Shown: positions 1 through 64,000 of the stretch, piece after piece | Layout: every line of letters begins with the position of its first letter | Numbering within the stretch: the first letter of the stretch is position 1 | Assembly (NCBI GenBank): GCA_002284915.1 | Contig: CP015606.1 | Coordinates: forward strand, 682,001 to 746,000 | Length of the DNA: 64,000 bases | Reading direction: 5' to 3' | Origin: Actinobacteria bacterium IMCC26077 | GTDB lineage: Bacteria; Actinomycetota; Actinomycetes; Nanopelagicales; Nanopelagicaceae | Notes under the pieces: generated by a model | What the model was told of the DNA's origin: nothing | What the model saw: the letters and a program-made list of their open reading frames with translations, nothing else | Database searches by the model: none | Made by a program: the position numbers and the translations under genes

Positions 1-913
1 CACTAATGAAAATCTTGGTAAAGCAATCATCGACTTGGAGCTGTGGAGTGAAGATGGAAGCGAAGCGACACGAACATTGACGATTCCTGCTCGCAGTACG
101 AAGAACTATTCGCTAACAACGTTCCTTCCTGGAAAGAAATTAACGGCCTTCCACATTATTTCCCGATCAGGCTTAGTTAGTGCAACCCTTTTTGATGAAC
201 GACGTAAAGGTCTTACAACATATGGTGGCGATTACATTGCACCGAATAGTTCGCCAACGAAAAATCTGATGCTTGCCGGCATCCCAGGCCCAAAACTTGT
301 CAAAGAATCAGATATCACCTCTCAGAAAATACGGCTCTTCGTTCCTGGTGAAGCTGATGCCATCATTCAAGTTAATTACATCTCTCCATCTGGGGTATTT
401 GCTCCAGTGGGATTAGATAATCTTCGAATACCTGCGCAAAAAGTGGTCGAAGTTCCACTCACCAATCTTCCTAAAGATCGTCTCTTCTCTATTCAAGTGC
501 GGGCGAGTGAACCGGTGATTGGAAGCGCCTTGACACGAGGAATTTTTTCGAAGGTCCGCGAACTCTCATGGATTAGTGCTGGTGAACCAACTCGAGGTGA
601 AAAAATTGCCATGCCAGAGCGAGCTGGCTATCTATCAATTCTCACTGATGCGCCCGAGGTGAGATTTACAACGTCAAAAGCAGGCGGGAAGCGATCAAAT
701 GTGCGTGTTCGCGTTGATGCGATGGCTATTTGGAAGGTGCCAGCTGATGTTCGGGAGATTCAGTTGAGCACCGGCACAAAACCGATCTACCTTGCTCTGG
801 CGATCAAGGATCCTTCGGGAGTTACATCAGCTCCGTTTGCGCCAGCCGAAGCAAAAGCGCTCACCGCCCTTCCGGTAGTGGACTCCAGCCTCTACATTCC
901 ACGGAACGGCTGA
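1..913 (+). CDS. DUF5719-like secreted protein, C-terminal part (partial)
   Basis: The reading frame is open from the left window edge (codon phase starts at base 2), so the start lies outside. The 304 visible codons are rich in beta-strand-like segments, with no membrane helix and no Cys. In actinobacteria a large exported protein of the DUF5719 type commonly precedes the DUF3499 and manB genes, and this position and composition match. The function of the family is unknown; an extracytoplasmic role is an inference. It ends 68 nt before the DUF3499 start, and the next gene has its own -10 box, so the two are probably separate transcripts. Confidence 0.6.
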   Translation, partial: TNENLGKAIIDLELWSEDGSEATRTLTIPARSTKNYSLTTFLPGKKLTAFHIISRSGLVSATLFDERRKGLTTYGGDYIAPNSSPTKNLMLAGIPGPKLVKESDITSQKIRLFVPGEADAIIQVNYISPSGVFAPVGLDNLRIPAQKVVEVPLTNLPKDRLFSIQVRASEPVIGSALTRGIFSKVRELSWISAGEPTRGEKIAMPERAGYLSILTDAPEVRFTTSKAGGKRSNVRVRVDAMAIWKVPADVREIQLSTGTKPIYLALAIKDPSGVTSAPFAPAEAKALTALPVVDSSLYIPRNG

Positions 914-969
914 GGCTTTTTCACCCCTCCGTTCGGAGTGGCAACCTCGTGCGGAAAGTTCTTCAGACA

Positions 970-975
970 TAAAGT
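970..975 (+). promoter_or_regulatory. -10 box TAAAGT, leaderless promoter of DUF3499 gene
   Basis: TAAAGT fits TANNNT and ends 6 nt before ATG 982, placing transcription start at or next to the start codon. No Shine-Dalgarno sequence is present. Confidence 0.6.
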
Positions 976-981
976 GTGACT

Positions 982-1332
982 ATGGCTAAGTTGCGTCCAG
1001 CGACACGAAGGTGCACTCGCACCGGTTGCACTTCGCCTGCCGTTCTAACCTTGACATACATTTACAGCGACTCAACTGTCGTCTTGGGCCCCTTGGCAAC
1101 GTATGCAGAGCCACATAGTTATGACCTGTGTTCAGAACATGGGGCAAAGTTAACAGCGCCACGAGGATGGGAATTGATTCGCCTCTCTTCAGAGGAAATT
1201 GAACCTGGACCTAGTGATGATGACTTGCTCGCAATTGCCGAGGCTGTTCGAAGTGTGATCTCCAATGCAGCAGAACCTCATCAACCAACCATTGGTCGAC
1301 GTGGACATTTACGTGCGCTACCTTCAGATTAA
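982..1332 (+). CDS. DUF3499 family protein
   Basis: This 116-residue protein starts MAKLRPATRRCTRTGC and carries paired Cys residues near the N terminus (RRCTRTGC) and a Cys/His pair further on (YDLCSEHG). That pattern suggests a small zinc-binding fold; DUF3499 proteins are actinobacterial and uncharacterised. An in-frame GTG lies at 976, but ATG 982 is preferred because a TAAAGT -10 box ends 6 nt upstream. It sits just before manB, as Rv3259 does in mycobacteria, and the 15-nt gap to manB suggests co-transcription. The C-terminal tail (about residues 80-116) looks disordered. Confidence 0.85.
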   Translation: MAKLRPATRRCTRTGCTSPAVLTLTYIYSDSTVVLGPLATYAEPHSYDLCSEHGAKLTAPRGWELIRLSSEEIEPGPSDDDLLAIAEAVRSVISNAAEPHQPTIGRRGHLRALPSD

Positions 1333-1347
1333 AGAATCAAGTTAAGA

Positions 1348-2709
1348 ATGGTGTCATACACCGAACGCTCACTTGCATCAGTAATTAAATCGTATGACAT
1401 TCGTGGCCTCGTTGGTCGCGAAATCAATGAAGAGCTCTGCCACGATATTGGAATCGCATTTGCTAACTTAGTTGAGTCTGAGGAGATTGTCGTAGGTTTT
1501 GATATGCGACCAACTTCGCAATCTCTTGTTCAAGCATTCTCCGAGGGAGTACGCAAGACTGGAACAAATGTCGTGAACATAGGTCTCTCCGCTACTGACC
1601 AGTTATATTTTGCAACCGGCATCCTCCAGATACCAGGGGCTATGTTTACCGCTAGCCATAATCCGGCGGAATACCATGGAATCAAATTAGCGCGGGCAGG
1701 GGCGCGCCCCATTGGGACTGCGTCTGGTCTTGAAGAGATCAGACGCGCGTTGATCTCGGGAAATCTTCTGATTGCTAACAAGCTGGGCGCGGAGCGTTCG
1801 GTGGATATGCTCGAAAGTTATGGAGAATATCTGCGTGGATTGGTTGATTGCGCATCGATTCGCAAACTCAAGATAGTTGTCGATGCTGGTAATGGAATGG
1901 CTGGGCATACCGTCCCTCACGTTTTGGGTCCGCTTAATCTCGAGATAATTCCCATGTACTTCGAGCTAGATGGCACATTTCCCAATCACGAAGCGAACCC
2001 GCTCGACTATTCAACGTTGCGAGATCTACAGGCGCGGGTTCGCGCTGAAGGTGCAGACCTAGGACTAGCTTTTGACGGCGATGCCGATCGATGTTTTCTC
2101 GTAGATGAAACTGGAGCCATTGTCGAACCCTCGTTATTGACCGCCCTAATCGCTGAGAGTGAGTTGAAGCAATCACCTGGCGAGACCATCATCTACAGCC
2201 TGATCTCCTCTCGAATCGTGCCTGAAGTGATTCGAAGTAATGGCGGGGTTCCATCGCGTAGTCGAGTCGGTCACTCGTTTATCAAGGCTCAGATGGCAGA
2301 GACAGGTGCAATCTTTGGTGGCGAACATTCCGGCCATTTTTACTTCAGAGATTTTTGGAATGCAGATTCTGGAATGTTGGCTGCGCTCTACGCAATAAGC
2401 GCACTCGGCCATACCTCGAAAAGCGCAACTTTTTCTTCACTCATCTCAAAGTTCAGGAAGTATGTCAGCAGTGGCGAGATTAACTCCAAGGTTGCCAATA
2501 CAGGTGCAGCAATGGCCAAGGTCGAGGAGCGATTTGCTCATCTTGGTGAAATTGATCGACTCGATGGACTGACAATTTCTACTTCGACATGGTGGCTCAA
2601 TGTCCGCCCATCCAACACGGAGCCGTTGTTGCGCTTAAATGTTGAAGGAGACGACGATGCGATAATGTGTCGTATCCGCGATGAGGCGTTGGAGGTGATT
2701 CGGCAGTGA
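1348..2709 (+). CDS. manB: phosphomannomutase/phosphoglucomutase
   Basis: This 453-residue enzyme of the alpha-D-phosphohexomutase family interconverts mannose-6-P and mannose-1-P (or the glucose equivalents), feeding GDP-mannose synthesis. Visible sites in order: the phosphoserine loop TASHNPAEYHGIKL (Ser about 103), the Mg-binding loop DGDADR (about 245), the sugar loop GGEHSGH and the phosphate-binding RPSNTEP near the C terminus. Length is normal for the bacterial family. Its stop overlaps the GTG of the Trm112-like gene by 4 nt (GTGA), and manA follows, so this is a mannose-phosphate operon. PMM and PGM specificity cannot be separated from sequence alone. Confidence 0.93.
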   Translation: MVSYTERSLASVIKSYDIRGLVGREINEELCHDIGIAFANLVESEEIVVGFDMRPTSQSLVQAFSEGVRKTGTNVVNIGLSATDQLYFATGILQIPGAMFTASHNPAEYHGIKLARAGARPIGTASGLEEIRRALISGNLLIANKLGAERSVDMLESYGEYLRGLVDCASIRKLKIVVDAGNGMAGHTVPHVLGPLNLEIIPMYFELDGTFPNHEANPLDYSTLRDLQARVRAEGADLGLAFDGDADRCFLVDETGAIVEPSLLTALIAESELKQSPGETIIYSLISSRIVPEVIRSNGGVPSRSRVGHSFIKAQMAETGAIFGGEHSGHFYFRDFWNADSGMLAALYAISALGHTSKSATFSSLISKFRKYVSSGEINSKVANTGAAMAKVEERFAHLGEIDRLDGLTISTSTWWLNVRPSNTEPLLRLNVEGDDDAIMCRIRDEALEVIRQ

Positions 2710-2870
2710 GCATAGATTCGAAGTTGCTTGAAATCATCGTATGTCCACAATGTCGTGGAAAGCTAAACCTTGAGCCCGAATCACTCTTTTGTTCGCCGTG
2801 CGCTTTGGAGTTTCCTATTCGTAATGGAATTCCGGTGCTACTGATTGACTCTGCCAAAAAGCGAGGATGA
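2706..2870 (+). CDS. Trm112-family mini zinc-ribbon protein
   Basis: A 54-codon gene starting GTG at 2706 (overlapping the manB stop) and ending TGA at 2868-2870 (overlapping the manA ATG). The product begins MSIDSKLLEIIVCPQCRGKL and has two CxxC pairs, CPQC and CSPC, followed by the family ending FPIRNGIPVLL. Trm112-like proteins of this size often sit between manB and manA in actinobacteria. In eukaryotes and archaea Trm112 activates methyltransferases; the bacterial role is not established. The overlaps on both sides indicate translational coupling. Confidence 0.9.
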   Translation: MSIDSKLLEIIVCPQCRGKLNLEPESLFCSPCALEFPIRNGIPVLLIDSAKKRG

Positions 2871-3961
2871 GCAGAGCCATTCCATCGATTATTCACATCA
2901 AAGGCGTAATCAAGAATTATCCCTGGGGTTCAGTTACGACTCTTGCCAACCACCGCGGCGAATCTTTTAGTGCGCTGCCCGAGGCAGAGCTCTGGTTCGG
3001 CGATAATTCGGCAGGTCCGTCAGAGGTCGTGGGCCAGGGCTTTACATTGAACGAGATCACCAAGGAATTTGGTGGGCTTCCATTCTTGGCCAAAATACTT
3101 GCCGTTGAACATTCGCTTTCGCTTCAAGTCCATCCGGCCCTTGGTGATATCCCGCTTCTAAAAAATGTTTTAAAGGATGAGAATCACAAGCCAGAGATGG
3201 TGGTGGCGCTGACTGAGTTCCATGCGTTAGTAGGGTTTGCAGCTATCGACTCGATTATCTCTTTGTTCGAGAAATTAGGAGCCGACAAGGCGAGCGCTTT
3301 GATTGCCAGGCCGCTCCGCAACGGGGCCAAATTAGTTGAGGTGCTCAACGCGATATTGGGTGTGGCAGATAACGATGGAATTCTCGACGAAGTCCTAGTG
3401 AATCTCGGAAATCTCGATCGCGTGCGAGCGAAGTGGTTGCGAGAACTCATCGATCTCTATCAACCGAAATTAGATCCTTTGGCTTTCCTACTTTGTGAAT
3501 TGATAATTCTCGATCCCGGAAGCAGCATCTATTTGCCCCCTCGATGCGTACATGCATATCTACACGGGACGGTCGTTGAGGTGATGGCCAATAGCGACAA
3601 TGTAATTCGTGGTGGATTGACCAATAAACCCATCGATAAGGAGAACTTCCTCGCTCTCATTGACACTCGAAGTGACCTGGCCCAACGAGTTATTCCGCGG
3701 AGTGAGAGCGGCGCACTCCATTGGCAACCTCCGGTAGCTGATTTCTCGCTGATGCGAATAGCGGGGGAGTTTGAGCAGGCGCTCTCACTTGGCAACTTTG
3801 CCATCGCTTTTATGTCGGAGGGGAGTTGCGCAATCACCACAGAGTCGCACCGGGGTGATCTGGTTCTGGTCAGCCAGAACCATGGCGCATTTGTGGCTCC
3901 GGGCAACTATGTCGTCAAGGGGAGCGGTTCTCTCTGGGTGGTATCTGGCAAAGGGCGGTAA
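2867..3961 (+). CDS. manA: mannose-6-phosphate isomerase, type I
   Basis: This 364-residue cupin isomerase interconverts fructose-6-P and mannose-6-P. Zinc-site motifs are visible: LQVHP near residue 85, NHKPEMVVAL near residue 105, and the later PPRCVHAYLHGTVVEVMANSD segment. The start overlaps the Trm112-like stop (ATGA). With manB it supplies mannose-1-P from glycolysis. Length and motif order are normal. Confidence 0.93.
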   Translation: MSRAIPSIIHIKGVIKNYPWGSVTTLANHRGESFSALPEAELWFGDNSAGPSEVVGQGFTLNEITKEFGGLPFLAKILAVEHSLSLQVHPALGDIPLLKNVLKDENHKPEMVVALTEFHALVGFAAIDSIISLFEKLGADKASALIARPLRNGAKLVEVLNAILGVADNDGILDEVLVNLGNLDRVRAKWLRELIDLYQPKLDPLAFLLCELIILDPGSSIYLPPRCVHAYLHGTVVEVMANSDNVIRGGLTNKPIDKENFLALIDTRSDLAQRVIPRSESGALHWQPPVADFSLMRIAGEFEQALSLGNFAIAFMSEGSCAITTESHRGDLVLVSQNHGAFVAPGNYVVKGSGSLWVVSGKGR

Positions 3962-4015
3962 AGTTCGGGCGTATTCATGAACAACTAGAGACCCGAGCGG
4001 AAGGTATGCGCCAAA

Positions 4016-5290
4016 GTGAGCAGAGCGACCATGATTAAGAGCGATATAGCGAATCCTGATTTAGCGGCGCAAGGAAAGAAGCGGATTGAATGGGCAGAGC
4101 GGAGCATGCCGGTGCTTGCGCAGATTCGAGACCGGTTCACACTTGAGCAGCCATTCAAAGGGGTAAAGATTTCCGCGTGCATGCACGTCACCACGGAGAC
4201 CGCAAACTTGATGCGCACCCTTGCCGCTGGCGGAGCTGAATTAGCTCTCTGTGCCTCTAATCCGCTCTCTACCCAAGACGACACGGCAGCTGCCTTGGTT
4301 CACGAATATGGAATTAGCGTCTTCGCGAGAAATGCGATTGATCGCGATGGTTATTACAGTCACATCAATGCAGCCCTCGACATCGCACCACACTTTGTCT
4401 TCGATGATGGATGCGACCTAGTCAATACTTTGCACACAACTCGTCGTGAGTTGCTTCCAACGATTCTCGGCGGGTGCGAAGAGACCACCACCGGAGTCAT
4501 CCGATTGACTCAAATGTCGCGTGATGGAGCGCTCACCTTCCCAATGATCGCCGTCAATGACACCGACACAAAACATATGTTCGATAATCGTTACGGCACC
4601 GGTCAATCGACATTCGATGCCGTGTTCCGTGCAACGAATACCCTGGTAGCCGGCAAAATTGTTGTAGTCGCTGGCTTTGGGTATTGCGGTCGCGGCGTTG
4701 CAGAGCGCGCCAAGGGTCTAGGCGCCGAGGTAGTAATCACCGAGATTGATGCTACGAAAGCTCTCGACGCGATGATGCAGGGCTATCGAGTCATGACCAT
4801 GCATGAAGCCGCTCGAATCGGCGACATTTTCATCACTGTCACAGGAAATCGCGATGTACTTCGTGCAGAACATTTCCAGTCGATGAAAGATAATGCCATC
4901 ATGGCAAATTCAGGCCACTTCGATATTGAAATTGATGTTGCTTGGCTCGAGCAGAATGCCCGCAAGAATTCAAAGATTCGCCATCAAACCGATGAGTATG
5001 TAATGAAGGATGGTCGTCGCCTCCTGCTGCTTGCCGAAGGGCGTTTAGTAAACCTCGGTGCAGCTGAAGGACATCCCGCCGCGGTCATGGATCTCTCCTT
5101 TGCCGATCAAGCCCTTACCGCCGAGTGGCTCGTCAGTGAGGCGAAGAATCTCAAGCCAGGAGTTCACGAGGTTCCGGTAGCGATAGATAAAGAGGTGGCC
5201 GCGCTTAAGTTAAAGAGCATGGGTGGCGCCGTCGACGTTCTGACTCCCGCACAAGAGCAATACCTCAACTCGTGGGAGCATGGCAGCTAA
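4016..5290 (+). CDS. ahcY: S-adenosylhomocysteine hydrolase
   Basis: NAD-dependent enzyme splitting S-adenosylhomocysteine to adenosine and homocysteine, closing the methyl cycle. The 424-residue protein shows the substrate region (ACMHVTTETANL), the Rossmann loop GFGYCGRG and NSGHFDIEI, all typical. GTG 4016 is chosen because GGAAGG lies about 11 nt upstream; ATG 4031 is an alternative without a clear ribosome site. Most family members end in a conserved Tyr-containing tail, whereas this one ends in WEHGS. The stop overlaps the mtrA start by one base (TAATG), as in the mycobacterial sahH-mtrA neighbourhood. Confidence 0.95.
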   Translation: MSRATMIKSDIANPDLAAQGKKRIEWAERSMPVLAQIRDRFTLEQPFKGVKISACMHVTTETANLMRTLAAGGAELALCASNPLSTQDDTAAALVHEYGISVFARNAIDRDGYYSHINAALDIAPHFVFDDGCDLVNTLHTTRRELLPTILGGCEETTTGVIRLTQMSRDGALTFPMIAVNDTDTKHMFDNRYGTGQSTFDAVFRATNTLVAGKIVVVAGFGYCGRGVAERAKGLGAEVVITEIDATKALDAMMQGYRVMTMHEAARIGDIFITVTGNRDVLRAEHFQSMKDNAIMANSGHFDIEIDVAWLEQNARKNSKIRHQTDEYVMKDGRRLLLLAEGRLVNLGAAEGHPAAVMDLSFADQALTAEWLVSEAKNLKPGVHEVPVAIDKEVAALKLKSMGGAVDVLTPAQEQYLNSWEHGS

Positions 5291-5982
5291 TGACGCTAAT
5301 AATGGTTGTCGATGATGACCAAGATTTAGCAGAGATGCTCGCCATCGTCCTGACTGGCGAAGGCATGGAGGTCGACTTGGTCTCTCGAGGAGATCAAGTA
5401 ATGGATGTATTCCGAAATTCTCCGCCAGATCTCGTCTTACTTGACCTGATGCTCCCCGGCCTTGATGGCATCGAAGTATGTAAATTAATTCGAGCTGATT
5501 CGATGGTGCCAATCGTGATGCTTACTGCAAAAGGCGACACTACCGATGTGGTGAAGGGGCTTGAAGCGGGGGCAGATGATTACATCGTCAAACCTTTCCA
5601 AACCAATGAACTTCTTGCCCGAATCAAGGCTCGCTTGCGCCGGGTGCCGACACCGTCAGCAGCCTCATCGAAGCTGGAGTTCGGAGGTGTCTCTATCGAT
5701 TTGGTCGCCCATGAAGTTCGGCGCGGCGAAAAGGTCATCGCATTAACTCGCCTCGAATTTGATCTGCTTCTAGCTTTGGCGCGCGAGCCAGGACGCGTCT
5801 TCACCCGAGAGGCGCTACTCGCAGAGGTCTGGGGCTATCGTCACTCTTCCGATACGCGATTGGTCAATGTCCACATCCAAAGAATCAGATCGAAGATCGA
5901 ACGCGATCCTAATCAGCCAGAATTAGTCTTGACGGTTCGAGGCGTCGGATATCGCGCTGGTAATTTCACAGAACAAAAATAA
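5290..5982 (+). CDS. mtrA: response regulator MtrA
   Basis: OmpR/PhoB-type regulator of 230 residues: receiver domain (about 1-115) with acidic pair DDD near residue 8, phosphoacceptor Asp in LLDLMLPGLDG and Lys in YIVKPF, then a winged-helix DNA-binding domain ending RTVRGVGYRAG-like. ATG 5290 is chosen (TAATG overlap with ahcY, GGGAG about 11 nt upstream); an in-frame GTG at 5272 would add six residues encoded inside ahcY. In actinobacteria MtrA controls cell-wall remodelling, division and osmotic response genes. It is followed immediately by mtrB. Confidence 0.93.
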   Translation: MTLIMVVDDDQDLAEMLAIVLTGEGMEVDLVSRGDQVMDVFRNSPPDLVLLDLMLPGLDGIEVCKLIRADSMVPIVMLTAKGDTTDVVKGLEAGADDYIVKPFQTNELLARIKARLRRVPTPSAASSKLEFGGVSIDLVAHEVRRGEKVIALTRLEFDLLLALAREPGRVFTREALLAEVWGYRHSSDTRLVNVHIQRIRSKIERDPNQPELVLTVRGVGYRAGNFTEQK

Positions 5983-7529
5983 TGCGCTTTATAAATTCGT
6001 TGGCGTTCCGAGTTCTTGGTACGACCCTGCTGCTGTCAACTATTCTCGTCTCAATTCTCACATCAGTGCTTAATCAAAGGCTCAGCGATGGCATTCGGGA
6101 ATCGAAAATAGAGTCAGCACTCAACGAGAGTCAATCAAAGATCTTTCAGACTGAAAACCGATTTACGCTAGCCGAGGTAACGGCGGTATCAGACTTCCGA
6201 GATGCGATAGATCGCACTATCACTGAGTTCGCAGATACCAAAGGGAATGAGCGAAATCCAGAGGTGATGATCCTGCAGGCGAAATCTCCGCAGAGTCGCT
6301 TCTTAATCTACGAACGGTCGACCAATCAGATTTCGAAAGGATCCATCTCAGAGGAATTTCGCACAAGAGTCCTTGCCACTCGTGAACTTCAATTTACCTA
6401 TGGTGAGATTCTCTACCCAAGTACTTTTCTAACTCCGGTGCCTATTGAGCGCGCTGAATCCGCCCTCATCATTGGCGGCCAGATGAATTTGAAGAATTTT
6501 GGACAATTCGAGATGTACTTTCTTTACAGCACCGCACCTGAGGATGCGACTATCTCATTGATTTCCCGAACGCTTCTGGTCGGAGCCATCGCGCTCGTTC
6601 TTGTGCTGCTACTGATTGTGTGGGCGATCTCTCGTCAGGTGGTCACGCCTATCAGTAGAGCAGCAGAGATCGCCGAGAAACTCTCTGCTGGAGATTTTGC
6701 CGAACGCATGCAAGTTGAAGGTGCAGATGAGATCGCTCGACTCGGTCTTTCGTTCAATGAAATGGCTGGAGCGCTTCAGAATCAGATTTCTCGCCTGGAG
6801 AACCTCTCTCGAGTCCAACAACGCTTCGTCTCCGATGTTTCGCATGAGCTGCGGACCCCGCTCACAACCCTGAAAATGGCCTCCGATCTGATCTATCGCC
6901 AACGCCATGAATTCGATCCAACAATCTCGCGAAGCGCCGAGCTCCTCTCTGCGCAATTGGAGAGATTCGAGAATCTGCTCACTGAGCTCCTTGAAGTCAG
7001 TCGATTCGATGCGGGTGTAGTCAATCTAGAACCAGAGATCACCGATATTTCCGCGCTAGTCGAACGAAGTCTTGAGGCGTTGACGCCAATAGCAGAGGAG
7101 AACGGATCTACTTTCCGTTACACACATCCAGCAACGCCGGTTATGACCGTTGTGGATCCTCGAAGGATGGATCGAATTCTCCGCAACCTCTTGAGTAATG
7201 CCATCTCTTATGGCGAGGGAAAGCCAATTGATGTCGAAGTGAGAGTGGGCGAGAAGTCGATTGCAGTGGCGGTCCGTGACTATGGAATTGGACTACGGAA
7301 AGGAGAAGAGACGCGGGTCTTCGACCGGTTTTGGCGAGCGGATCCTTCGCGAGAGCGAACGCGCGGTGGGACTGGTCTGGGTCTGTCTATTGCCCAAGAG
7401 GATGCCCAACTTCATGGTGGCGTGATAGAAGCAACGGGCCAATATGGTCGGGGGTCGCTCTTTGTATTAACAATTCCTCGCGACCGAAGTGACGAACTCA
7501 CAGAGAAGCTCTTTCCACGCACGATCTAA
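5982..7529 (+). CDS. mtrB: sensor histidine kinase MtrB
   Basis: A 515-residue membrane kinase partner of MtrA, starting TAATG on the mtrA stop. Order: TM1 (about 10-28), extracytoplasmic sensor (30-190), TM2 (about 193-215), HAMP (to about 265), HisKA with SHELRTPLTTLK, and HATPase with N box NLLSNAISYG, DYGIGL and GGTGLGLS. All catalytic motifs look intact. In most actinobacteria the lipoprotein gene lpqB follows; here comF begins only 24 nt downstream, so lpqB is not at this locus. Confidence 0.93.
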   Translation: MRFINSLAFRVLGTTLLLSTILVSILTSVLNQRLSDGIRESKIESALNESQSKIFQTENRFTLAEVTAVSDFRDAIDRTITEFADTKGNERNPEVMILQAKSPQSRFLIYERSTNQISKGSISEEFRTRVLATRELQFTYGEILYPSTFLTPVPIERAESALIIGGQMNLKNFGQFEMYFLYSTAPEDATISLISRTLLVGAIALVLVLLLIVWAISRQVVTPISRAAEIAEKLSAGDFAERMQVEGADEIARLGLSFNEMAGALQNQISRLENLSRVQQRFVSDVSHELRTPLTTLKMASDLIYRQRHEFDPTISRSAELLSAQLERFENLLTELLEVSRFDAGVVNLEPEITDISALVERSLEALTPIAEENGSTFRYTHPATPVMTVVDPRRMDRILRNLLSNAISYGEGKPIDVEVRVGEKSIAVAVRDYGIGLRKGEETRVFDRFWRADPSRERTRGGTGLGLSIAQEDAQLHGGVIEATGQYGRGSLFVLTIPRDRSDELTEKLFPRTI

Positions 7530-7541
7530 GGCGCAAAGATT

Positions 7542-7547
7542 TATCTT
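7542..7547 (+). promoter_or_regulatory. -10 box TATCTT, leaderless promoter of comF
   Basis: TATCTT ends 6 nt before ATG 7554 in the short mtrB-comF gap. It suggests that comF-secA is transcribed independently of mtrAB. Confidence 0.55.
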
Positions 7548-7553
7548 TGCTCA

Positions 7554-8246
7554 ATGTCATTGGGTTCAATATTCGCATCTCTCGCATCACTCATAATCCC
7601 AGTTGAGTGTCCGCTCTGCGCAAAACCTGATGAAGTTCTCTGCGCATCATGTCGCAAGAGAGCTCTTTGTATCGCTCCACATCGGCAAAGTATCTTTACA
7701 AAACAACAGAGACAAATTGTGATCTCATCCCAGCTACGGTTTGACGATGCGATTTCGCGAATCATTTTGGGGGCCAAGGACGACGCTAATCCGCATTTTC
7801 AAAGGATGGTCATCGATGCTTTGCTTAGCGCACGTTCGGTTTTCTCTGAAAGGGTAGTTCTCGTCCCAATACCAACAACTGCTCGAGCGCGAAGGAAGCG
7901 GGGTCGAGATTTCATGTTTGAGATTACGCAGGAATTAGCCAGCCGCACCGGTGATACCGTGCTATCACTTTTAAGTTGTACTCGTAAGGTCAGCTCTCAA
8001 AAGAACCTTAACGCTAATGAGCGCTCAAGAAATCTCTTGAATGCATTTGCAGTGAACCCGAGAGTAGCTCGAGAGCATCAACGATATATTTCCTCGTATC
8101 AGATCCTGCTCGTTGACGATGTCGTCACAACAGGCGCGACGATGCTTGAGGGTTTTCGGGCGCTGGACGCGTATGGAGCTCGGTATTTAGGGGGAATTTC
8201 CGCCGCTTATTCGCTCAATTGGAGCATGAGCCGCCCCTCGCATTAG
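7554..8246 (+). CDS. comF: ComF-family phosphoribosyltransferase-like protein
   Basis: A 230-residue protein with an N-terminal Cys cluster (CPLCAKPDEVLCASC, a probable zinc site) and a C-terminal PRTase fold with the PRPP loop LLVDDVVTTGATM. It is homologous to ComF/GntX, which is needed for DNA uptake in some bacteria; its role here is unproven and no other competence genes are visible nearby. Rv3242c holds the same place between mtrAB-lpqB and secA1. The gene encoding the hibernation factor, usual between comF and secA, is missing: secA starts 33 nt later. Confidence 0.88.
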   Translation: MSLGSIFASLASLIIPVECPLCAKPDEVLCASCRKRALCIAPHRQSIFTKQQRQIVISSQLRFDDAISRIILGAKDDANPHFQRMVIDALLSARSVFSERVVLVPIPTTARARRKRGRDFMFEITQELASRTGDTVLSLLSCTRKVSSQKNLNANERSRNLLNAFAVNPRVAREHQRYISSYQILLVDDVVTTGATMLEGFRALDAYGARYLGGISAAYSLNWSMSRPSH

Positions 8247-8279
8247 AGTAGGGGTCTATTCCGAGAAAGGCCGAAAAGC

Positions 8280-10985
8280 GTGGTCGCACTGCTCGATAAA
8301 ATCTTGCGCGCTGGTGAAGGGCGTCAAGTTAAGAACCTTGAGAAGATCGCCAAGATGGTCAATAGCCATGAAGGCGAGATTTCCCAACTCAGCGACCAAC
8401 AACTTCGAGCGAAAACCGATGAGTTCAAAGCGCGCCTGAGTGATGGCGAAGAGCTGGATGACTTACTACCCGAAGCTTTCGCAGTGGTTCGAGAGGCTGC
8501 CAAACGAACTCTCGGCCAAAGACATTATGACGTGCAATTGATGGGTGGCATTGCGCTCCACCGCGGCAACATCGCCGAAATGCGAACTGGTGAGGGTAAG
8601 ACTTTAGTTTCGACTCTTCCCGCGTACCTCAATGCATTGACCGGCTTGGGCGTACACATCGTCACCGTAAACGACTATCTTGCAGAACGTGATAGCGAGT
8701 GGATGGGTCGCGTTCATCGCTTTCTAGGTTTGAGCGTAGGCGTGATCTTGGCTCATATGAGCCCGCAAGAGCGTCGTGCGGCTTATGCAGCAGACATCAC
8801 CTACGGAACTAACAACGAATTCGGCTTCGATTATCTTCGTGACAACATGGCCTGGTCGATCAATGATTGCGTGCAGCGCGAACATAACTTTGCCATCGTC
8901 GACGAGGTCGACTCCATCCTCATTGATGAGGCACGAACTCCGCTAATTATCAGCGGACCTGCAGACCGCCCAACGAAGTGGTACTCCGAATTCGCGGCGA
9001 TAGCGAAGAAGCTCACCCCTGGCGATCATTATGAGGTCGATGAGAAGAAGCGAACTGTGGGAATTCTCGAGGCGGGAATCACCGAGGTAGAGCGATTGCT
9101 GGGAATCGAGAACCTTTACGAGACTGCGAACACTCCACTAATCAGCTACTTAAATAACGCTCTTAAGTCGAAAGAGCTCTTTAAGCGCGATCGTGACTAC
9201 GTCGTTATGAGCGGGGAACTTCTTATTGTCGACGAACACACTGGTCGAATCCTGCAGGGGCGTCGCTATAACGAAGGTCTCCATCAAGCGCTCGAAGCAA
9301 AAGAGGGCGTGAAGATCCAAGATGAAAATCAAACGTTAGCCACGATTACGCTTCAGAACTATTTCCGACTTTACGAGAAGCTCTCCGGCATGACTGGAAC
9401 GGCAATGACGGAGGCCTCCGAGTTCTATCAAATCTACAAATTGGGCGTAATCCCGATCCCAACAAATAAAGAGATGCAACGGGTCGATCAATCTGATCTT
9501 GTTTACAAGACTGAGAATGCAAAATTCATGGCGGTAGTAGATGACATCGTTGAACGCCATCGCAAAGGTCAACCAGTGCTTGTGGGCACGGTAAGCGTCG
9601 AGAAATCTGAAGAGCTATCTACTCATCTGGTTCGTCGTGGCGTCTCGCATGAAGTTTTGAATGCTAAGCAACATGAGCGAGAAGCGGCAATCGTTGCTCG
9701 CGCAGGCTGCAAAGGTGCGGTGACCGTTGCTACCAACATGGCTGGCCGCGGTACGGACATCATGCTCGGTGGAAACCCAGAATTCTTCGCAGACTTTGCC
9801 TTGCAACAGCGCGGCTTCTCACCTGTTGATACACCTGAAGATTATGAGCGAGAGTGGCCAGCAGAACTTACGCGCCAACGCCAACTTGTCTCTGCTGAAC
9901 ATGATGAGGTAGTTGCTTTAGGCGGGCTATATGTTTTAGGAACTGAGCGCCATGAATCTCGTCGTATCGATAATCAGCTCCGCGGTCGATCTGGTCGCCA
10001 AGGCGATCCAGGAGAGTCGCGGTTCTACCTCTCCCTTCAAGATGACTTGATGCGTCGCTTTAATTCTGCGCTTGTCGAACGGTTCTTAGGCGCTGCAGGT
10101 ATTCCTGAAGATGTACCCATTGAATCGAAGATGGTAAGTAACGCAATTAAATCTGCGCAGACTCAAGTTGAGAGCCAGAATTTCGAAATTCGAAAGAATG
10201 TTCTCAAGTACGACGATGTTCTCAATCGCCAACGGCAAGTTATTTATGCAGAACGTCGTAGCGTTCTCGAAGGCGCAGACCTCCGCGAGCAGATGGTTGA
10301 CTTTGTCGATGATGCCGTCCGAGGGCAGGTCACCTTTGCCACATCGGAAGGATTCCCCGAAGATTGGAATTTGGAGGCGTTATGGCAGCAGCTCAAAGCA
10401 CTCTATCCGATTTCGCTTTCACCCGATGAACTCATCGCAGAGGTAGGCGATGTCTCGGCGCTATCAACGGAGTACTTGAGTGAGGTAGTGAGTACTAATG
10501 CGCTTGAGAAATATGAAGAGCGCGAGCAGGCCCTCTCTCCAGAAATCATGCGTGAGCTCGAACGTCGAGTAGTCCTCTCGGTGCTAGATCGCCGCTGGCG
10601 TGACCATCTATATGAGATGGATTACCTCCAAGAGGGTATTGGTTTACGAGCCATGGCTCAAAGAGATCCATTAGTCGAGTATCAGAAAGAGGGCTACGAC
10701 CTCTTTACCGCAATGATGGAGGGAATCAAAGAGGAGTCGGTTGGCTTTGTCTTCCATGCTGAAGTAAATGTAGAACGGACTGCACAGGGTGACCTCGCAT
10801 CAGCATCCCTTCCTGAATTGGGTGGAGGCGAACAAGAACTTCACTATTCGGCGCCTGGAGAATCTGGTGAACTTGAAGAGCAGGTAGCACGTTCGTCAGA
10901 CGAGACATCACGGAATGCTCCATGTCCATGTGGCTCAGGGAAGAAGTACAAACGCTGTCACGGCGATCCTCGCAACCGCGGTTAA
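8280..10985 (+). CDS. secA: preprotein translocase ATPase SecA
   Basis: The 901-residue motor of the Sec export pathway. Walker A MRTGEGKT (about 105), Walker B region [15 protein letters not shown], helicase motifs [17 protein letters not shown] and GRGTDI are visible, and it ends with the SEC-C zinc motif [14 protein letters not shown] used for SecB/ribosome contact. GTG 8280 is supported by AGAAAGG about 9 nt upstream and by the typical SecA N terminus. Length is normal for housekeeping SecA1. It probably shares a transcript with comF. Confidence 0.97.
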
Positions 10986-10996
10986 CCCCAACGATC

Positions 10997-11563
10997 TCAC
11001 AACGAGGCTAGTTCAACGCAGATCCATCTCCCGTCGAGACCCTCAAAGCGCGCTACTAGCACCCGGCTGCGCTCTCTTCCATGCAGCATCGCAGTGACTT
11101 CAAGGATTTGATCGAAAGGTTGTCCGATTCGTTTTCGGCCGACTCGAATCGGAATGGGTCGCGCCCGAGCATTCTCGGTTAGATATGCGAAGACTTTCCG
11201 GTTACACCATCGAGAGAGTTGTACCGGTGATCGCTTCCCGTTGAGGATTTCGAGTGCGCTGTGAATGAATCTATCGACCCATTCACTCGGTTCCGGTAGT
11301 TGATCGAATGGCGTTATTTGTCGCCCGAATTCATACTCATCTTCAACGTAGGTATCGTCATCGGGTGTTGGTTTAAAGGTTAGCTGTGAAGGTCTGGTGG
11401 AAATCTCAGGTCGCTCAAAGAGCTCCAGAGCATCCTGCATCATGGGCATGTTCATGGCGTGAGAGTCGCCCACCGGGCACGCGATAAGGGTCAATCTCAG
11501 AGCTGATAAAGCATCATCCGAAAGTATGAGTGTGGAGCGCTTGCGCCCGATCGCAGCAACCAC
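10997..11563 (-). CDS. Rv3235-family protein
   Basis: A 188-residue protein whose C-terminal half (about 85-185: LEILNGKRSPVQLSRWC, VTAMLHGRERSRVLVARFEGL) matches the Rv3235 family found next to secA in actinobacteria; its function is unknown. The N-terminal third looks disordered and acidic. The longest frame uses GTG 11563, only 14 nt from the divergent SAF gene, leaving little room for a promoter. ATG 11455 would give a 152-residue product and keeps the conserved part. Neither start has a clear ribosome site. Confidence 0.75.
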   Translation of the reverse strand: MVAAIGRKRSTLILSDDALSALRLTLIACPVGDSHAMNMPMMQDALELFERPEISTRPSQLTFKPTPDDDTYVEDEYEFGRQITPFDQLPEPSEWVDRFIHSALEILNGKRSPVQLSRWCNRKVFAYLTENARARPIPIRVGRKRIGQPFDQILEVTAMLHGRERSRVLVARFEGLDGRWICVELASL

Positions 11564-11577
11564 GATAAGAAGCTGAC

Positions 11578-12171
11578 ATGCGAAAAAAAGAACTTCTAGG
11601 GTTATTCTTGCTCGTTCTGGGTGGCGGAGGAATCTACCTTTCGGTTAGTAATGGGCCGCCCCAATATCTCTATCTCACTGCAGCGCGGGACATCTCACCT
11701 GGACAAGTGGTTGAAAGCCAGGATTTTTCTCAACAGTCCCTCCATCTGGCAAAGGCTAGCTCGCACTACGTGAGCGGTTCTGCACTGGTTACTGGTCATC
11801 GAGCACTTCGGCGGATTAGCCGTGGGGAATTGGTTCCTCGTGATGCATTAAGTAGCACTACAGAGGTGGAACAACGTCGCCTGCTCACTTTCACCGTTGC
11901 TAACTCTGATCTGCCTCTTGGACTGAAAATCGGTGATCTCATTGATATCTACTTCTTCACTATTCCTACTGGCTCATCGGTAACTGAGGAAATCAAACTG
12001 ATTGATGTGATGCCACGAATTCGGGTTCAATCAATTGAGAGAGACCCAAATCAAGTAAATAGTCAAGTTACTATCTCAGCGCTATTTGAAGCGAGCGACT
12101 CCAAGGACATTATGACTTTGATTGCCACAGCAAAGATTGCCCTTGCCCAGAGGTTTGATGATCGTGAGTGA
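11578..12171 (+). CDS. SAF-domain protein, CpaB/RcpC-like
   Basis: A 197-residue protein with one N-terminal membrane segment (about 6-23) and a SAF domain beginning YLTAARDISPGQVVESQDFS, followed by a second region with LGLKIGDLIDIYF. This is the layout of CpaB/RcpC, the periplasmic component of Flp/tight-adherence pilus assembly, and of SAF proteins in pilus-like loci. The next gene overlaps it by 14 nt. No pilin, secretin or pilus ATPase is in the window, so a pilus role is only a suggestion. Confidence 0.75.
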   Translation: MRKKELLGLFLLVLGGGGIYLSVSNGPPQYLYLTAARDISPGQVVESQDFSQQSLHLAKASSHYVSGSALVTGHRALRRISRGELVPRDALSSTTEVEQRRLLTFTVANSDLPLGLKIGDLIDIYFFTIPTGSSVTEEIKLIDVMPRIRVQSIERDPNQVNSQVTISALFEASDSKDIMTLIATAKIALAQRFDDRE

Positions 12172-12886
12172 ACGAGAGATCCGGCTCTGCATCATGGAGC
12201 CCACTTTAGAGGCGGCTGTACTCGGGCTCTTGAGCGCTGCTGGTATGGAATGTTCTGCACGCTACCTGCATCCAGAGGAGATTCCACGCGAGAACCGACC
12301 GCAGACGATACTCATCGTTTCAGCATCTACCTCTCGAAGTAGCGAGCATGTGCATGAGCAGATGGGCTTTCTCGCCTTTATTGAGGTCGATCAGAAAAAT
12401 GTGAATACAGTGGTAGAAAGAATCAATCTCATATCATCAGAAAGAACTTCGGCGAGCGAGAGATTGACAACAGAGCGGCGGCCACTAGTAATCGGAGTCA
12501 TGCCGCGGGTAGGTGCGACTTTGCTCGAAGATTTGCTCGAGCGCGAATTGAGCACAGAGATCTTCGCTCTACGTAATCGGGTTCCCGAATCGTCGCCACA
12601 AATCTTCTGCACCGAAATTGATGATCCGGCTCTGACTCAGCTATTTAGCAGGATTGATGAAATCGACACTTCCACCAAAAGGGTTGGTGTTGTTGTGAAC
12701 AAGGTGGCTAAGGGCGCATTAGCCCGCCGAAAGCTCCAAGCACTTGAGCGGGAATTGAGAGCCGTAGCGGTAGAACTGATCTGCCCGATATTCTTCGATT
12801 CGCAGCTCCAGATTTTAGGCGCTCCTAGCAAGGAGACGATTCACGCAATCAGACCTCTATTCGACTGGATGAGAAAAGCAAATTAG
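12158..12886 (+). CDS. CpaE-like or unknown protein, companion of SAF gene
   Basis: A 242-residue cytoplasmic protein of no certain family. ATG 12158 (MIVSEREIRL) is preferred over an upstream TTG because a purine-rich CAGAGG precedes it; it overlaps the SAF gene by 14 nt. The N-terminal third looks receiver-like; the rest alternates strands and helices and contains VGVVVNKVAKGALARRKLQ, reminiscent of the end of MinD/CpaE ATPases. Where such ATPases carry a P-loop this protein has GVMPRVGATLLEDLL, without GKT/S. A degenerate, non-ATP-binding CpaE relative is possible. Translation coupling to a CpaB-like gene supports a joint role. Confidence 0.6.
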   Translation: MIVSEREIRLCIMEPTLEAAVLGLLSAAGMECSARYLHPEEIPRENRPQTILIVSASTSRSSEHVHEQMGFLAFIEVDQKNVNTVVERINLISSERTSASERLTTERRPLVIGVMPRVGATLLEDLLERELSTEIFALRNRVPESSPQIFCTEIDDPALTQLFSRIDEIDTSTKRVGVVVNKVAKGALARRKLQALERELRAVAVELICPIFFDSQLQILGAPSKETIHAIRPLFDWMRKAN

Positions 12887-12889
12887 GCT
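12884..12889 (+). promoter_or_regulatory. -10 box TAGGCT, leaderless promoter of DUF6912 gene
   Basis: TAGGCT overlaps the preceding stop codon (TAG) and ends 6 nt before ATG 12896. The same hexamer at the same distance recurs before argG, the GlcD-type gene and the prolyl oligopeptidase gene. Confidence 0.6.
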
Positions 12890-12895
12890 TCTCTC

Positions 12896-13279
12896 ATGCG
12901 CGGATATCTACCAATGACAAAGGCTGATCTCGCTGCTTTCTCGGTAAGCGCCCGCGCTGATCTCGCTGCAATATACCTTCCCACGAACTTGCTAGCCGAG
13001 GAGTATGGGGTTACTGAACTCGAAGATATCGAGTATGGAGCCCTGGAGATCGCACGCGAAGTTGCAGAGCAATCCCATTTGCCAATTATCGTCGCCGTCG
13101 AGATTGATGATTCGCTGGTCGCTCGGGGTACCGAGCAAAGAGCAGGGGTAATCGACGGTGAATTCTCGATAAGCATGGATGATGTAGTTGCGTTCTACCT
13201 TATAAAAGATCACGATGAAGAATTGGAATGGTACGACGCCTCAGAATCAGCTCTCTGCTTAGATCAGATTGCTGGGTGA
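12896..13279 (+). CDS. DUF6912 family protein
   Basis: A 127-residue actinobacterial protein of unknown function. The N terminus MRGYLPMTKADLAAF matches the family pattern, and the sequence alternates short strands and helices with many acidic residues (about 95-120). It has no membrane segment. The 5-nt gap to the next gene indicates an operon with the PdtaS-like kinase. Confidence 0.75.
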   Translation: MRGYLPMTKADLAAFSVSARADLAAIYLPTNLLAEEYGVTELEDIEYGALEIAREVAEQSHLPIIVAVEIDDSLVARGTEQRAGVIDGEFSISMDDVVAFYLIKDHDEELEWYDASESALCLDQIAG

Positions 13280-13284
13280 CCTAG

Positions 13285-14754
13285 ATGCCTTCGTTAGATG
13301 AACTCACTACGCGGAGCACATTGGCTCCTGATGATTTAGCTCGATTGCGAGCCGTCATTTCGGAGTGGCAGTTGTTGGCGGATCTGTCATTTGCCGATCT
13401 CTTGCTGTGGGTTCCGCTTCGGGATAATCCCAAGAGTTGGCCAGAGGGACATGTTGTCGTTGCACAAATGCGACCAACAACTGCAGCGACCGTTTATCCA
13501 AAGGATCTAGTAGGCAACAAAGTTCGCTGGGGAGAGCGACCGTGGATAGATGCTGCGCTCTCTGATGGTGAGATTCAACGCGAAACCGAGCCAGAGTTAA
13601 TCGGTGAGCTCACGGTCAAAGAAGAGACGATTCCAATCTTGCACAATGGTCGCGTCATTGGGGTAGTAGCGCGGTATCGAAATGTCGAACAGATGCGTTC
13701 GCCCGGACGTCTAGAACTCACCTATCGTGAAGCTGCTTTTGATTTGGCACGAATGATCAGCGAAGGAACCTTCCCCGCTGCCGAAGTGGTAACGGAAGTG
13801 ACTCCTCGAGTGGGGGATGGACTTATTCGCCTAGATCGAAATGGAATGGTTGCCTTTAGCAGTCCCAATGCTATCTCTGCGTTCCGGCAGATAGGACTTC
13901 AAGGCGATCTCGAATTACAAGAGCTTGCGGCTGTAGTTGAGAAACTTGGTTCAGGATTTAAAGCGAGACATCCGCGAGATGAATCCTGGAAATCGATTAT
14001 CAATGGCAAACTTCCGCGACAAGTCGAATTTGAGAATAACAATGGAGTGCTCGATCTCTTCGTCTTGCCGTTAACTGCCGGAAATGATCGAGTTGGTGCG
14101 TTGGTGCTCGTCCACAATGTCACCGAAATTAGAAGGAGAGAGCGTGAGCTAATCTCTAAAGATGCCACGATTCGCGAAATCCATCACCGGGTAAAAAATA
14201 ATCTACAGACGGTCAGCGCATTGCTTCGACTCCAATCAAGACGAGCTGAGAACCCCTCAGCGGTGTCAGCCATCGAGGAGGCAATTCGCCGAATAGGTTC
14301 AATCGCACTCGTCCATGAGATGCTCTCCATGAGCGCCAAAGAGATGGTGGACTTTGATGAGGTCGCTGATAAGTTAATTGCTGCCGTAAAGGATGTCTCA
14401 ACTTTGCGGCCGGGAATCTCGCTGGAGCGCCTTGGTAAGTTCGGAGCGCTTCGTCCAGAAGTTGCGACCCCGCTAGCGTTGATTCTTACGGAACTCATCC
14501 AAAATGCTTATGAGCATGGATTGGCAAGCGTAGGTTCAAAATTGCGTATTGAAGCAGTGCGTAAGAATGATCTACTCGTGCTAGAAGTCAGTGATGATGG
14601 GATTGGATTACCAAGCGACTTTGATATTGATTCATCCGAAAGTCTTGGTCTACAGATTGTGAAGACATTGGCAACCAATGAATTAGGTGGGCAGATTGTA
14701 GTTCGCCGAATAGATAGCGGCGGTACCACTATCCATGTCGAGATCTACTGCTGA
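13285..14754 (+). CDS. pdtaS: PdtaS-type cytosolic sensor histidine kinase
   Basis: A 489-residue kinase without membrane segments: N-terminal GAF-like sensor (about 1-150), PAS-like domain (about 165-285), HisKA_2 dimerisation domain with the phospho-accepting His in IREIHHRVKNNLQTVSALLRLQ (about 295), and HATPase with ELIQNAYEHG and SDDGIGL. HisKA_2 kinases of this build (Rv3220c) signal to ANTAR RNA-binding regulators such as PdtaR, linked to nutrient and copper/NO response in mycobacteria. The partner gene is not in the window. Its last 10 nt overlap whiB1 on the other strand, the same neighbourhood as in Mycobacterium. Confidence 0.88.
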   Translation: MPSLDELTTRSTLAPDDLARLRAVISEWQLLADLSFADLLLWVPLRDNPKSWPEGHVVVAQMRPTTAATVYPKDLVGNKVRWGERPWIDAALSDGEIQRETEPELIGELTVKEETIPILHNGRVIGVVARYRNVEQMRSPGRLELTYREAAFDLARMISEGTFPAAEVVTEVTPRVGDGLIRLDRNGMVAFSSPNAISAFRQIGLQGDLELQELAAVVEKLGSGFKARHPRDESWKSIINGKLPRQVEFENNNGVLDLFVLPLTAGNDRVGALVLVHNVTEIRRRERELISKDATIREIHHRVKNNLQTVSALLRLQSRRAENPSAVSAIEEAIRRIGSIALVHEMLSMSAKEMVDFDEVADKLIAAVKDVSTLRPGISLERLGKFGALRPEVATPLALILTELIQNAYEHGLASVGSKLRIEAVRKNDLLVLEVSDDGIGLPSDFDIDSSESLGLQIVKTLATNELGGQIVVRRIDSGGTTIHVEIYC

Positions 14755-15029
14755 TTGATTTCGTAAGGCTGAGGGCTTTCGATGCCGCGTGCTCGATTTC
14801 GGGCTGCGCGTCGCTTGAGCGCACGGCGCTCGTCTTCAGATAGCCCGCCCCAGACCCCTGCCTCTTGACCGCTTTCAAGCGCCCACTTAAGGCATTCGTT
14901 AATCACCAGACAGCGATTGCAGACCTTCTTGGCCTCTTCAATCTGTTGGAGCGCAGGGCCGGTATTCCCGATGGGAAAGAAAAGTTCCGGATCCTCATCT
15001 CGGCAGGCAGAGCGATGTCGCCAATCCAT
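14745..15029 (-). CDS. whiB1: WhiB1-type iron-sulfur transcription regulator
   Basis: A 94-residue protein with the four cluster Cys residues (SACRDED, CNRCLVINEC), the turn GVWGGLSEDERRALKRR and a basic C-terminal DNA-binding tail. Nearly every position of the core agrees with WhiB1 as I know it, including the start MDWRH. WhiB1 binds a [4Fe-4S] cluster, senses nitric oxide and contacts the region 4 domain of the principal sigma factor. A GAGGGGGC stretch precedes the ATG, so this mRNA is leadered, unlike many neighbours. It is convergent with, and overlaps, the pdtaS-like gene. Confidence 0.95.
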   Translation of the reverse strand: MDWRHRSACRDEDPELFFPIGNTGPALQQIEEAKKVCNRCLVINECLKWALESGQEAGVWGGLSEDERRALKRRAARNRARGIESPQPYEINQQ

Positions 15030-15178
15030 GGCTGCCCCCTCAAGCGGAAATGATCAGAAAAATGGCGCCGCGAAAATCGGAGTAATTCGCAGCTTCCTTA
15101 TTCTCCCGCACCTCATCGGCGGTAACAAGGAAGGTAGGGGTAATTCCTCTCACAAGATTTGCGCCTTTTTCACCGCGG

Positions 15179-15250
15179 CGCCCCCGACAGGATTCGAACC
15201 TGTGCACCCGCCTCCGGAGGGCGGTGCTCTATCCCCTGAGCTACGGGGGC
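15179..15250 (-). tRNA. tRNA-Arg (CCG)
   Basis: The 72-nt reverse strand folds as a cloverleaf: acceptor GCCCCCG/CGGGGGC, anticodon stem CCGCC/GGCGG with loop CTCCGGA (anticodon CCG, reads CGG) and a T arm with TTCGAAT. CCA is not encoded. Confidence 0.97.
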
Positions 15251-15303
15251 TCATGCACAGGCTAGCGCACGCAAAGTTCGCCAATTTGGGAGAAGATTGG
15301 TGG

Positions 15304-16245
15304 ATGATGATGAGCGCTCATAGAAATCTCAGCAATACCGCAACTGCGTATTTTGCCACCGGCTGCTTCTGGGGCGCCGAGCGTCGCTTCTGGCAGATGG
15401 CTGGCGTACTTAACACAAGCGTTGGATATATGGGAGGCAGCACTAGTACTCCCACCTACAAGGAGGTCTGCACTGGAGCCACTGGTCATGCAGAGGTAGT
15501 CAGAGTGGAGTTCGACCCAGCGCAAATCTCGTACGAGCAATTACTGAGCGCCTTTTGGGAGATGCATGATCCCACCACGCTCAATCGTCAAGGTAATGAT
15601 GTCGGCACCCAATATCGGAGCGCGATTTTTTTCGTGGATGAAAATCAGCAAAATGCTGCGCAGCAAAGTATAGAGATTTATCAGCGAGAGCTAGATCGAA
15701 TGGGATTCGATTCAATAACCACAGAAATTACTCTTGCACCTAGTTTCTGGGCTGCCGAGGAATATCACCAGCGTTATCTCGAGAAGAATCCAAATGGTTA
15801 CGATTGCCACGCGACTACCGGTGTTCCTTTCCCCGCACTGGTCAAGGGATATTCCCATCCAATCGATGAGAATGAATTGAAGTCACGTGTAGATAATCTT
15901 TCATTCAACGTTTTACGTCGAGCAGCTACCGAAGCTCCATTTAGCGGCGAATACACTGATGAAGAGAGCGTGGGCGTATATCGGTGCAAGGCGTGCAATA
16001 GTGAGCTCTTTCGAAGTGAGCATAAGTTTCACTCGGGATGTGGATGGCCATCCTTCTATCAGCCAAAGGCGAATGACGCGGTCGAGTTGATTGCCGATCA
16101 CTCCTTAGGGCGCGTCCGCACCGAGGTTCGATGTGCCAGATGTGGCTCGCATTTAGGCCACGTCTTCGAGGGTGAGGGGTATGACACTCCCACTGATGAG
16201 CGGTGGTGTATCAATTCGGTCTCACTCGTTCTGGAGAAGAAGTAG
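15304..16245 (+). CDS. msrAB: fused peptide methionine sulfoxide reductase MsrA-MsrB
   Basis: A 313-residue repair enzyme reducing both stereoisomers of methionine sulfoxide. MsrA domain first (catalytic Cys in ATGCFWGAERRFW, about residue 20), then MsrB (from about 175) with zinc-binding CxxC pairs (CKAC, CARC), SGCGWPSFYQP and the resolving catalytic Cys in RWCINSVSL. The frame is open far upstream through the tRNA, but ATG 15304 (first of three consecutive ATGs) is preceded by GGGAGAAG 8 nt away. There is no signal peptide, so it is cytosolic. It heads a run of same-strand genes to 20.6 kb. Confidence 0.93.
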   Translation: MMMSAHRNLSNTATAYFATGCFWGAERRFWQMAGVLNTSVGYMGGSTSTPTYKEVCTGATGHAEVVRVEFDPAQISYEQLLSAFWEMHDPTTLNRQGNDVGTQYRSAIFFVDENQQNAAQQSIEIYQRELDRMGFDSITTEITLAPSFWAAEEYHQRYLEKNPNGYDCHATTGVPFPALVKGYSHPIDENELKSRVDNLSFNVLRRAATEAPFSGEYTDEESVGVYRCKACNSELFRSEHKFHSGCGWPSFYQPKANDAVELIADHSLGRVRTEVRCARCGSHLGHVFEGEGYDTPTDERWCINSVSLVLEKK

Positions 16246-16248
16246 GCT
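16243..16248 (+). promoter_or_regulatory. candidate -10 box TAGGCT for terC
   Basis: TAGGCT overlaps the msrAB stop codon. Transcription start about 7 nt on would give terC a leader of about 40 nt containing GGGGAG before ATG 16297. Confidence 0.35.
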
Positions 16249-16296
16249 TATCTGGCTCTATAGCCTTCAGAATATTCCAAGCGGGGAGATGGGTAG

Positions 16297-17205
16297 ATGA
16301 CCTCAGGTTCAGTTTGGCTCGTCACCATCGGCGTACTCGTTGGAGTATTACTCCTTGACCTTCTTCTTGCAATAAAACGTCGACATCAGGAGACAACTAC
16401 AAAAGAGGCAGCTTTATGGACGATCTTCTATGTAGCAGCGGCAATTCTCTTCGGCTGGACGTTGGGAAATTGGGAGACGCCACAGGCGAGATCGGAATTC
16501 TTTGCAGGTTGGTTGACTGAGTACTCACTTTCGATTGACAACGTCTTTGTCTTTATCATCATCTTGGCTCGCCTCAAGATCAGTAAAGAGAAAGCGCAGC
16601 TTGTCCTGCTCATTGGAATTATCTTGGCTTTGATTTTGCGCGGCGCTTTTATCGCGGCAGGAGCTGCGCTCATCCATCGCTTTGTCGCCATCTTCTTCCT
16701 CTTTGGGGCGTTCCTTTTGTATACCGCGTGGCACTTAGCAAAAGATGAAGATGAAAGTAACGATTGGGAAGAATCAAAGCTCATCAAGACACTAACGGCT
16801 CGTGGCGCCACACCTTTTACGGTTGCGTTAGTGGCGGTGGGGACCACCGATTTGCTCTTTGCCCTCGATTCCATTCCCGCAATTTTCGGATTGACTAAAG
16901 ATCCGTACATAGTCTTCACTGCCAACGCCTTTGCATTGATGGGCTTACGCCAGTTGTACTTCTTGCTCGGAGATTTTCTCAATCGGCTCATTTACCTATC
17001 CAAAGGCTTAGCAATCGTCCTCGGATTCATCGGTATAAAATTGATCATCGAAGCGTTGCACGGTGTTGGGATTCATAAGATTGGGTCATTCCACATTCCA
17101 GAAGTTTCATTAGCAGTGAGTTTGGGCGTAATCGTGGCTTCCCTCGCAGTAACGACCTTGATTAGCCTTACGAGGTCTGGTGGGAAGGATAAGGAGACGA
17201 GATGA
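16297..17205 (+). CDS. TerC-family integral membrane protein
   Basis: A 302-residue polytopic protein with about eight hydrophobic helices. Family signatures are EYSLSIDNVFVFIIIL and VGTTDLLFALDSIPAIFG, whose membrane Asp residues are the likely metal-binding positions. TerC/Alx proteins are manganese exporters or assist metalation of exported proteins; the founding name refers to tellurite resistance. No yybP-ykoY riboswitch can fit in the 51-nt gap upstream. The SDR gene overlaps the stop by 4 nt. Confidence 0.92.
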   Translation: MTSGSVWLVTIGVLVGVLLLDLLLAIKRRHQETTTKEAALWTIFYVAAAILFGWTLGNWETPQARSEFFAGWLTEYSLSIDNVFVFIIILARLKISKEKAQLVLLIGIILALILRGAFIAAGAALIHRFVAIFFLFGAFLLYTAWHLAKDEDESNDWEESKLIKTLTARGATPFTVALVAVGTTDLLFALDSIPAIFGLTKDPYIVFTANAFALMGLRQLYFLLGDFLNRLIYLSKGLAIVLGFIGIKLIIEALHGVGIHKIGSFHIPEVSLAVSLGVIVASLAVTTLISLTRSGGKDKETR

Positions 17206-17951
17206 AACCAGTTGCGGTCGTCACAGGGGCAAGTAGCGGAATTGGCGCGGCCACCGCACTTTTACTGGCAGAGCATGGATTTCATGTCGTTGCCGTAGCG
17301 CGTCGCGCCGAACGTTTACAAGAGCTTGCGCGCAAGAGCGCAGATATTGAGAGCATGGTTGTTGATGTCACATCAGACAGCGATGTCATGAAGCTTGCTC
17401 AGCATCTTTCAGGCAAACCAGTGGAACTCCTCGTCTGCAATGCCGGTGGCGCCTTCGATTTTGACACCGTGATTACCTCTGATCCAGAGATTTGGATGAA
17501 AACTTATGATGTCAATGTGGTGGGTTCGGTTCGAACCATCAAGGCGCTCGTCCCACTCATGACCGAACATGGAAAAGGGCATCTCGTACTCATCACCTCG
17601 ACCGCCGGACAAGTTGCGTACGAGAACGGTGGCACGTATGTAGCAGCAAAACATGGCGAAGTTGCTCTGGCGCGAACCTTGAGATTGGAATTGAGTGGAT
17701 TGCCCATTCGAGTCACGGAAATCGCCCCAGGCATGGTGAAGACCGATGAATTTGCACTGACTCGTTTTTCAGGCGATCAAGAACGGGCTGCGAAGATCTA
17801 TGCCGGCGTAGCGAAGCCACTTACCGATCAGGATGTTGCCGAAGCGATTCGGTGGAGCGTGATGCTTCCAGAGCATTTCAATATCGATTCCATGACCATT
17901 CGACCGGTGGCGCAAGCTGCTCAACATAAAGTCCATCGGGTGCCAAACTAA
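17202..17951 (+). CDS. short-chain dehydrogenase/reductase
   Basis: A classical SDR of 249 residues: nucleotide loop TGASSGIGAA at the N terminus, NAG near residue 80, catalytic Ser in ITSTAG and YVAAK (Tyr/Lys) near residue 150. Arg residues after the second strand (VARRAERL) suggest NADPH preference. It resembles the YdfG/3-hydroxy acid dehydrogenase branch, but the substrate cannot be read from sequence. Overlaps with terC (ATGA) and with the next gene (TAATG) show an operon. Confidence 0.9.
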   Translation: MKPVAVVTGASSGIGAATALLLAEHGFHVVAVARRAERLQELARKSADIESMVVDVTSDSDVMKLAQHLSGKPVELLVCNAGGAFDFDTVITSDPEIWMKTYDVNVVGSVRTIKALVPLMTEHGKGHLVLITSTAGQVAYENGGTYVAAKHGEVALARTLRLELSGLPIRVTEIAPGMVKTDEFALTRFSGDQERAAKIYAGVAKPLTDQDVAEAIRWSVMLPEHFNIDSMTIRPVAQAAQHKVHRVPN

Positions 17952-19123
17952 TGGTGTCAAAGTTAACGACGCCTTCACTGAGCGAACTACGTCAGCGCAA
18001 GAGTACGAAGTGGCGTGAGTATGACCTGGATGTCTTGCCGCTTCCTGTCGCCGAAATGGATTATCCGATAGCTGAGCCGATCATCGACGCCGTATCAGAG
18101 ATGATGAAACGTTCAGATACGGGTTATCTAGGCAAGTTCCCTGAGCTGGGTCAGGCATTTGCTGGGTTTGCTGCGCGGCGATGGAAGTGGAAAGTCGAGC
18201 CAGAATCTATCCGGATAGCTACTGATGTTGGCGTGGCAACGATTGAGATCTTGCGAACTCTTGGTGCGCCAGGCGACCGAGTCGTCGTGATGCCACCGGT
18301 ATATCCCGCGTTCTATAACTGGACGAAGGAGATTAATTTCCCCATCGTAGAGGCTCCGCTCACAAAGTTGGCCCGAGATAGCAAAAGTGATAACCACTAT
18401 GGTTATCGAGTTGATCTCGCCGCCTTAGAGCGGGAGTTCGCTGCAGGCGCAAAATTCTTTGTGATATCTAATCCACATAACCCATTGGGGATGATCTTCT
18501 CTGTCGATGAACTCCAAGATATGGCAGCGCTGGCAAAGAGTTATGGCGTCATTATTCTCAGCGATGAGATTCATGCGCCATTAACCTACCGAGGCGAGGT
18601 TTTCACTCCGTTTGCTTCAGTGAGCGACGATGCTCGAAATCAAACAATCACCCTTACCTCTGCAAGTAAGTCTTGGAATTTAGCTGGTATGAAGTGTTCG
18701 ATTTTCTTCACTGAAAACCCAGAGTTGCATGAGAAGCTTGAGCCGCTCGTTAAGGGGATTAGACATCGAGCTTCGCTAGTTGGTGCGGTCTCGCACGTGG
18801 TCGCTTTCGCTGAATGCGATTCCTGGCTTGATAGCGCCATCGAAACAATCGAAAATAGCGGGGAGCATCTTCAGAAGTTGGTAGCGGCTCATTGGCCTCA
18901 AGTAAGCCTTTCGCAACCACGAAATAGCTACCTCTCCTGGATTGATTTCAGTAAAACCCAACTGGGCGAGGATCCTGCTGCGCAATTATTGGAGCGAGCC
19001 AGGGTTGCTCTGAGCTCAGGTATCCCCTTTGGTAGCGGTGGCGCTCATCATGCTCGATTGAACTTTGCAACATCAGCGGAGATTTTGGAAGAGGCCGTTG
19101 CAAGAATTGCGCCATGTCTCTAG
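17951..19123 (+). CDS. MalY/PatB-type PLP-dependent C-S lyase
   Basis: A 390-residue fold-type I aminotransferase-like protein. The PLP Lys is in TSASKSWNLAGMK, with SNPHNPLG and DEIHAPL upstream and the C-terminal Arg in HHARLNFATS. This combination is characteristic of MalY/PatB cystathionine beta-lyases, which cleave cystathionine or cysteine to pyruvate and ammonia plus a thiol. Together with msrAB and the Cys/Met PLP enzyme at 20.7 kb it gives the area a sulfur amino acid flavour. Aminotransferase activity is the alternative. Confidence 0.88.
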   Translation: MVSKLTTPSLSELRQRKSTKWREYDLDVLPLPVAEMDYPIAEPIIDAVSEMMKRSDTGYLGKFPELGQAFAGFAARRWKWKVEPESIRIATDVGVATIEILRTLGAPGDRVVVMPPVYPAFYNWTKEINFPIVEAPLTKLARDSKSDNHYGYRVDLAALEREFAAGAKFFVISNPHNPLGMIFSVDELQDMAALAKSYGVIILSDEIHAPLTYRGEVFTPFASVSDDARNQTITLTSASKSWNLAGMKCSIFFTENPELHEKLEPLVKGIRHRASLVGAVSHVVAFAECDSWLDSAIETIENSGEHLQKLVAAHWPQVSLSQPRNSYLSWIDFSKTQLGEDPAAQLLERARVALSSGIPFGSGGAHHARLNFATSAEILEEAVARIAPCL

Positions 19124-20649
19124 GTGTTAATTCCACTTACGACGTAATAGTTGTCGGAGGTGGACATAATGGAATGGTCGCTGCGTCATATTTAGCGAAA
19201 TCTGGAAAGCGAGTCTTGCTCCTCGAAGCGCGGGGCAACCTTGGGGGAGCGTCAATCAGTTATCAAGCCTTCCCGGAGTTCCCAGTACACCTCTCTCGCT
19301 ATTCGTATTTAGTCTCGCTCTTTCCCGATCAAATCAAGGCGGATTTATCTCTGAACTTCCGAACTATTTCAAGGAAAGTCTCCTCTTATACACCGGTACA
19401 ACAAGGTGACGAGCATTTAGGTTTGCTTGTTGAGCGAACTCCTGGAGCGGCAACGGCAGATTCCTTTTACAAACTAACAGGTTCACATACTGAATTTGAG
19501 AAGTGGCGCGATTTCTATGGTCGCCTTGAGGGATTGGCTCAATTTCTCGCGCCCACCTTGCTCGAACCATTGCGGACTGAAGTTGATTTGAAATCAAATT
19601 TTGCTGATGGCGCTTTGTGGCGCGAGATTTTTGAGCAACCAATCGGAGTCACGGTCTCGCAATATTTCCGTGATGACATAGTTCGAGGAGTTGTGCTTAC
19701 CGATGCATTGGTCGGAACTTTCTCTTCCGTTGATGATCTTCAAGCTAATATCTGCTTCCTCTATCACGTAATCGGAAATGGCACGGGAGAGTGGCGGGTT
19801 CCTGAGGGCGGCATGGGCGCTTTAGCAAAAGAGCTTTCTCGAGTAGCGACGAATTCGGGAGTAGAAATCCTCCTTAATCGTCGGGTGGATGCAATCAGTG
19901 GCGGTACCAGTGGTGTGGAAGTTTCAACTAGTGATGGCGAAGGCTACTTTGCGCGAAATCTTGTGTGGGCAGCAGATGACCGGTCGCTCGCACGTCTACT
20001 TGGCACCCCAGAACGACCCCGTCGTGACGGTTCGCAAATGAAAATTAATATGTTATTGAAGCAGTTGCCAGAGTTGAAGAGTGGTTTTGATCCAAACCTT
20101 GCATTTGCAGGCACTTTCCATATCGACGAGAGCGCAATCCAACTCGAGTCTGCTTTTCAATTAGCAAAGGCTGGAGTTTTGCCACAAGTGATTCCTGCGG
20201 AAGTCTATTGCCACTCGCTGACGGACCAGTCGATTGTCGGTGAGACCGGCCTGCACACCTTAACGCTTTTTGCATTTCACACTCCGGCAGAACTTTTTGA
20301 GGAGAATCGCGAGCTCAATACAGCAAAGGTAACCGAGCGAATCATTTCAGGAATTAATACGTATCTCGCCTCGCCTATTGAAGACGCTCTCGCCTATGAC
20401 TCGCAAGGTCGCGCATGTCTTGAAGTGAAGAGTCCACTTGATCTTGAAGATGAGCTCGACCTCCCTCGCGGAAATATCTTTCATGGAGATTTAACAATGC
20501 CATTTGCTCAAGAGTTACCTGCGGGGGCATGGGGGAGTGAGACGGAACAAGCCAATATCTTTCTTGGTGGTGCAAGTGCGATTCGAGGTGGTGGCGTCAG
20601 TGGCATAGCTGGCCATAACGCGGCTTTTGCAATCATCAACAAGGGGTGA
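19114..20649 (+). CDS. FAD-dependent oxidoreductase, phytoene-desaturase/PYROXD2-like
   Basis: A 511-residue flavoprotein with the N-terminal dinucleotide fold VIVVGGGHNGMVAASYLAKSG and acidic LLLEA strand end, and a C-terminal FAD-binding segment (IFLGGASAIRGGGVSGIAGHNA). The whole-length pattern matches the amine oxidase/phytoene desaturase superfamily, closest in appearance to PYROXD2-type proteins of unknown substrate. No other carotenoid genes are nearby, so a carotenoid role is not supported. It overlaps the preceding lyase gene by 10 nt. Confidence 0.83.
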   Translation: MSLGVNSTYDVIVVGGGHNGMVAASYLAKSGKRVLLLEARGNLGGASISYQAFPEFPVHLSRYSYLVSLFPDQIKADLSLNFRTISRKVSSYTPVQQGDEHLGLLVERTPGAATADSFYKLTGSHTEFEKWRDFYGRLEGLAQFLAPTLLEPLRTEVDLKSNFADGALWREIFEQPIGVTVSQYFRDDIVRGVVLTDALVGTFSSVDDLQANICFLYHVIGNGTGEWRVPEGGMGALAKELSRVATNSGVEILLNRRVDAISGGTSGVEVSTSDGEGYFARNLVWAADDRSLARLLGTPERPRRDGSQMKINMLLKQLPELKSGFDPNLAFAGTFHIDESAIQLESAFQLAKAGVLPQVIPAEVYCHSLTDQSIVGETGLHTLTLFAFHTPAELFEENRELNTAKVTERIISGINTYLASPIEDALAYDSQGRACLEVKSPLDLEDELDLPRGNIFHGDLTMPFAQELPAGAWGSETEQANIFLGGASAIRGGGVSGIAGHNAAFAIINKG

Positions 20650-20656
20650 TTTCTAG

Positions 20657-20662
20657 TACCCT
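20657..20662 (+). promoter_or_regulatory. -10 box TACCCT, leaderless promoter
   Basis: TACCCT ends 6 nt before ATG 20669; no ribosome-binding sequence is present before that ATG. Confidence 0.55.
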
Positions 20663-20668
20663 TCGAAT

Positions 20669-21754
20669 ATGGCCGAGCTTCATTCAGATGAGAATCAGCT
20701 GCGCCCCGAGACGCAAGTGGTCCAAGAGGGTCGACCAGAGCGCGAACCCGGCGGCCCCATCATCGGCGGAATCGCCGTCTCCACCACCTATCGGGCGGGT
20801 GGCGAATACATCTATGGGCGCTCTGATAACGACACGTGGAAAGACCTCGAAGCGGTTTTAGGTGCTCTTGAAGCAGGGCGCGCCCTCGTCTTTTCTTCGG
20901 GGATGTCAGCAATCTCAGCGACCTTTGATCTTGTGCCACCTGGCGGCGTTGTAGTCGCTCCAACTGCGGGTTACATGAATACTTTTGTGCAATTACGAAA
21001 ATTAGAGGCTAATAACCGACTATGCGTGCGCTGGGTTGAGATAGATGATCTGAAATCTGTAGTTGCCGCGCTCGATGGCGCTGCGATGCTCTTCTTTGAG
21101 TCCCCGGTCAATCCACTTCTTACCGTCGCTGATGTCGAAGGATTAATTCGCGAAGCGAAGAGACGCGGAGTGCTCGTAGCAATCGACAACACTTTTGCCA
21201 CGCCGCTCCGACAGCAACCTCTCAAACTCGGCGCCGATGTTGTCGTCCATTCTCTGACTAAAGCGCTCTCTGGACACAGCGATGTAGTACTCGGAACTGC
21301 AGTCACAAAATCTGATGAGTTATTCGAAAAGTTACTCTCCTATCGGAAAGATTCCGGTGCCAACGCAGGGCCATTCGAAGCGTGGTTAGCGCTGAGGGGA
21401 TTACGAACATTTCCGATTCGCTTCAATCAAGCTGAAACAAGCGCCAAGATCTTGGTGGAGCGATTAGCACAACATCCGGCAGTGGAGCGGGTTCGTTATC
21501 CGGGATTCGGTTTCATGATATCTATCGAAGTAAAAGGTGGAGCCCGCGCAGCTGATAAGGCCTGCAATGCCTCACGAATCTGGTCGTACGCAACAAGTTT
21601 AGGCGGGGTGGAATCTCTCTGGGAACGCCGCCGTCGCCATGGAGATGAGCCGGTCGAAGTTCCAGAGAATCTCGTGCGAATGTCGGTGGGAATCGAACAT
21701 GTCGAGGACTTGTGGAGCGATCTTGAGCAAGCGCTCACCCGATCCCAAAGTTAA
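20669..21754 (+). CDS. Cys/Met metabolism PLP-dependent enzyme (cystathionine gamma-synthase/lyase type)
   Basis: A 361-residue enzyme of the trans-sulfuration family. Seen: substrate/PLP segment YIYGRSDNDTWKDLE, GMSAISATF, DNTFATPL and the PLP Lys in VHSLTKALSGHSDVVLG; the C terminus ends with EHVEDLWSDLEQAL. The length is slightly short (usual about 380-400). It may be a cystathionine gamma-synthase, gamma-lyase, or methionine gamma-lyase-like enzyme; the active-site residues visible do not decide. It is a stand-alone transcript. Confidence 0.87.
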   Translation: MAELHSDENQLRPETQVVQEGRPEREPGGPIIGGIAVSTTYRAGGEYIYGRSDNDTWKDLEAVLGALEAGRALVFSSGMSAISATFDLVPPGGVVVAPTAGYMNTFVQLRKLEANNRLCVRWVEIDDLKSVVAALDGAAMLFFESPVNPLLTVADVEGLIREAKRRGVLVAIDNTFATPLRQQPLKLGADVVVHSLTKALSGHSDVVLGTAVTKSDELFEKLLSYRKDSGANAGPFEAWLALRGLRTFPIRFNQAETSAKILVERLAQHPAVERVRYPGFGFMISIEVKGGARAADKACNASRIWSYATSLGGVESLWERRRRHGDEPVEVPENLVRMSVGIEHVEDLWSDLEQALTRSQS

Positions 21755-21756
21755 AT

Positions 21757-23190
21757 TTAGCTACATCGGGGAGCGGTGTTATGCAGGATCTTTCCCGGAT
21801 TGAGAATGTGGTTTGGATCGAAGAAGTTTTTGATTCCAAGCATCACATCGATTGCGCTTTGACCAGTCTCTTCGACTAAGGCATCGATTTTTCCAGCACC
21901 TACGCCATGCTCGCCGGTGCACGTGCCACCCATCGCAATGATGCGCATTGCTAGCTCATGTGCAATCTCACGAATATCATCGAGTTGTTCTGGTTTTTCC
22001 GGATCGGTGATGATGAAGGTATGGAAGTTTCCATCGGCAACATGGCCTAGGACTGTGTATGGATAACCCTTTTCTGTGAGAAAGCTATCGGCCATACCCA
22101 CTGCCTCACCTAGTAGCGAGAGCGGCACAACCGAATCGGTGCTAACCCCGCGTTTTCCAGGATGGGCCGCGATGCTCGCCCAGTGCACGTGATGGCGGGC
22201 CTCCCAAAGTTTCCGCCGAGCGCCTTCATCGCTAGTCCATTCGAATTCAGTGCCGCCGAATTCAGCGACGATCTCTTGAGTGGACTTGGCATCTTCCTCG
22301 ACCCCTTTAGGGCTGCCGTGAAATTCAAAGAAGAGCGTGGGACTCTCCGTAAGGGTGAGATTTGAGTACGAGTTGATGTTTTTTATGCAGTTCGGATCGA
22401 GGAATTCGCATCGTGCGATGGCAATTCCGGATCGGACTATCGCAGTCGCAGCCTCAACTCCCGCCTGTAGGTTTGGGAATCGCGCGATTGCAGCAGCCAT
22501 CTTTTCTGGTGTGCCATATAGCTTGAGCGTGAGTTCTGTAATGACAGCAAGAGTGCCCTCAGAACCAACGAGTAAACGCGTTATATCGTAGCCAGCAGAT
22601 AGTTTGCGGGTACCACGACCAACATGAATTACTTCACCATTTGCCAATACTGCGGTGAGAGCTAGAACGTTGTCACGCATCGACCCGTAGCGCACCGTTG
22701 TCGTTCCGGCGGCGCCGGTTGCTGCCATTCCACCTAGCGTGGCATCAGCGCCAGGATCCACCGAGAAAAAAAGTCCATGTGGTGCAAGCTTCTCATTGAG
22801 CGCAACTCGATGAACGCCCGCTTCGACTCTGACCATCAGATCATCGGGTCTGATTTCAAGGATGCGATTCATCTCCGTGAGATCAAGTGATATGCCGCCA
22901 TAGAAAGCGAGAATGTGTCCTTCAAGGGAGGTTCCAGCACCGAATGGAATCACCGGAATACCTACTTGGTTGCAGTACCTCAGAATTGCAGCTACTTCCT
23001 CGGTAGTTTTTGGGTAAACCACCGCATCGGGCAGTACCGCTGGCCACGCTGATTCATCATGGCCATGTTGTTCGAGCGCAGCTTGCGAGGTGTTAACGCC
23101 ACCGCTCGCTAATTTCTGGAGTTGTTCAATGTGTTCTGAAGTCAACGCGAATCGAGTGAATTCTGAAGGTCGTTGCGTTGAGGTGCTCAT
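21757..23190 (-). CDS. FAD-linked oxidase, GlcD/D-lactate dehydrogenase type
   Basis: A 477-residue flavoprotein: PCMH-type FAD domain (about 35-225) with PFGAGTSLEGH and DPGADATLGGMAATGAAGTTTVRYG, then the FAD-oxidase C domain ending GGTCTGEHGVGAGK and FDPNHILNPGKI. It most likely oxidises D-lactate, glycolate or a similar 2-hydroxy acid and passes electrons to the respiratory chain. No glcE or glcF subunits are adjacent, which favours a single-subunit D-lactate dehydrogenase (cytochrome type). Confidence 0.9.
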   Translation of the reverse strand: MSTSTQRPSEFTRFALTSEHIEQLQKLASGGVNTSQAALEQHGHDESAWPAVLPDAVVYPKTTEEVAAILRYCNQVGIPVIPFGAGTSLEGHILAFYGGISLDLTEMNRILEIRPDDLMVRVEAGVHRVALNEKLAPHGLFFSVDPGADATLGGMAATGAAGTTTVRYGSMRDNVLALTAVLANGEVIHVGRGTRKLSAGYDITRLLVGSEGTLAVITELTLKLYGTPEKMAAAIARFPNLQAGVEAATAIVRSGIAIARCEFLDPNCIKNINSYSNLTLTESPTLFFEFHGSPKGVEEDAKSTQEIVAEFGGTEFEWTSDEGARRKLWEARHHVHWASIAAHPGKRGVSTDSVVPLSLLGEAVGMADSFLTEKGYPYTVLGHVADGNFHTFIITDPEKPEQLDDIREIAHELAMRIIAMGGTCTGEHGVGAGKIDALVEETGQSAIDVMLGIKNFFDPNHILNPGKILHNTAPRCS

Positions 23191-23196
23191 ATGCCA

Positions 23197-23202
23197 AGCC
23201 TA
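23197..23202 (-). promoter_or_regulatory. -10 box TAGGCT, leaderless promoter of GlcD-type gene
   Basis: On the minus strand TAGGCT ends 6 nt before ATG 23190, the same hexamer and spacing as before the DUF6912 gene and argG. Confidence 0.6.
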
Positions 23203-23273
23203 AGGGATGCGCTCCAAAGAGTATTGCCATACCCTTGTGCCGTTCGGGACCATCGTATTGAGAGGGGCTCAAA

Positions 23274-23663
23274 GTGAGTGAAACCAGTAGTGGGTATCTT
23301 CCTGGAGTCTGCAATATTGGTTCCCGCGAGATCATGCGCCGTCGCGCCGTTGGGATAGCAGCCCTCGTTTTCGCGATGATTTCTGGGTACACCCTCTATG
23401 CAGCTGACGATCTCACCAAGTCGGCGCGTTGGGGAGTCTTCTTCCCACTCTTTGTCTCGGCTATCGGTTTCATTCAGGCGCGAAATAAATTCTGCCTTGC
23501 TTACGGATTAGCCGGCACGTTCAACTTTGGAAAAATTGGCGACATGGAGAGAGTCTTCGACGCCGAAAGCAAAAAGTCAGACCGCAGCAAAGCGCTAGTT
23601 ATCTTGGTGCAATCGGCAATTATTGCGGGTGTCACCACAGCGATCTTTGTCTCGCTGCCATAA
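23274..23663 (+). CDS. small membrane protein of unknown function
   Basis: A 129-residue protein starting GTG, with AGAGGGG about 9 nt upstream. Three hydrophobic segments (about 25-42, 50-66 and 107-127) flank a short motif AYGLAGTFNFGKIG and a basic loop. I recognise no characterised family. It stands between two minus-strand genes and ends 3 nt from the mutarotase-like stop. Confidence 0.7.
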   Translation: MSETSSGYLPGVCNIGSREIMRRRAVGIAALVFAMISGYTLYAADDLTKSARWGVFFPLFVSAIGFIQARNKFCLAYGLAGTFNFGKIGDMERVFDAESKKSDRSKALVILVQSAIIAGVTTAIFVSLP

Positions 23664-23666
23664 CTT

Positions 23667-24584
23667 CTATTTCAATTCGATGTGAATTGAAAAGGTTTTT
23701 GATTCGCCTGGCTTCAAAACTTCGGCAAGGTTTTTCTCGACCGCTCCGATAAGGCGTGTTCCTGGTGGGACCGATGCTGGCTCGAGGGCGGTGATCTTCG
23801 TTCGACGATGGAACGGGAAGATATCTGCACCATTCTCCTGCCAGTACCACAGGTGTGGAAATTCTTTTGGATCCCATGACGCTCTGGTCCGTTGACCAAA
23901 ATCAGGGTTGGTCCACTCGATCCACCCCTCACTATCTCTGAGGATGTATACCAAGCGCGCCTCTTTATCCATGTTTCGGTTACGAATGTTGATGCCGTGC
24001 TTATCCATATCTTTCCATTTGAACTCGTCGGCATAACCTTCTTGGACATAATCATGGAATTTCCAGAGAGTGTTCTCAGGACCAGTGACGATTCCATTAT
24101 CTGAACCCCGATAAGCGATGTGCTCAACTTTGATGAAGGGCTCATCGCGATCGCCGATGTTCTTGATGGTTGTGGTGACCGTTAACAGCGGCTTCACGCT
24201 ATCTAGATGGGCGATGCGATGAACATGAAATGCGCCAAAAATCTCGACATCGTGGATGATTTCATTAGCTGTCTTTTCTACTAAACGCCAGGGAAGAATC
24301 GAGCTGTCACCATGGAAGCTGTGATGGCGTCCACCGACATCGCACTCTTTGTCGGCACTCGGCGTGAGCAATTGCCAGCCCCCGCGATAGCGTGACATCC
24401 AATAATGTTCACTTTCGCCATGGGGATACTCGATTGGCAGCTCCTCGATATCATCGAACTCGTACCACGCAAGGACGTTGGCATCCTTATCACCAGTTTT
24501 TCCAATGTGAGTGATAGTTGCGCCCCTGGTCAGGTCAATCTTTACACTGAGAGCGGGAGTAGTTAATTCGACAATTTCATTCAT
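23667..24584 (-). CDS. galactose-mutarotase-like (aldose 1-epimerase fold) protein
   Basis: A 305-residue all-beta protein with no signal peptide. The start SVKIDLTRGATITHIG and the late segments (FIKVEHIAYRG, VPPGTRLIGAVEKN) resemble the galactose mutarotase superfamily, including DUF4432-like members. The catalytic His/Glu pair cannot be assigned confidently. It probably acts on the anomeric carbon of a sugar or just binds one. It has its own -10 box although it follows the kinase gene by 31 nt. Confidence 0.65.
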   Translation of the reverse strand: MNEIVELTTPALSVKIDLTRGATITHIGKTGDKDANVLAWYEFDDIEELPIEYPHGESEHYWMSRYRGGWQLLTPSADKECDVGGRHHSFHGDSSILPWRLVEKTANEIIHDVEIFGAFHVHRIAHLDSVKPLLTVTTTIKNIGDRDEPFIKVEHIAYRGSDNGIVTGPENTLWKFHDYVQEGYADEFKWKDMDKHGINIRNRNMDKEARLVYILRDSEGWIEWTNPDFGQRTRASWDPKEFPHLWYWQENGADIFPFHRRTKITALEPASVPPGTRLIGAVEKNLAEVLKPGESKTFSIHIELK

Positions 24585-24590
24585 GACTGC

Positions 24591-24596
24591 ATCGTA
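24591..24596 (-). promoter_or_regulatory. -10 box TACGAT, leaderless promoter of mutarotase-like gene
   Basis: Minus-strand TACGAT ends 6 nt before ATG 24584. Confidence 0.5.
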
Positions 24597-24615
24597 GGGT
24601 GGGTGGCGGTGCTAA

Positions 24616-25536
24616 TCAATGGGTATTTGCAGCGCGCTCGAGATTTTCAAGAAACTCGCTACTTGTGAAGTCTCGCTTCGCTTGATCGTATTTCTCGAGT
24701 CCCCAAGACCAGAAATCAAAATCAATAGCAGAGATTGAATCTTGAATCGAAGCCCACAACGTCCAGCCATATCGAGCCAGGAGAGCAAAGAGCCAGGCGC
24801 GGGCAACCTTTTCAGGTCGTGAGACTAGGTAGTACGCAGTGACCAATTCCTCCAGCTGATCACTATCCATTTTTGCCTCAGCCCAGATATTGCCCAACTC
24901 GAAACATGCATCGTTATTGCCCGAGTACTCGTAATCAATCAGCCAAATTTTATTCCCATCATCAATAAAGTTTGCAGGCAGAAGGTCGTTATTGCATGGA
25001 ACTTTACCGTCATCAAGAATCGCGAGCGCTCGTTTCATCTGGTCGACCTTGTTGGCGAAGTCCAGGTAATCGCTAGGAAGTTTGAAACCGCGCTCTTGAA
25101 CAATCTTGAGATAGTTCTGTTGAATATTGAACATATCGAAATCTCGCGTGAATGGTCGGGCTGAATGTAGCTGACGGCAACTTTTTGCTATTCGCTCTAA
25201 ATTGCGAGAGACATCATCAGCATCGAAAGTTTTACCATCGATAAATCCAATAACAAGCAGTCCGTCGTTTGGAAGATATTCGTAAACCTTCGCGCCAATG
25301 CCGATATCAGCGGCGATGCTGGAATTGGCATATTCAGCATCTCGATCTATTGAAAGCAACCCCGAATCGTTACTGGAGATACGGACTACATAATCGCGCG
25401 CTGGAGTCGTTACTCGTAAATTTCGATTAGTGATTCCACCGGATAACTCGGTGAGTTCGTGGCGCTGTGCAAGCAGCGGAACTTTATCGAGCAGGTGGCC
25501 GAATCTTTCTTCAAGCTCGGTTCTGGCTCCAGACAT
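24616..25536 (-). CDS. choline/ethanolamine-kinase-like phosphotransferase
   Basis: A 306-residue kinase of the choline kinase/APH fold. The catalytic loop reads CNNDLLPANFI and the Mg-binding Asp follows in WLIDYEYSGNNDACFELGN; the N-lobe has GGITNRNLRV. Substrates of such proteins include choline, ethanolamine and amino sugars. ATG 25536 is preferred because TATCCT ends 6 nt before it; ATG 25551 would add five residues and leave 8 nt to the divergent start. It is divergent from a dimethylglycine-dehydrogenase-like gene, so a joint role in choline-derived compounds is plausible but unproven. Confidence 0.82.
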   Translation of the reverse strand: MSGARTELEERFGHLLDKVPLLAQRHELTELSGGITNRNLRVTTPARDYVVRISSNDSGLLSIDRDAEYANSSIAADIGIGAKVYEYLPNDGLLVIGFIDGKTFDADDVSRNLERIAKSCRQLHSARPFTRDFDMFNIQQNYLKIVQERGFKLPSDYLDFANKVDQMKRALAILDDGKVPCNNDLLPANFIDDGNKIWLIDYEYSGNNDACFELGNIWAEAKMDSDQLEELVTAYYLVSRPEKVARAWLFALLARYGWTLWASIQDSISAIDFDFWSWGLEKYDQAKRDFTSSEFLENLERAANTH

Positions 25537-25542
25537 AAGTTC

Positions 25543-25548
25543 AGGATA
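25543..25548 (-). promoter_or_regulatory. -10 box TATCCT, leaderless promoter of kinase gene
   Basis: Minus-strand TATCCT ends 6 nt before ATG 25536 and overlaps by two bases the -10 box of the divergent gene. Confidence 0.5.
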
Positions 25549-25552
25549 CATT
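25547..25552 (+). promoter_or_regulatory. -10 box TACATT, leaderless promoter of DMGDH-like gene
   Basis: TACATT ends 7 nt before ATG 25560 and overlaps the opposite-strand -10 box, so the two polymerases probably compete. Confidence 0.5.
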
Positions 25553-25559
25553 TTGGGCT

Positions 25560-28019
25560 ATGTCTACGACCCCAATAGCCGAATTTCCGACTCGCGCCCG
25601 AATCGTGATTATTGGCGGCGGCGTTGGCGGGACATCCGTTGCCTACCACCTTGCCAAGATGGGTGAGAGTGATGTGATTCTCCTGGATCGAGCCGACTTA
25701 ACGAGCGGTTCAACCTTTCATTCGGCGGGGCTAGTGGGGCAGCTTCGTTCGGATCCCACGCTCACCAAGATGAATATGTATTCGGTCTCGCTCTATAGAG
25801 AGTTGCAAGAGAGTTCAACGCCTCCGGGTTGGCGCGAATGTGGAAGTATCAAACTAGCCTCAAGCCCAGAGCGCATGGAGGAAATTCGTCGGCAAATTGG
25901 TTGGGCGAAAACATTTGGTTTAGATCTACATGAGATTTCTCCGAAAGAGGCGCAAGAGCGATTCCCGCTCATCGATCTTGATGGAGTCGTCGGCGCGTGC
26001 ATCATGGAGAGCGATGGCCAGGTAGATCCTTCGCAATTAGCGTATGCACTCGCATCTGGCGCGCGAAAGCGTGGCGTTAAGACGTTTACTCACACCCGAG
26101 TCACTGGCATTTCAACGGAACGAGGTCGGGTAACAGGAGTAATGACGGATAAGGGTGCGATTGAGTGCGAGATTGCCATTAATTGTGGCGGAATGTTTGC
26201 AGCTGAGATTGGGCGAATGCTCGACGTTCGAATCCCCATCGTGCCGATGTCGCATCAGTACCTAATAACTGAGAATTTTCTGCCAGATGATGCACCCTTC
26301 CTTCCTTCACTTCGAGACCCGGATAACCTGATTTATTTCCGCCAAGAGGTTCGCGGATTGGTTATGGGTGGTTACGAACGAAACTCTCGAGCTTGGACTG
26401 CAACCTATGAGAAGTTGGATGAGATTCCACCTGATTTCAACGGCAAATTACTCCCAGAGGAGTGGGAGCGATTTGAAGAGATTGCTATCAACTCACAAAA
26501 GCGAGTCCCTAAGATGGCAGAAATCGGAGTAAAGAATTTCATCAATGGGCCCGAGGGTTTCACTCCCGACAATGAGTTCTGCCTTGGCGAGACTTCCGTG
26601 GGTGGCTTCTATGTCGCTGCGGGTTTTTGTGCCCATGGAATTGCTGGCGCCGGCGGAATCGGCAAAGTAGTTGCCGAATGGGTGCTTGCGGGTGAGCCAA
26701 CGATGGATCTCTGGCATATGGATATCAAGCGATTCGGAGCGAATTACAGATCTCCAGATTTCACTTTGCAGCGAATCACTGAGAATTACGAGGCGTACTA
26801 CGACATCCACTATCCCGGCGAAGAGCGACAGAGCGCCAGGCCCAAGAAAGTTTCGCCCGTATATGAATGGCATAAAGCCCACGGGGCGCAGTTCGGCGAG
26901 AAATCTGGATGGGAGCGGGTCAATTTCTACCATCGAACTGGCGGTAACGAGGAGATACGACCAAAAGGTTGGGCAGGGAAGAATTGGAATAGCTCCGTAC
27001 AGCTTGAACATCGAGCAACTCGCGAGCACGCAGGATTATTCGATGAATCAAGTTTTGCAAAAATTCAAATTTCTGGTGAGCGAGTAGCAGAATTTTTAAA
27101 TTGGGTTTGCGCCAATGATGTTGTGAAAGGTATCAACCGCACGGTTTATACCCAGGCGCTCAATTCTAAAGGGGGCATCGAATCTGATTTCACCATTACT
27201 CAAACGGGTGAGCATGAATTCCTCATCGTGACAGGCACTGCATTCGGTACCCACGATCGAGGCTGGCTTGAGAAACGAGCCCGCGAAGATGGATTTGATG
27301 GGGTTAAGTTCGTCGATGCCACGGAATTTTTGGCATGTTTTGGATTGTGGGGTCCTAATTCCCGACTAATTTTGGAGAATCTCACTTCAGCAGATGTGAG
27401 TAACTCCGGCTTTCCATTCATGCACTCACGAGAGATTGAAGTTTGTGGAATTAAAGTTCGCGCAACGCGAATCACTTATGTCGGAGAACTGGGATGGGAA
27501 TTTTATGTTCCTACTGGGGATGCGCTTGAGCTATGGGAGAAGATATTTGAAGCAGGTCAACCGTTTGGGCTAGTTGCCGCTGGGTATAAAGCGATTGAGT
27601 CGTTGCGCTTGGAGAAGGGGTATCGCGCTTGGGCGGGCGAGATCAATTCGGAAACCAATCCATACGAGGCTGGATTGGGATTTGCGATCTCAAAGAAGAA
27701 AGCAGAATTCATGGGGAGCGCTTCGTTGCGAGCTCTTCAACAATCTTCTCAACGTAAATTGTGTGCCATCCTTTTTGAAGATATTCGTGATGTCCCATTA
27801 GGTAACGAGCCAATTCGCGTCGCAGGAGAGATTGTTGGGCGGATGAAAAGTGGTGGCCAGGGGTACACGCTAAACAAGGGGATCGGTTACGCCTACCTGC
27901 CTGAGCATCACTCGCAACCAGGAACAACCGTCGAAGTGGAATTCTTCGGAAAATGGGGGAGCGGTAGCATCGCAGCGGAACCACTCCTTGATCCTCAAGG
28001 CGCGCGGATAAAGGCATGA
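25560..28019 (+). CDS. FAD oxidoreductase-GcvT fusion, dimethylglycine/sarcosine dehydrogenase-like
   Basis: An 819-residue two-part enzyme. Residues about 1-400 are a DAO-type flavodomain (VIIGGGVGGTSVAYHLAKMG; the HSAGLVGQLR segment, where DMGDH binds FAD through His); about 430-815 is a GcvT/aminomethyltransferase-like folate domain with a C-terminal barrel. This matches DMGDH/SARDH enzymes, which remove N-methyl groups and hand formaldehyde equivalents to tetrahydrofolate. The exact methylamine substrate is unknown. The methyltransferase gene overlaps its stop by 4 nt. Confidence 0.9.
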   Translation: MSTTPIAEFPTRARIVIIGGGVGGTSVAYHLAKMGESDVILLDRADLTSGSTFHSAGLVGQLRSDPTLTKMNMYSVSLYRELQESSTPPGWRECGSIKLASSPERMEEIRRQIGWAKTFGLDLHEISPKEAQERFPLIDLDGVVGACIMESDGQVDPSQLAYALASGARKRGVKTFTHTRVTGISTERGRVTGVMTDKGAIECEIAINCGGMFAAEIGRMLDVRIPIVPMSHQYLITENFLPDDAPFLPSLRDPDNLIYFRQEVRGLVMGGYERNSRAWTATYEKLDEIPPDFNGKLLPEEWERFEEIAINSQKRVPKMAEIGVKNFINGPEGFTPDNEFCLGETSVGGFYVAAGFCAHGIAGAGGIGKVVAEWVLAGEPTMDLWHMDIKRFGANYRSPDFTLQRITENYEAYYDIHYPGEERQSARPKKVSPVYEWHKAHGAQFGEKSGWERVNFYHRTGGNEEIRPKGWAGKNWNSSVQLEHRATREHAGLFDESSFAKIQISGERVAEFLNWVCANDVVKGINRTVYTQALNSKGGIESDFTITQTGEHEFLIVTGTAFGTHDRGWLEKRAREDGFDGVKFVDATEFLACFGLWGPNSRLILENLTSADVSNSGFPFMHSREIEVCGIKVRATRITYVGELGWEFYVPTGDALELWEKIFEAGQPFGLVAAGYKAIESLRLEKGYRAWAGEINSETNPYEAGLGFAISKKKAEFMGSASLRALQQSSQRKLCAILFEDIRDVPLGNEPIRVAGEIVGRMKSGGQGYTLNKGIGYAYLPEHHSQPGTTVEVEFFGKWGSGSIAAEPLLDPQGARIKA

Positions 28020-29218
28020 GCGAAGTTGATGATTTACAACTGGTTGCCGCTGCGAATGAAATAGTCTCGCGTATTACCGATAAGAATAATTTTGTGCGTG
28101 CGGTATTTTCGGGTAGGCGTAGAAATTTTCATCCAGAAGCGGAGCGGATTGATATTCGCCCAGTTTTGATAAAAGAGGATTTGTTACTCCAGCTCATGTT
28201 TCGTACCGATTCTCGGGTAGTTACGCAGAATTATCCGTTCGCTGAATTTGCACAATTAGAATTAGTCGCGAGTGGATATGCCAACTTCCTTGTGGAGAGC
28301 CGAGATGAAAGATTTGAGGTTAGAGTTGGCAAAAAAGGTCAGGTGTTTCGGAAATCTTCACGTGCCAACCTAGAGCCTTCGTACGACCACGATCATAAAA
28401 AGAAGCGCATCCTCGAGGAGAACGATTCCTTGTTGGTCGCTGTTGGTATTTCTGATTCGTCAGGTCGAATCAAACCATCTATGCGAGATAAGTATCTGCA
28501 AGTAGAAGAGTTCTTGCGAATACTTGAGAATGGTTTAGATAAATTCGCGCTCACTAATCCGATTCGCATTATTGATCTCGGTTGTGGCCATGCGTACCTG
28601 ACATTCGCCGTTCTTCGGTACCTTCAAAAGAATAATCTGCCGGCCAAATTTATTGGAGTCGACGTAAAGCCTGAGACTCGCCTTCGAAACGAGAAAATAG
28701 CAGTTGAAATGCAGATATCCCCGTATGTAACTTTCGTTGACTCGACGATTTCAGATTTTCCAGTGGAACCTGTTGATATTGCGATAGCGCTGCACGCATG
28801 TGACACAGCTACAGACGATGCGTTGACTTGGGCAGTTGAAGCCGAGGCCAAGCTCATTCTGGCAGCGCCTTGTTGTCACCATGATTTACATAAACAAGTT
28901 CAGAAAGCGCCAGCTGCGCTTACTCAGATATTCGATCATGGAATTCTCGCCGTCCGGCAAATGGACCTGCTCACCGATGCTCTTCGAGCCGCACTACTTG
29001 AATGCGTCGGCTATCGAGCCGAGGTTTTCGAATTCATCTCGGGCGACCACACAGCACGGAACCTCATGATTCGGGCAAGTCGCGGAGTAAACCTCGATGG
29101 CAACTTAGCTCGAAGTGCGGAAAAAATCCGTGAGTATCGCCACACCTGCGAGCTTTGGGGTATCAAACCAGCGCTTGAGCGACGTCTGAAGTTGGGCGAG
29201 ATTCGAGCCAACGACTAG
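28016..29218 (+). CDS. SAM-dependent methyltransferase (METTL25-like, Methyltransf_32)
   Basis: A 400-residue protein. The central domain has SAM motif I IIDLGCGHAYLTFAVLRYL (about 182), acidic IGVDVK on strand 2, DIAIALHACDTATDDAL and the diagnostic APCCHHDLHKQ. That Cys-Cys-His pattern marks the Methyltransf_32 family, whose eukaryotic relatives are METTL25/RRNAD1-like. The N-terminal 150 residues look like a separate RNA-binding-type region; the substrate is unknown. ATG overlaps the upstream stop (ATGA). Confidence 0.83.
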   Translation: MSEVDDLQLVAAANEIVSRITDKNNFVRAVFSGRRRNFHPEAERIDIRPVLIKEDLLLQLMFRTDSRVVTQNYPFAEFAQLELVASGYANFLVESRDERFEVRVGKKGQVFRKSSRANLEPSYDHDHKKKRILEENDSLLVAVGISDSSGRIKPSMRDKYLQVEEFLRILENGLDKFALTNPIRIIDLGCGHAYLTFAVLRYLQKNNLPAKFIGVDVKPETRLRNEKIAVEMQISPYVTFVDSTISDFPVEPVDIAIALHACDTATDDALTWAVEAEAKLILAAPCCHHDLHKQVQKAPAALTQIFDHGILAVRQMDLLTDALRAALLECVGYRAEVFEFISGDHTARNLMIRASRGVNLDGNLARSAEKIREYRHTCELWGIKPALERRLKLGEIRAND

Positions 29219-29221
29219 AGT
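29216..29221 (+). promoter_or_regulatory. -10 box TAGAGT, leaderless promoter of ctaB
   Basis: TAGAGT overlaps the preceding stop codon and ends 6 nt before GTG 29228. Confidence 0.55.
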
Positions 29222-29227
29222 TTGGAT

Positions 29228-30103
29228 GTGTCTGTCGCACAAACTTCACGAGCTCTTCTAGCTTTGATGAAGCTTCGAGTTGTCGAGTTGCTTCTGGTGT
29301 CAACTCTGCCGGCGATGGTCTTAGCTGAACAAGGGATTCCAAAGCTCTCTGTCACCCTTGCTACTTTGATTGGTGGCACTCTGGCAGCCGGCGCAGCCAA
29401 TGCCTTTAACCAAGTGATGGAACAAGATCTTGATGTTGCCATGGGGCGCACTTCTAAGCGGCCCCTTGTCGTTGGAGCAATCTCCACTCGGTTAGCTCTG
29501 AGTTTTGCTGGAGTGCTCGCGCTGATCTCCTTGGCAATTTTTTGGGTGTTCACCAATCCGCTTGCCACAGTTTTGACACTGATTGCAATTGCTTTTTACG
29601 TTGGTATCTATACCGCCGTACTCAAGCGACGTACACCGCAAAATATCGTCTGGGGTGGTATCGCTGGGTGCATGCCCGTGCTCATCGGATGGGCAGCAGT
29701 AACCAATTCACTCTCGTTAAGCGCGTTCCTGCTCTTTCTGGTTATTTTCTTTTGGACACCACCCCATTTTTGGGCGTTAGCAATTAAGTACAAAGAAGAT
29801 TATTCGCGGGCAAACGTCCCGATGCTTCCAGTGGTGGCTGCAGAGCGCATTGTCACTCAGCAGATGCTTGCACATGCCGTTGCGATGATCGCTTCTTCAA
29901 TTGCCTTAGGAGTGGTAGCAGCGCTGCCAACGTGGTACTTCGTGATAGCCCTTCTTCTTGGAATCTACTTCCTCTATCTAGTGCAGCGCCTACGGACCGA
30001 CGATACGCAACTACGCAATCGCGTTGCTGAAAAGATATTTCACGGTTCGATCTCTTATCTCAGCGTGATTTCGTTAGCTATCGTTCTGGCTGTGCTCGTC
30101 TAG
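29228..30103 (+). CDS. ctaB: protohaem IX farnesyltransferase (haem O synthase)
   Basis: A 291-residue UbiA-type prenyltransferase with about nine membrane helices. The first Asp-rich motif is NAFNQVMEQDLDVAMGRTSKRPL; later conserved segments include FFWTPPHFWALA and the KEDY loop. It farnesylates haem B to haem O for the terminal oxidase. GTG 29228 is preferred to an in-frame TTG at 29222 on the basis of the -10 box spacing. No oxidase subunits are adjacent. Its 3' end overlaps the convergent membrane-protein gene by 26 nt. Confidence 0.93.
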   Translation: MSVAQTSRALLALMKLRVVELLLVSTLPAMVLAEQGIPKLSVTLATLIGGTLAAGAANAFNQVMEQDLDVAMGRTSKRPLVVGAISTRLALSFAGVLALISLAIFWVFTNPLATVLTLIAIAFYVGIYTAVLKRRTPQNIVWGGIAGCMPVLIGWAAVTNSLSLSAFLLFLVIFFWTPPHFWALAIKYKEDYSRANVPMLPVVAAERIVTQQMLAHAVAMIASSIALGVVAALPTWYFVIALLLGIYFLYLVQRLRTDDTQLRNRVAEKIFHGSISYLSVISLAIVLAVLV

Positions 30104-30929
30104 CTTTCGCCCAACTGGCGATTCCAATCGCTCCAACAACTAAAAGCAAGATGCCTTCTAATCGAAACATTCCCAAGAAAGTTTGGGCGACGATTGGAGC
30201 TGCTGAACTCACTAGTGGGTCTGCGACATTTTCCGTAGCGGAATTGACCCCAATTGTTGCCCCGTAAAAAATGGCGAGAAGCAATATCCCGATACTTGAA
30301 AATTCCCATCCAATTACGCCAACGAATGAGGTCTTGGTCGTTGAGTATTTAGCTAAGCCAACAATCGAGAGCACTAAGAGTGCAAAAAGCAGAAATACGG
30401 CAACTGCTAAACCTGACTTAATCGGAGCCAAATTCGGGGCAGATCCGGTCTCATCTAACGTGATTGGCTTGATTTCTTCATTAGTAATTTCAGGAGCGCT
30501 AAAGGTTGGATCAATCTTCGACATCGATTCGAGAATTGGTTTTACCAAAGCTTGAACATCTAGAGTCGCGCTCGTGGATTCGCCGGTATAGAAGGCATAG
30601 ATCTCATCGATCATCTTCTTGGTTTCAGCGCTTACATCAGAGCTAACGAGCGCGTCAGATACCGCTTGCACTAGGAGTTCGCGCTTGTCGGCGACGACTT
30701 TGAGTACCTCTGGACTAGCATCCGAGGTAACCTGGTCAATTAATTTTTCAGCAACACCAGTTCGTACCTCTTCATTAGCAATCAGGCTAGTTGCCACTCC
30801 TTCCGCGCCAGCGCTTCGGCCGACTGCCCACCAACTTCCGAAGGTGAGTGCAAAGAGGAAGAGTGCGAGGATTGTGGTCACGGCGAAAAGTCGACTCAAG
30901 CCAACTTTTCCGGTGTAGAGGGTCGTCAT
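30078..30929 (-). CDS. four-helix membrane protein of unknown function
   Basis: A 283-residue protein: one N-terminal helix (about 14-32), a soluble Ala/Val/Glu-rich domain (about 35-160) with predicted amphipathic helices, then three membrane helices (about 165-190, 205-225, 250-270) and a basic tail. This layout recalls integral membrane proteins with an external helical domain, but I recognise no named family. ATG 30929 is preferred over an upstream in-frame ATG at 30953 because TACCCT ends 7 nt before it. Confidence 0.72.
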   Translation of the reverse strand: MTTLYTGKVGLSRLFAVTTILALFLFALTFGSWWAVGRSAGAEGVATSLIANEEVRTGVAEKLIDQVTSDASPEVLKVVADKRELLVQAVSDALVSSDVSAETKKMIDEIYAFYTGESTSATLDVQALVKPILESMSKIDPTFSAPEITNEEIKPITLDETGSAPNLAPIKSGLAVAVFLLFALLVLSIVGLAKYSTTKTSFVGVIGWEFSSIGILLLAIFYGATIGVNSATENVADPLVSSAAPIVAQTFLGMFRLEGILLLVVGAIGIASWAKARRAQPER

Positions 30930-30936
30930 GGCGCCA

Positions 30937-30942
30937 AGGGTA
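30937..30942 (-). promoter_or_regulatory. -10 box TACCCT, leaderless promoter
   Basis: Minus-strand TACCCT ends 7 nt before ATG 30929. Confidence 0.45.
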
Positions 30943-30998
30943 AGAGAAATCATGAGTAGGCACTAGGGGCGTTCGAACCGGTGCTCTGCCATCTCCGT

Positions 30999-33961
<2,963 letters not shown>

Positions 33962-33988
33962 GGACCGGCCGAAAGGGAGAGTTCAAAA

Positions 33989-34879
33989 ATGTCGCTATAT
34001 GACGATCAACTAAGCCAAGTGAAGTTGCGCAAAGGATTTATCGCCGCGTTAGATCAGAGCGGTGGTAGCACCCCAAAGGCCTTGAAACTTTACGGTGTCG
34101 AGGAGAGCGCGTACTCCTCTGAGGCCGAGATGTTCGATTTGGTGCATGCCATGCGAGCGCGAATCATCAAGAGCCCTGTCTTTACCAGCGAACGAATCCT
34201 TGGTGTCATCCTCTTTGAGATGACGATGGATCGGCAGATTGATGGCATGGGTAGCGCCGAATTCTTATGGCAGAAGAAGGGAATTGTTCCCTTCCTCAAA
34301 GTTGATAATGGCTTAGCTGAAGAAGTAGATGGCGCTCAGATGATGAAACCTATTCCACAACTTGCAGCTCGTATCTCCAGCGCGCTTTCGCACGGAGTCT
34401 TTGGCACCAAGATGCGTTCAGTCATCAAATTAGCAAATCCGAAAGGCATTGACGCGGTAGTCGCGCAGCAGTTCGCCTTCGGGAAAGAGATTTTGGCAGG
34501 TGGCTTGATGCCGATTATCGAACCTGAGGTCGATATCAAGAGCCCTGAGAAGGAGCGGTGCGAAGAGCTGCTTCGAAGCGCGATTTTGAGTGAACTTGAT
34601 AAGTTGAGTGCAGAACAACAGGTGATGTTGAAATTGACTTTGCCGTCGCAGATTAACTTCTACAAACCGCTTGTTGATCATCCTCGAGTACTCCGAGTCG
34701 TTGCGCTCTCCGGTGGATACAGCCGCGAGGATGCCAATGCGATGTTAGCTGAAAATGATGGCGTGATTGCCAGCTTCTCGCGAGCGTTGACCGAGGGGTT
34801 GAGCGCCCAACAGAGCGATGCGCAGTTCGATGCAGTCCTCGATAACGCGATTGAGGGTATCTACCAAGCCTCGATTTAA
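33989..34879 (+). CDS. fructose-bisphosphate aldolase class I
   Basis: A 296-residue Schiff-base aldolase of the bacterial FdaB type: [14 protein letters not shown] at the N terminus, [12 protein letters not shown] in the centre, EPEVDI and the probable Schiff-base Lys in [10 protein letters not shown]. It cleaves fructose-1,6-bisphosphate reversibly in glycolysis/gluconeogenesis and is metal-independent. AAAGGGAGAG about 8 nt before the ATG gives a strong ribosome site, so this gene is leadered; a TAGGGT -10-like box overlaps the preceding stop codon. Confidence 0.92.
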
Positions 34880-34885
34880 CCTGAC

Positions 34886-35989
34886 TTACTGTGGCAAAGC
34901 CTTGAGCAATGCAGCAATAACCAGTGGCGCCTCTCCAGGTTGAAGCGAATCTGGGCTGATCCAGATCATTCTCCGTGAGTCGTGAACCACTTCGACAATC
35001 GGATCTAAGGCTTGGAGTTTTGCGACGACATCAAGCGCTGTTCCACTAGATAGCTTTATTGCCACGCGCGGAGTGGGTTGGCCTGCCTCGTTGACATCAT
35101 CACGCCAGATTGCACAAGAAGTTCGGCCGTTTAAGTCTGCAACCCATCCATCGACAATCTCGCTCCAACCTTGCCAATCTCGTTGGTGATTTCGATTGAG
35201 GTAGAGCTCAACTGCGGTAAGGAGCCCGGCGATCTCCTCTTTACTCGCTTTGAAGCCACGAGCCAGGCGTGGATAGGGAGCAGCATTGACACGGATGGCT
35301 TCGATTAGTTCGCTCTTGCCGACGACTAATCCGCTTGATTGTGGACCACGAAGAGCTTTACCACCGCTGAAAATCGCCAAATCAGCACCGAGCTCGGCTG
35401 TAAAGCGCCAGAGATTGGAGACTGGAGGTAGTTGAGCTGCGGCGTCAACAATCACCGGAACTGAGTACTTGCGAGCGATTTCTATTGTGCGTTCGAGCGA
35501 GAGCGCTGCGGAGGCCAAGTGCGCTCCAGCGCAGAAGAAAATCGCAGTCGTGCGCTCGTTGATGCGCGCTTCTAGTTGGAAGTCGAATGATTGAATCGCA
35601 TCGCCAACCGTTACCAGATCAGCACCTGCGGTTCTGATACTTGAGTCGTAGGGAATTCGTTGGCCAGCAAACATAATTACTTCAGATGGTTTGGCGGTGC
35701 CATCGATTATTTTCTGGATTTCAGCGAGGTCGCCGCGAGTTCGGCAGGCAAGAATCGAAAGCACAATTCCTGCTGCAGCTCCGGTAGTGATGAATGCGCC
35801 TTCATTTTTGGTGAGCCGTGCAATTCTCGCACCAGCTTTTTCTTGCAACTCATGAAGTGAAATGAATGATTTCGCTGCGTCATTCATCGCTAACACAACT
35901 TCAGTCGGCATGATGGAACCGCCGAGCGCGGTGTAGCACGCCGCAGCGTTTATCCGAGTTTTAATTCCAAGAGATTCATAAAGCGTCAT
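34886..35989 (-). CDS. SelA-like PLP-dependent lyase/transferase
   Basis: A 367-residue fold-type I PLP protein related to L-seryl-tRNA(Sec) selenium transferase but short (SelA is about 460) and lacking its N-terminal tRNA-binding domain. GAFITTGAAAGIVLS forms the phosphate cup, IVDAAAQLPP carries the PLP Asp, and the PLP Lys is in FSGGKALRGPQSSGLVVG. Relatives include DgaE-type ammonia lyases and racemase-like enzymes; selenocysteine synthesis is unlikely. Its ATG overlaps the Rieske gene stop by 4 nt. Confidence 0.82.
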   Translation of the reverse strand: MTLYESLGIKTRINAAACYTALGGSIMPTEVVLAMNDAAKSFISLHELQEKAGARIARLTKNEGAFITTGAAAGIVLSILACRTRGDLAEIQKIIDGTAKPSEVIMFAGQRIPYDSSIRTAGADLVTVGDAIQSFDFQLEARINERTTAIFFCAGAHLASAALSLERTIEIARKYSVPVIVDAAAQLPPVSNLWRFTAELGADLAIFSGGKALRGPQSSGLVVGKSELIEAIRVNAAPYPRLARGFKASKEEIAGLLTAVELYLNRNHQRDWQGWSEIVDGWVADLNGRTSCAIWRDDVNEAGQPTPRVAIKLSSGTALDVVAKLQALDPIVEVVHDSRRMIWISPDSLQPGEAPLVIAALLKALPQ

Positions 35990-36642
35990 GGAACGTAATA
36001 CACAGTGTCGCCGTAGAGAGCGACGTTTTCTTTGAGCAGAGGTGAATCTGCAGGACCATTGGTGACTGCACCAGTGCGTTGATTAAATCGCGAGTTGTGC
36101 CAGACGCAGACGAGCGAACCGCTCATGAGTTCCACCGGACCACCGGCATGGGTGCAGACTGGTCGTAGCGCAACGAAGTTGCTTTGATCTAAACGAGTTA
36201 CTAACACGGCCATGGTGGCGCCATTTTTGGGAAATGTCGCTGCGGTAGTTGCACCAACGGTGAGATCAGCAACGGTCAGGTTTTTGCCAGCTACTTTCAA
36301 TGCTTGAGCATTGGCAGGCGGAGCGAGAACTGTTGGAGAAGGCGACGGTGATGGCGACGGTGATGAGCTTGCCGAAGGGGTGGGGGTAGGCGAGGCGGTT
36401 GCCGAAGGTGATGGGCTCGCACTCGGTGATGATGCCGGCGAAGCCTTTGGCGTTGGCGTTGCCTTGGCTACAGGTTTTGCCGGGGCTTTTTTCACCGGCT
36501 TCTTCGCTGGTTTCTTAACGGCTTTCTTGGCAACAGGTTTCTGCACGGCAGTCGCTCGCTCGCCGAGTACGAGGGCGGAGAGCGCCCCAAGGAGTAACCC
36601 AATCGCCTTCCGTCGGTGCGAATCAAAGTGCATGCGCTTCAT
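35986..36642 (-). CDS. Tat-exported Rieske [2Fe-2S] protein 1 with low-complexity linker
   Basis: A 218-residue protein: twin-arginine-like leader (SHRRKAIGLLLGALSALVLG), a Lys/Pro/Ala then Pro/Ser/Thr-rich linker (about 35-105), and a compact Rieske domain with cluster ligands CTHAGGP and CVWHNSRF. The length and the ferredoxin-like Rieske fold argue against a bc1 subunit. ATG 36642 is chosen since TATCCT ends 6 nt upstream; the frame is open further upstream. It probably carries electrons outside the membrane. It is paralogous to the next protein. Confidence 0.85.
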   Translation of the reverse strand: MKRMHFDSHRRKAIGLLLGALSALVLGERATAVQKPVAKKAVKKPAKKPVKKAPAKPVAKATPTPKASPASSPSASPSPSATASPTPTPSASSSPSPSPSPSPTVLAPPANAQALKVAGKNLTVADLTVGATTAATFPKNGATMAVLVTRLDQSNFVALRPVCTHAGGPVELMSGSLVCVWHNSRFNQRTGAVTNGPADSPLLKENVALYGDTVYYVP

Positions 36643-36648
36643 ACGCGA

Positions 36649-36654
36649 AGGATA
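36649..36654 (-). promoter_or_regulatory. -10 box TATCCT, leaderless promoter of Rieske gene 1
   Basis: Minus-strand TATCCT ends 6 nt before ATG 36642, inside the 22-nt gap behind the second Rieske gene. Confidence 0.5.
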
Positions 36655-36664
36655 CTCGGTCAAC

Positions 36665-37294
36665 TCATTGGTCAAGAGGTATCCAGTAGAGGATCTCGTC
36701 GACAATTTCAATATCTCCAGGGGTTAACGGAACTGTTGCTGGCGGATTTAACACGTCGCCACTTCGAGCGTCGAATTGAGCGGCATGAAGGTTGCAGACT
36801 AGTACTCCACCCTTTAGCGCAAGCGCACCTCCCCGATGGGTGCAAACTGAATCAAACGCGACAAAGCTTCGCTGTCCAGTGCGAGTGACAAATACTGTAT
36901 TTCTTACGAATGGTTCGATTCGAACACCAATTGCAGTGCCTCCGATAGCAATGGAGTCGACCTTCAGGATCTGCCCATTAACTGAGATTTGCTGACCGTT
37001 TCTGGGAATTTTGGGATTTTTATCGGTCTGAATAACTGTTGATTCTGCTGATGGTGAAGTATTCGGGCGCGCTGTTGATCTGGGTGTTGCGCTGGGAGCT
37101 TTTGGCGAATTTTTGCTGGTACTTGTAGATACTTTCGGGGTCGCATTTGGCGGGGAATTCTTAACTGGTTTTTTAACTGGTTTTTTTGTCGTTGCTTTCG
37201 CCGAGGAGCCGAGCCAAAGTGAGGTAATTGATCCAAGTAATACCGCGATGAACTTTCTTCTACTTGAGTTGTCTTCTGAAGGTTCGCGGTTCAC
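36665..37294 (-). CDS. Tat-exported Rieske [2Fe-2S] protein 2
   Basis: A 209-residue paralogue of its neighbour: canonical Tat motif [11 protein letters not shown], a Lys/Pro/Ser/Thr-rich linker (about 35-95), and a Rieske domain with ligands CTHRGGA and [11 protein letters not shown] 37294 overlaps the trhO stop by 4 nt (GTGA) and has AAAGGAAC upstream, so it is coupled to trhO. Tat export fits a protein folded around its cluster before transport. The redox partner is unknown. Confidence 0.85.
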
Positions 37295-38199
37295 CCGATG
37301 AGTTCCTTTCGATTGCTTCGTACTGAAGAGTGAGTGCACCGTAAGTTCTCGCCAGCTTCGCCACATGCGGAACAGAGCAGGATCAATTCATTACAGACCG
37401 ACTCGGCGCAGTTGTAGAAGTCTTTGGTGGGGGCCTGGCACTTCTCGCACTCACCAATGACTTTGCTTTCTTTGCTGAAATCAATCGTCATGCGATTGTC
37501 GAACGTATATAGCGATCCCTCCCACAGACCTGCGTCTTTGTATTTGTCGCCATAGCGAACAATTCCCCCTTCAATTTGGTAGACCTCTTCGAAACCGCGA
37601 TTCTTCATGACCGCGGAGAGGATTTCACAGCGAATTCCTCCGGTGCAGTAGGTCACGATGGGTTTTGATTTCAGATGATCGTATTTACCGCTCTCGATTT
37701 CTTTGACGAAATCGTGTGATGTGACGGTATCTGGGATGACGGCATTTTTGAATTTTCCGATTTTTGCTTCGAAAGCATTTCGACCATCAAAGAAGACCAC
37801 ATCATCTCCGCGCTCTTCGACAAGTTTATGAACTTCTTTAGGTTTGAGATGAACACCACCGTTCACCACTCCATTTATGTCGACTTGGATCTCGCCGGGA
37901 TGACCGAATGAGACCAACTCTCTCTTGACTGTCACTTTGAGGCGTGGAAAATCGTTCCCGGTTCCGTTGGACCACTTGAAATCAATCTTCTTGAATCCAG
38001 GGTATTGGCGCGTTGCCTTCACATATTTTTTTAGATCCTGCATATCGCCTCCGAGGGTGCCATTGATTCCATGGGGCGAGATGAGGATGCGACCTTTGAG
38101 ATTGAGCGACTCGCAGAGCGTCTGTTGCCAGAGTTTGAGGGTGTCGGGGTCGATTACCGGCGCGAAGCCGTAATAGAGAATGACTTTTTGGAGACCCAT
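37291..38199 (-). CDS. trhO: rhodanese-type tRNA uridine hydroxylase TrhO
   Basis: A 302-residue protein: N-terminal acylphosphatase-like domain ([16 protein letters not shown]), rhodanese domain with the catalytic Cys in [11 protein letters not shown], and a Cys-rich C-terminal part ([30 protein letters not shown]). TrhO (YceA) makes 5-hydroxyuridine at position 34 of tRNAs using oxygen. Length and domain order are normal. It is a leaderless transcript head that couples to the second Rieske gene. Confidence 0.92.
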
Positions 38200-38206
38200 G
38201 TTGCTA

Positions 38207-38212
38207 ATCGTA
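38207..38212 (-). promoter_or_regulatory. -10 box TACGAT, leaderless promoter of trhO
   Basis: Minus-strand TACGAT ends 7 nt before ATG 38199. Confidence 0.5.
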
Positions 38213-38275
38213 ACAAAGAGCAGATTGGGTGAACTATTTCGCTGGAAGCCCTAGGAATTCCATTTATACCAGGGC

Positions 38276-38281
38276 TAAGCT
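38276..38281 (+). promoter_or_regulatory. -10 box TAAGCT, probable leaderless promoter of CocE-type gene
   Basis: TAAGCT ends 8 nt before GTG 38290; no ribosome-binding sequence is present. Confidence 0.4.
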
Positions 38282-38289
38282 CACATTTC

Positions 38290-40197
38290 GTGAATCCCAC
38301 CAAACTCGCAGCCCCAATAGTCGTCGCAAAGAATGTTCTAGTACCGATGCGTGATGGCGTTGGTTTGGCTACAGATATCTATCGTCCCGCAAGTGATGGG
38401 GAAGGTTTACCCGGCCCGTTTCCCACGATTCTTTGTAGAACGCCATATAACAAGAGCGACCTGAGATACATTGAGATTGGTGAGTACTTCGCAACACGTG
38501 GATACGTGGTGGTGTTACAAGATTTGCGCGGCCGCTACAAGTCGGAGGGAATCGGGCAGTACTTTCATACCGTCAATCCACACGAGGGTATTGATGGTTA
38601 TGACACCATCGAATGGATCGCGAGTCGATCCTGGTCAAATGGAAAAGTTGGCATGGTCGGGAGTTCGTTTGCAGCGGTAACCCAAGTGGCTGCAGCGCTT
38701 GAGCGTCCACCACACCTCACCGCAATCTGGCCTGATGTCACACCTACGAACAATTATTTTCATCAAGCGCGTGAAAATGGCGCGATGCAACTTCATATGT
38801 TTTGGGCGCTCTTTGTCCATGCTCAGGATGAACTTGAGATTGCAGATAATCCACAAGCTCAAAAGATTGTCTGGGATGGTTTGCGCGAGATGCGCCAGCT
38901 AGTGATGCAGACGCCATGGCAACGAGGCAAGACACCTCTTGCGGTAGTCCCGCGGTTGGAGCAGGTCTTATTCGACTATTACACCAAAGGTGAATACGAC
39001 GAGTATTGGGCGCAGAAGGCAAATAATTTTGAAGCTTTTTATTCGGAGCATTCAGATATTCCAGGGTTCTTCTCGGGTGGATGGTTCGATCCTTATGCCA
39101 ATGCGATGACCGATTACTACACCGCAATGGCGAAGCAGAATAAGAGCCCACAACGAATGGTGATGGGGCCCTGGTCGCATGTGGGGATGCGTGGTGATTC
39201 TTCGTTTACTGGTGATGTCGATTTTGGCCCCGCATGCGTGTGGGGAGTCGCTCATTATTTCGAACGCCAATTGCAGTACTTCGATGAACATCTCAAAGGA
39301 ATTAAGCCACACGAGAACGAGCTGCCGGTCGAGATATTTGTAATGGGCGGGGGAGATGGCCACAAAACTCGTGAAGGAAAGTTTTTCCACGGCGGTAAGT
39401 GGCGCCGAGAGAAGCATTGGCCGCTTGAGCGAGCTGAGCTAACCAAATATTTTATGCATGCTGACGGGGCGCTCCAGACAGCAGCACCAACTTCAGCTGA
39501 TGGGTCGCTGAGCTATGAGTTCGATCCCAAAAATCCGGTGCCGACGATTGGTGGAAGTCTCTGCGGTTTGATGGAGATGCCAGCTGAGAGTGGAAACCTT
39601 GACGATATGTGGGCTCGCTTCCTATCGCCCGTTCTCAAACTTCGACACATCGTTGGTATTGGTGGTTTCGATCAAAGAGAGAGTGCGGAGATATTCGGAA
39701 GTACTTCACCGTATCCATCGCTTGCGGATCGACCCGATGTTTTAGTTTTCGAAAGCGCACCGTTAACCGAGGATGTTGAGGTGACTGGACTCATTTCAGC
39801 TGATCTTTGGATTAGCTCCTCCGCACTTGATACTGATTTCACGGTGAAGCTCATTGATTGTGCTCCAGCTAACGCTGATTATCCGAATGGGTATGCGATG
39901 AATATCGTAGATTCAATTATGCGCGTTCGATACCGAAATAGTTGGGAGCGCGAAGAGCTACTCGAGCCAGGGAAGGTATATCCCATACATTTGCGATTAG
40001 CGCCGACAAGTAATCTATTTAAAGCAGGACATCGAATCCGTGTTGATATTTCTAGTAGCAATTTCCCGCGCCTAGATGTTAATCCGAATACAGGCGAACC
40101 AGTGGGTCAGCACACGCACACCGTGGTAGCGCGGAATACTTTGCACTGCAGCAAAGAATTTCCATCGTCGATTTCGCTACCGATAGTGAAAAGTTGA
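38290..40197 (+). CDS. CocE/NonD-family serine hydrolase
   Basis: A 635-residue alpha/beta hydrolase of the X-Pro dipeptidyl-peptidase S15/CocE group. The nucleophile Ser is in KVGMVGSSFAAVTQ (about 125), with TPYNKSDLR and LQDLRGRYKSEG upstream and MGPWSHVGMRG carrying the probable catalytic His. The C-terminal jelly-roll (about 430-630) ends typically (GHRIRVDISSSNFPR). There is no signal peptide. Members hydrolyse esters such as cocaine or acyl-peptides, so the substrate is open. Confidence 0.9.
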   Translation: MNPTKLAAPIVVAKNVLVPMRDGVGLATDIYRPASDGEGLPGPFPTILCRTPYNKSDLRYIEIGEYFATRGYVVVLQDLRGRYKSEGIGQYFHTVNPHEGIDGYDTIEWIASRSWSNGKVGMVGSSFAAVTQVAAALERPPHLTAIWPDVTPTNNYFHQARENGAMQLHMFWALFVHAQDELEIADNPQAQKIVWDGLREMRQLVMQTPWQRGKTPLAVVPRLEQVLFDYYTKGEYDEYWAQKANNFEAFYSEHSDIPGFFSGGWFDPYANAMTDYYTAMAKQNKSPQRMVMGPWSHVGMRGDSSFTGDVDFGPACVWGVAHYFERQLQYFDEHLKGIKPHENELPVEIFVMGGGDGHKTREGKFFHGGKWRREKHWPLERAELTKYFMHADGALQTAAPTSADGSLSYEFDPKNPVPTIGGSLCGLMEMPAESGNLDDMWARFLSPVLKLRHIVGIGGFDQRESAEIFGSTSPYPSLADRPDVLVFESAPLTEDVEVTGLISADLWISSSALDTDFTVKLIDCAPANADYPNGYAMNIVDSIMRVRYRNSWEREELLEPGKVYPIHLRLAPTSNLFKAGHRIRVDISSSNFPRLDVNPNTGEPVGQHTHTVVARNTLHCSKEFPSSISLPIVKS

Positions 40198-40216
40198 GGT
40201 TTACTCGAGAGAACTT

Positions 40217-40261
40217 GTGCGTCGTGACGGGCTCGAACCGCCGACCCGGTGATTAAGAGTC
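40217..40261 (+). repeat. left att-like 45-bp direct repeat
   Basis: Identical to 42553-42597. It covers the tRNA-Lys anticodon loop to 3' end read on the minus strand; identity stops at both edges. Confidence 0.9.
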
Positions 40262-40300
40262 GGTCAGGAACATTTCGCGGGTGCGAAACCCTTCCTGACC
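40262..40300. repeat. nested inverted repeat inside the tRNA-Lys copy
   Basis: GGTCAGGAA (40262-40270) is the exact reverse complement of TTCCTGACC (40292-40300), and TTTCGC (40273-40278) of GCGAAA (40283-40288), enclosing the loop GGGT. This gives a long two-step hairpin on either strand. Confidence 0.85.
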
Positions 40301-40354
40301 AGCCTTTCTGAACTCGCTTACGCTCGCTCAGCAAGTCACCGTGCTCTACCAACT

Positions 40355-40512
40355 ATCTTTCAAGAGGAATTATATGCCTTTTGCAAATTTAAAAACAGGA
40401 CCTACTGATTACCTATCAGTGGTATCGACCCCCACTTGTTAATTTCTTCGCCCGTATGTTGGTTACTCCCAATACGGATATTTCACCTAAATTGTCACTG
40501 CATTAGCAAAAG
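40355..40512. other. intergenic DNA inside the element
   Basis: AT-rich DNA without a convincing gene. A 22-codon frame (ATG 40374, preceded by AGAGGAAT) is visible but has no recognisable product. No tRNA or strong terminator is seen. Confidence 0.4.
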
Positions 40513-40750
40513 TTAATCCAAGTAAATGAGCATTGAGTTGAAGCCATAACTACCTGCTTCCCACACAATGTGACCAGTGAAGGATTCTGTAGCTTCGACA
40601 CGCCATCTAGCGGTGCTCAAATGGGCACTTCCAAGGGAGAGGTTTGACCCGGGGTTATTAAATTTGGGTCCAATACTCATATTTAGAGTCTGCCCAAAAA
40701 TATCTGTTATGACAGTTATGGTGTCGGAGGATGAGAGTACCTTGGGGGCT
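40513..40750 (-). pseudogene. possible 3' remnant of a beta-rich protein gene
   Basis: The minus-strand frame is open and ends TAA at 40513. It would encode alternating hydrophobic/polar stretches such as WRVEATESFTGHIVWEAG and YGFNSMLIYLD, which look like genuine beta-strand protein rather than shadow coding. No start with a ribosome site is seen, and further upstream the frame runs into the oppositely oriented secreted-protein gene. It is most likely the C-terminal end of a gene cut off during rearrangement; no family was recognised. Confidence 0.3.
40738..40743 (+). promoter_or_regulatory. -10 box TACCTT, probable leaderless promoter
   Basis: TACCTT ends 7 nt before ATG 40751. The host-type promoter inside the element suggests that the cargo gene can be expressed. 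Confidence 0.45.
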
Positions 40751-41971
40751 ATGAAGAAGTCGCTGTTATCGCTGATAGTCCTGTCTCTTGCCCTTGGGCT
40801 GCCAACGCAAGCAACTGCCACTACCAAGCAATCTAAATTTCAACAAGTTAATAAAACTTTCCAGGCACTTCTGACCGATGGCAATAATGCCCTAGATGCC
40901 CTAGATGCAGAGTATGAGAAAAACATTGATGCCCTAGACGCTGCTTTGATATCAGCAACGCAATCAGCCGAGGTCGCTTCTCTAAATGAAATTCTTGCCG
41001 CAACAACTTTGTACTCACCACAAATTGCAGCCAGTACCAAAAAGATTGAAGATGCTAAAGCGAACTTTTCTACTGTCGCTAAGGTGAAAGTGCTATCCGC
41101 TTCTCTCGTTGGGTCCACTCGAATTAATCAATATTTGAAATGTCCGGCAGATACTGTCCAACCGGGCGGAGCAGGCACTGGAGATTTAGCAGTCAATTAC
41201 TGCAGCAACGACGGTACTTATCCGCGTCCTGGCGACAAATCTAAAAAAGTAATTGGGGCGACTGTTGGCGGATACGATTGGCAGAAAGGCGATTTTACCG
41301 AAATAGTGATTTGGTCAGTAATTCAATGCATTGGCATAACTAATTGTGGCGGGACAGAAGCATTAGACAATGCGATTGCTGAAGGTGCCATCCAGTTACT
41401 AACTCCGATTGATTTTGAAACAACTCGCTCTTCTTTAAAAATCGAGACTATTAACTTGGCAAGTCTAAATACAAAATATGGCGAGGCTAGGAAAAAGGCT
41501 GAAGCAACACGAAGTGAAACAGTTGCTCGGGCAACCTCTGCCAGACAATCACAGTTAGATGACCTAACAGAAATTTATCAGGACAAGAAGGATGCATTAG
41601 AGATACAAGCAAGCATCGCAGAGGATGCGGTAGCCGCAGCCAAACGTGCCTCTAAAGACCCAGAAATATTTGATAAAGCATTTACAGTTGCGTATAAGTT
41701 TGAATACAACAGAAGAATGTTAAGTGAATTAGCAGATACTGAATGGTCTGGAACTTTGACTTACAGAACAATTAATTCACTAGCAAAAATTGCAAGACTT
41801 GCGGATACTGCAGATTCAATTGCTGCTAAGTATTCATACAAGAATGCTTCGGCTTTCAATTCAAGCATCGGTATTGGATTCACAGGTGAACCTGAATTTA
41901 GAGCCACTTTGAAGGTTGTAGTGGCGAAGTATCAGAAAGCCACCGGCACACGAATCGCTATTAGCGCTTAA
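40751..41971 (+). CDS. secreted helical protein of unknown function (element cargo)
   Basis: A 406-residue protein with a clear Sec signal peptide (MKKSLLSLIVLSLALGLPTQATA) and no further membrane segment. After it, about 30-110 and 240-330 are Ala/Glu/Lys-rich and probably coiled coil (DALDAEYEKNIDALDAALI; AEATRSETVARATSARQSQL). Between them is a compact part with three or four Cys residues (CPADTVQPGG, YCSNDGTYP, CIGITNCGG) likely to form disulfides. I recognise no family. ATG 40751 is chosen for the signal peptide and -10 spacing. It is the only complete gene in the decayed element. Confidence 0.78.
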   Translation: MKKSLLSLIVLSLALGLPTQATATTKQSKFQQVNKTFQALLTDGNNALDALDAEYEKNIDALDAALISATQSAEVASLNEILAATTLYSPQIAASTKKIEDAKANFSTVAKVKVLSASLVGSTRINQYLKCPADTVQPGGAGTGDLAVNYCSNDGTYPRPGDKSKKVIGATVGGYDWQKGDFTEIVIWSVIQCIGITNCGGTEALDNAIAEGAIQLLTPIDFETTRSSLKIETINLASLNTKYGEARKKAEATRSETVARATSARQSQLDDLTEIYQDKKDALEIQASIAEDAVAAAKRASKDPEIFDKAFTVAYKFEYNRRMLSELADTEWSGTLTYRTINSLAKIARLADTADSIAAKYSYKNASAFNSSIGIGFTGEPEFRATLKVVVAKYQKATGTRIAISA

Positions 41972-42024
41972 CTGGGCTACTCAATTTATTGTAAAACGTC
42001 AGTGGCTAGGTGGAGAATGTCGGT

Positions 42025-42360
42025 ATGGCGAAAGTAGACCCGCACATAGCCGAAGCCTTGATGTTGAATGCTGGGTATAAGCCATTGGAACCGTATATAA
42101 AATCGCACCAAAAATGGAAATGTTTACATATCAGTTGTGGCGAGGTTGTTTATCCTTCCTATCACGGTATCTCTCAGGGTCAAGGTGGTTGCCTTTCGTG
42201 TGGTCGTAAAATAACCGCAGATAAAAGACGTTTATCGGAAGCGATGACTATTGAAATAATGTTGGATGCAAAATTACAACCGTTAGAACCCTACAAGTTT
42301 GCGTTGGAGTTCAACACTTGGAACCTGGTCAATTTCAAGGTTTCCTATCAGTGGTTCTAA
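42025..42360 (+). pseudogene. truncated repeat-type zinc-ribbon protein
   Basis: The frame (111 codons from ATG 42025, GGTGGAG upstream) begins with a treble-clef-like repeat: MLNAGYKPLEPY then WKCLHISCGEVVYPSYHGI and GGCLSCGRK, with two Cys pairs. A second repeat starts with MLDAKLQPLEPYKF, but its Cys/Trp part is missing: from about codon 90 the sequence (ALEFNTWNLVNFKVSYQWF) is just the antisense of the integrase stub. The family of such repeats is found in phage and island genes, often near nucleases. The gene was cut by a deletion. Confidence 0.7.
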
Positions 42361-42453
42361 ATGGCGCCGATAAAGGCGCTTGTAATCGTGCAATGTTTTA
42401 GGACGAATATTTAAAACTTCCCAAAGAGTTTGAGTCCATTCATTTACTTTCAT
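42283..42453 (-). pseudogene. tyrosine recombinase (integrase) N-terminal stub
   Basis: A 56-codon minus-strand frame starts at ATG 42453 with GGAAAGG about 10 nt upstream. The product, MKVNEWTQTLWEVLNIRPKT then LHDYKRLYRRHLEPLIG and NLEIDQVPSVELQRK, matches the core-binding (SAM-like) domain of phage-type integrases: the Tyr-rich helix, then H-x-x-P-x-x-G. It stops at TAA 42283 soon after the junction with the zinc-ribbon gene. The catalytic domain (R...HxxR...Y) is absent. Its place 100 bp inside tRNA-Lys is the normal integrase position. Confidence 0.75.
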
Positions 42454-42552
42454 TTCAATAAAACCTTTCCGCTAAGGAAAGACTTATCGATAGTAAATCA
42501 CCAAGTCATCAGTGATTTTTTCAACAATTCGAGTGCACTTTTACATTCAAAA

Positions 42553-42597
42553 GTGCGTCGTGACGGGCTCGAACCGCCGACCCGGTGATTAAGAGTC
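42553..42597 (+). repeat. right att-like 45-bp direct repeat
   Basis: The exact copy of 40217-40261, lying in the 3' part of the functional tRNA-Lys. Confidence 0.9.
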
Positions 42598-42626
42598 ACC
42601 TGCTCTACCAACTGAGCTAACGACGC
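42554..42626 (-). tRNA. tRNA-Lys (CTT)
   Basis: The 73-nt reverse strand forms acceptor GCGTCGT/ACGACGC, anticodon stem GGTGA/TCACC with loop CTCTTAA (anticodon CTT) and T loop TTCGAGC. CCA is not encoded. The integrated element restores this gene exactly. Confidence 0.97.
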
Positions 42627-42777
42627 AGCTACCTGATCTGCCAGACGCAGGGAAGTAACGTCGGGACGGCACAATCTACCCGTCTCCTAACTTTCGCCAA
42701 AACTCAACTATTTACTCTTTGAGTTGGGGTTACCCCATATTTATTTCGCCATTGGAGGAATCGCCGCCCCGGAGCCC

Positions 42778-42807
42778 TTGTAGCTATTTTTCCCTGGGTC
42801 ATACACT
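42778..42807 (+). promoter_or_regulatory. candidate -35/-10 promoter of the Pro/Gly repeat gene
   Basis: TTGTAG (42778-42783) and TACACT (42802-42807) are 18 nt apart. Transcription start near 42814 would give a leader of about 36 nt carrying GGGAGAAAG before ATG 42850. Around 42690-42720 an AACTCAA/TTGAGTT inverted repeat lies upstream; its role is unknown. Confidence 0.35.
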
Positions 42808-42849
42808 CATCCCAGCTTCACCCCTACTCAATAAATTGGGAGAAAGAAC

Positions 42850-45024
42850 ATGACAGCAGCACCTCCTCCTCCACAGGATCCGGGCGCTGGCGCACCTCCT
42901 CCGCCACCCCCGCCTCCTCCAGGAAACTTTGCGCCTCCTCCACCACCGCCTCCAGCGGGTGGAAATTTCGCGCCACCACCACCTCCTCCTGGTGGCAACT
43001 TCGGTGGACCAACCGGCCCAGCGCCAACCGCGCCACCTCCAGGAAATTTCGCACCACCACCGCAACCACCAACAGGAGACTTCGGTGGACCTGGCGGACC
43101 AGGAATGCCACCACCACCTCCCGGCGGGTTCGGTGGACCCGGCGGACCAGGAATGCCACCACCACCTCCCGGTGGACCCGGCGGACCCGGCGGACCAGGA
43201 ATGCCACCACCACCTCCCGGTGGATTCGGTGGACCTACCGCTCCAGGAATGGTGCAGACCGCTTCCGGGGCTTGGATAGCGCCTCCAAAGGATGCTGCGG
43301 GAAATAATTTGCCTCAAGATCAGGCTAACCAAGCGATGGGCTTCGGCGGACCTAACGGTCCAATGGGTGGACCAATGGGTGGACCAATGGGACCTGGAAA
43401 CTTCGGCGGACCTAACGGTCCAATGGGTGGACCAATGGGTGGACCAATGGGACCTGGAAACTTCGGCGGACCTAACGGTCCAATGGGTGGACCAATGGGT
43501 GGACCAATGGGACCTGGAAACTTCGGCGGACCTAACGGTCCAATGGGTGGACCAATGGGTGGACCAATGGGACCTGGAAACTTCGGCGGACCTAACGGTC
43601 CAATGGGTGGACCAATGGGTGGACCAATGGGACCTGGAAACTTCGGCGGACCTAACGGTCCAATGGGTGGCCACGGCGGACCAATGGGACCTGGCGGTTT
43701 CGGTGGACCAATGGGTGGCCCGATGGGTGGACCAATGGGACCTGGCGGTTTCGGTGGACCAATGGGTGGCCCGATGGGTGGACCAATGGGACCTGGCGGT
43801 TTCGGTGGCCCGATGGGTGGCCCAATGGGTGGACCAATGGGTGGACCAATGGGACCTGGCGGTTTCGGTGGCCCGATGGGCGGACCAATGGGCGAAATGA
43901 TGGGCAAAATGTTCGGTGGTCCCGGCGGACCTATGGGCGCCATGGGCGACATGATGGGCAAGATGATGGGTGGACCTGGTGGCCCTATGGGCGGCATGGG
44001 TGGACCTATGGGTGGCCCGATGATGGCACCAAAGGGCGGATGGCAAAAAATGTCCGCAGAAGAAATCATGTCAGGCCGGAAGGACGATCCTTTCCGTCCA
44101 CCAGAGCCTCCAATGGAGCCACTACAACCAGATATGCAGGAGATCACCAAGGAAGTCTTCGGCGACAAAATTGATGATTTGATGAATCTAATGGCGCAAG
44201 CTGCTGGAACTCGTCAAGGTTTGAAACTTGTTCAGAACGTTCTCGGTGGAATCGTTCCTCGCGGCGGCAAAGACTTGCAACGCATTCTTTCGAAGGATGC
44301 AGACAAGATTGCTGAAGCGATCGAAAGTGATCCTCGTATGTTCGACATGCTCATGCACAAACTCGGTGAGACTAAAGCTGGACAACAGCTTCAAGATCTC
44401 TTGAAGAAGTCACCCGATGGAAAAGAACTCTTCGACGAAGTCGAAGCACAACTCGAAGAAGCGCTCGCTGAGTACAACGAAGAAGTGGCAGCGTACGAAG
44501 AAGAATTTGCTGCTTACGAAGAGCAATTCCAAGATTGGCAAGAGAACATGCAATCGGGGAACTTCGATCAGGGGCAAGGCGGCTTCGGTGGACCAATGGG
44601 CGGACCACAAGGCGGCTTCGGTGGGCCAATGGGCGGACCACAAGGCGGCTTCGGTGGGCCGATGGGCGGACCACAAGGCGGCTTCGGCGGACCTGGTGGA
44701 TTCGATCAAGGACCTGGAAACTTCGGTGGGCCACAAGGTGGATTCCCTGGACAACCTGCGACCTTCGGTGGACCAATGGGCGGACCACAAGGCGGCTTCG
44801 GCGGACCTGGTGGATTCGATCAAGGTCAAGGAAACTTCGGCGGACCACAAGGTGGCCACGGAAACTTCGGCGGACCACAAGGTGGGCCAATGGGCGGACC
44901 AGCTACTGCAGCAAATGGTGGATTTGCACCAACTGATGCTGCGGTCCCTGACGCAACCGATGCGGCTGCTCCTGCACCAGAGGCACCTGCTGCTCCTGCA
45001 CCAGAAGCACCACCACAAAACTAG
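42850..45024 (+). CDS. Pro/Gly-rich low-complexity repeat protein
   Basis: A 724-residue protein with no signal peptide, membrane helix or visible Cys. Residues about 1-140 are poly-Pro blocks separated by GNFA/GGNFGGP; 165-395 are Gly/Pro/Met repeats (unit FGGPNGPMGGPMGGPMGPGN); 398-575 form the only normal-complexity domain (EIMSGRKDDPFRPPEP, then EITKEVFGDKIDDLMNLMAQ and a Glu-rich probable coiled coil); 576-690 repeat GGPQGGFGGPM with FDQG spacers; the end is Pro/Ala-rich. GGGAGAAAG precedes the ATG. No family is recognised. A cytoplasmic scaffold or phase-separating protein is an inference; the Pro blocks could slow ribosomes and would call for EF-P. Confidence 0.85.
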   Translation: MTAAPPPPQDPGAGAPPPPPPPPPGNFAPPPPPPPAGGNFAPPPPPPGGNFGGPTGPAPTAPPPGNFAPPPQPPTGDFGGPGGPGMPPPPPGGFGGPGGPGMPPPPPGGPGGPGGPGMPPPPPGGFGGPTAPGMVQTASGAWIAPPKDAAGNNLPQDQANQAMGFGGPNGPMGGPMGGPMGPGNFGGPNGPMGGPMGGPMGPGNFGGPNGPMGGPMGGPMGPGNFGGPNGPMGGPMGGPMGPGNFGGPNGPMGGPMGGPMGPGNFGGPNGPMGGHGGPMGPGGFGGPMGGPMGGPMGPGGFGGPMGGPMGGPMGPGGFGGPMGGPMGGPMGGPMGPGGFGGPMGGPMGEMMGKMFGGPGGPMGAMGDMMGKMMGGPGGPMGGMGGPMGGPMMAPKGGWQKMSAEEIMSGRKDDPFRPPEPPMEPLQPDMQEITKEVFGDKIDDLMNLMAQAAGTRQGLKLVQNVLGGIVPRGGKDLQRILSKDADKIAEAIESDPRMFDMLMHKLGETKAGQQLQDLLKKSPDGKELFDEVEAQLEEALAEYNEEVAAYEEEFAAYEEQFQDWQENMQSGNFDQGQGGFGGPMGGPQGGFGGPMGGPQGGFGGPMGGPQGGFGGPGGFDQGPGNFGGPQGGFPGQPATFGGPMGGPQGGFGGPGGFDQGQGNFGGPQGGHGNFGGPQGGPMGGPATAANGGFAPTDAAVPDATDAAAPAPEAPAAPAPEAPPQN
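43341..43670 (+). repeat. perfect 60-bp tandem repeat, 5.5 copies
   Basis: Units start at 43341, 43401, 43461, 43521 and 43581 and are identical base for base; a sixth runs to 43670 before diverging. Each encodes 20 residues. Identity at third codon positions implies recent expansion or gene conversion. Confidence 0.97.
43690..43854 (+). repeat. 51/63-bp imperfect tandem repeats
   Basis: Units beginning CCTGGCGGTTTCGG start at 43690, 43741 and 43792, with the next at 43855. The first two spacings are 51 bp, the third 63 bp through an extra GGACCAATGGGT. They encode GPGGFGGPMGGPMGGPM. Confidence 0.9.
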
Positions 45025-45047
45025 TGTGAACTAGTTAGCTCTCCGAA

Positions 45048-45089
45048 CGAGGGTGGCGATCATTGCGATCTCCACCCTCGTTTCTTTTT
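45048..45089 (+). terminator. intrinsic terminator after the Pro/Gly repeat gene
   Basis: Stem CGAGGGTGG (45048-45056) pairs with CCACCCTCG (45072-45080), followed by TTTCTTTTT. Confidence 0.9.
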
Positions 45090-45151
45090 CCCACAATTCT
45101 CTGACCAAATTCGCGAGGAATATCAACTCTTCGTAATAGAGAATTGACGGT

Positions 45152-45853
45152 GTGTTAAGGATTTCAGCTCCAGCTCGCACTCGATTTCATATGATTGCGA
45201 CCTTCACCCTTGTCAGCGCCCTCTTCTTTGCGATTTCCCCGGCGCTGCCTTCGGATGCGCTCACTACACAAAGCGCAGCTGCGAAGAAGGGAAGTACCCT
45301 CACCCTTCTTGAGACCCTTACTGTTAAAGGGAGGGCGCCAAAAACAGGATATTCACGGAGCGCTTTTTCACATTGGCGGGACCCTGATCGAAATGGCTGC
45401 GATGCCCGTAACGACATCCTCAAACGTGATCTCACCAATGTTGTTTTTAAAGATGATACCGATGGCTGCAAAGTTTTCAGTGGTGAATTGCAAGATCCAT
45501 ATTCCGGCACGACCATTCAATTTATTCTCGGCAAATCTGATGTCGATATCGACCACGTAGTCGCGCTCTCACATGCATGGCAAGTTGGCGCATTCCAGTG
45601 GAGCGATGCTAAACGTTTGGAATTCGCAAACGATCCAATGAACCTACTGGCAGTAAGTGCTCGTCTTAATCGTCAGAAAGGCGATGGAGATGCAGCGACC
45701 TGGCTGCCACCAGCGAAGTCATATCGCTGTGCGTACGTATCTCGCCAAGTCGTTGTGAAAGTGAAATATGGATTATGGGTAACCTCGCCGGAGAAGGCAG
45801 CGATTCAACGCGTGCTCCAGAGTTGCCCTAACTTTCCTGCCCCAACGAGCTAG
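45152..45853 (+). CDS. secreted HNH nuclease (DUF1524/GmrSD-like)
   Basis: A 233-residue protein with an N-terminal signal sequence (hydrophobic core about 15-32) and a nuclease domain: SDVDIDHVVALSHAW supplies the DH of the HNH site, NLLAVSARLNRQKGD the Asn/His-equivalent positions, and two pairs of Cys (NGCDARND, DGCKVF; YRCAY, QSCPNF) probably form disulfides. Exported proteins of this family are common in actinobacteria and likely hydrolyse extracellular DNA, which could supply phosphate or nucleosides. GTG 45152 is the longest start; ATG 45191 would shorten the signal. Confidence 0.85.
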   Translation: MLRISAPARTRFHMIATFTLVSALFFAISPALPSDALTTQSAAAKKGSTLTLLETLTVKGRAPKTGYSRSAFSHWRDPDRNGCDARNDILKRDLTNVVFKDDTDGCKVFSGELQDPYSGTTIQFILGKSDVDIDHVVALSHAWQVGAFQWSDAKRLEFANDPMNLLAVSARLNRQKGDGDAATWLPPAKSYRCAYVSRQVVVKVKYGLWVTSPEKAAIQRVLQSCPNFPAPTS

Positions 45854-45883
45854 CGAAAGATTTGTCGTGCGCCTTACTCTGAA

Positions 45884-46222
45884 TTAGATCGCGCTCTCGC
45901 CGCGCTCGCCGGTACGAACACGAATCACATCTTCAACAGTTGTAATCCAGATTTTGCCATCGCCAATCGCGCCAGTATTTGCCGCCTTGATGATGACATC
46001 GGTGATTCGGGAGACGTCGCCATCGCTAGCGAGGATTTCCAATTTGGCCTTCTGCACGAAATCGACGGTCACACTCGCACCGCGATAGACCTCAGTGTGC
46101 CCCTTTTGTCGACCGAAGCCATCAACTTGAGTAACTGTGATGCCGCTTATCCCCGCATCATGGAGCGCATCCTTGATGACGCTGACTCGTTGTGGTTTTA
46201 CTACCGCCGTTATGAGCTTCAT
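45884..46222 (-). CDS. glnB: PII nitrogen regulatory protein
   Basis: A 112-residue PII protein: MKLITAVVKPQRVSVIKDAL at the N terminus, the T-loop region GRQKGHTEVYRGASVTVDF, and the C-terminal IWITTVEDVIRVRTGERGESAI. It senses ATP/ADP and 2-oxoglutarate and blocks the ammonium channel when nitrogen is sufficient. Tyr46 is present, but position 51, Tyr in E. coli and in adenylylated actinobacterial GlnK, is Val. Control by covalent nucleotidylation at Tyr51 is therefore not possible. It follows amt after 12 nt. Confidence 0.95.
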   Translation of the reverse strand: MKLITAVVKPQRVSVIKDALHDAGISGITVTQVDGFGRQKGHTEVYRGASVTVDFVQKAKLEILASDGDVSRITDVIIKAANTGAIGDGKIWITTVEDVIRVRTGERGESAI

Positions 46223-46234
46223 GGAAACCTCCTC

Positions 46235-47491
46235 CTATAAATCATATGCGGATTCGGCGTGCTCCACAGTATCCAGACCGATCATTTCCTTCTCGCGCGA
46301 GACTCTAAAGCCGATGGTCTTTGAGATTGCCGTGGCAATCAGCCAGGTGCCGATGAAGGAGAAGGTGGCAACAGTCGCAGCGGCGATCAATTGTTTGACG
46401 AGCAAATCTGGGTTACCGCTCACAAAGAGACCATTTCCTCCCGCGGCATTTGCTGCACTGCTCGCCAGCAATCCAATCCCGATCATTCCCACAAAACCGC
46501 CCACTCCGTGGATACCAACGACATCGAGAGAGTCGTCATAGTTGAATCGATATTTGAGCGAGACTGCATAGGCAGAAGCGACGCCGCCAACAAGACCAAT
46601 CGCAAGTGCGCCCAGGGGAGTGACATAACCACAGGATGGGGTAATCGCCACGGCGCCGGCAATTGCTCCCGATGCAACGCCAAGAGTAGTTGGCTTGCCA
46701 GTCTTTACCTTCTCGTAGGCAATCCATGACATTGCAGCTGCCGCTGTCGCGATTTGAGTATTGATCATGGCAACCGAAGCAAGATGCCCTGCAGTGAGCG
46801 CGCTACCTGCATTGAATCCAAACCAACCGAACCAGAGCAATCCTGCGCCAAGAAGAATGAATGGAATGTTGTGCGGACGCATCGCATCGCGTTTGAAACC
46901 TTCCCGTTTGCCCAACACGATCGCAAGCGCAAGCGCGGCAGCGCCCGAGTTAATTTCAACCACTGTTCCGCCAGCAAAATCGAGCGCACCTAATCTGTCG
47001 ATGATCCATCCACCTTCGCCACCTTGGGAAGCAAACGCCCAGTGCGCGATTGGCGCATAAATCAAGGTGACCCATAGCGCGATAAAGAGAACCCAAGCAC
47101 CAAACTTCGCGCGATCTGCGATTGCACCTGATAGGAGCGCGACGGTAATGATCGCAAAAGTCATCTGGAACATGACAAATGCCAAGGTAGGAATTTGGTG
47201 ACCCTCTGCGCCCACTGCAGTATCAAGCGTTCCATTCAATCCAACATGAGTGAGATCGCCGATGAGACCTTGTCCCGTATCCGGTCCGAATGCGAGGGAG
47301 TAAGCCCAAAGAATCCAGACGATAGTTCCCACGCCAATTGCGGTGAACGACATCATCATCATATTCAACGTGCTCTTCGTACGAACTAAGCCTCCGTAAA
47401 AGAGTGCGAGCGCGGGAGTCATCAGAAGGACTAATGCGCCACTAGCGAGAACCCATGCAGTGTCGGCGCCATTGATTGCCAGATTTGTCAT
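46235..47491 (-). CDS. amt: ammonium transporter Amt
   Basis: A 418-residue channel with about 11 membrane helices. Recognised segments are GALVLLMTPALALFYGGLVR in TM1, APIAHWAF, the LDFAGGTVVEINSGAAALA segment, WFGWFGFNAGSAL, and VGIHGVGGFVGMIGIG with the second pore His. The frame is open upstream across tRNA-His; ATG 47491 fits the family N terminus. No Shine-Dalgarno or TANNNT box was found at the usual spacing. The amt-glnB order is the standard ammonium uptake pair. Confidence 0.94.
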   Translation of the reverse strand: MTNLAINGADTAWVLASGALVLLMTPALALFYGGLVRTKSTLNMMMMSFTAIGVGTIVWILWAYSLAFGPDTGQGLIGDLTHVGLNGTLDTAVGAEGHQIPTLAFVMFQMTFAIITVALLSGAIADRAKFGAWVLFIALWVTLIYAPIAHWAFASQGGEGGWIIDRLGALDFAGGTVVEINSGAAALALAIVLGKREGFKRDAMRPHNIPFILLGAGLLWFGWFGFNAGSALTAGHLASVAMINTQIATAAAAMSWIAYEKVKTGKPTTLGVASGAIAGAVAITPSCGYVTPLGALAIGLVGGVASAYAVSLKYRFNYDDSLDVVGIHGVGGFVGMIGIGLLASSAANAAGGNGLFVSGNPDLLVKQLIAAATVATFSFIGTWLIATAISKTIGFRVSREKEMIGLDTVEHAESAYDL

Positions 47492-47575
47492 GAGAGGAGA
47501 GTGTTCGCGCTCTGTTACGAATGTGTTACATGGGTATGGCGATTTGGGAACAGAAGCTAATTTCCGATCGCCATA

Positions 47576-47652
47576 TGGGGTGAGCGACGGGGCTCGAACC
47601 CGCGACATTCCGGACCACAACCGGATGCTCTACCAGCTGAGCTACGCCCACC
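47576..47652 (-). tRNA. tRNA-His (GTG)
   Basis: The reverse strand forms acceptor GTGGGCG/CGCTCAC and anticodon stem TCCGG/CCGGA with loop TTGTGGT (anticodon GTG). The extra G-1 (47652) opposite the C discriminator is encoded, and CCA is encoded too (47576-47578), unlike the other three tRNAs here. Confidence 0.97.
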
Positions 47653-47790
47653 ATGGAGTAAACATCCTCATAGTACCTGAGAAGCCAGTCATAAAGCTCT
47701 CGGGGAAGTGTTTGCTCAGAATTCACCTATTCCATAGCCCAATTTCGAACTCGAGCTCTAGAGTGTCCGCCAGAGGGGTAGGTCGTTTTG

Positions 47791-48717
47791 ATGGTGTCCA
47801 ACCAAGATTTAGGAGTGGCTGTGAGCAACAATTCTCCGGAGCGCGAGGAAGTTTCGATTCCGGCGATTTCAGTCGATCGATCTGCAAGCCTTGGTTCGAG
47901 TGCGCAAGAAGCTTTAAACGACCAGGGCGCACCAGTTGCTCAGCATGGGGCGCGGGAGATGGAAGCGCAAAACCTCCACATCTGGTTTGGCAATAATTTA
48001 GTTCTCGAGAAAGTCGATTTGGTTTTTCCCGCGAACACCGTGACGGCACTCATTGGTCCCTCGGGCTGCGGGAAATCGACATTTATCCGCACCTTGAACC
48101 GTATGCATGAATTGATTCCCACTGCCGCCCTTGCTGGAAAGGTCTTACTGGATGGCAGAGATATTTACAGCCCCGATGTTGATGTCACGCAGATTCGCCT
48201 GAAAGTCGGCATGGTTTTCCAGAAACCCAATCCATTCCCAGCTATGAGTATTCGCGACAATGTGTTGAGTGGTCTACGCCTCGCGAAGTTGCCTGCGGGC
48301 GATAAGGAGAGTCTCGTTGAGGAGTGTTTGACCCGCGCCGGTCTCTGGACTGAAGTGAAAGATCGTTTGAGCGAACCGGCCCTCGCCCTTTCCGGCGGTC
48401 AACAGCAGCGGCTCTGTATTGCGCGTGCACTCGCGGTAAAGCCAGAGGTCCTCTTGATGGATGAACCTTGTTCGGCGCTTGATCCTGGCTCGACTCTGAA
48501 AATCGAGGACACCATCAGCTATCTCTCTGACTCGATAACCATCATTATCGTGACCCATAACATGCAACAGGCAGCTCGAGTCTCTGACTACACCGCGTTC
48601 TTCCTCGCCCAGTATGGCGAACCGGGGCGAGTGGTGGAACACACGACGACATCGCAAATCTTCAGTCGTCCAAAGGATCCTCGAACTGAGTCGTACATCA
48701 CCGGAAAGTTCGGCTAG
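47791..48717 (+). CDS. pstB: phosphate ABC transporter ATPase PstB, with N-terminal extension
   Basis: The phosphate importer ATPase: Walker [12 protein letters not shown] loop [11 protein letters not shown], signature [15 protein letters not shown] and Walker [14 protein letters not shown]. From ATG 47791 the product has 308 residues, about 55 more than usual; the extension is Ser/Glu/Ala-rich and probably disordered. ATG 47959 would give a normal-sized protein of 252 residues but lacks a well-spaced ribosome site. It is separated from pstCA by the phoX-like gene, and no phoU lies nearby. Confidence 0.92.
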
Positions 48718-48755
48718 AAGGTTTGAGCTACTCTCGAACAGTTGCGGCCAATCCG

Positions 48756-48772
48756 TTTACCTGCTGGTAACC
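48756..48772 (+). promoter_or_regulatory. weak PHO-box-like repeat upstream of the phoX-like gene
   Basis: TTTACC (48756) and GTAACC (48767) are 11 nt apart, as in actinobacterial PhoP direct repeats, but the match is poorer than upstream of pstS. Confidence 0.25.
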
Positions 48773-48894
48773 AGAACTACCTCTTTTCTTCATTACCCCC
48801 TCATCTCAATGCCACGTGAAGTTTGCTAGCCGTCCACCTCTACAAACCAAGATTCAGAACGAAAACCGTTTCGTTTCGAGAGGACACCATCGAT

Positions 48895-50742
48895 ATGGCA
48901 AGAGCCAAATCTGTTTTATTAACTGCTGGAATCAGCGCAGCGCTAGCGTTGTCGATCAATTCCACTAGCGCATTTGCTGCAGTGCCGGCAGCGACCACCG
49001 CCGCCACTCCGATTTATGTTGTGTCTGAGAATGCAGCAGCCGCAACCATCACCCCAATCCTCACCACTGGCGACTCAGATGGAAAGGTGACGTGGGCAGG
49101 TACGCCCGATGGAATGGGTGTTTACAAGAATGCAAAGGGAACTGTCTCACTTCTTATTAATCATGAGTTGACGGCGGCAGATGAAGTGGTAGCTCGCACC
49201 ACGCGCGCATACGGCGGATTCGGTGCGCTCGTTAGCAAGGTGACTTTCGATCCAACTACTCAGAAGGTCACTGCGGTCGACGAGGCAATAAAGAGCATCA
49301 GCTGGTACGACTATGACGCAGGTGTCTATGGCGATTCCCCAGTAGGACCTGCCGGCCTTCCGGTAGATGCCTCGGGCTCTGCGCTCCACTCTAATAATCT
49401 CAACCGTCTCTGCTCGGCCTATCTATCGCCAGCTGGCTCCCTTCTTGGCGACTCGACCGAATCTGTCGAAATCACTACGACTGTTACCAACAAAGTGAAG
49501 ACGCCAGTAACAGATAAGAAGGGCAATGTCGTGCTCAAGAAGGGTAAACCGTCTTACAAGATGGTTGAAAAGACTTCCACTAAGACCGAGAGCAAGGATG
49601 TTCGTCGCGGTTGGGATGGCCCAGTGTTCCTCACTGGCGAAGAAGCTGGCGATGAATCGCGCGTCTTCGCACTAGAACCGGAGAGTGGGGCTGCTGTTCA
49701 ACTTCCACGTTTTGGTCTCGCCTCATGGGAGAACATCAACGTGGCACCAGCGACAGGTGATCGCACTATTGCCCTATTAAGCGAGGATGGCAGCGCCACA
49801 ATCGGCGCAGCAGGATCACTTCTTCCATCCGAACTCGCGAAGGGTAGCCAGCTCTTCCTCTACGAGGGAAACAAGAGCGCTTCAGGCACATTTGCTGATA
49901 AGGCAGGATTGACCAACGGTGCGCTCAGCGTCATGAAGATTGCGGATGCAATCGACGATATCGAAACTCGCGCCAAGTACGGCAAGGGCAAGAAGGCAAG
50001 CGTCAGCTTCGTGGAAATTCCATGGAATACCACCGGTGAGATGCAGAACATTGCAGCGCGACTCAAAGGCACATCCCTTGCTCGAATCGAAGATGGCGTT
50101 TTCGATCCAACAAACAAGAATGTCTTCTGGTTTGTTACCACAGAGTCGGCGGGAAATGCTGCAGCTACCACAAAAGCAGCTGATGGTAACGCTCGCGATG
50201 GTGGCGGTGTTTGGAAGCTCACCTTCACAGATATCGCAAACCCTGAGTTGGGTGCCTCTCTTGAACTCATTCTCGATGGCTCTGAAAACATCAATCTCAA
50301 CAAGCCAGATAATCTAGAGTTTGATTCCACTGGACGTTACTTGATGATTCAAGAGGATCCAGGCAACAACCCAACAATCTCTCGATTGATTGCCTTTGAT
50401 ACAAAAGAGAATAAAGAAGCAGTCGTTGCCAGGTTCGATTCGAAATATTTTGATCCAAAAAATACCTCAACTTTCATGACGCAAGATGAGGAAAGTTCGG
50501 GAATCATCCGCGCGACTGGATTCGTCTCAGGTGAAAGCTTCTTCTTCAATGCCCAGGTGCACCCGACAGCGGTCGCCGCACCGGTTACTGATGACAAGCT
50601 GGCAGCTGAAGTGGTCAAGATGCGCCCTGACATCACCTTCAAGGATGCTGCCCAGAAGGTGGCGTATAAGGAAGATGTGATCGAGGGTGGTCAGCTCTAC
50701 ATCTTGACGATAAAGGACTGGTCGCAGCTCACCTGGATCTAA
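48895..50742 (+). CDS. PhoX-like alkaline phosphatase (DUF839), secreted
   Basis: A 615-residue exported protein: signal peptide [20 protein letters not shown] to about residue 30, then a beta-propeller-like domain with [20 protein letters not shown] and the C-terminal [20 protein letters not shown] pattern typical of PhoX/DUF839. PhoX enzymes are Ca/Fe-dependent phosphomonoesterases releasing phosphate from organic esters. The leader is Sec-type, whereas many PhoX are Tat substrates, so phosphatase activity should be treated as likely rather than certain. ATG 48895 has GAGAGGAC upstream. It lies between pstB and pstC. Confidence 0.82.
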
Positions 50743-50767
50743 GGATTCCAGCATAAGCAGTTTTGCG

Positions 50768-50808
50768 GCAACGAGGGGGCGAGGCCACTCGCTTCCTCGT
50801 TGCTTTTT
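50768..50808 (+). terminator. intrinsic terminator after the phoX-like gene
   Basis: GCAACGAGG (50768-50776) pairs with CCTCGTTGC (50795-50803), with an inner GCGAG/CTCGC stem, followed by TTTTT. Confidence 0.9.
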
Positions 50809-50823
50809 CATGGCGGCTACGAA

Positions 50824-50840
50824 TTAACCTGAAGTTCACT
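50824..50840 (+). promoter_or_regulatory. PHO-box-like direct repeat upstream of pstC
   Basis: TTAACC (50824-50829) and TTCACT (50835-50840) are spaced exactly 11 nt, the repeat unit of actinobacterial PhoP sites. A poorer third unit (CTCTCC) starts at 50846. Confidence 0.5.
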
Positions 50841-50865
50841 TCAATCTCTCCCGATAGTCGCGCTA

Positions 50866-51894
50866 GTGAGGTTAGGTAAGAGTGTGAATCCACGTGTGCT
50901 CACTCAAGCAGATCAGATTGCCATCGTCACCAGGCGCCGACTCTCTGACAAGGTTTTTCGGGCAATTTTGATCTTTGGTGGCACCACCTCGTTCTTCGTT
51001 CTACTGGCGATTTTCCTATATTTGGTTCAGCGCAGTGCGCCAGTGCTCCGCGAATTTGGTTTGGGTTTTGCGACCAACTCCATTTGGTATTCAGGTGATG
51101 GCTTCCCAGCTTCGCAAGGCTCATCCGATCCAGCAAATTTTGGACTTTTTCCAATGGCATATGGCACGTTACTAGTCGCATTAATTGCCATGGTGATTGC
51201 AGTACCAATATCTGTGATGCTTGCCCTTGGCATCTCGTACTACATGCCAAAGCGCGTGTCAGCAGCGGTGACTTTTATCGTGGATCTAGCAGCATCCATT
51301 CCTTCGGTAGTTTTTGGGTTATGGGGACTCTTCATCTTGGTCCCACATGCGCGATATTGGGCTCAACTACTTAACAGATATCTAGATTGGATTCCAATTT
51401 TTGATGTCACCTTTCCCTCGTTTGACCAATCACCATTTGTGGCCGGCTTAGTTCTTGCGTTGATGATCACCCCAATTGTTACCTCGATTTCTCGGGAAAT
51501 ATTTTCGCAAACACCTTTGGAACTCATCCAAGGCGCCTACGCACTAGGAGCCACTCGTGCGGCCATGATTCGAAATATCGTCCTGCCATTTGGCCGAGGC
51601 GGTGTCGTAGGCGGAGCGATGCTTGGACTTGGACGCGCGATGGGAGAGACGGTCGCCGTCTTCTTCGTCTTGCAACTCTTCTACGATCAGACTAATTGGT
51701 TCCGAATCCTCGAAAGCCAAGGCGGCAATGTCGCTTCATTGATTGTCGCTCGATACGGCGAGGCTACCGAATTCGAATTGGCAGGCTTGTTCGGGGCTGG
51801 ACTTGTACTCTTTATTCTCACGCTTGGCGCGAATCTTGTCGCTTCCAGCATTATCTCGAGAACCACAAAGAAAAAGCGAGTGTCGAAAAAATAA
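50866..51894 (+). CDS. pstC: phosphate ABC transporter permease PstC
   Basis: A 342-residue permease with about six membrane helices. The EAA-like cytoplasmic loop reads ELIQGAYALGATRAAMIRNIVLP, followed by GLGRAMGETVAVFFVL, both diagnostic of PstC. GTG 50866 is the longest start; GTG 50884, with GAGGT upstream, would remove six residues. It is coupled to pstA by TAATG. Confidence 0.94.
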   Translation: MRLGKSVNPRVLTQADQIAIVTRRRLSDKVFRAILIFGGTTSFFVLLAIFLYLVQRSAPVLREFGLGFATNSIWYSGDGFPASQGSSDPANFGLFPMAYGTLLVALIAMVIAVPISVMLALGISYYMPKRVSAAVTFIVDLAASIPSVVFGLWGLFILVPHARYWAQLLNRYLDWIPIFDVTFPSFDQSPFVAGLVLALMITPIVTSISREIFSQTPLELIQGAYALGATRAAMIRNIVLPFGRGGVVGGAMLGLGRAMGETVAVFFVLQLFYDQTNWFRILESQGGNVASLIVARYGEATEFELAGLFGAGLVLFILTLGANLVASSIISRTTKKKRVSKK

Positions 51895-52943
51895 TGATTG
51901 ATAAAGTAGAAATCCAAAAACCTTGGCGCGAACAGAGTCCTAAACGGGTTGCCACCGCGATATCTCCGGCGTTAATTCCGATACTTGTTGCCTCAATTCT
52001 CGTCAAAACAACGGGTCTTGATGGAAAGTTGGGCTTCGTTTTCTCTTGGGTCCTCGCTTCGACGGTGACCATCGTGATTTGGCCGGTTGTCATAAAGAAG
52101 CGCGCATCTCGAGGCGATCTTTTTATGCAGACATCTGTTGTTTTCGCTGGCGGAATCTTTCTCGGAGCAGTTGCTTGGTTATTCCAGAGCGTGCTCGCTC
52201 CAGGCTTACGAGCTTTTCGGTTCTCACTTTTAGTTAAAGATGCTGCAACTGTTGGCGTAGATACACCGCTTGATCAAGGGGGATTACTTCACGCGATATT
52301 GGGCTCACTCGTTATCGTCGGCTTGGCAACTTTGATTTCTGTGCCATTTGGAATCTTGGCGGCTCTGTACATCACGGAAGTGCGCGGGCGATTAGTTCCT
52401 TTCACGCGTTTCTTCATCCAGGCTATGAGTGGTGTACCTTCAATCGTCGCCGGTCTCTTCATTTATGCCGCGCTCATCGTAAGCAAAGTATTGCCATTCA
52501 CGGGCTTAACTGGCTCGCTCGCACTCGCGATTTTGATGCTACCAACAGTGGCTCGTACTGCAGAGGAAGTCATTCGCCTTGTTCCTGATGAATTGCGATA
52601 TGCGGCGTTAGCTTTGGGTGGCACACAGATGCGAACGGTTCTTCAGGTGGTCTTACCATCGGCACGCACGGGACTAATCACGGCTACAATCCTGGGTATT
52701 GCCCGCGTTGCAGGCGAAACGGCACCTCTATTGCTCACTGCCTTCGGATCGAACACCACGAACCTCAACCCATTTAGCGGAACTATGGCAACTTTGCCTT
52801 GGTACATATTTACCCAGATGACCCTCGGTACCGAGAATGACGTAGCTCGAGCTTGGGTTGCAGCTCTGGTGCTCATGGTCATCGTGGCTATGTTCTTCGT
52901 TCTAGCCAGGACGCTTGGCAAATCCAAGATGGCTCGCCGTTAG
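51894..52943 (+). CDS. pstA: phosphate ABC transporter permease PstA
   Basis: A 349-residue permease. ATG 51894 overlaps the pstC stop (TAATG). Three N-terminal helices (about 22-110) precede the BPD-type domain, which carries AMSGVPSIVAGLFIYA, LRYAALALGGTQMRTVLQVVLP and IARVAGETAPLL, matching PstA. It is a little longer than the common length because of the extra N-terminal helices. Confidence 0.93.
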   Translation: MIDKVEIQKPWREQSPKRVATAISPALIPILVASILVKTTGLDGKLGFVFSWVLASTVTIVIWPVVIKKRASRGDLFMQTSVVFAGGIFLGAVAWLFQSVLAPGLRAFRFSLLVKDAATVGVDTPLDQGGLLHAILGSLVIVGLATLISVPFGILAALYITEVRGRLVPFTRFFIQAMSGVPSIVAGLFIYAALIVSKVLPFTGLTGSLALAILMLPTVARTAEEVIRLVPDELRYAALALGGTQMRTVLQVVLPSARTGLITATILGIARVAGETAPLLLTAFGSNTTNLNPFSGTMATLPWYIFTQMTLGTENDVARAWVAALVLMVIVAMFFVLARTLGKSKMARR

Positions 52944-52968
52944 TGGAGCCCAGCGCGCACCCTAAATA

Positions 52969-52996
52969 TTCACCTTTCATTCACCCCAGCCTCACC
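52969..52996 (+). promoter_or_regulatory. PHO box with three 11-bp direct repeats upstream of pstS
   Basis: TTCACC at 52969 and 52980 and CTCACC at 52991 recur with exact 11-nt periodicity, matching PhoP-binding direct repeats known from Streptomyces. A TAAGGT -10-like box follows at 53028-53033. Confidence 0.75.
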
Positions 52997-53066
52997 TGAA
53001 GGGTGCGGGAAGTTTCCTCCTCGCACCTAAGGTTGGAATGAAATGAAGTCTACGAAAGGACACTCG

Positions 53067-54086
53067 ATGCGTTTGCGTCACTCACTTATCACTATCGCTG
53101 CCGCGATGGGACTGATCTTCTCCTCCACTACCGCGGCTAGCGCAGCCGATCTCACGGGATCGGGCTCATCATTTGCCTTTAAGTACATCACCGCATGCAA
53201 AGCAAGCAGTGGCCACAACGTCACTTACTCGTCAACCGGTTCGGGAACGGGCCGTAATAATTTCAATGACGGTGTAACGGACTTTGGCGCTTCAGACGCA
53301 GCAAGTGCGCTCTCGAAGGCAACCGGAAAGTATCTCTATATTCCAGTAGTCGGTGGTCCAATCTCCGTTCTTTACAATGTTCCTGAGGCGAAAACCCAAC
53401 TTAAACTTGACGCTCCGACATTGGCAAAGATTCTTCGTGGCTCAATTGATCGTTGGAATGATGGGGCAATTGGTGCACTCAATCCGGGTGTAACGTTGCC
53501 AAAGAAGCCAATCATCGTTGTCTATCGCTCGGCATCCTCTGGAACAACAGAGAATATGACTGACTATCTCAACAAGGTGGCTCCAAAGGAGTGGCCGAAA
53601 GTTAAAAACGGAACCTTTACATCAGCGACACCGTCAATGCCGCGCGGCGCCAAGGGTGCAGCGAACTCTCAAGTGCTTGTATCGACCGTTCGCTCCACCA
53701 AATATTCAATCGGCTATGCCGACCTCTCAGATGCGATTTCTAGCAAGATGCCATTTGCATCGATGAAGAATGAGAACGGCGAGTTCATCTCACCAACGCC
53801 AGAGGCAGCTGCGAAATTCCTCGGGGATTTTGATAAGGCAGATCCGCTAACGGGTGTAGCAATCGACTTCACAAAGAAAGTTGCTGGTGGTTACAACATG
53901 TCATTGTTCACTTATGCAATTGCGCCGAAGGCGGGTGGAGTCAAGCCAGGCACGAACGCTCCAGCAGTCAAGGAGCTGGTCGATCACCTACTTACCAAGT
54001 GCAAAGATGGAACTGCTCTTGGGTACTCACCAATCTCGGGATCTCTATTAACAGCAGCAAAAGCTCTTGTAGATCAAATCGGTTAA
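53067..54086 (+). CDS. pstS: phosphate-binding protein PstS
   Basis: A 339-residue solute-binding protein. Phosphate-loop segments are visible: LTGSGSSFAF, VTYSSTGSGTGRNNFNDG, DFGASDA and VVYRSASSGTTENMTDYL. ATG 53067 (MRLRHSLITIAAAMGL) has GAAAGGA 6 nt upstream; ATG 53043 would add eight residues. The leader ends TTAASAAD, a signal peptidase I type site with no lipobox Cys, whereas most Gram-positive PstS proteins are lipoproteins. Confidence 0.94.
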   Translation: MRLRHSLITIAAAMGLIFSSTTAASAADLTGSGSSFAFKYITACKASSGHNVTYSSTGSGTGRNNFNDGVTDFGASDAASALSKATGKYLYIPVVGGPISVLYNVPEAKTQLKLDAPTLAKILRGSIDRWNDGAIGALNPGVTLPKKPIIVVYRSASSGTTENMTDYLNKVAPKEWPKVKNGTFTSATPSMPRGAKGAANSQVLVSTVRSTKYSIGYADLSDAISSKMPFASMKNENGEFISPTPEAAAKFLGDFDKADPLTGVAIDFTKKVAGGYNMSLFTYAIAPKAGGVKPGTNAPAVKELVDHLLTKCKDGTALGYSPISGSLLTAAKALVDQIG

Positions 54087-54101
54087 TTTCCGGAGTGATC
54101 C

Positions 54102-54142
54102 GAATGGGCAGACTAGAACTAGTCTGCCCATTCTCTTTTTTT
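54102..54142 (+). terminator. intrinsic terminator after pstS
   Basis: A 15-bp perfect stem: GAATGGGCAGACTAG (54102-54116) with CTAGTCTGCCCATTC (54119-54133), followed by TCTTTTTTT. This is the strongest terminator in the window. Confidence 0.95.
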
Positions 54143-54152
54143 GAGAGGAAAA

Positions 54153-54722
54153 CTAGGGTTGTGGGCTAGCAGAGTTGGGCGCAGCAAATATTTCGCTCCG
54201 ATAATAGGCAAGTTCTCTGATTGAATCTTGCGCATCACTAAGAGCTCGATGATTTCCAGTCTTTTCAGGGGCCTTGAAGTATTTGGAGGGATACCAGCGC
54301 TTGGCTAACTCCTTTATCGATGAAACATCAATCGTTCGGTAATGGAGAAATTGGTTGAGCTGCGGCATATCCCTGGCAATGAAACTCCGGTCCATCCAAG
54401 GACTGTTTCCTCCAAGTGGAGATTTTCCTGCCGGTACTTGCATTCGCTCGAGATAACCGAGTATCAGCTCCTCTGCCTTGCTTAGGCTGTTGCCCAAATG
54501 AAGAACCTCCAAGAGACCAGATTCCTGATGCATGTTGCGGACGAAATCACTCATCTGCGTCAGCGAGCTCTCGGGTGGAAGAATTACTACTTCAAGACCC
54601 GGGTCAAGAATCTGTAATTCTTGGTCGGTGATGACCACTCCGACTTCAATGAGAGCATCGACGGATAAGTCGAGCCCGGTCATCTCGCAATCGATCCAGA
54701 CGATAGGTACGTCAGCATTCAT
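54153..54722 (-). CDS. orn: oligoribonuclease
   Basis: A 189-residue DEDDh 3'-5' exonuclease that finishes RNA decay by degrading dinucleotides and pGpG. Motif ExoI is WIDCEMTGLDL, ExoII lies around NSPWMDRSFIARDMPQL, and ExoIII NHRALSDAQDSIREL holds the catalytic His and Asp. The start codon lies two bases after the tRNA-Arg discriminator base on the same strand, with no room for a ribosome site; tRNA 3' processing would leave an almost leaderless orn mRNA. Confidence 0.95.
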   Translation of the reverse strand: MNADVPIVWIDCEMTGLDLSVDALIEVGVVITDQELQILDPGLEVVILPPESSLTQMSDFVRNMHQESGLLEVLHLGNSLSKAEELILGYLERMQVPAGKSPLGGNSPWMDRSFIARDMPQLNQFLHYRTIDVSSIKELAKRWYPSKYFKAPEKTGNHRALSDAQDSIRELAYYRSEIFAAPNSASPQP

Positions 54723-54723
54723 G

Positions 54724-54797
54724 CGCGCCCGGCAGGAATCGAACCTGCGACAACCCGCTTAGAAGGCGGGTGCTCTATCCGACTGAGCTACGGGCGC
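54724..54797 (-). tRNA. tRNA-Arg (TCT)
   Basis: The 74-nt reverse strand forms acceptor GCGCCCG/CGGGCGC, anticodon stem CCCGC/GCGGG with loop CTTCTAA (anticodon TCT) and T loop TTCGATT. CCA is not encoded. The orn start codon begins one nucleotide beyond the discriminator base. Confidence 0.97.
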
Positions 54798-54856
54798 AAA
54801 GTCGGTTTGATACTCATCGCAATGGTACCGGTTCATAGTTCGCACCCTTGAGGCGA

Positions 54857-54862
54857 TAAAGT
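54857..54862 (+). promoter_or_regulatory. -10 box TAAAGT, leaderless promoter of ettA
   Basis: TAAAGT ends 7 nt before ATG 54870. It supports that ATG over the in-frame GTG at 54861. Confidence 0.55.
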
Positions 54863-54869
54863 GTCGCCT

Positions 54870-56537
54870 ATGGCTGAGTTCATTTACACGATGAAGAAGG
54901 CGCGCAAAGCGCACGGTGACAAGGTAATTCTTGATGACGTCACCCTGATGTTCTTGCCTGGCGCCAAGATCGGCGTTGTTGGTCCTAATGGCGCCGGTAA
55001 GTCGACGGTGCTCCAGATTATGGCGGGCCTTCAGCAACCTTCGAATGGCGAGGCATATCTGACGCCTGGGTACACCGTTGGAATCTTGCTCCAAGAGCCG
55101 CCGCTCAACGAAGAGAAGAACGTTCTCGAGAATGTCCAAGAGGGCGTTGCTGAGATCATGAACATGCTCAATCGCTTCAATGAAATCTCAGATTTGATGT
55201 CCGCCCCAGATGCTGATTACGACACTCTGCTCGCAGAGATGGGAAATCTCCAAGAGAAGCTTGATCACGCAAATGCATGGGAGATCGATTCACGATTAGA
55301 GCAGGCAATGGATGCGCTCCGCTGTCCACCTCCTGATGCCGATGTAAAAGTCCTCTCTGGTGGCGAGCGACGTCGAGTCGCGCTCTGCAAACTATTGCTG
55401 CAAGCACCAGATTTACTGCTCCTCGATGAACCAACGAACCACCTCGATGCCGAATCAGTCCTCTGGCTGGAACAACATTTGGCAAAGTACAACGGCACTG
55501 TCGTGGCAATCACTCACGATCGCTACTTCCTCGACAACGTGGCGGAATGGATCCTCGAACTTGACCGTGGTCGGGCTTATCCCTACGAAGGTAATTACTC
55601 AACCTACCTTGAGACCAAGGCTCAGCGTCTAAAGATCGAAGGGCAGAAGGATGCTAAGCGAGCCAAGCGACTTGCCGAAGAGCTTGAGTGGGTCAGACAG
55701 AATGCAAAAGGTCGTCAGGTCAAACAGAAAGCGCGTCTGGCTCGATACGAAGAGATGGCTGCGGAAGCTGAGAAGATGCGAAAGCTCGACTTCGAAGAGA
55801 TCCAGATTCCACCAGGACCACGACTTGGTAACGTCGTCGTTGAAGTTGAGAACCTGGTTAAGGGTTTTGGCGATCGACTGCTCTTTGATGGCCTCTCATT
55901 CACCCTGCCACGTAACGGAATCGTCGGTGTCATTGGACCAAACGGCGCTGGCAAGACCACGTTATTCAAGATGATTCAAGGACTTGAGAAACCAGATAGC
56001 GGCAATATCAAGATTGGCGAGACCGTTTCGATCTCGTATGTCGATCAGAATCGTTCAGGTATCGATCCGAAGAAGACGCTCTGGGAAGTCGTCTCCGAAG
56101 GGCTCGACATCATGAAAGTTGGACAGGTCGAGATTCCATCTCGCGCCTACGTCTCTACATTCGGTTTCAAAGGCCCTGACCAACAGAAGCCTGCGGGCGT
56201 GCTCTCTGGCGGCGAACGGAACCGGTTGAACCTCGCGCTCACCTTGAAGATGGGAGGCAATCTCCTACTTCTTGACGAACCAACGAATGATCTCGATGTC
56301 GAAACTTTAGGCAGCCTCGAAAATGCTCTCTTGAATTTCCCTGGTTGCGCTGTTGTGATCTCGCACGATCGTTGGTTCTTGGATCGTGTTGCAACGCACA
56401 TCCTCGCTTACGAAGGTGAGTCGCAATGGTTCTGGTTCGAGGGCAACTTCGAGTCTTATGAAGCGAACAAAATAGAGCGGCTCGGGCCAGAAGCTTCCAG
56501 GCCACATCGTGTTACCTACCGAAAGTTGACCCGATAA
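54870..56537 (+). CDS. ettA: ABC-F translation factor EttA (energy-dependent translational throttle)
   Basis: A 555-residue duplicated ABC ATPase without membrane segments: Walker A GPNGAGKST, signature LSGGERRRVALC and Walker B LLLLDEPTNHLD in the first half; GPNGAGKTTLF, LSGGERNRLNLA and LLLLDEPTNDLD in the second, joined by a charged linker. The N terminus MAEFIYTMKKARKAHGDK is typical of EttA, which binds the ribosomal E site and gates initiation according to the ATP/ADP ratio. The thioesterase gene overlaps its stop (TAATG). Confidence 0.95.
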   Translation: MAEFIYTMKKARKAHGDKVILDDVTLMFLPGAKIGVVGPNGAGKSTVLQIMAGLQQPSNGEAYLTPGYTVGILLQEPPLNEEKNVLENVQEGVAEIMNMLNRFNEISDLMSAPDADYDTLLAEMGNLQEKLDHANAWEIDSRLEQAMDALRCPPPDADVKVLSGGERRRVALCKLLLQAPDLLLLDEPTNHLDAESVLWLEQHLAKYNGTVVAITHDRYFLDNVAEWILELDRGRAYPYEGNYSTYLETKAQRLKIEGQKDAKRAKRLAEELEWVRQNAKGRQVKQKARLARYEEMAAEAEKMRKLDFEEIQIPPGPRLGNVVVEVENLVKGFGDRLLFDGLSFTLPRNGIVGVIGPNGAGKTTLFKMIQGLEKPDSGNIKIGETVSISYVDQNRSGIDPKKTLWEVVSEGLDIMKVGQVEIPSRAYVSTFGFKGPDQQKPAGVLSGGERNRLNLALTLKMGGNLLLLDEPTNDLDVETLGSLENALLNFPGCAVVISHDRWFLDRVATHILAYEGESQWFWFEGNFESYEANKIERLGPEASRPHRVTYRKLTR

Positions 56538-56944
56538 TGCGACATATCTATCCACTACAAGTGCGTTGGGGCGATCTCGATGCTTTTGGCCACGTCAATA
56601 ACGCTACCTACCTGACCTATATTCAAGAGGCGCGAGTTGATTTCACCATTTATGCCCGCGCACGAAAGAACCAATCACCGATTCTCTTTGACATGGTCGT
56701 TGCGCGCGCTGAGGTCGATTACATCGCACCAATATATGAAGGTGGCGTGAACGCACACGTGGAGCTCTGGGTTCATCGAATTGGGAATTCCTCCTTCGGT
56801 CTGGCGTATGAGATTCATGTTGATGGCGAGGTAGTCGCCAAAGCGCGAACGGTGCAAGTTACCGTTGATATGAACTCGAAGAGTTCTCGACCACTTGCGG
56901 AGAGTGAAAAGGAGTTCCTCCAGGAGTACTTCCAGGGTGAGTGA
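56537..56944 (+). CDS. 4-hydroxybenzoyl-CoA-type acyl-CoA thioesterase
   Basis: A 135-residue single hot-dog domain protein. RWGDLDAFGHVNNATYLTYIQEARVDF carries the catalytic Asp and the central-helix signature of the YbgC/FadM type. It probably hydrolyses acyl-CoA esters; the substrate is unknown. It is the second gene of the ettA operon and overlaps the globin gene by 8 nt. Confidence 0.9.
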   Translation: MRHIYPLQVRWGDLDAFGHVNNATYLTYIQEARVDFTIYARARKNQSPILFDMVVARAEVDYIAPIYEGGVNAHVELWVHRIGNSSFGLAYEIHVDGEVVAKARTVQVTVDMNSKSSRPLAESEKEFLQEYFQGE

Positions 56945-57308
56945 GAATTTCTATCAACTCTTTGGCGGAGCGCCAGCGTTCGAAAAGTTGGTCCATACCT
57001 TCTATCAAAATGTGAAGCGCGATCCGCTTTTAGCTCCGATGTATCCCGACGATGACTTCGAAGGGGCCGAACGTCGTCTCCGGATGTTCCTCGAGCAATA
57101 TTGGGGCGGACCGCACACCTACTCTGATGAAAGAGGACATCCCCGATTGCGAATGCGCCACGCGCCATTTGCTATTGGAGTCGCAGAGCGCGACGCCTGG
57201 CTAGCCTGCATGAAACCTGCTGTCGATGAGTTGGAGCTCACCACCGAACTACATCAGGAACTTTGGGGTTATCTCGAAGGTGCCGCGACCTTCATGATTA
57301 ATCAATAA
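56937..57308 (+). CDS. glbO: group II truncated haemoglobin (trHbO)
   Basis: A 123-residue globin. QLFGGAPAFEKLVHTFYQNV starts the fold, and WGGPHTYSDERGHPRLRMRHAPFAIG holds Trp G8-region residues and the proximal His (RMRHAPF), close to mycobacterial GlbO. It binds oxygen or handles NO/peroxide. GTG 56937 is selected: AGGAG lies about 10 nt upstream and the frame fits the family N terminus. It ends 1 nt before the convergent mscS stop. Confidence 0.93.
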   Translation: MSENFYQLFGGAPAFEKLVHTFYQNVKRDPLLAPMYPDDDFEGAERRLRMFLEQYWGGPHTYSDERGHPRLRMRHAPFAIGVAERDAWLACMKPAVDELELTTELHQELWGYLEGAATFMINQ

Positions 57309-57309
57309 A

Positions 57310-57840
57310 TTATTGCGAGTGATTTCCCACTTTAAGGATTTCACCATTACGTAAATACCAGAGAACATTGTTATCATCGCGAATAGTGGTAATCCGCATC
57401 CCAACATTCACGACTACGCCACTGACGTCAAGTAACTGAACCCGGTCACCCACCCCATATTGATCCTCGATTAACATCGACAGACCGGAAAGGATGTCGC
57501 GCACGATTGTTTGTGCACCCAGACCAAGTGCAACACCAACAACTCCAGCTGACGTGAGTAGCGGACCAAGATTCAAGCCAAGTTGATCGAGAATCATCGC
57601 ACCAGCAACGATAAAAGTTAGCGCGTTAAGTGAGCTACGTAAGAGTGCGCCGATTGTGCGCGCTCGTTCAGCGGCTCGGTTCTCGGTACCACGATCAGTC
57701 TTTGCGATGAGCTTATTCATCGAACGCATAATCGCTCGATTTGCAGAGAACCTCACGAAAACGGCAATCACAACTACTGTGGTGATACGAAGTGGTGCGC
57801 CAGCAAACCAATCGCTAAATTGTTGGAGAGCGTTATTCAT
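57310..57840 (-). CDS. minimal MscS-family mechanosensitive channel
   Basis: A 176-residue protein, much shorter than E. coli MscS (286). It has two N-terminal helices (about 15-40 and 65-90), the pore helix GVVGVALGLGAQTIVRDILSG and the beta domain (GVGDRVQLLDVSGVVVNVGMRITTIRD, NGEILKVGN), then ends, so the C-terminal alpha/beta cage is absent. The frame is intact, with a clean stop. It likely forms a small osmotic release channel. It follows the peptidase gene by 6 nt. Confidence 0.88.
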   Translation of the reverse strand: MNNALQQFSDWFAGAPLRITTVVVIAVFVRFSANRAIMRSMNKLIAKTDRGTENRAAERARTIGALLRSSLNALTFIVAGAMILDQLGLNLGPLLTSAGVVGVALGLGAQTIVRDILSGLSMLIEDQYGVGDRVQLLDVSGVVVNVGMRITTIRDDNNVLWYLRNGEILKVGNHSQ

Positions 57841-57846
57841 AAGATT

Positions 57847-59961
57847 TCACTTTCCGCTACCGCCATCCTCGGACATCCCGGTCCACCTAGAGATAAATGC
57901 TAGAGAATCAGCGCTCAAATCGATGGTGCGCGAGAGCGAACGGGCTCCGTGTCCGACATTTCGTTCGGCTCGAATCAGGATAGGTAGCTCAGAGTTTGGG
58001 CTCTGCGCCTGCTGCAAGATGGCACACATCTTTCGAGCGTGCAGGGGATTTACTCGAGTATCACCGTCGAAGACGGTGAAGAGCGTTGCCGGATACTCCT
58101 GTCCATCTCGAACTTGGTGATAGGGGGAGTAGCTGATTAGCCATTCGAACTCCTCCTCGATAGCGGCCGAACCATATTCATCACTCCACGTCGCACCGAG
58201 ACCATGAAGTTCGTAACGAACCATATCGAGCAGCGGTGCTGAACATACGACCGCTGCGAAGAGATCAGGTCGTTGCGTGAGCGCGGCGCCAACGAGAAGA
58301 CCGCCATTTGAACCACCTTCGATAGCCAAATGCTCAGCCGAGGTCCAGCCGTTGTTGATGAGATATTGCGCTGCATAGAGAAAATCATCGAAAACATTCT
58401 GTTTCTCGCCACGCATGCCTTGGCGGTGCCATTCTTCGCCCTCTTCATCTCCGCCTCTGATATTGGCGACAGCCCAAATTCCACCAGCTTCAACCCACGC
58501 AAGCGCAGTTGCGGAGAAAGCAGGGTTTAAACCAACACCAAATCCACCGTAACCATAGAGGATTGTTGGGCGAGCCTTATCGGCGCTATCGCTCGCTGAA
58601 AGAATGAACATTCGCACCTGAGTGTCATCGAAAGATGTATACGTGATCTGCTTAGCAAATACTTTTGGCACCATGACTGCGCCAGGTGGGTCAGCATATT
58701 TTTTTACTTCCAGCGTTCGTCCATCGAAGGAATAAACTGTTGGTGGCGTGACGTGATCGGTATATCCAAACCATGCTTCATGTCCACCTTCGGGACGCAC
58801 TGAAATTCCCGTGATCGTTCCCAATCCGGGGAGCGGAATCGTGCTCTGGCGTTCGCCTGTTTCGAGCGAGTGCACAGTGATTTCACTGACCGTATGTCTG
58901 CTCCAGAGCACTAAGAGCATGCTCGCTGGCATGAGCGGACCATCGAGCACTCCCCATCCACTAATTACCGCTTCCGGATCTTCCGGTACTAGATCGCGCC
59001 ATTCTGCAGATTCACCTACCGACAACAAAGTTGTCGGTGAAGAGATACAGATTCGACCTCGTGGAGCATCGAAGTTTGTGGAGATGAGAATGCGACCATC
59101 GCGTAATGGTTCAAGCGAGGTTTGCGCATCGCTCTCAGCGCTCTGAATCAAAATGAACTTTGGTGCAGTGGGGGATGAGGCGTGTAAGTCTGCGAGCCAG
59201 AGATCATTCCGTGGTTCCGTTCCTGCGCTTGCACTTAACGTCAACCAACGCCCATCCATCGAGAGGCTTACTCCGTAATAGTTCGTCATCTCAAGGCCAG
59301 AACCAAAGATTTCTACATCCTCAGCTGGATCGCTCCCGACGATATGAAAGTAGACCCGTCGGTGATATTGACGTTCCTCTTCTTTTAGTAGTTCCGGCGC
59401 AAGGCGGCGCACGTAGTAGAAGGCTTTTCCGCCTGGCAACCAGGCAATCGGTGAGTAACGCGCGCGATCAATCGGTCCATCGATGACTTCATGCGTTTCG
59501 ACATCTAATACATAGAGCGTGCTCTCTTCGGTACCCCCGGTCGAGAGTTGATACGCGAGCTGGTCGCCCTCTTTTGATGGCTGCCAGGAATCTAAGGTGG
59601 TGGTTCCTCCCGGGTTGATCTCGAGAGGGTCGATGAGAACTTCGATCTCACTCGCCGGATCTTTTCGCGTGTACAAGATTCCTAACTCTTCACCCGCGCT
59701 CCGGCGCATGAAGAACTCCCGAGTGCCGCGCCAGGTTGGGGTGGAGCGGTATCCAGCACCGAGTAATTGGCGCAGCCGGCTAGTCCAGTGCGCACGCCCT
59801 GATAGCCGTGCAACCTCGCTCTGCCAGAGCTCCTCCTGCTCGCCTGACCATTGGCGCACCTCGTCGCTATCGCCCTTCTCCAGCCAGCGGTAGGGGTCAG
59901 CAACCATGCGCCCGAAGCGCTCTTCACTGATGGGTTCGCGACGGGTCTGGGGGTACTTCAC
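57847..59961 (-). CDS. prolyl oligopeptidase, S9A family
   Basis: A 704-residue serine peptidase: N-terminal PDPYRWLEKGDSDEVRQW, a seven-bladed propeller (about 70-415), then the hydrolase domain with GGSNGGLLVGA (nucleophile Ser), the FDGDTRVNPLHARK segment with the Asp and NVGHG with the His. It cleaves short proline-containing peptides in the cytoplasm; no export signal is present. GTG 59961 is the start, 6 nt after TAGGCT. Confidence 0.94.
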   Translation of the reverse strand: MKYPQTRREPISEERFGRMVADPYRWLEKGDSDEVRQWSGEQEELWQSEVARLSGRAHWTSRLRQLLGAGYRSTPTWRGTREFFMRRSAGEELGILYTRKDPASEIEVLIDPLEINPGGTTTLDSWQPSKEGDQLAYQLSTGGTEESTLYVLDVETHEVIDGPIDRARYSPIAWLPGGKAFYYVRRLAPELLKEEERQYHRRVYFHIVGSDPAEDVEIFGSGLEMTNYYGVSLSMDGRWLTLSASAGTEPRNDLWLADLHASSPTAPKFILIQSAESDAQTSLEPLRDGRILISTNFDAPRGRICISSPTTLLSVGESAEWRDLVPEDPEAVISGWGVLDGPLMPASMLLVLWSRHTVSEITVHSLETGERQSTIPLPGLGTITGISVRPEGGHEAWFGYTDHVTPPTVYSFDGRTLEVKKYADPPGAVMVPKVFAKQITYTSFDDTQVRMFILSASDSADKARPTILYGYGGFGVGLNPAFSATALAWVEAGGIWAVANIRGGDEEGEEWHRQGMRGEKQNVFDDFLYAAQYLINNGWTSAEHLAIEGGSNGGLLVGAALTQRPDLFAAVVCSAPLLDMVRYELHGLGATWSDEYGSAAIEEEFEWLISYSPYHQVRDGQEYPATLFTVFDGDTRVNPLHARKMCAILQQAQSPNSELPILIRAERNVGHGARSLSRTIDLSADSLAFISRWTGMSEDGGSGK

Positions 59962-59967
59962 CCCGTT

Positions 59968-59973
59968 AGCCTA
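59968..59973 (-). promoter_or_regulatory. -10 box TAGGCT, leaderless promoter of the prolyl oligopeptidase gene
   Basis: Minus-strand TAGGCT ends 6 nt before GTG 59961. Confidence 0.6.
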
Positions 59974-60098
59974 GAGAAAAGTTCATCGGATAGTTATTAA
60001 CTTTTCAGGTATTTCGACGCGTCAATGCTGGCCTTTACCCCTCGCCCTCAGCAAGATATCGCCATCGGGTGGTTCCCGAGTTCCAGAGGGGAGTAGTG

Positions 60099-60614
60099 AT
60101 GCCTAACGCCCTAGTCCTCAACGCGACCTTTGAACCTCTCTGTGTCGTATCTGAGCGACGTGCGTTAGTTCTTGTTCTCAATCATCGAGCAGCGGTGATC
60201 GAAGAGTCTGGAACTTATATTCAACATCCTGCGGGAGATATCTCGCTACCAACGGTAATTAGATTGCAACGTTATGTCCGCGTTCCTTATCGAAACTCGG
60301 TACCACTGACCAGACGGGCGATTTTCGCGCGTGATGGCGGAAAGTGTGTCTACTGCCAAGCGCCAGCGGCAAGCATTGACCACGTGATGCCACGCTCTCG
60401 AGGGGGCGGGCACACTTGGGAGAATGTCGTATCGGCATGCCATCGCTGTAATCATGCAAAGGCCGACCGAACATTGAAGGATCTCGGATGGAAATTAAAG
60501 CGTCCACCTCACGAACCATCTGGTGCGGCATGGCGGATTCTGGGAACTGGCCGAGCCGATCCCCGATGGGTTCCTTACCTCGAGCCATTCGGTGTTGCTT
60601 CGCAACGAGCGTAA
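60099..60614 (+). CDS. HNH endonuclease domain protein
   Basis: A 171-residue protein of the actinobacterial HNH type next to housekeeping genes. The zinc/HNH motif is CVYCQAPAASIDHVMPRSRGGG, then WENVVSACHRCNHAKADRT; the two CxxC pairs hold zinc. The N-terminal part (LNATFEPLCVVSERRALVLVL) is conserved in this family. Its biological role is unknown. ATG 60099 has AGAGGGGAG upstream; longer in-frame starts exist but lack it. Confidence 0.9.
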   Translation: MPNALVLNATFEPLCVVSERRALVLVLNHRAAVIEESGTYIQHPAGDISLPTVIRLQRYVRVPYRNSVPLTRRAIFARDGGKCVYCQAPAASIDHVMPRSRGGGHTWENVVSACHRCNHAKADRTLKDLGWKLKRPPHEPSGAAWRILGTGRADPRWVPYLEPFGVASQRA

Positions 60615-60642
60615 CTTTTAAGTGCGATAAGGTGTGATAATT

Positions 60643-60885
60643 ATGAAATCAAAAATTTCCGCACTCATCGTTCTTCTGATTACTTTCCTTGCCTCGCCAG
60701 CTTGGGCAGTCCCCCAAGAGGGCGCTGCTGAACCAGGAGAGGGTTTAACTGCCCTCCAAACTGTTCTTTACTTCCTCATCGCTCCATTGAGCCTCTTTCT
60801 CGCAATTGTCATCATTGGTTATGCCATCCATCGACCACGAGAAGGTAAGAACAAACCTTCGAATCTTCTCACTGAGATTAGGTAA
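60643..60885 (+). CDS. small exported membrane protein
   Basis: An 80-residue protein with a signal peptide or first helix (about 5-22, ending SPAWAVPQ) and one membrane helix (about 42-63), with a short basic tail. I recognise no family. A TAAGGT box ends 9 nt before the ATG. The gap to the DUF4389 gene is 3 nt, so they form an operon. Confidence 0.75.
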   Translation: MKSKISALIVLLITFLASPAWAVPQEGAAEPGEGLTALQTVLYFLIAPLSLFLAIVIIGYAIHRPREGKNKPSNLLTEIR

Positions 60886-60888
60886 ATA

Positions 60889-61485
60889 ATGAGTAATCAG
60901 ATTGAAACGTATATCGAAATCAAACTCGAAAATCGAGATCAGGTAAGCGGGCTCTTTCGCTACATATTGATTGTGCCAGTCCTAATTTTTGCAGCGGCAT
61001 TTGCTCCTGGTGGAGCAGAGTCGCTCAGTATTGGAATGGGCGTCGTCGTACTGCCGACCCTTCTTGCGATTGTTTTTCGAGGTGTATATCCGAGCTATGC
61101 GCTCCGGTTCAATCAATCCATCGTCGAACTATCTACGAGAATCACTGCCTACGCGCTATTGCTCAACGACAACTATCCATCTATCGAGGCAAACAGCTCG
61201 GTTCGTGTTGTTTTTCCTGATGTCGAAGGCGGAAAGAAGCTCAATCGCCTACTGCCGTTAGTCAAATGGCTCCTTGCGATTCCGCTTTATGTTGTCGGAA
61301 TCGTCTACACGATTTACGGATTAATCATGTTGATAGTCGGTTGGTTCGCCGTGATCTTCACCAAAGCGATGCCACAAGCTGTCGCAGAGGTGCTTTTTGG
61401 CTTCACGCGATTTTGGAACCGCGTTCTTGGCTACGCATTCCTGCTCGTCACCGACGAATATCCATCATTCAGCTTGCGAGATTAA
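60889..61485 (+). CDS. DUF4389-like membrane protein
   Basis: A 198-residue protein with four or five membrane helices (about 24-40, 45-65, 125-150 and 150-165). The order, including the RFNQSIVELSTRITAYALLLNDNYPS segment and the repeated LVTDEYPSFSL end, matches DUF4389. The function is unknown. Confidence 0.8.
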   Translation: MSNQIETYIEIKLENRDQVSGLFRYILIVPVLIFAAAFAPGGAESLSIGMGVVVLPTLLAIVFRGVYPSYALRFNQSIVELSTRITAYALLLNDNYPSIEANSSVRVVFPDVEGGKKLNRLLPLVKWLLAIPLYVVGIVYTIYGLIMLIVGWFAVIFTKAMPQAVAEVLFGFTRFWNRVLGYAFLLVTDEYPSFSLRD

Positions 61486-61492
61486 GCCCGTT

Positions 61493-64000
61493 CTAGAAGC
61501 GCGCGTCAACCTTTTGAGCGTTGAGCGCGCGAGCTAGCGCATCCCGGTTTTCGCTGACGAATCGACGAAGCGCTGCTGGCGCATCTTTCCCAGCTCCAGT
61601 AAGCCAGGCTTCGGATTTATCGAGCACCTCTTGGCGCACTTGGTAAGCAGGATAGAAGCCTGTCACGATCGTTGATGCGAGTTCGTAAGAGAGCTTTTCC
61701 CACGTGGGAATGAGCTCCTCAAAGTATCGTTCGATGTAAGTTTTCGTAAGGTCACGCTGTGATGGGCGATTAAAACCTGCAATGGTGGCATCGTGAATAT
61801 GGTTGGAGAGTTCGCCACCAATGGCATCGGCCCATGCTTTCGCCTTCGCATCAGCCGTCGGTAGCGCAGCGCGCGCCGAAGCAGCGTATTTATGTCCGCT
61901 CGCAGTGTTATCGCGCTCTAGTTCGCCATCGATTTGCGCCGAAGTGGCTTTTCCGCGCTCGGCTAGACAGTTTAGGAAGTGCCAACGTAGGTCCGCATCC
62001 ACAATCAATCCAGGAAGCCTTCCATCGAGCATATCTTTGATGCGTGAATGTTGACGATCAGAGAATGCAAAAGATGCAAAAGAACGCGCATATTGCAGCT
62101 GCATATCGCTGCCCTCTTTAGCTTGTTCCAGAAGTATCTCAACGCCATTGGCAACTTGTTCGCGAACTTTGTCGCGGTTCTCGTCGCAGGCGTAAAGTTC
62201 AACGGCGGTTCCCAACTGCATAAGCGTCATTGATACAACAGATACATCCTTTTCAGAAGCGAGACCGGTCACCGCCATTGGTACATATTCACTTGCGCTG
62301 AGTTCACCATCGCGGAGCATGTCCCATGTTGCTGACCAGCAGAGCGCACGAGTGAGCGGTTCTTCGACTCCAGAGAGATTCGCAATCAGCGTCTTCACCG
62401 ATTTCGCATCGAATCGAATCTTTCCGTACGAGAGATCACCATCGTTGATCAGAAGAAGGTCTCCCTCTTTCTCTCCGATAAAGGCATCAATCGAAGTTTG
62501 GCTTCCGATGACATCGAGTTCATGGCTCTTGCGGCGAACCAACTTCGCGCCTACCAAGTCGTAAATGCCAACTGACATTCGATGTGGTCGTAGCTCCTTG
62601 GATCCAGCGGGCATCTTTGGTGGCTCCTGCTTCACTTCGAAGGCGGAGTATTTCCCGTCGGTAACGGCAAATTCTGGGCGCAACGTGTTGACGCCAGCGG
62701 TGCAGAGCCAAGTGTCGACCCATGGTTTGAGATCGCGCCCACTCGTCGCTTCAAGTTCGACCAGTAAGTCTTTTAACGTGGTGTTCTTCCAGGCATGTTT
62801 GGCAAAGTACTTCTTGAGCGCTGCTACAAAGTTTTGTTTACCTACGTGTGCGACGAGCTGTTGGAGTACTGATGCACCTTTGGCGTAGGTGATGCCATCG
62901 AAGTTTGTGCGAACCGCTTCTAGGTCGTGCATATCAACGACGATTGGGTGGGTAGAAGAGAGCTGATCTTGACGGTATGCCCAGTTTTTTCGCTCGGCAT
63001 TGAATGTGGTCCATGAATTCTTGAATTTCGTCGCATCTGCAAGCGCGGTATATGAGGCCCACTCGGCAAAGGATTCGTTGAGCCAGAGATCATCCCACCA
63101 AGACATAGTTACTAGATCGCCAAACCACATATGCGCCATCTCGTGCAGAATCACATTTGCGCGCCAGTTGTAATTCTTGTCAGTAACCTTGCTGCGGAAT
63201 ACAAAATAATCTTCGGCGAAGGTCACACAGCCGGCATTCTCCATTGCACCTGCATTGAACTCTGCCACTGCCAATTGATCGTATTTATCGAATGGATAAG
63301 CGAGTCCAAATTCACGTTCGAAATATTCAAAACCTTGCTTGGTGATAAGGAAGATTTCGCTGGCATCAAGATGCTTAGCAAGTGACTTGCGGCAATAAAT
63401 GCCAAGTGGAACTTCCTTCTCGCCTTTGTAGACATCAAACTCTTTGTGGTACGGACCCGCGACCAGTGCCGTGATGTACGTCGACATCACAGGCGTCGTG
63501 GTGAACGCAGTTCGTTTTTTCTTCTCGGCGAGCGCTTCGGAGGTTGCCACTGGATTATTTGAGATGACCTCCCAGTGATCTGGTGTTATCGCGCTCAGCG
63601 TGAAAGTTGCTTTGAGGTCTGGTTGGTCGAAGCAGGCATACATTCTTCGCGCATCTGCGACTTCGAATTGGGTGTAGAGGTAGACCTCAGAATCTGCTGG
63701 GTCGACGAAGCGATGTAGTCCTTCGCCGCTGACGGAATAGATTGCTTCAAGGTCGACTATCAACGTGTTCTCGGCAGCGAGATTGGTCAGGTGGAGACTC
63801 TCGCCATCGAATGCCGAAGAATCTATAGCGACGCCGTTGAGAGTTGCGCTGTACAACGATTTACCCACAGCATCGATGAATGTGTCCGAGCCAGGTTTGC
63901 TGCTGCGAAACTTCACCGTGGTTTTGGCGCGGAAGGTCTCAGCTCCGGTCGTGAGGTCGAGGTCGACCTGATAACTCTCGACGGTGATGTGAGCAGAGCG
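61493..64000 (-). CDS. pepN: aminopeptidase N, M1 family (5' end outside window)
   Basis: At least 836 residues are visible; the frame stays open to the right edge, where ESYQVDLDLTTGAETF shows the start of the M1 N domain a few residues after the true start. Motifs are FNAGAMENAG for substrate binding and VILHEMAHMWFGDLVTMSWW with LNESFAEW for zinc. The long C-terminal ERAP1-like domain follows. It trims N-terminal residues from peptides in the cytoplasm. Its stop lies 8 nt from the DUF4389 stop. Confidence 0.95.
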   Translation of the reverse strand, partial: RSAHITVESYQVDLDLTTGAETFRAKTTVKFRSSKPGSDTFIDAVGKSLYSATLNGVAIDSSAFDGESLHLTNLAAENTLIVDLEAIYSVSGEGLHRFVDPADSEVYLYTQFEVADARRMYACFDQPDLKATFTLSAITPDHWEVISNNPVATSEALAEKKKRTAFTTTPVMSTYITALVAGPYHKEFDVYKGEKEVPLGIYCRKSLAKHLDASEIFLITKQGFEYFEREFGLAYPFDKYDQLAVAEFNAGAMENAGCVTFAEDYFVFRSKVTDKNYNWRANVILHEMAHMWFGDLVTMSWWDDLWLNESFAEWASYTALADATKFKNSWTTFNAERKNWAYRQDQLSSTHPIVVDMHDLEAVRTNFDGITYAKGASVLQQLVAHVGKQNFVAALKKYFAKHAWKNTTLKDLLVELEATSGRDLKPWVDTWLCTAGVNTLRPEFAVTDGKYSAFEVKQEPPKMPAGSKELRPHRMSVGIYDLVGAKLVRRKSHELDVIGSQTSIDAFIGEKEGDLLLINDGDLSYGKIRFDAKSVKTLIANLSGVEEPLTRALCWSATWDMLRDGELSASEYVPMAVTGLASEKDVSVVSMTLMQLGTAVELYACDENRDKVREQVANGVEILLEQAKEGSDMQLQYARSFASFAFSDRQHSRIKDMLDGRLPGLIVDADLRWHFLNCLAERGKATSAQIDGELERDNTASGHKYAASARAALPTADAKAKAWADAIGGELSNHIHDATIAGFNRPSQRDLTKTYIERYFEELIPTWEKLSYELASTIVTGFYPAYQVRQEVLDKSEAWLTGAGKDAPAALRRFVSENRDALARALNAQKVDARF

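Follow-up and report, generated by a model that had tools for sequence, protein, structure and literature searches.

A Pro/Gly/Met-rich repeat protein with a conserved helical core beside tRNA-Lys: a candidate scaffold in streamlined planktonic bacteria

Mycoplasma terminal-organelle proteins of the HMW1/HMW3 type are cytoplasmic proteins of small-genome bacteria in which Pro-rich regions are combined with coiled coils. Pro/Gly-rich tandem repeats are found in secreted structural proteins. PopZ, the polar condensate scaffold of Caulobacter crescentus, is leaderless, is laid out as a short N-terminal helix, a 78-residue acidic/Pro linker and C-terminal helices, and forms tunable bacterial condensates through its helical oligomerisation domain and Pro-rich disordered region (PMC9512792). 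High combined Pro and Gly content has been linked to hydrated, disordered, elastomer-type self-assembly, and elastin and resilin join it to hydrophobic spacers, tandem repeats and expected disorder (PMC5703643). The gene described here, which lies in a 64,000-nucleotide stretch of DNA (the window) from a bacterium with a small genome and probably of fresh water, encodes a protein that resembles each of these systems in part. Like PopZ, it is leaderless and joins a putative helical self-association region to Pro-rich disordered sequence, but the layout of PopZ was not found, a central core being set here between two long, nearly uncharged P/G/M/F-rich flanks, and the host of PopZ belongs to another phylum. 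Among the matches returned from Pfam and NCBIfam there was no PopZ model, and these showed no sequence relation; the analogy is offered as a functional one, with no claim of homology to PopZ. With elastin and resilin the protein shares high Pro and Gly content and expected disorder (2P+G of 0.96 in the N-terminal flank and 0.72 in the C-terminal flank), but those are extracellular animal proteins, whereas the window protein is bacterial and leaderless and has a conserved domain predicted to be helical. Compared with the HMW1/HMW3 type, whose corresponding regions are acidic, the flanks are P/G/M-rich and nearly uncharged (4 K/R and 14 D/E in their 550 residues).

The features of the locus are collected in Table 1. 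A sequence-only reading of this DNA had reported a 724-residue Pro/Gly/Met protein with perfect 60-bp repeats and a strong terminator, and the open reading frame, five identical repeat units and the terminator were all confirmed. The ATG start is preceded by GGAGAAAGAAC, a good ribosome-binding sequence, and the stop is TAG. Behind the stop, RNA folding gave a hairpin of -27.3 kcal/mol (z -7.4), followed by TTTCTTTTT, and comparable hairpins stand behind the orthologous gene in the genomes G002, G003 and G028; consensus scans reported neither this hairpin nor the candidate promoter. No conserved operon partner was seen, and the gene has its own terminator. A near-palindrome, TGGGGTTACCCCA, at positions 42725-42737 upstream of the gene is kept in G002 and is a possible regulator site.

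Table 1. Features of the P/G/M gene and its flanking signals, in window positions.
Feature	Position	Strand	Basis and remarks
P/G/M-rich protein gene	42850..45024	+	724-codon ORF; orthologues in G002, G003, G028 and G049; core under purifying selection
Candidate promoter, TTGTAG-N18-TACACT	42778..42807	+	Read by eye; G002 match TTGTGG-N18-TACACT
N-terminal polyproline/glycine segment, residues 1-139	42850..43266	+	45% Pro, no K/R; G002 and G028 N-termini similar
Short conserved motif GMVQTASGAWIAPPKDAAGNNLPQDQANQAMGF in flank	43246..43344	+	Twice in G002; this gene only, 2/296 genomes
Perfect 60-bp repeat array, 5.5 copies, 20-residue unit FGGPNGPMGGPMGGPMGPGN	43341..43670	+	Repeat analysis
Imperfect GGPM repeats up to core	43671..44034	+	Periods of 51, 54 and 63 bp
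Conserved acidic core, predicted helical, residues about 396-575	44035..44574	+	Alignment, AlphaFold2, dN/dS
Heptad-tested part of long C-terminal helix (predicted)	44428..44553	+	a/d = F-E-L-L-Y-V-Y-F-Y-F-W-M
C-terminal G/P/Q/F-rich repeats, residues 576-690	44575..44919	+	Repeat finding, composition
Ala/Pro-rich tail ending EAPPQN, residues 691-724	44920..45021	+	Similar tails in G002, G003 and G028
Intrinsic terminator, hairpin and T-rich run (predicted)	45045..45090	+	RNA folding; relatives with similar hairpins

Gly makes up 30% of the whole protein, Pro 21% and Met 9%, and Cys is absent. Neither a signal peptide nor a membrane helix was apparent in its 724 residues, the highest 19-residue hydropathy mean being 0.57, which bears out its earlier description as cytoplasmic by sequence. 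The proteins of G002 and G028, whose N-termini are assembled, likewise begin without a leader. These properties argue against a structural protein of the cell surface or the extracellular space (an elastomer of the wall or of a matrix, for instance) that would leave the cell by a non-classical route, to which the likeness of the P/G-rich tandem repeats to those of secreted structural proteins would point. WXG100 (PF06013), the mark of type VII (ESX) substrates, had no matches in the window's genome (G000) while control genomes did match, which also speaks against export, though other routes are possible; a surface location is on balance improbable. Methionine makes up 19% of residues 160-395, which consist of GGPM repeats, and the regularly placed Met of GGPMGGPM sequences could bind soft metals such as copper. 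A role as a metal buffer is, however, at odds with the assembled N-terminal flank of G028, which is of the GNQGG type and has few Met, with the lack of Cys and with the absence of metal-related neighbours noted at the locus, and can be given hardly any credence.

The earlier account of Pro/Gly blocks around one acidic helical domain agrees with both the composition and the AlphaFold2 prediction. The core (residues 396-575) holds 39 D/E against 19 K/R and is 88-90% identical between the window and two congeners. Between members of the genus, the core differs at 47-64% of synonymous and 4-7% of non-synonymous sites, and because dN/dS is about 0.05-0.07 it is under strong purifying selection; the dN of about 0.04-0.08 against a dS of about 0.7-1.4 shows it to be a working protein. 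The structural reading of the core rests on ten core sequences in all, the alignment of which has 17 invariant positions, among them those of a proline motif, PP..P..P...D, and the Y and N of an EYN motif in the last helix. The structure prediction recommended in the sequence-only reading was run and gave an all-helical model (mean pLDDT 86.9) with seven helices of at least 10 residues, the last of 48, and the distant core of genus g6 (pLDDT 83.1) was predicted with nearly the same helix order and the same 48-residue end, with a short strand pair added ahead of the helices. In all ten family rows the a/d positions of the last helix are 83-92% hydrophobic, against 7-20% elsewhere, and 0-10 of 5000 shuffles do as well. 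The last helix, whose aromatic heptad is nearly perfect, is thus predicted to be an aromatic-rich coiled coil, which we regard as the most telling feature of the protein; we read it as a probable oligomerisation helix, though it could also pack within a single chain only.

The Pfam, NCBIfam, PHROG and PADLOC libraries yielded no credible family for the protein, and the earlier claim that it was undescribed holds for the families searched there. The core resembles CCDC93_CC, EzrA and Prefoldin_2 in its helical, heptad-type sequence, and these weak Pfam coiled-coil matches all fall under the Pfam curated cut-offs, while the PADLOC-DB defence profiles matched in 0 families. A sequence search of the PDB gave a best E of 0.012, against a short helix, Foldseek against the PDB and viral models gave nothing below E 0.6, and the best VIA-align result for the core, a Z of 4.2 to a helical protein, is not meaningful; the failure of these searches does not prove a new fold. 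In the paper library that was searched, no paper paired 'Nanopelagicaceae' with 'intrinsically disordered'.

Profile and protein searches placed the family in 9 of the 296 genomes of the order and in three of its 17 genera; the order consists of a single family, for which the 296 genomes stand as well, and its genomes are small. A sample of 396 genomes from the phylum gave a match in the window's own genome alone, and the rarity supposed from the sequence was thereby borne out. One close relative is VGAL01000046.1, an actinomycetote MAG sampled offshore at the surface. Another, the record CAMAPN010000024.1 (L014), titled as a Bifidobacterium breve MAG, carries the locus at 89% core identity, and its title looks mislabelled. 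An affiliation with Candidatus Nanopelagicales (acI) would fit. In genus g12, the genomes G015, G028 and G039 contain a copy of the core adjoining the argininosuccinate synthase gene, and this paralogue is without P/G/M flanks and bears instead a long, strongly acidic Glu/Val tail. The g12 paralogue loci are L024:9695-10549, L021:8211-9158, L020:11334-12194 and L025:2410-3155, the last of which (in G049) is broken over two frames. In genus g6 (G009 and G034), the core has other surroundings, with Met/Gly/Gln repeats before it and an Asp/Ser-rich tail after it (L022:2-1126 and L023:6006-7190, both cut in the repeats by contig ends). Opposite the g6 core gene, a 2437-codon frame with a hydrophobic start (L022:1484-8794) apparently encodes a very large exported protein. 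Across these sequences the core is the constant unit, with differing disordered flanks around it.

Flank sequence differs by genome, the units being GGPM in the window, GNQGG in G028 and GMPGG in G049, and the frame of G002 is intact, at about 712 residues, but has repeat units that differ from those of the window. The flanks of both sister genera, g1 and g12, retain high Pro+Gly, almost no K/R and regularly spaced Phe, and in both the N-terminus can still be recognised as MT..PPP and, after it, P.GAGAPPPPPPP; selection acts on the core, the flanks keeping composition and not sequence. Five base-identical 60-bp units occupy 43341-43640 (starts at 43341, 43401, 43461, 43521 and 43581), and the sixth copy, into which the exact period runs, differs at 24 of 60 bases. 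The perfect repeats claimed from the sequence are therefore present, but as a single array within a larger, imperfectly repetitive flank. Since the array copies show 0% divergence against 47-64% synonymous differences in the core between congeners, the array must have been homogenised or expanded after the species split, and the ongoing length change proposed earlier is supported in the form of recent repeat turnover. The short flank motif GMVQTASGAWIAPPKDAAGNNLPQDQ is kept in G002 in two copies and occurs nowhere else among the 296 genomes, and the internal motif GMVQTASGAWIAPP, sought in the same genomes, was confined to the P/G/M gene; the PMGGPMG DNA pattern is present in 2 of the 296 genomes and thus gave no sign of another gene family built on such repeats.

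The main rival to a scaffold holds that the core serves some partner as a binding or adaptor domain and that the flanks, as entropic spacers or solubility tails, grow by slippage under weak selection, with no condensate. Such an adaptor would be consistent with a core that is strongly conserved while flank sequence varies, with the g12 paralogue that does without P/G/M flanks and with the exact repeats, which indicate recent slippage or recombination. Set against this are the flank chemistry, which two genera have retained at a shared locus, and their common polyproline N-terminus; together these go beyond what neutral slippage predicts, and we consider the adaptor rather unlikely.

The sequence-only reading had allowed that the gene might be an artefact of repeat assembly or might have no relatives. 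An artefact is unlikely because the window's genome is one contig (1,551,612 bases) and orthologues have matching neighbours in two congeners and in one sister-genus genome, and relatives do encode the gene. It is uninterrupted in G000 and in G002, and the contigs of G003, G028 and G049 stop inside or beside the repeats, as in short-read assemblies. The order in the window is tRNA-Lys, the P/G/M gene, the gene of an HNH protein (GmrSD_C), P-II and an ammonium transporter. G002 has tRNA-Lys upstream of the gene and G003 has the HNH gene downstream, and in G028 the locus falls on two contigs, the first carrying tRNA-Lys with the 5' portion of the gene, the second the 3' portion with the HNH, P-II and transporter genes. 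In genera g16, g4, g10, g6 and g5, the distance from tRNA-Lys to the HNH match is about 140-250 bp, compared with 2.6 kb here, and this junction is an empty site. A single insertion in the common ancestor of g1 and g12 would be the simplest account, since the HNH tree unites these two genera (support 97/94); the g6 copy would then need loss elsewhere or transfer.

The 3' end of tRNA-Lys is repeated exactly over 45 bp, in direct orientation, at 40217-40261 and 42553-42597; this repeat is att-like, and the interval that it bounds (40217-42597, about 2.3 kb) holds an integrase N-terminal remnant (42283-42453, minus strand; PF14659, E 2.1e-6), a 464-residue ORF without a Pfam match (40577-41971) and a 116-residue Cys-containing ORF (42010-42360). 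The interval is a small integrated element, or the remnant of one, on the 3' side of tRNA-Lys. The integration hot spot named in the earlier reading is thus a real site that adjoins the gene, but the gene is not part of it, as the att-like repeats exclude 42850-45024. A phage- or island-derived protein carried by a tRNA-Lys mobile element would agree with a gene that starts 224 bp from tRNA-Lys with an integrated element on the far side, and with weak PHROG matches to a head scaffolding family (E 0.0013-0.0022). The gene, however, lies on the 5' side of tRNA-Lys, outside the att-like repeats, and at the same place in two sister genera, and no relatives were found in viral contigs, phages or plasmids; such an origin is very improbable.

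The reading that we prefer, tentatively and with slightly less than even confidence, is a scaffold in which the core self-associates and the P/G/M/F flanks provide a condensate or elastomer-like matrix. The leaderless protein would be located in the cytoplasm, the helical core, and especially its aromatic heptad helix, would most likely drive self-association, the two long, nearly uncharged disordered flanks would form a hydrated matrix around the assembled cores, and repeat number would tune flank length. This scaffold draws on the gene itself, the conservation of the core, the flank composition, the helical prediction, the heptad pattern and the homogeneity of the repeats; from these we infer that the protein oligomerises, phase-separates and stays in the cytoplasm, as well as any client or role that it would have in the cell. 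Such a layout is suggestive, though no proof, of a scaffold that could collect into droplets or gels, and composition by itself does not tell whether a condensate forms. The g12 paralogue, in which the core exists without P/G/M flanks, counts against the scaffold, as do the Met/Gly/Gln N-flanks and Asp/Ser-rich tails of g6, which would behave differently.

A bolder form of the scaffold, unlikely as it stands, is a lineage-specific organiser of a condensate or elastomer gel, with an unassigned helical fold, in which the aromatic coiled coil nucleates assemblies and the slippage-tuned P/G/M repeats set their material state; if true, it would serve a streamlined planktonic cell as a compartment or mechanical element in its interior. 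Long, repetitive, disordered proteins are expected to be lost from streamlined genomes, yet two sister genera have kept this one, at a single locus and with a strongly constrained core. If it self-assembles, the protein would offer a simple, genetically separable scaffold, a core with tunable repeats, for relating repeat number to condensate properties in bacteria, and it would give a first hold on how cells are organised in a group that has seldom been cultured.

What the first reader, a model, noticed from the sequence alone, without database searches (positions are those of the whole stretch)
54153..54797. orn start codon one nucleotide behind tRNA-Arg(TCT)
On the minus strand the tRNA discriminator base (54724), one C and then ATG of orn follow directly. 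tRNA 3' processing by RNase Z would create an orn mRNA with a 1-nt leader, linking expression of the RNA-decay enzyme to tRNA maturation. The spacing leaves no ribosome site, so translation must be leaderless.
Basis: partly seen in the sequence, partly recalled or inferred. Interest (0 to 1): 0.65.

Follow-up and report, generated by a model that had tools for sequence, protein, structure and literature searches.

The report
tRNA end sets the orn start
In this actinobacterium the gene orn begins exactly where a tRNA ends, so cutting out the tRNA probably makes a messenger RNA that starts at its start codon; several other genes use the same arrangement, which seems to have arisen more than once, much as in mitochondria.

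Summary
In detail: tRNA-Arg(TCT) ends at discriminator G54724, one C (54723) follows, then the ATG of orn (54722). It is not chance. In 43 genomes of the family found so far the same tRNA abuts orn with this exact spacing. In 84 other orn loci examined, 83 have a leaderless promoter (TAnnnT 6-9 nt before the start codon); 0 of 42 abutting loci do. Abutting loci do not form one clade of the orn tree (AU p 1.5e-7), and two different rearrangements led to the junction.

It is not special to orn: long ORFs start at that position behind 5 of 47, 3 of 40 and 3 of 38 tRNA hits in three family genomes (0 of 40 in an outgroup); the tRNA-Leu/ANTAR-regulator junction is exact in 18 of 22 family loci. The base after the discriminator is C in all 165 hits of four genomes, and published maps of two actinobacteria show many tRNA precursors cut between the Cs of CCA. 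So the mRNA most likely begins at AUG itself. No RNA data from this organism were available.

The parts
54822..54827 (-). TACCAT, putative -10 element (TAnnnT) of the tRNA-orn transcript, 24 nt before the tRNA
   Evidence: Sequence; a TAnnnT lies 12-38 nt upstream of tRNA-Arg(TCT) in all 39 abutting loci that the script could read (40 were given, L041 was not recognised) and in all 23 non-abutting ones. Consensus match only.
54724..54797 (-). tRNA-Arg(TCT), 74 nt ending at the discriminator G
   Evidence: RF00005 73.2 bits (genome 736724-736797); ARAGORN
54723..54723 (-). C74, the base after the discriminator; probably kept by the tRNA (first C of CCA)
   Evidence: C in 47/47, 40/40, 38/38 and 40/40 tRNA hits of four genomes and 91/91 tRNAs, 80 of them tRNA-His, near orn in named records
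54153..54722 (-). orn, oligoribonuclease; ATG directly after C74
   Evidence: NCBIfam NF003765; DEDDh residues D11, E13, D111, H158, D163 present
54103..54132 (-). 13-bp hairpin behind orn, shared with convergent pstS; the T-run lies on the pstS strand, so use as orn terminator is inferred
   Evidence: Stretch 54090-54152 folds at -28 kcal/mol, z -5.9
54867..56537 (+). ettA, divergent neighbour upstream of the tRNA
   Evidence: NCBIfam NF008775, TIGR03719; same neighbour in the abutting loci with enough upstream sequence
53043..54086 (+). pstS, convergent with orn; in non-abutting relatives that were read a pst operon lies between tRNA and orn instead
   Evidence: TIGR00975 201.7 bits, cut-off 205

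Best explanation
This is tRNA punctuation in a bacterium. One transcript is started upstream of tRNA-Arg(TCT) and runs through orn. RNase P removes the 5' leader and an actinobacterial endonuclease cuts after C74; CCA-adding enzyme completes the tRNA with C75 and A76. The same cut releases an orn mRNA whose first nucleotide is the A of AUG, with a 5' monophosphate, which is translated as a leaderless mRNA. The tRNA 3' end has taken over the job that a TAnnnT promoter does for orn in relatives: placing the RNA 5' end on the start codon. Shown by sequence: junction, its conservation and recurrence, absence of the orn promoter, universal C74. Inferred: co-transcription, the cut site, the monophosphate end, leaderless translation.
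For: Exact spacing in the 43 abutting genomes found. Non-abutting orn has a leaderless-type promoter in 64 of 65 loci and in 19 of 19 further ones; 0 of 42 abutting loci have it; letter shuffles of the 65 give a mean of 4.6 and a maximum of 14. Not one clade: AU p 1.5e-7 (42 rows against 65) and 3.1e-6 (40 rows of genus g16 against 67). Two routes: no pst operon between tRNA and orn in g16, orn placed between tRNA and pstS in the window and, by eye, in G001. Same junction for 8 distinct tRNA-gene pairs in three genomes; exact, in frame and open for the ANTAR regulator in 18 of 22 and for clsA in 11 of 20 family loci. The four family loci of the regulator without the tRNA, and outgroup G048, have TAnnnT 6 nt before an in-frame start. 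C74 universal. Published cleavage between the Cs of CCA in two actinobacteria.
Against: No RNA data from this organism. The nuclease is not identified. The published maps are mixed: in P. acnes a CCA-encoding tRNA is shown cut a few nucleotides downstream, and in S. [quoted passage not shown] S. coelicolor also has a tRNase Z homologue. The orn junction is not fixed: G002, G003 and G004 of the window's own genus lack it. Three of 14 family clsA loci with tRNA-Pro upstream do not have ATG/GTG at the junction. G031 has the tRNA about 155 nt upstream of orn and an own promoter. Outside the family: 0 of 40 tRNA hits in G048, 0 of 8 regulator and 0 of 10 clsA loci, and 0 of 80 named orn loci, the best 80 of a capped list, a few of them family members.
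Confidence: 0.75

Rival explanations
1. One reading: RNase Z cuts after the discriminator and leaves a 1-nt leader (C-AUG).
For: RNase Z in most cases cuts just behind the discriminator (stated in PMC10673834, passage); C54723 would then be the leader.
Against: No RNase Z found in the genome, though 5 of 14 control genomes also miss that model's cut-off. If C74 were cut off and re-added there would be no obvious reason for C after 165 of 165 tRNA hits. Actinobacterial maps show cuts between the Cs of CCA.
Confidence: 0.15
2. A promoter inside the tRNA starts the orn mRNA; the tRNA is only an upstream neighbour.
For: Leaderless-type promoters with TAnnnT 6-7 nt upstream are normal for orn in relatives.
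Against: 0 of 42 abutting loci have TAnnnT 4-9 nt before the ATG, and only one has it at any of the 50 distances tried.
Confidence: 0.04
3. Genome compaction and mutational bias only: deletions between short repeats (for example CAT after the tRNA and CAT at a start codon) happen to leave this spacing, without a functional need.
For: Small genomes; several non-abutting relatives have CAT or CA directly behind the tRNA.
Against: Does not explain exact junctions kept over the family for other genes with diverged N-termini, GTG as well as ATG starts, two different rearrangement routes, or that the genes are leaderless-type where no tRNA abuts.
Confidence: 0.06
4. One fusion spread by recombination between species, so that the exact spacing reflects common descent and not repeated selection; the mechanism at work could still be tRNA punctuation.
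For: Abutting and non-abutting orn intermix among close relatives in g16.
Against: Lineage-specific orn N-termini and tRNA variants lie on both sides of the junction; window and g16 loci differ in what follows orn; AU test.
Confidence: 0.25

Closest known systems
tRNA punctuation in animal mitochondria (recalled; search listing and a reference title only)
   Same: tRNA excision sets mRNA 5' ends at or within a few bases of start codons, giving leaderless mRNAs
   Different: Bacterial chromosome; here a single tRNA-mRNA unit with a promoter-like element of its own; no RNase Z found; used by a minority of genes and gained more than once
Leaderless mRNAs of actinobacteria made by transcription initiation at the start codon (TAnnnT, mean distance 6.3 nt in S. 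lividans, PMC8079986 passages; mycobacteria, PMC4633059 passages)
   Same: mRNA begins at AUG or GUG; orn looks like this type in relatives without the tRNA
   Different: 5' end made by RNA processing, expected monophosphate, no promoter at the gene
tRNA 3' cleavage between the Cs of CCA in P. acnes and S. coelicolor (PMC3848588, PMC4681348; passages)
   Same: A cut after C74 would give exactly the junction seen here
   Different: The passages read do not mention an mRNA released by this cut
MazF-made leaderless mRNAs of E. coli (mentioned)
   Same: Leaderless mRNA by processing
   Different: Toxin RNase, 5' hydroxyl, stress-dependent; here a housekeeping tRNA cut

Membership tests
tRNA punctuation | Coding sequence begins within a few nt of a tRNA 3' end on the same strand | tested here: met
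tRNA punctuation | tRNA and mRNA on one transcript | not testable with these tools
   Inferred: no orn promoter seen, 1-nt gap
tRNA punctuation | mRNA 5' end made by tRNA 3' processing | not testable with these tools
   Needs 5'-end mapping
Leaderless by transcription initiation | TAnnnT 6-9 nt before the start codon | tested here: not met
   0 of 42 abutting loci; 64 of 65 and 19 of 19 non-abutting
RNase Z-dependent 3' processing | RNase Z encoded in the genome | tested here: not met
   No TIGR02651 match over cut-off; Lactamase_B_2 hits are RNase J, a ComEC-like protein and a third hydrolase. 5 of the 14 control genomes also failed the cut-off, so a very diverged enzyme is not excluded
Oligoribonuclease (Orn) | Family model and DEDDh active-site residues | tested here: met
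   NF003765 228 bits; residues invariant in 5 aligned sequences (which residues are catalytic is recalled)

The most novel reading that the evidence does not exclude
In this actinobacterial family tRNA 3' processing is a general, recurrently evolved way to define the 5' end of mRNAs. Genes that are leaderless from their own promoter can trade the promoter for an abutting tRNA, provided the start codon follows C74 without a gap; a still unidentified actinobacterial endonuclease cutting after C74 makes 5'-monophosphate AUG/GUG mRNAs behind roughly one tRNA gene in ten.
Probability: 0.6. Interest if true: 0.82.

Novelty: new variant of a known kind. Interest (0 to 1): 0.7.

Why it matters
It would be a bacterial counterpart of mitochondrial tRNA punctuation, with a clear rule (start codon directly behind C74) that can be tested in any leaderless-rich actinobacterium. 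It makes two open questions testable: which nuclease cuts actinobacterial tRNAs after C74, and whether ribosomes use 5'-monophosphate leaderless mRNAs as well as triphosphate ones. It also warns gene finders and start-site maps: these genes would have no promoter and no ribosome-binding site of their own.

Tried and rejected
Promoter inside the tRNA: rejected. RNase Z in the genome: not found. A special regulatory circuit of RNA decay and tRNA maturation: not supported, because the other junction genes have unrelated functions. A spacer C selected for orn: rejected, C74 is universal. Hairpin scan behind 25 non-abutting tRNA-Arg genes: 5 gave perfect stems of 12 bp or more (L158, L163, L168, L170, L177), so a general terminator between tRNA and orn in relatives was not established.

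Rows dropped: of the 235 family genomes with an orn match only part was classified: 108 loci (106 of the family, 2 outgroups G048 and G055) and 19 upstream-only loci, all non-abutting; the rest were not read. L015 and L031 were left out as duplicates of G030 and G000. One short row (L053, 43 aa) was left out of the tree, and L200 out of the promoter count because its upstream stretch is too short. In one search the start codon of each orn was chosen by rule (the ATG/GTG nearest the motif within 15-39 nt). The tree is a quick one with several long branches; the number of changes (13, at least 4 on starred branches) is a count under that tree, not a measured number of events, and the clade tested was named after the tree had been seen.

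One search was a submission that did not fit the form; only its form was changed.

Full report
Observation. On the minus strand tRNA-Arg(TCT) occupies 54797-54724, with discriminator G54724; C54723 and the ATG of orn (54722) follow. Infernal and ARAGORN agree on the tRNA and differ only on whether C54723 is counted. The ORF is oligoribonuclease, with the DEDDh residues in place, and the ATG is the only in-frame ATG/GTG/TTG before the WIDCE motif. The tRNA has a TAnnnT element (TACCAT, 54827-54822) 24 nt upstream. ettA diverges upstream and pstS converges downstream; a strong hairpin lies between orn and pstS.

Conservation. A pattern of tRNA-Arg(TCT) followed within a free gap of 20-50 bases by the orn motif hit 41 of 296 genomes of the family: the window's genome and 40 of genus g16. 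All 41 printed matches have discriminator, C and ATG without change of spacing. G001 (same genus as the window) and G198 (contig edge) add two: 43 abutting loci. G002, G003 and G004 of the window's genus do not have it. Many of the 296 genomes are incomplete, so 43 is a lower bound. Genus g16 includes G168, whose contig length equals that of IMCC25003 (CP015603.1); that this is an acI or Planktophila-type freshwater actinobacterium is recalled, not tested.

What the tRNA replaces. In 65 other orn loci (63 of the family, 2 outgroups), orn has a TAnnnT hexamer 6-9 nt before its start codon in 64 (33 at 6 nt, 22 at 7 nt); letter shuffles give a mean of 4.6 and a maximum of 14 of 65. None of 42 abutting loci has it. 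Nineteen further family loci, read upstream only, have it in 19 of 19. A -10 about 6 nt before a start codon is the published mark of actinobacterial leaderless transcription (S. lividans, mean distance 6.3 nt; PMC8079986, passages). So orn looks leaderless in this family either way: by transcription initiation, or, where the promoter is absent, behind the tRNA.

How the junction arose. In the non-abutting relatives compared, the tRNA lies mostly about 4.2-4.5 kb upstream of orn on the same strand (further in some: about 6 kb in three g2 genomes, 7 kb in G099, 11.5 kb in G007, 18 kb in G094). In G289 the four genes in between are pstS, pstB, pstA and pstC; G003, G019 and G302 look the same by size and order (not scanned). 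In abutting g16 loci the order is ettA, tRNA-Arg, orn, mostly followed by tRNA-His, with no pst operon between; where the pst operon went was not looked for. In the window, and by eye in G001, orn sits between tRNA-Arg and pstS, and the pst genes follow (window order pstS, pstA, pstC, an unassigned secreted-looking protein, pstB, then tRNA-His). These are different rearrangements with one outcome. In the orn tree the state changes at least 13 times by parsimony, 4 on starred branches, and holding all abutting rows as one clade is rejected (AU p 1.5e-7; g16 rows alone p 3.1e-6, quick tree, groups named after the tree was seen). Recombination among g16 species can account for part of these changes and was not excluded.

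Not only orn. In the window's genome the start codon (ATG or GTG, at least 60 open codons) follows the discriminator by exactly one base behind 5 of 47 tRNA hits: Arg(TCT)-orn, Arg(TCG)-Sbt_1 transporter, Ala(GGC)-SDR, Pro(GGG)-ClsA-like enzyme and Leu(CAA)-ANTAR regulator. tRNA-Phe has an ATG three bases further on, before an Oxidored_FMN gene. Genome G030 of g16 has 3 of 40 (orn, EamA transporter, the regulator) and G021 has 3 of 38 (homocysteine methyltransferase, ACT-domain protein, the regulator); outgroup G048 has 0 of 40, with 5 of its 45 hits not fetched. Other offsets average 0.77 in the three family genomes together; 11 at one offset has a Poisson tail of 7e-10, and 8 distinct pairs 1.5e-6 (the rows are partly homologous, so the second figure is the fairer one). 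The Leu(CAA)-regulator junction is exact, in frame and open in 18 of 22 family loci and in none of 8 outside the family; the four family exceptions and outgroup G048 have TAnnnT 6 nt before an in-frame start. The Pro(GGG)-clsA junction is exact, in frame and open in 11 of 20 family loci; three more have the tRNA but no ATG/GTG at the junction, six have no such tRNA within 400 nt; 0 of 10 outside the family.

Where the cut falls. The base behind the discriminator is C in 47/47, 40/40, 38/38 and 40/40 tRNA hits of the four genomes, though only 13, 13, 16 and 10 of them encode CCA, and in 91 of 91 tRNAs (80 of them tRNA-His) near orn in named records. [quoted passage not shown] coelicolor, and examples in P. 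acnes, cut between the two Cs; P. acnes has no obvious tRNase Z, S. coelicolor has a homologue (PMC3848588, PMC4681348; passages read). The same papers report cuts a few nucleotides downstream for other tRNAs, which speaks against a single rule. A cut after C74 explains both the universal C and the fixed spacing: the start codon directly abuts the part of the gene that the tRNA keeps, and the mRNA would begin with A or G of its start codon. In the window's genome no RNase Z reached its cut-off; the related hits are RNase J, a ComEC-like protein and a third hydrolase. The nuclease remains unknown.

Model and limits. Best-supported model: a tRNA-orn transcript, RNase P at the 5' end, a cut after C74, CCA completion, and an orn mRNA that is leaderless with a 5' monophosphate. 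Shown: anatomy, conservation, recurrence, absence of the promoter, universality of C74 where surveyed. Inferred: co-transcription, cut site, 5' chemistry, translation mode. A regulatory tie between RNA decay and tRNA maturation has no support beyond adjacency.

Literature. Ten searches of the held library, combining terms such as leaderless, tRNA punctuation, tRNA processing, RNase Z and actinobacteria, returned mitochondrial punctuation, plant dicistronic transcripts, an archaeal tRNA-snoRNA case (PMC4247193, passages) and the actinobacterial maps above. Among the listed titles, abstract starts and passages read I saw no bacterial mRNA whose leaderless 5' end is made by tRNA processing. The library is partial, three listings were cut (12 of 613, 12 of 116, 12 of 32), and papers were read in passages only, so novelty is provisional.

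Noticed in passing
L152 / G001:C221 about 4373-4786 (minus strand): The nearest abutting relative's orn lacks an internal in-frame stretch of about 40 codons that holds the catalytic DxE motif, while tRNA, C and ATG are intact; it may be a real loss or a metagenome assembly fault.
   Followed up: partly
G000:C1:1147514-1147586 and 545840-545912; same in G021 and G030: tRNA-Leu(CAA) and tRNA-Leu(TAA) are only 73 nt long, without the long variable arm usual for leucine tRNAs, in three genomes.
   Followed up: no
G000:C1:190733-194740: A cluster of four odd tRNA-like hits (ARAGORN reads four-base anticodons aacg and cacg, one Val(aac), and one unclassified), perhaps decaying tRNA copies or a mobile region.
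   Followed up: no
upstream of non-abutting orn, for example L017, L028, L120: Repeats like GGTGAAC/GGTGAAA about 11 nt apart, between orn and the divergent pst operon, resemble a PHO box (resemblance recalled); orn may share a phosphate-regulated intergenic region there.
   Followed up: no
window 48823-50742 (+): A 639-aa secreted-looking protein inside the pst cluster, without an NCBIfam match at 1e-40 or a Pfam match at 1e-10.
   Followed up: no
G021:C1:890277-890350 and downstream: tRNA-Met(CAT) abuts a homocysteine S-methyltransferase gene, the one junction with an obvious link between the tRNA's amino acid and the enzyme.
   Followed up: no
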